This document shows, in pieces, positions 1-5,656 of a stretch of 5,656 nucleotides of DNA. The notes below the pieces were generated by a model. The model was not told the origin of the DNA and did not search any database. It saw only the letters and a list, made by a program, of their open reading frames with translations. The stretch comes from a bacterium (GTDB lineage Bacteria > Patescibacteria > Microgenomatia > Levybacterales > GWA1-39-11), in NCBI GenBank assembly GCA_021825285.1, contig JAKAHW010000069.1:1-5656 (forward strand). The letters run 5' to 3'. Made by a program: the position numbers and the translations under genes. The first letter of the stretch is position 1. Every line of letters begins with the position of its first letter.

Positions 1-196
1 TTTATGCCTATGTCTTTCCGCTAAGATTGGAGTGTGACATAAACAGTCTTAGTTAAGCAAATGCGAACGCACCTGCGTAAGTTGGACGACTGACATTACT
101 ATCAGCATTTATTTTTGATACCGTTTTTACGACTTTGATATCAGTTGTCGGCTTGCAGTTTTAAAAGAGCTATTCTTGTCGATGCAATGCATCCCC
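1..196 (-). ncRNA. ssrA: tmRNA (transfer-messenger RNA), 5' part, 3' end outside the window
   Basis: tmRNA rescues stalled ribosomes and adds a degradation tag to the unfinished protein. The minus strand starts with GGGGATG at 196 (acceptor-stem 5' strand), followed by the conserved ATCGACA and then TGCAAGCCGA, which match the tRNA-like domain and the region after it in known tmRNAs. Pseudoknot PK1 is visible in the correct order: CGAC (150-147) pairs with GTCG (133-130), and TGATATC (143-137) pairs with GGTATCA (122-116, one G-U). The conserved GTAAAAACGG follows. Next come an A-rich stretch, the tag frame (106-53), and a second H-type pseudoknot: CTAAGA (52-47) with TCTTAG (26-21), and TATGTC (41-36) with GACATA (14-9). 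The remaining pseudoknots, T arm and CCA end must lie beyond position 1. The identification rests on sequence landmarks plus two covarying-style pseudoknots and is firm; the exact mature 5' end is inferred. Confidence 0.93.
53..106 (-). other. tmRNA proteolysis-tag reading frame
   Basis: Just after the A-rich segment that follows PK1, the frame starting at a GCT resume codon (106-104) reads ADSNVSRPTYAGAFAFA and stops at TAA (55-53). The stop is placed, as in other tmRNAs, inside the hairpin region before PK2. An Ala resume codon is typical. The tag ends in -AFAFA rather than the common -ALAA; from memory, Mycoplasma tags also end in -AFA. The resume codon is chosen by position and by analogy with known tmRNAs; a shift of one codon (AAT at 109-107) cannot be excluded. 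Confidence 0.8.
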
Positions 197-205
197 TCAA
201 ACCTC

Positions 206-217
206 GGGGCAAACCCC
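206..217 (-). other. small hairpin in the ssrA precursor leader
   Basis: The minus strand has GGGG-TTTG-CCCC, a 4-bp GC stem with a 4-nt loop, between the predicted transcription start (about 221) and the mature tmRNA 5' end (196). It would lie in the 5' leader, which RNase P normally removes. No U-tract follows, so it is not a terminator. Confidence 0.45.
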
Positions 218-227
218 AAGTCTTAGT

Positions 228-256
228 ATTATATCAAATTAGCCTTAAAATTGCAA
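228..256 (-). promoter_or_regulatory. sigma70-type promoter of ssrA
   Basis: On the minus strand a -35 box TTGCAA (256-251) is followed by exactly 17 nt and a perfect -10 box TATAAT (233-228), preceded by TG at the extended -10 position. Transcription would start near 221, about 25 nt before the mature tmRNA 5' end, leaving a short processed leader. The -35 box begins only 12 nt after the comF stop codon, so ssrA has its own promoter rather than depending on the upstream genes. Confidence 0.82.
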
Positions 257-268
257 TCCTGTAGTAAT

Positions 269-967
269 TTAGGTTTCCTTTGCGAAGGTTACGGCAATCA
301 CTTTTCCGGCTCCGTTTTTTTTAAGAGTATGAGCACATTCACGAAGGGTTGAGTAGGTGGTTGCCACATCGTCTACCAATATAATATTACTGTTTTCAAG
401 CCTATTCCCAATATTGTGCGACATAATAAATGCTCCTTTTATATTACTTGCCCTTTCAGTTTTTCCAAGTTTATATTGTGGGCTCGTTTTCTTAACTCTA
501 GTAAGCAAATTCGAGTAGGGCCTTCTTAATTTTTCAGCCATATTTTTAGCCAGAAGCTCCGCATGGTTGTATCCTCTTTGACGAAGTTTTGAAGGATGAA
601 CAGGCACAGATGTAAATAGGCTGATTTTTAGATATCTCACCATTGATTCGTTTTGAATTAGCCCTTCATACATAATTTCTCCCATTATTTTTTCAAGGCT
701 TGAAAGATATGGCGCGTATTTGAATTGGTAAAGAAGTTTTTTCACAACACCTTTATAAGAAACTACGGGAATTACCGCATCAATTGTTAATTTTTTCTTG
801 CATCCCGGGTGTGTGAAACCATCAATTGACGGACGAAGACAAACACAACAAGAGTATATGTTATTGTATGAAATTAGTGAAAAACAATTATCACAAAGAA
901 AATTTCCGATTTTATGACAATTTACGCATTTTTTCGGGAAAAATAGATCTAAAAACGATTCGAACAT
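269..967 (-). CDS. comF: ComF family protein (double zinc-finger / phosphoribosyltransferase fold)
   Basis: A 232-aa protein of usual ComF length. The N-terminus carries cysteine pairs C14/C17 and C25/C28, then a second cluster C40-C41-x-C43 with C56, the metal-binding finger of ComF proteins. The C-terminal half is a type I phosphoribosyltransferase-like domain, with PVHPSKLRQRGYNHAELLAK (122-141), the ComF signature segment, and the PRPP-loop motif ILVDDVATTYSTL (196-208). In naturally competent bacteria ComF is a cytoplasmic factor needed to bring imported single-stranded DNA into the cell; in other bacteria its role is unclear. One oddity is Y205, where the PRPP loop normally has glycine (TTGxT). 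The start is the ATG at 967: an in-frame TAA lies a few codons upstream. No clear Shine-Dalgarno is visible. It follows the 56-aa gene by 57 nt on the same strand, so co-transcription is plausible. No terminator is visible after its stop. Confidence 0.93.
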   Translation of the reverse strand: MFESFLDLFFPKKCVNCHKIGNFLCDNCFSLISYNNIYSCCVCLRPSIDGFTHPGCKKKLTIDAVIPVVSYKGVVKKLLYQFKYAPYLSSLEKIMGEIMYEGLIQNESMVRYLKISLFTSVPVHPSKLRQRGYNHAELLAKNMAEKLRRPYSNLLTRVKKTSPQYKLGKTERASNIKGAFIMSHNIGNRLENSNIILVDDVATTYSTLRECAHTLKKNGAGKVIAVTFAKET

Positions 968-1024
968 ACATAAATAGTTGCATAATTAGGCATTTTTTTC
1001 AATTTTAGAGAGGTAAGTCAATAA

Positions 1025-1195
1025 CTATAGGTCAGATGTTTTCACGGAGGACTTTTCACGAATTGGCGGGCTCCAACCGCATTTGCTACATTTTTTAATC
1101 TCTCCTGCTCTAATTAACTGCGTCTCTTGTTCATTTGGCTCCCATTTGCATTTTTGACAAATAATTTTGTAACAATCTACACAATTATTATCCAT
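1025..1195 (-). CDS. small zinc-ribbon-like protein, 56 aa, function unknown
   Basis: The frame encodes 56 residues with three CxxC pairs: C5-VD-C8, C13-QK-C16 and C36-SK-C39. The last two, CQKCKW and CSKCGW, are 19 residues apart and look like the two knuckles of a zinc ribbon; the first pair may bind a second metal or be redox active. The rest is charged and soluble, without a signal peptide or membrane segment. Its ATG (1195-1193) shares one base with the stop of the upstream gene (TAATG), and a strong AGGAGGTG Shine-Dalgarno lies 8 nt before it inside that gene. This is good evidence that it is really translated and coupled. The upstream protein also ends in a zinc ribbon, so the two may act together. 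I recognise no family. A binding role for nucleic acid or protein is only inferred from the fold type. Confidence 0.85.
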   Translation of the reverse strand: MDNNCVDCYKIICQKCKWEPNEQETQLIRAGEIKKCSKCGWSPPIREKSSVKTSDL

Positions 1196-2469
1196 TAATC
1201 ACACACCTCCTGGCCGGACTCAGCTGAAAACTGTTCTTTCGTAATTTTACAACTCGGACAAGAATCGCCCACGGGGCCATCTGCCTGGACACCACATTTT
1301 GGGCACTTAAACCACTCCTGCTCCCAGGGCGTTGAAGCAAGCCTTGGAGTGACAGAGTCTACAATTGTTAAAAACTTCTTTCCTCCCCCATTACAACCAG
1401 GTAAAGACCTTATTTCAGCAAGTATTTTCCCAAAAGTAGCATAATCAACTGTATTTGGAACGATTTTTTGATATTTATCTTCCTTTGCGTCTTTTCCTCT
1501 TATTTTTTGAGCGAGCTTTAAGACTGTTAATCCTAGTGCCGCCTCCACCTCTTCCCTTTTTATGCTTCCTCCCAAAAATTTCATCCTGATATATTCCTTA
1601 AGATTATCTGTTAAGCTTTTTGTTGCCTCATCTAAAGTCCAAAGGTGCTCGGGGTTTTTTAAAGCTTCATAAACTTGACTAAACTCCTTATCTTTGTAAA
1701 CAGCATCTGACCTTTTTACGTACTTTATTACGCCTACCATATCCTCTATTTCCCAATTTTTTCCGTTTTTTCTTGCGTCAAGAAATACAGGATTTGCAAC
1801 AATATTAACGATTTTCTCCTGTTGCGATTGCCCATTTAATTTTTCTTCATCAACTCCCAAAGCAATTAAGAGTCGCTTGTTTTCCTCCAAAGTCATATCT
1901 GTTCTAACCGTAAAACCTCTCACTCGCCCATCTTTTTGAACCTGCCAAATATAAGTCTGGGAATCTTCATAATTTATTCCATTAAAACCGCTCCACCCTT
2001 CAGGCGAGGACATAATAGCAACAGATCCGGGAGAAGCGGAAAGCAAGAAATTTTCAACATTTATTAATGAGTTTTTAACAGAACCGTACCTTTCTTGTTC
2101 AGTAGTCGTGTCTACTAATAATTTGTCGTTATAAAGAGGACAAACGATTCTTTCTTTTCCATCTACTACCTTTTTATCCAAAACAATTGGAAAAAGCAGT
2201 CCCTCGCAAAGGTATTCTGTTTTAAAGCCTTGAATATCCTGCTCTATTTTTTGAAATGCACCTTCATAGACCTCGTTAAACCCTCTCCCTTCACGTAAAC
2301 CAATCCTCAAATCATTTGCTAATTGATTTACCTGAAGCGGAACATTAAAACCTGTTCCTTCAAGCTTATAAAATTTATCAAAATAACCTACCGCTCTTGG
2401 CACTTCGGAATATAAAGGGTTGAAGCTATTTTGAACTTCAACACTTCGTGATTCTATTGTTGTATTCAT
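1195..2469 (-). CDS. uncharacterised 424-aa protein with C-terminal zinc ribbon
   Basis: I do not recognise this family. The protein is soluble-looking: no signal peptide, no membrane segment. Its N-terminal two thirds are mixed charged/hydrophobic, with a distinctive Gly/Ser/Pro-rich segment SSPEGWSGF (154-162) followed by YEDSQTYIWQV and a strand-like GRVRGFTVRTDM (181-192). The region from about 262 to 325 is predicted mostly helical by eye. The C-terminus has CPKC (389-392) and CPSC (404-407) separated by 11 residues, a classic zinc ribbon; other cysteines are C88, C110, C359 and C423. I chose the ATG at 2469 because it overlaps the adenosyltransferase stop as ATGA, a common coupling junction; a TTG at 2478 would add three residues. 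It sits between the cobalamin adenosyltransferase and another small zinc-ribbon gene, all likely one transcript under the cobalamin leader. A role linked to cobalamin or nucleotide metabolism is inference from position only. Confidence 0.88.
   Translation of the reverse strand: MNTTIESRSVEVQNSFNPLYSEVPRAVGYFDKFYKLEGTGFNVPLQVNQLANDLRIGLREGRGFNEVYEGAFQKIEQDIQGFKTEYLCEGLLFPIVLDKKVVDGKERIVCPLYNDKLLVDTTTEQERYGSVKNSLINVENFLLSASPGSVAIMSSPEGWSGFNGINYEDSQTYIWQVQKDGRVRGFTVRTDMTLEENKRLLIALGVDEEKLNGQSQQEKIVNIVANPVFLDARKNGKNWEIEDMVGVIKYVKRSDAVYKDKEFSQVYEALKNPEHLWTLDEATKSLTDNLKEYIRMKFLGGSIKREEVEAALGLTVLKLAQKIRGKDAKEDKYQKIVPNTVDYATFGKILAEIRSLPGCNGGGKKFLTIVDSVTPRLASTPWEQEWFKCPKCGVQADGPVGDSCPSCKITKEQFSAESGQEVCD
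1204..1211 (-). promoter_or_regulatory. strong Shine-Dalgarno for the 56-aa zinc-ribbon gene
   Basis: AGGAGGTG on the minus strand is an 8-nt match to the usual 16S rRNA 3' end, with 8 nt to the ATG at 1195. It lies within the last codons of the upstream gene. It is the best ribosome-binding site in the window and decides that the small frame is a real gene, probably translated at a high rate. Confidence 0.85.
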
Positions 2470-2999
2470 CTTTTCCAAACAAAATCTTTTCTTTTCTCTA
2501 AATGGTTTGCAAAACGCGCTGTAGTAAAAAGAAAATCCGAAAGACGGTTTACGTATTTCATAACTTCCGGGTTCAATTCTTCTTTTTTTGATAAAGAAAT
2601 AAGTTTTCGTTCTGCCCTTCTTGCAACTGTTCTTGCTAAATGGAGACTTGAACCGCTCTTGCCTCCTCCAGGCAAAATAAAATTTTTTAACTTTGGCATT
2701 TTTTCTGTCATCTCATCAATTTTTTCTTCCAGATTTTTTGTTTTTCCCTCCAGATTCGCCTCATTTACCAAGGATGTGTTCCCGGCAAGATAGGAACCTA
2801 TATAAAATAGCGTGTTTTGAATTTCTAAAAGCAACTTTATTATCTTTTTGTTTTTTATAAATGAAATTGAAACACCAATAGAAGCATTTAATTCATCTAT
2901 TATTCCGTAGGCATCAGTCCTCAAACTGTCTTTATAAACCCTTTCCCCTGTAAAAAGAGATGTTTTTCCTCTATCTCCTGTTTTTGTATAAATCGCCAT
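2466..2999 (-). CDS. pduO: cob(I)alamin adenosyltransferase, PduO type
   Basis: A 177-aa cytoplasmic enzyme, the usual size for PduO-type enzymes. It transfers the adenosyl group of ATP to cob(I)alamin, giving adenosylcobalamin. Family motifs in order: YTKTGDRGKTSL (4-15, ATP-binding N-terminus), DAYGIIDELNASIG (29-42), ILPGGGKSGSSLHLARTVARRAER (108-131, with R123, R127 and R128), and YVNRLSDFLFTTAR (149-162). The start is ATG 2999: homologues begin with this M-x-IYTKTGD segment, and GAG (3009-3007) gives a modest Shine-Dalgarno 7 nt upstream. The frame stays open to an ATG at 3143, but those 48 extra codons are the riboswitch and terminator and have no protein-family likeness. The gene lies downstream of nrdJ, whose cofactor it makes. 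Its 3' end overlaps the next gene by 4 nt (ATGA). Confidence 0.95.
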   Translation of the reverse strand: MAIYTKTGDRGKTSLFTGERVYKDSLRTDAYGIIDELNASIGVSISFIKNKKIIKLLLEIQNTLFYIGSYLAGNTSLVNEANLEGKTKNLEEKIDEMTEKMPKLKNFILPGGGKSGSSLHLARTVARRAERKLISLSKKEELNPEVMKYVNRLSDFLFTTARFANHLEKRKDFVWKR

Positions 3000-3009
3000 A
3001 TTTTTTCTC

Positions 3010-3035
3010 AAAAAAAACCTCTCGTTGCCGAGAGG
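3010..3035 (-). terminator. intrinsic terminator / attenuator before the adenosyltransferase gene
   Basis: The minus strand reads CCTCTCG-GCAA-CGAGAGG followed at once by eight T. This is a perfect 7-bp stem (8 with the flanking A-T pair) capped by a GNRA-type tetraloop. It lies upstream of the adenosyltransferase start and directly after the riboswitch core, so it is best read as the expression platform, not as the end of nrdJ. The U-tract adjoins the GAG ribosome-binding site, so folding could also affect translation. Confidence 0.85.
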
Positions 3036-3038
3036 TAC

Positions 3039-3146
3039 AAAATTGGCCTGCTCGGGCTCCCCGCCTAAGGCGGGGACAATATATGTTTGTTTTCTGGATT
3101 TAACAGTACCGGCAGTTCCGCCGACTTTCACGGCGATTTCCAAACA
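3039..3146 (-). promoter_or_regulatory. cobalamin riboswitch controlling the adenosyltransferase operon
   Basis: The minus strand carries the conserved cobalamin-aptamer core. GGAAA (3141-3137) leads into a P4 hairpin CGCCG-TGAAAGT-CGGCG (3135-3119), whose loop matches the family's TGAAAAT/TGAAAGT. Then come GAACTGCC and GGTACTGTTAA (about 3118-3100), equivalent to the conserved CTGCCCCGCAACTGTAA. A GC-rich hairpin follows, CCCCGCC-TTA-GGCGGGG (3075-3059). Then GAGCCCGAGCAGGCC (about 3059-3045) resembles the 3' B12-box. TTTGG (3144-3140) can close with CCAA (3046-3043), which fits the small class II architecture better than the btuB-like class I; class is inference. The exact 5' boundary is uncertain. 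In this family adenosyl- or other cobalamin binding lowers expression, here presumably by favouring the terminator at 3035-3010. The site is exactly where feedback on cofactor synthesis would be expected. Confidence 0.82.
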
Positions 3147-3174
3147 TATACTTAAAATCGAAAACTAATCTCCA

Positions 3175-3194
3175 AAAGCGCTAGTATTCGCTTT
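3175..3194 (-). other. short inverted repeat between nrdJ and the riboswitch
   Basis: On the minus strand AAAGCG and CGCTTT form a 6-bp stem with an 8-nt loop, followed by one more T and then GG. The U-tract is too short for a good terminator. It may be a weak terminator for nrdJ or a 5' extension of the riboswitch fold; the sequence alone does not decide. Confidence 0.35.
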
Positions 3195-3211
3195 CACTCA
3201 TGCGCCTTGTC

Positions 3212-3235
3212 TATTCTGAATTAGCATTCAGAATA
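3212..3235 (-). repeat. 10-bp perfect hairpin spanning the nrdJ stop codon
   Basis: TATTCTGAAT and ATTCAGAATA form a perfect 10-bp inverted repeat around a 4-nt GCTA loop; the TAA stop (3223-3221) begins in the loop and ends in the stem. The stem is AT-rich and has no following U-tract on the minus strand, so it is not a standard terminator. It could stabilise the nrdJ mRNA 3' end or act as a weak terminator. Confidence 0.6.
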
Positions 3236-5656
3236 TCCACAGGCGTAGCACTTTTTACATCCTTCTTCGTGCGCAAGACTCGCTCCTCCGCAAGAGGGAC
3301 ACAAATCAAACATTGCAGACGTTGAAGGTTCAGACGAAGAAATGCTTAATTGCTCAAGAACAACCTTGTCCTGTTGTGCTGAAGAAGCAGAATCGGAGAC
3401 AACATGACCATTTGTCATGGAGGAGTGTCCGTTTGTTAAACCATTTGTTTTCCCATTTGGCGCTCCCTGAACAACCCCATTTTTATGGAGATCTTTCACC
3501 ACTCCGTTTACGGCAAACTCAAATTCCTCTGCTAAGACTTTTGCAACGGCATCAGGAACAGAACGTACTCGATTCTCTCCAAATCCAACAGTCCTCATCC
3601 CTCCGATTCCGGAAAGCTGTGCAACAATTTGCCTAACTCTTTCGCGGGATTCAACCGGACTTTGGAGGCGCAAAATTAAAGAAATCATTCTTCCCAAAGC
3701 ATCTGTCATCGCAGCTACATCTGACCCCGATTTTCCAATCGTAACAAACGCTTCAAAAGGATTTCCCTGATCATCCTTATTAAGAGTTATAAATGCATCT
3801 CCTAAAGGAGTCTGAGTTTTGTAGGTAAGACCGAACATAACCGTGGGCCTCTTGCTTATTGCGTGAGCCGGTTTTGGAACTTCGGCTTTTTCCTCTTTTT
3901 TCGGCTCGGTTCTTTCTAAAACTCCTTGTCGGGAACCTTCCCTCATATATGCAATTCCTTTACAACCGAGCTTATAGGCGAGAGTATAAAGTCTTTTTAC
4001 ATCCTCAACCGTATGGGTTTTTGGAGCATTAACTGTCTTTGAAATGGAGGCATCAACATATTTTTGGATTAGTCCCTGGACAGTCACATGATCTTCAGGA
4101 GAGAGATCATTTGCTGAGACAAAATAATCAGGTCTTGTTAATTTTCCGGAAGCAACTTCCGCTTCATGTTTTTTAAACCATTGCTCATAAAGATAATGTC
4201 TTATAACGTGCTCTCCAATTCTGTCTCGGCGGGTAAACTCGAATTCGTAAACCGGTTCAATTCCTGAAGTTGTATTTGCCATTAAGGAGGTCGAGCCTGT
4301 TGGCGCCTGCATCAAAATTACCGAATTTCTGATTCCAAATTTTTTAATATCTTCTTGGATATCTTTTGGAAGCGCTTCTATGAATTTTCCTTTTGGAAAA
4401 AGTTCAGCATCAAATTTCTTAAATGACCCTTTCTCACGAGCTACCAGAACTGATGCTCTATAAGCTTCGTCTCTTATGGTTTTGTAGACTTTTTCGATAA
4501 ATTTCAAAGACGCCGAAGACCCATATCTCATGTGAAGTTTGATAAGAGCATCCCCAAGTCCCATTGTTCCAAGTCCAATTCTTCTCTCTCCTTCGTATTG
4601 AGTCTCCCTAATCCCTTCAAAAACGTAAGGATCCATCTCAACAACATTATCTTGAAATCGAACTGCGGCTCTGACCACCTTTTTTAAGCTATTAAAATCA
4701 AATGCGCCTTTCCTATCTATATCGCCGCCTTTGACTAATGCTGATAAATTAATTGATCCCAAATTACATACTCCCCAAGCAGGAAGACCTTCTTCTCCGC
4801 AAGGATTTACACAATTAATCCTGTTCCAATACCAGTTGTTGTGCCATTTGTTATAGCGCTCCATGAAAACAACTCCGGGCTCGGCAGATTTCCAAGCGGC
4901 TTCTGCGATTAAATCCCAAAGAGCCCTTGCGCGAACTCGTTTTTGAACTATTACTTTTTTGCCCAGTTCCTTCCAGCGATATATGTCTCCATCCCAAACT
5001 GCATCGTATTCAGGGTCTTTTTTATCAGGAAAGATTAAATCCCAATCTCCATCTTTCTCAACTGCTTCCATAAATGAATCTGATACGCAAACCGATAAAT
5101 TCGCTCCGTTAATGCGGGATAAGTCTTGCTTAACGGTTATAAACTCTTCAATATCAGGATGCCAATCCCAAAGCATAAGCATTAACGCGCCGCGTCTTGT
5201 TCCGCCTTGTTGAATTATGTCTTTTGTTGCAACCGAAAACAGCTCAGCCCAATTACAGGGACCTGAAGAAAAACCATTTACCTTCTCTACCCGATTCCCA
5301 CGAGGCCTTAATGAGGAAAGGTTGATGCCTACTCCTCCACCTCGAGCCATAATCTCAACCATCTGTTTTAAAGTATCAAGAATTCCTTCCCGGGAATCTT
5401 TGGGGCTTGGGATGACAAAGCAATTATAATAAGTAACGGCAAACCCAGTTCCTGCGCCTGCTAAAATTCTTCCTCCCGGAACGTATTTAAATCCGGTCAA
5501 AGAGTTGTAGAATTCTTTCTCCCATTTCTTTTGATCTTCTTTTTTTTCAAGTTGCGCTACGGCCTTCGCAACCCTTTTCCACATTTGCTCGGGGTTTTTT
5601 TCTACGGGGGTACCTTTTTTATCTTTTAAAGAATATCTATCTAAAAATACCTTCTC
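3221..5656 (-). CDS. nrdJ: adenosylcobalamin-dependent (class II) ribonucleotide reductase, N-terminus outside the window
   Basis: This cytoplasmic enzyme reduces ribonucleotides to deoxyribonucleotides, using a thiyl radical made with adenosylcobalamin, and works with or without oxygen. The visible part is 811 residues. The frame stays open to the edge, and the 24 codons before the ATG at 5584 (EKVFLDRYSLKD...) look like the normal NrdJ N-terminus, so that ATG is internal and the true start is off the window. Numbering from that ATG: redox cysteine C55 in YYNC, catalytic NPCGE (N260, C262, E264), second redox cysteine C273 in GVCNLGSINL, phosphate loop QAPTGSTSL (426-434), and LGCKGIAYMREGSR (539-552). 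A B12-RNR C-terminal domain follows at about 580-695. After an Asn/Gly/Ser-rich linker comes the cysteine tail: C762/C765, C776/C779, C782, C787. That tail is the family's regenerating/zinc-like element. No intein is seen. The gene lies directly upstream of the cobalamin adenosyltransferase. Confidence 0.97.
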   Translation of the reverse strand, partial: EKVFLDRYSLKDKKGTPVEKNPEQMWKRVAKAVAQLEKKEDQKKWEKEFYNSLTGFKYVPGGRILAGAGTGFAVTYYNCFVIPSPKDSREGILDTLKQMVEIMARGGGVGINLSSLRPRGNRVEKVNGFSSGPCNWAELFSVATKDIIQQGGTRRGALMLMLWDWHPDIEEFITVKQDLSRINGANLSVCVSDSFMEAVEKDGDWDLIFPDKKDPEYDAVWDGDIYRWKELGKKVIVQKRVRARALWDLIAEAAWKSAEPGVVFMERYNKWHNNWYWNRINCVNPCGEEGLPAWGVCNLGSINLSALVKGGDIDRKGAFDFNSLKKVVRAAVRFQDNVVEMDPYVFEGIRETQYEGERRIGLGTMGLGDALIKLHMRYGSSASLKFIEKVYKTIRDEAYRASVLVAREKGSFKKFDAELFPKGKFIEALPKDIQEDIKKFGIRNSVILMQAPTGSTSLMANTTSGIEPVYEFEFTRRDRIGEHVIRHYLYEQWFKKHEAEVASGKLTRPDYFVSANDLSPEDHVTVQGLIQKYVDASISKTVNAPKTHTVEDVKRLYTLAYKLGCKGIAYMREGSRQGVLERTEPKKEEKAEVPKPAHAISKRPTVMFGLTYKTQTPLGDAFITLNKDDQGNPFEAFVTIGKSGSDVAAMTDALGRMISLILRLQSPVESRERVRQIVAQLSGIGGMRTVGFGENRVRSVPDAVAKVLAEEFEFAVNGVVKDLHKNGVVQGAPNGKTNGLTNGHSSMTNGHVVSDSASSAQQDKVVLEQLSISSSEPSTSAMFDLCPSCGGASLAHEEGCKKCYACGYSEC

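What the first reader, a model, noticed from the sequence alone, without database searches (positions are those of the whole stretch)
3039..3146. Cobalamin riboswitch hidden under a false N-terminal extension of the adenosyltransferase
The open frame of the adenosyltransferase extends to 3143, but the extra 48 codons coincide with a cobalamin-aptamer core (GGAAA, P4 with TGAAAGT loop, ACTGCC/GGTACTGTTAA, B12-box-like GAGCCCGAGCAGGCC) plus a terminator. An automatic gene caller choosing the longest frame would hide the riboswitch and mis-start the protein. The spacing and B12-box differ from the btuB type, so it may be a divergent or class II-like member in a lineage where such switches are little described.
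Basis: partly seen in the sequence, partly recalled or inferred. Interest (0 to 1): 0.75.

Follow-up and report, generated by a model that had tools for sequence, protein, structure and literature searches.

The report
B12 riboswitch mis-annotated as protein
A vitamin-B12-sensing RNA switch of a known class sits inside an operon of an uncultured ultra-small (CPR-type) bacterium, where it probably switches off the coenzyme-B12-making enzyme when the coenzyme is plentiful, and a gene caller has misread part of it as the start of that enzyme.

Summary
On the minus strand, 3158-3079 matches Rfam RF01689 (AdoCbl-II riboswitch), 46.4 bits against a gathering score of 36.5. The open frame through it is not protein: the adenosyltransferase (ATR) starts at ATG 2999, and in 17 loci the ATR frame is open through the aptamer in 8 and closed in 9. 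Yet database protein P0039, identical to the window's frame, starts inside the aptamer. The switch lies between nrdJ (AdoCbl-dependent ribonucleotide reductase) and ATR plus an unnamed gene X. RF01689 exceeds its cut-off in 102 of 373 genomes of a related class. Best mechanism (inferred): bound AdoCbl makes L5 kiss L13, P13 closes, the terminator forms, ATR-X is off; unbound, P13's 5' arm and loop pair with the terminator's 5' arm, a pairing that covaries over 46 loci (0 of 5000 permutations reach it; relatedness not controlled). One relative has the switch before class I reductase genes, which fits repression. Known class, new member; some lineage-wide details look unreported.

The parts
3079..3158 (-). 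AdoCbl-II (RF01689) cobalamin aptamer, helices P3-P6
   Evidence: cmscan 46.4 bits, gathering 36.5, model 1-81/81
3108..3115 (-). P5 loop region CUGCCGGU; CUGC 3115-3112 proposed to kiss L13
   Evidence: read from the alignment and sequence; helix names recalled, kissing pairs inferred
3059..3075 (-). extra hairpin CCCCGCC-UUA-GGCGGGG between aptamer and P13
   Evidence: sequence, fold of 3078-2990; absent in L001 and L004, other hairpins stand at this place in some loci, e.g. G322 and G060
3046..3057 (-). P13 hairpin GCC-CGAGCA-GGC; L13 = CGAGCA
   Evidence: fold -3.3 kcal/mol; pyrimidine-CGAGCA or ACGAGCA within 110 nt behind the aptamer in 87 of 108 loci
3051..3055 (-). 5' strand of the proposed antiterminator (CCGAG)
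   Evidence: complementary to 3032-3028; the pairing covaries in kin
3028..3032 (-). 3' strand of the proposed antiterminator (CUCGG), in the terminator's 5' arm and loop
3010..3036 (-). intrinsic terminator: 8-bp hairpin 3036-3017, U-run to 3010
   Evidence: fold -13.4 kcal/mol; pattern scan
2466..2999 (-). PduO-type cob(I)alamin adenosyltransferase (ATR), true start ATG 2999
   Evidence: PF01923 from residue 51 of the long frame, TIGR00636 from residue 52, nearest relatives P0040 and P0041 of 177 aa
3000..3143 (-). spurious N-terminal extension of the ATR frame (TTG 3143; database start GTG 3131)
3221..5656 (-). nrdJ, AdoCbl-dependent ribonucleotide reductase (5' end outside the window), upstream gene
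   Evidence: TIGR02504 572.7 bits, cut-off 399.95
1195..2469 (-). gene X, unnamed family; start ATG 2469 overlaps the ATR stop; C-terminal CxxC...CxxC

Best explanation
This is an AdoCbl-II class cobalamin riboswitch placed inside an operon, between nrdJ and the ATR-X pair, in a CPR bacterium close to Levybacteria. It most likely works as an OFF switch. With AdoCbl bound, the P5 loop (CUGC) kisses the P13 loop (GCA(G)), P13 closes, the terminator at 3036-3017 forms, and transcription coming from nrdJ stops before ATR and X. Without AdoCbl, the 5' arm and loop of P13 (CCGAG) pair with the terminator's 5' arm (CUCGG), the terminator is delayed, and ATR and X are made. NrdJ, which uses AdoCbl, stays outside the control here, while the enzyme that makes AdoCbl from salvaged cobalamin is feedback-regulated. 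Shown here: aptamer, terminator hairpin, gene order, covariation of the antiterminator pairing across kin. Inferred: ligand identity, sign of control, kissing loop, co-transcription with nrdJ.
For: RF01689 above the gathering score. Same order nrdJ-aptamer-ATR in the Levyibacteriota records L001 and L004. In 108 loci (105 places over the cut-off, G001, G005, the window) a first ORF within 250 nt downstream was picked in 107: X family 57, ATR 16, a DUF4430-type cluster 13, others 21; none matches the window's NrdJ. nrdJ or ATR ends at most 250 nt upstream on the same strand in 55 of 108, at most 20 nt in 36, at or inside the aptamer model in 25, leaving little room for a separate promoter. Antiterminator: mean pairing score of a locus's own P13 and terminator 16.26, permuted 13.45 (sd 0.31), 0 of 5000 reach it; in fixed register the pair at P13 -2 is C-G in 19 and U-A in 9 of 33. 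Sign: in G053 an AdoCbl-II aptamer (41.9 bits) precedes an ATP-cone ORF and broken class I reductase genes (PF00268; TIGR02510), while the genome holds a full nrdJ elsewhere: shutting off the B12-independent enzyme by AdoCbl is the expected logic (pathway logic recalled). The antiterminator/P13 logic is published for P. megaterium metE (PMC10653944; passages and section 5 read).
Against: In the window the antiterminator is short (5 bp plus 2): -4.3 to -6.4 kcal/mol with loop closure against -13.4 for the terminator, so it could act only kinetically. In 6 of 46 loci the best complement is only 4 bp. The permutation test does not correct for relatedness. The duplex energies (antiterminator stronger than P13 in 46 of 46, than the terminator in 28 of 46) leave out loop closure and so favour the antiterminator. 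The kissing pairs are 3-4 bp and L5 hardly varies, so covariation cannot test them. Sparing of nrdJ is not universal: in G315 nrdJ lies on the same strand 1.8 kb behind the aptamer, after X and an ORF that looks like nrdR. G053 is one genome and its class I genes look broken. Ligand, sign and transcript structure have no experimental support here; an activating corrinoid riboswitch is on record (PMC10653944).
Confidence: 0.75

Rival explanations
1. The aptamer is real but acts mainly on translation: the hairpin before ATG hides the ribosome-binding site and the U-run is only a spacer.
For: In 45 of 46 riboswitch terminators the 3' half holds an SD-like motif, against 6 of 27 control hairpins in the same loci; the U-run is directly followed by ATG in 24 of 46 against 1 of 27. 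53 of 108 loci have no terminator but the P13 motif near a possible start codon.
Against: In the window the hairpin is 17 nt from ATG, far for a Shine-Dalgarno; the eight-U run is typical of termination.
Confidence: 0.15
2. The hairpin is simply the constitutive terminator of nrdJ and the aptamer is decayed or idle.
For: A strong terminator sits after nrdJ; the window's antiterminator is weak.
Against: Full-length aptamer above the cut-off, same arrangement in L001, covarying antiterminator in kin; a constitutive terminator would cut ATR off from any upstream promoter, and no sigma-70-like promoter was found in 2950-3450 (other promoter types not covered).
Confidence: 0.06
3. The 48 codons are a genuine N-terminal part of the ATR and the RNA match is coincidental.
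For: The frame is open and the database protein P0039 uses 44 of its codons.
Against: RF01689 match; frame closed in 9 of 17 loci; close relatives P0040 and P0041 (177 aa) start at the ATG.
Confidence: 0.01
4. The switch is activating: AdoCbl turns ATR-X on.
For: An activating corrinoid riboswitch exists (PMC10653944, passages read).
Against: There P13 and the terminator exclude each other; here P13 (3057-3046) and the terminator (3036-3017) are separate and can coexist. In G053 the same class of switch precedes class I reductase genes.
Confidence: 0.03

Closest known systems
Rfam RF01689, AdoCbl-II cobalamin riboswitch (clan CL00101)
   Same: whole model matched above the gathering score; P3-P6 core; P13-type hairpin downstream
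   Different: lies between genes of an operon; gene order nrdJ-ATR-X; extra hairpin before P13
Priestia megaterium metE corrinoid riboswitch (PMC10653944)
   Same: order and logic of L5-L13 kissing, P13, antiterminator, terminator
   Different: there the 3' side of P13 pairs with the terminator's 5' side; here the 5' arm and loop of P13 are proposed to do so
env8 cobalamin riboswitch (passages of the review PMC10907184)
   Same: aptamer with a small P13 hairpin that kisses L5 (class II assignment recalled)
   Different: env8 occludes the RBS through P13; the window has a terminator instead, although L004 and others are closer to env8

Membership tests
AdoCbl-II riboswitch (RF01689) | covariance-model score at or above the gathering score | tested here: met
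   46.4 vs 36.5 bits, full length
AdoCbl-II riboswitch (RF01689) | core helices of the model formed | tested here: met
   cmscan alignment; three outer pairs marked non-standard
AdoCbl-II riboswitch (RF01689) | L5-L13 kissing loop with a downstream P13 | tested here: inconclusive
   P13 element present in the window and in 87 of 108 loci by pattern; only 3-4 complementary bases and L5 nearly invariant, so no covariation test
AdoCbl-II riboswitch (RF01689) | binds a cobalamin and changes expression | not testable with these tools
   needs bench work
Cobalamin riboswitch class I (RF00174) | covariance-model match | tested here: not met
   not among the matches to E <= 10 in 2900-3400, and that output reports no same-clan match left out
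Repressing corrinoid riboswitch of the P. megaterium metE type | antiterminator made of P13 bases and the terminator's 5' side | tested here: met
   by pairing and covariation only, with the 5' arm and loop of P13 instead of its 3' side; weak (5 bp) in the window itself
Repressing corrinoid riboswitch of the P. megaterium metE type | repression on corrinoid binding | not testable with these tools
   no assay

The most novel reading that the evidence does not exclude
In this CPR class the AdoCbl-II switch has become an operon-internal valve: it often sits behind nrdJ or nrdJ-ATR (in 25 of 108 loci at or over the stop codon of nrdJ or ATR), mostly spares the AdoCbl-using enzyme (exception G315), and controls ATR, DUF4430/DUF6580 candidate uptake proteins and a large unnamed family X. 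Its terminator version is fused to translation: one hairpin terminates, carries the Shine-Dalgarno in its 3' arm and uses the U-run as the spacer to ATG, while the kissing-loop bases of P13 themselves form the antiterminator.
Probability: 0.5. Interest if true: 0.6.

Novelty: new member of a known kind. Interest (0 to 1): 0.42.

Why it matters
It suggests that coenzyme B12 homeostasis by riboswitch is common in a class of genome-reduced, mostly uncultured bacteria (102 of 373 genomes over the cut-off). It points to an unnamed protein family as the commonest target of that control (57 of 108 loci), a direct lead to its function. It also explains an annotation error: conceptual translation of the aptamer (for example KVGGTAGTV) at the N terminus of adenosyltransferases.

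Tried and rejected

Papers: searches. No paper was listed for cobalamin riboswitch with Patescibacteria or with candidate phyla; one for riboswitch, candidate phyla radiation and cobalamin, off topic by the passages read (PMC10409787); one for riboswitch with Microgenomates, riboswitches as tools only by the passages read (PMC11665869). PMC10653944: abstract, passages and section 5 read; PMC9600662 and PMC10907184: passages read; the other listed papers were not opened. The library lacks most subscription papers, so absence is weakly supported.

Limits of my counts: the first ORF is the longest one starting within 250 nt, mechanically called; one locus (G113) had none there (its ATR starts at 343 nt). 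One terminator locus (G093, no P13 motif) was dropped from the pairing test (47 to 46); 8 of 108 show neither platform by the patterns used. Control hairpins were called at -8 kcal/mol and five T or more, the riboswitch ones at -6 kcal/mol, so the two sets were not called alike. P0068 and P0078 are called aptamer-derived from resemblance to ORFs beginning inside aptamers (G163, G246), not from their own DNA.

Full report
What is there. The minus strand carries, in order, nrdJ (to 3221), a 62-nt gap, an aptamer (3158-3079), an extra hairpin (3075-3059), a P13-type hairpin (3057-3046), a terminator (3036-3017 with U to 3010), ATR (2999-2466), gene X (from ATG 2469, overlapping the ATR stop), a 56-codon ORF with CxxC motifs (1195-1025) and a comF-like gene (967-269). 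The five closest of the 80 loci kept for the ATR are records labelled Candidatus Levyibacteriota or Woesebacteria (50-54% identity). The window's own assembly is not held, so its kinship is by similarity only.

The aptamer. cmscan gives RF01689 AdoCbl-II, 46.4 bits (gathering 36.5), model positions 1-81 of 81. The alignment has P4 with the GUGAAA loop, P5, P6 and the outer helix. RF00174 is not listed to E 10.

The frame. The long frame (225 aa) begins at TTG 3143; the Pfam and NCBIfam ATR models begin at residues 51-52, just after M49 (ATG 2999). Of 17 loci with an ATR behind the aptamer, the window included, the ATR frame is open through at least 40 nt of the aptamer in 8 and closed in 9; the start before xIYTK is ATG in 16 (in G311 the pattern chose a later codon). 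P0039 is identical to the window's frame but starts at GTG 3131; P0066 and P0075 also begin with the same translated aptamer (EIAVKVGGTAGTV), and P0068 and P0078 look like translation of the aptamer in another frame. That makes 5 of the 120 listed proteins (of 510 at E <= 1e-40); 12 of the 120 have more than 12 residues before the conserved xIYTK by the pattern used.

Relatives. RF01689 was over its cut-off in 102 of 373 genomes drawn from the class of L004's genome, and at E <= 0.001 in 186; ATR (PF01923) was found in 262 of 373. I took the 105 listed places over the cut-off, G001, G005 and the window: 108 loci. In 107 a first ORF within 250 nt was picked: 57 X family, 16 ATR, 13 DUF4430-type (Pfam checked on 2 of 13), clusters of 6, 4 and 2 (DUF6580, checked on 1 of 2) and 9 singletons. 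A profile of the 57 finds the window's X at E 2.8e-32, so the window's X belongs to the commonest target. In 55 of 108 nrdJ or ATR ends within 250 nt upstream on the same strand, in 36 within 20 nt, in 25 at or inside the aptamer model. Both nrdJ-switch-ATR-X and nrdJ-ATR-switch-X occur. Exceptions matter: in G315 the order is switch-X-nrdR-like ORF-nrdJ (nrdR by recalled motif), so nrdJ could be under control there. In G053 a good aptamer (41.9 bits) precedes an ATP-cone ORF, two pieces of a class I small chain and the start of a class I large chain, and the genome has a full nrdJ (67% identical) some 60 kb away. That is the expected arrangement if AdoCbl shuts off the B12-independent enzyme, and so favours repression.

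Expression platform. 47 of 108 loci have a terminator-like hairpin with a U-run of the set length (46 used in the pairing test); 53 have instead the P13 motif within 22 nt of a possible start codon, by a loose pattern; 8 have neither. Within the 46, P13's 5' arm and loop pair with the terminator's 5' arm better than permuted partners (16.26 against 13.45, sd 0.31; 0 of 5000). In the 36 that fit one register, the next four positions are Watson-Crick in 28 of 35, 28 of 33, 21 of 32 and 14 of 26 cells. Compensatory forms include UCCCGAG/CUCGGGA, UUCCGAG/CUCGGAA, UCUUUUCGAG/CUCGAAAAGA and GAGCAUCGA/UCGAUGCUC. Against this, 6 loci show only 4 bp and the window 5 bp, and relatedness is not controlled. 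The hairpin's 3' half carries an SD-like motif in 45 of 46 and the U-run is directly followed by ATG in 24 of 46; in 27 control hairpins elsewhere in the same loci the numbers are 6 and 1 (Fisher P 5e-12 and 1e-5). The motif list was my choice, the control set is small and was called with a stricter energy. In the window the ATG is 17 nt from the stem, so it is not a typical case of the fused design.

Mechanism. By the published P. megaterium model (PMC10653944), ligand-stabilised P13 frees the terminator. Here P13 and terminator do not overlap, which fits repression; the antiterminator would use the other arm of P13 and the loop bases that would kiss L5. The expected physiology is feedback: a cell that salvages cobalamin makes AdoCbl by ATR, and plentiful AdoCbl stops further ATR and X synthesis while nrdJ continues. 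Ligand, sign and co-transcription are inferred. No promoter-like site was found in 2950-3450, but only sigma-70 consensus was scanned.

Known or new. The switch is a member of RF01689. The searches named in Tried and rejected listed no paper on cobalamin riboswitches in these bacteria; that is weak evidence of absence.

Noticed in passing
window 1195-2469 (-): Gene X: unnamed family (38 homologues found, the 5 with an organism name all CPR/Patescibacteria), C-terminal CxxC...CxxC, conserved GCNGGG, no family model at E <= 0.001, confident AlphaFold2 model (pLDDT 84.3) without a clear PDB relative; its family is the commonest gene behind AdoCbl-II switches in the class (57 of 108).
   Followed up: partly
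L162 2039-4201 (G053): AdoCbl-II aptamer before an ATP-cone ORF and broken class I ribonucleotide reductase genes, in a genome that also has a full nrdJ.
   Followed up: partly
L184 2057-4201 (G315): Order aptamer, X-like ORF, nrdR-like ORF, nrdJ: here nrdJ may be under the switch.
   Followed up: partly
L149 (G039 C4) and L202 (G340 C73): Two AdoCbl-II aptamers about 1 kb apart in series, the first before a DUF4430-cluster gene, the second before the next gene.
   Followed up: no
P0039, P0066, P0068, P0075, P0078: Database adenosyltransferases whose N termini are, or look like, translated riboswitch aptamer.
   Followed up: partly
L097, L107 (DUF4430) and L214 (DUF6580): Small DUF4430 proteins (cluster of 13 of 108) and DUF6580 proteins (2 of 108) follow the switch; candidates for B12 capture or uptake.
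   Followed up: partly
window 1025-1195 (-): 56-codon ORF with CxxC pairs touching the end of X.
   Followed up: no
window 269-967 (-): comF/GntX-like phosphoribosyltransferase, below the curated cut-offs.
   Followed up: no
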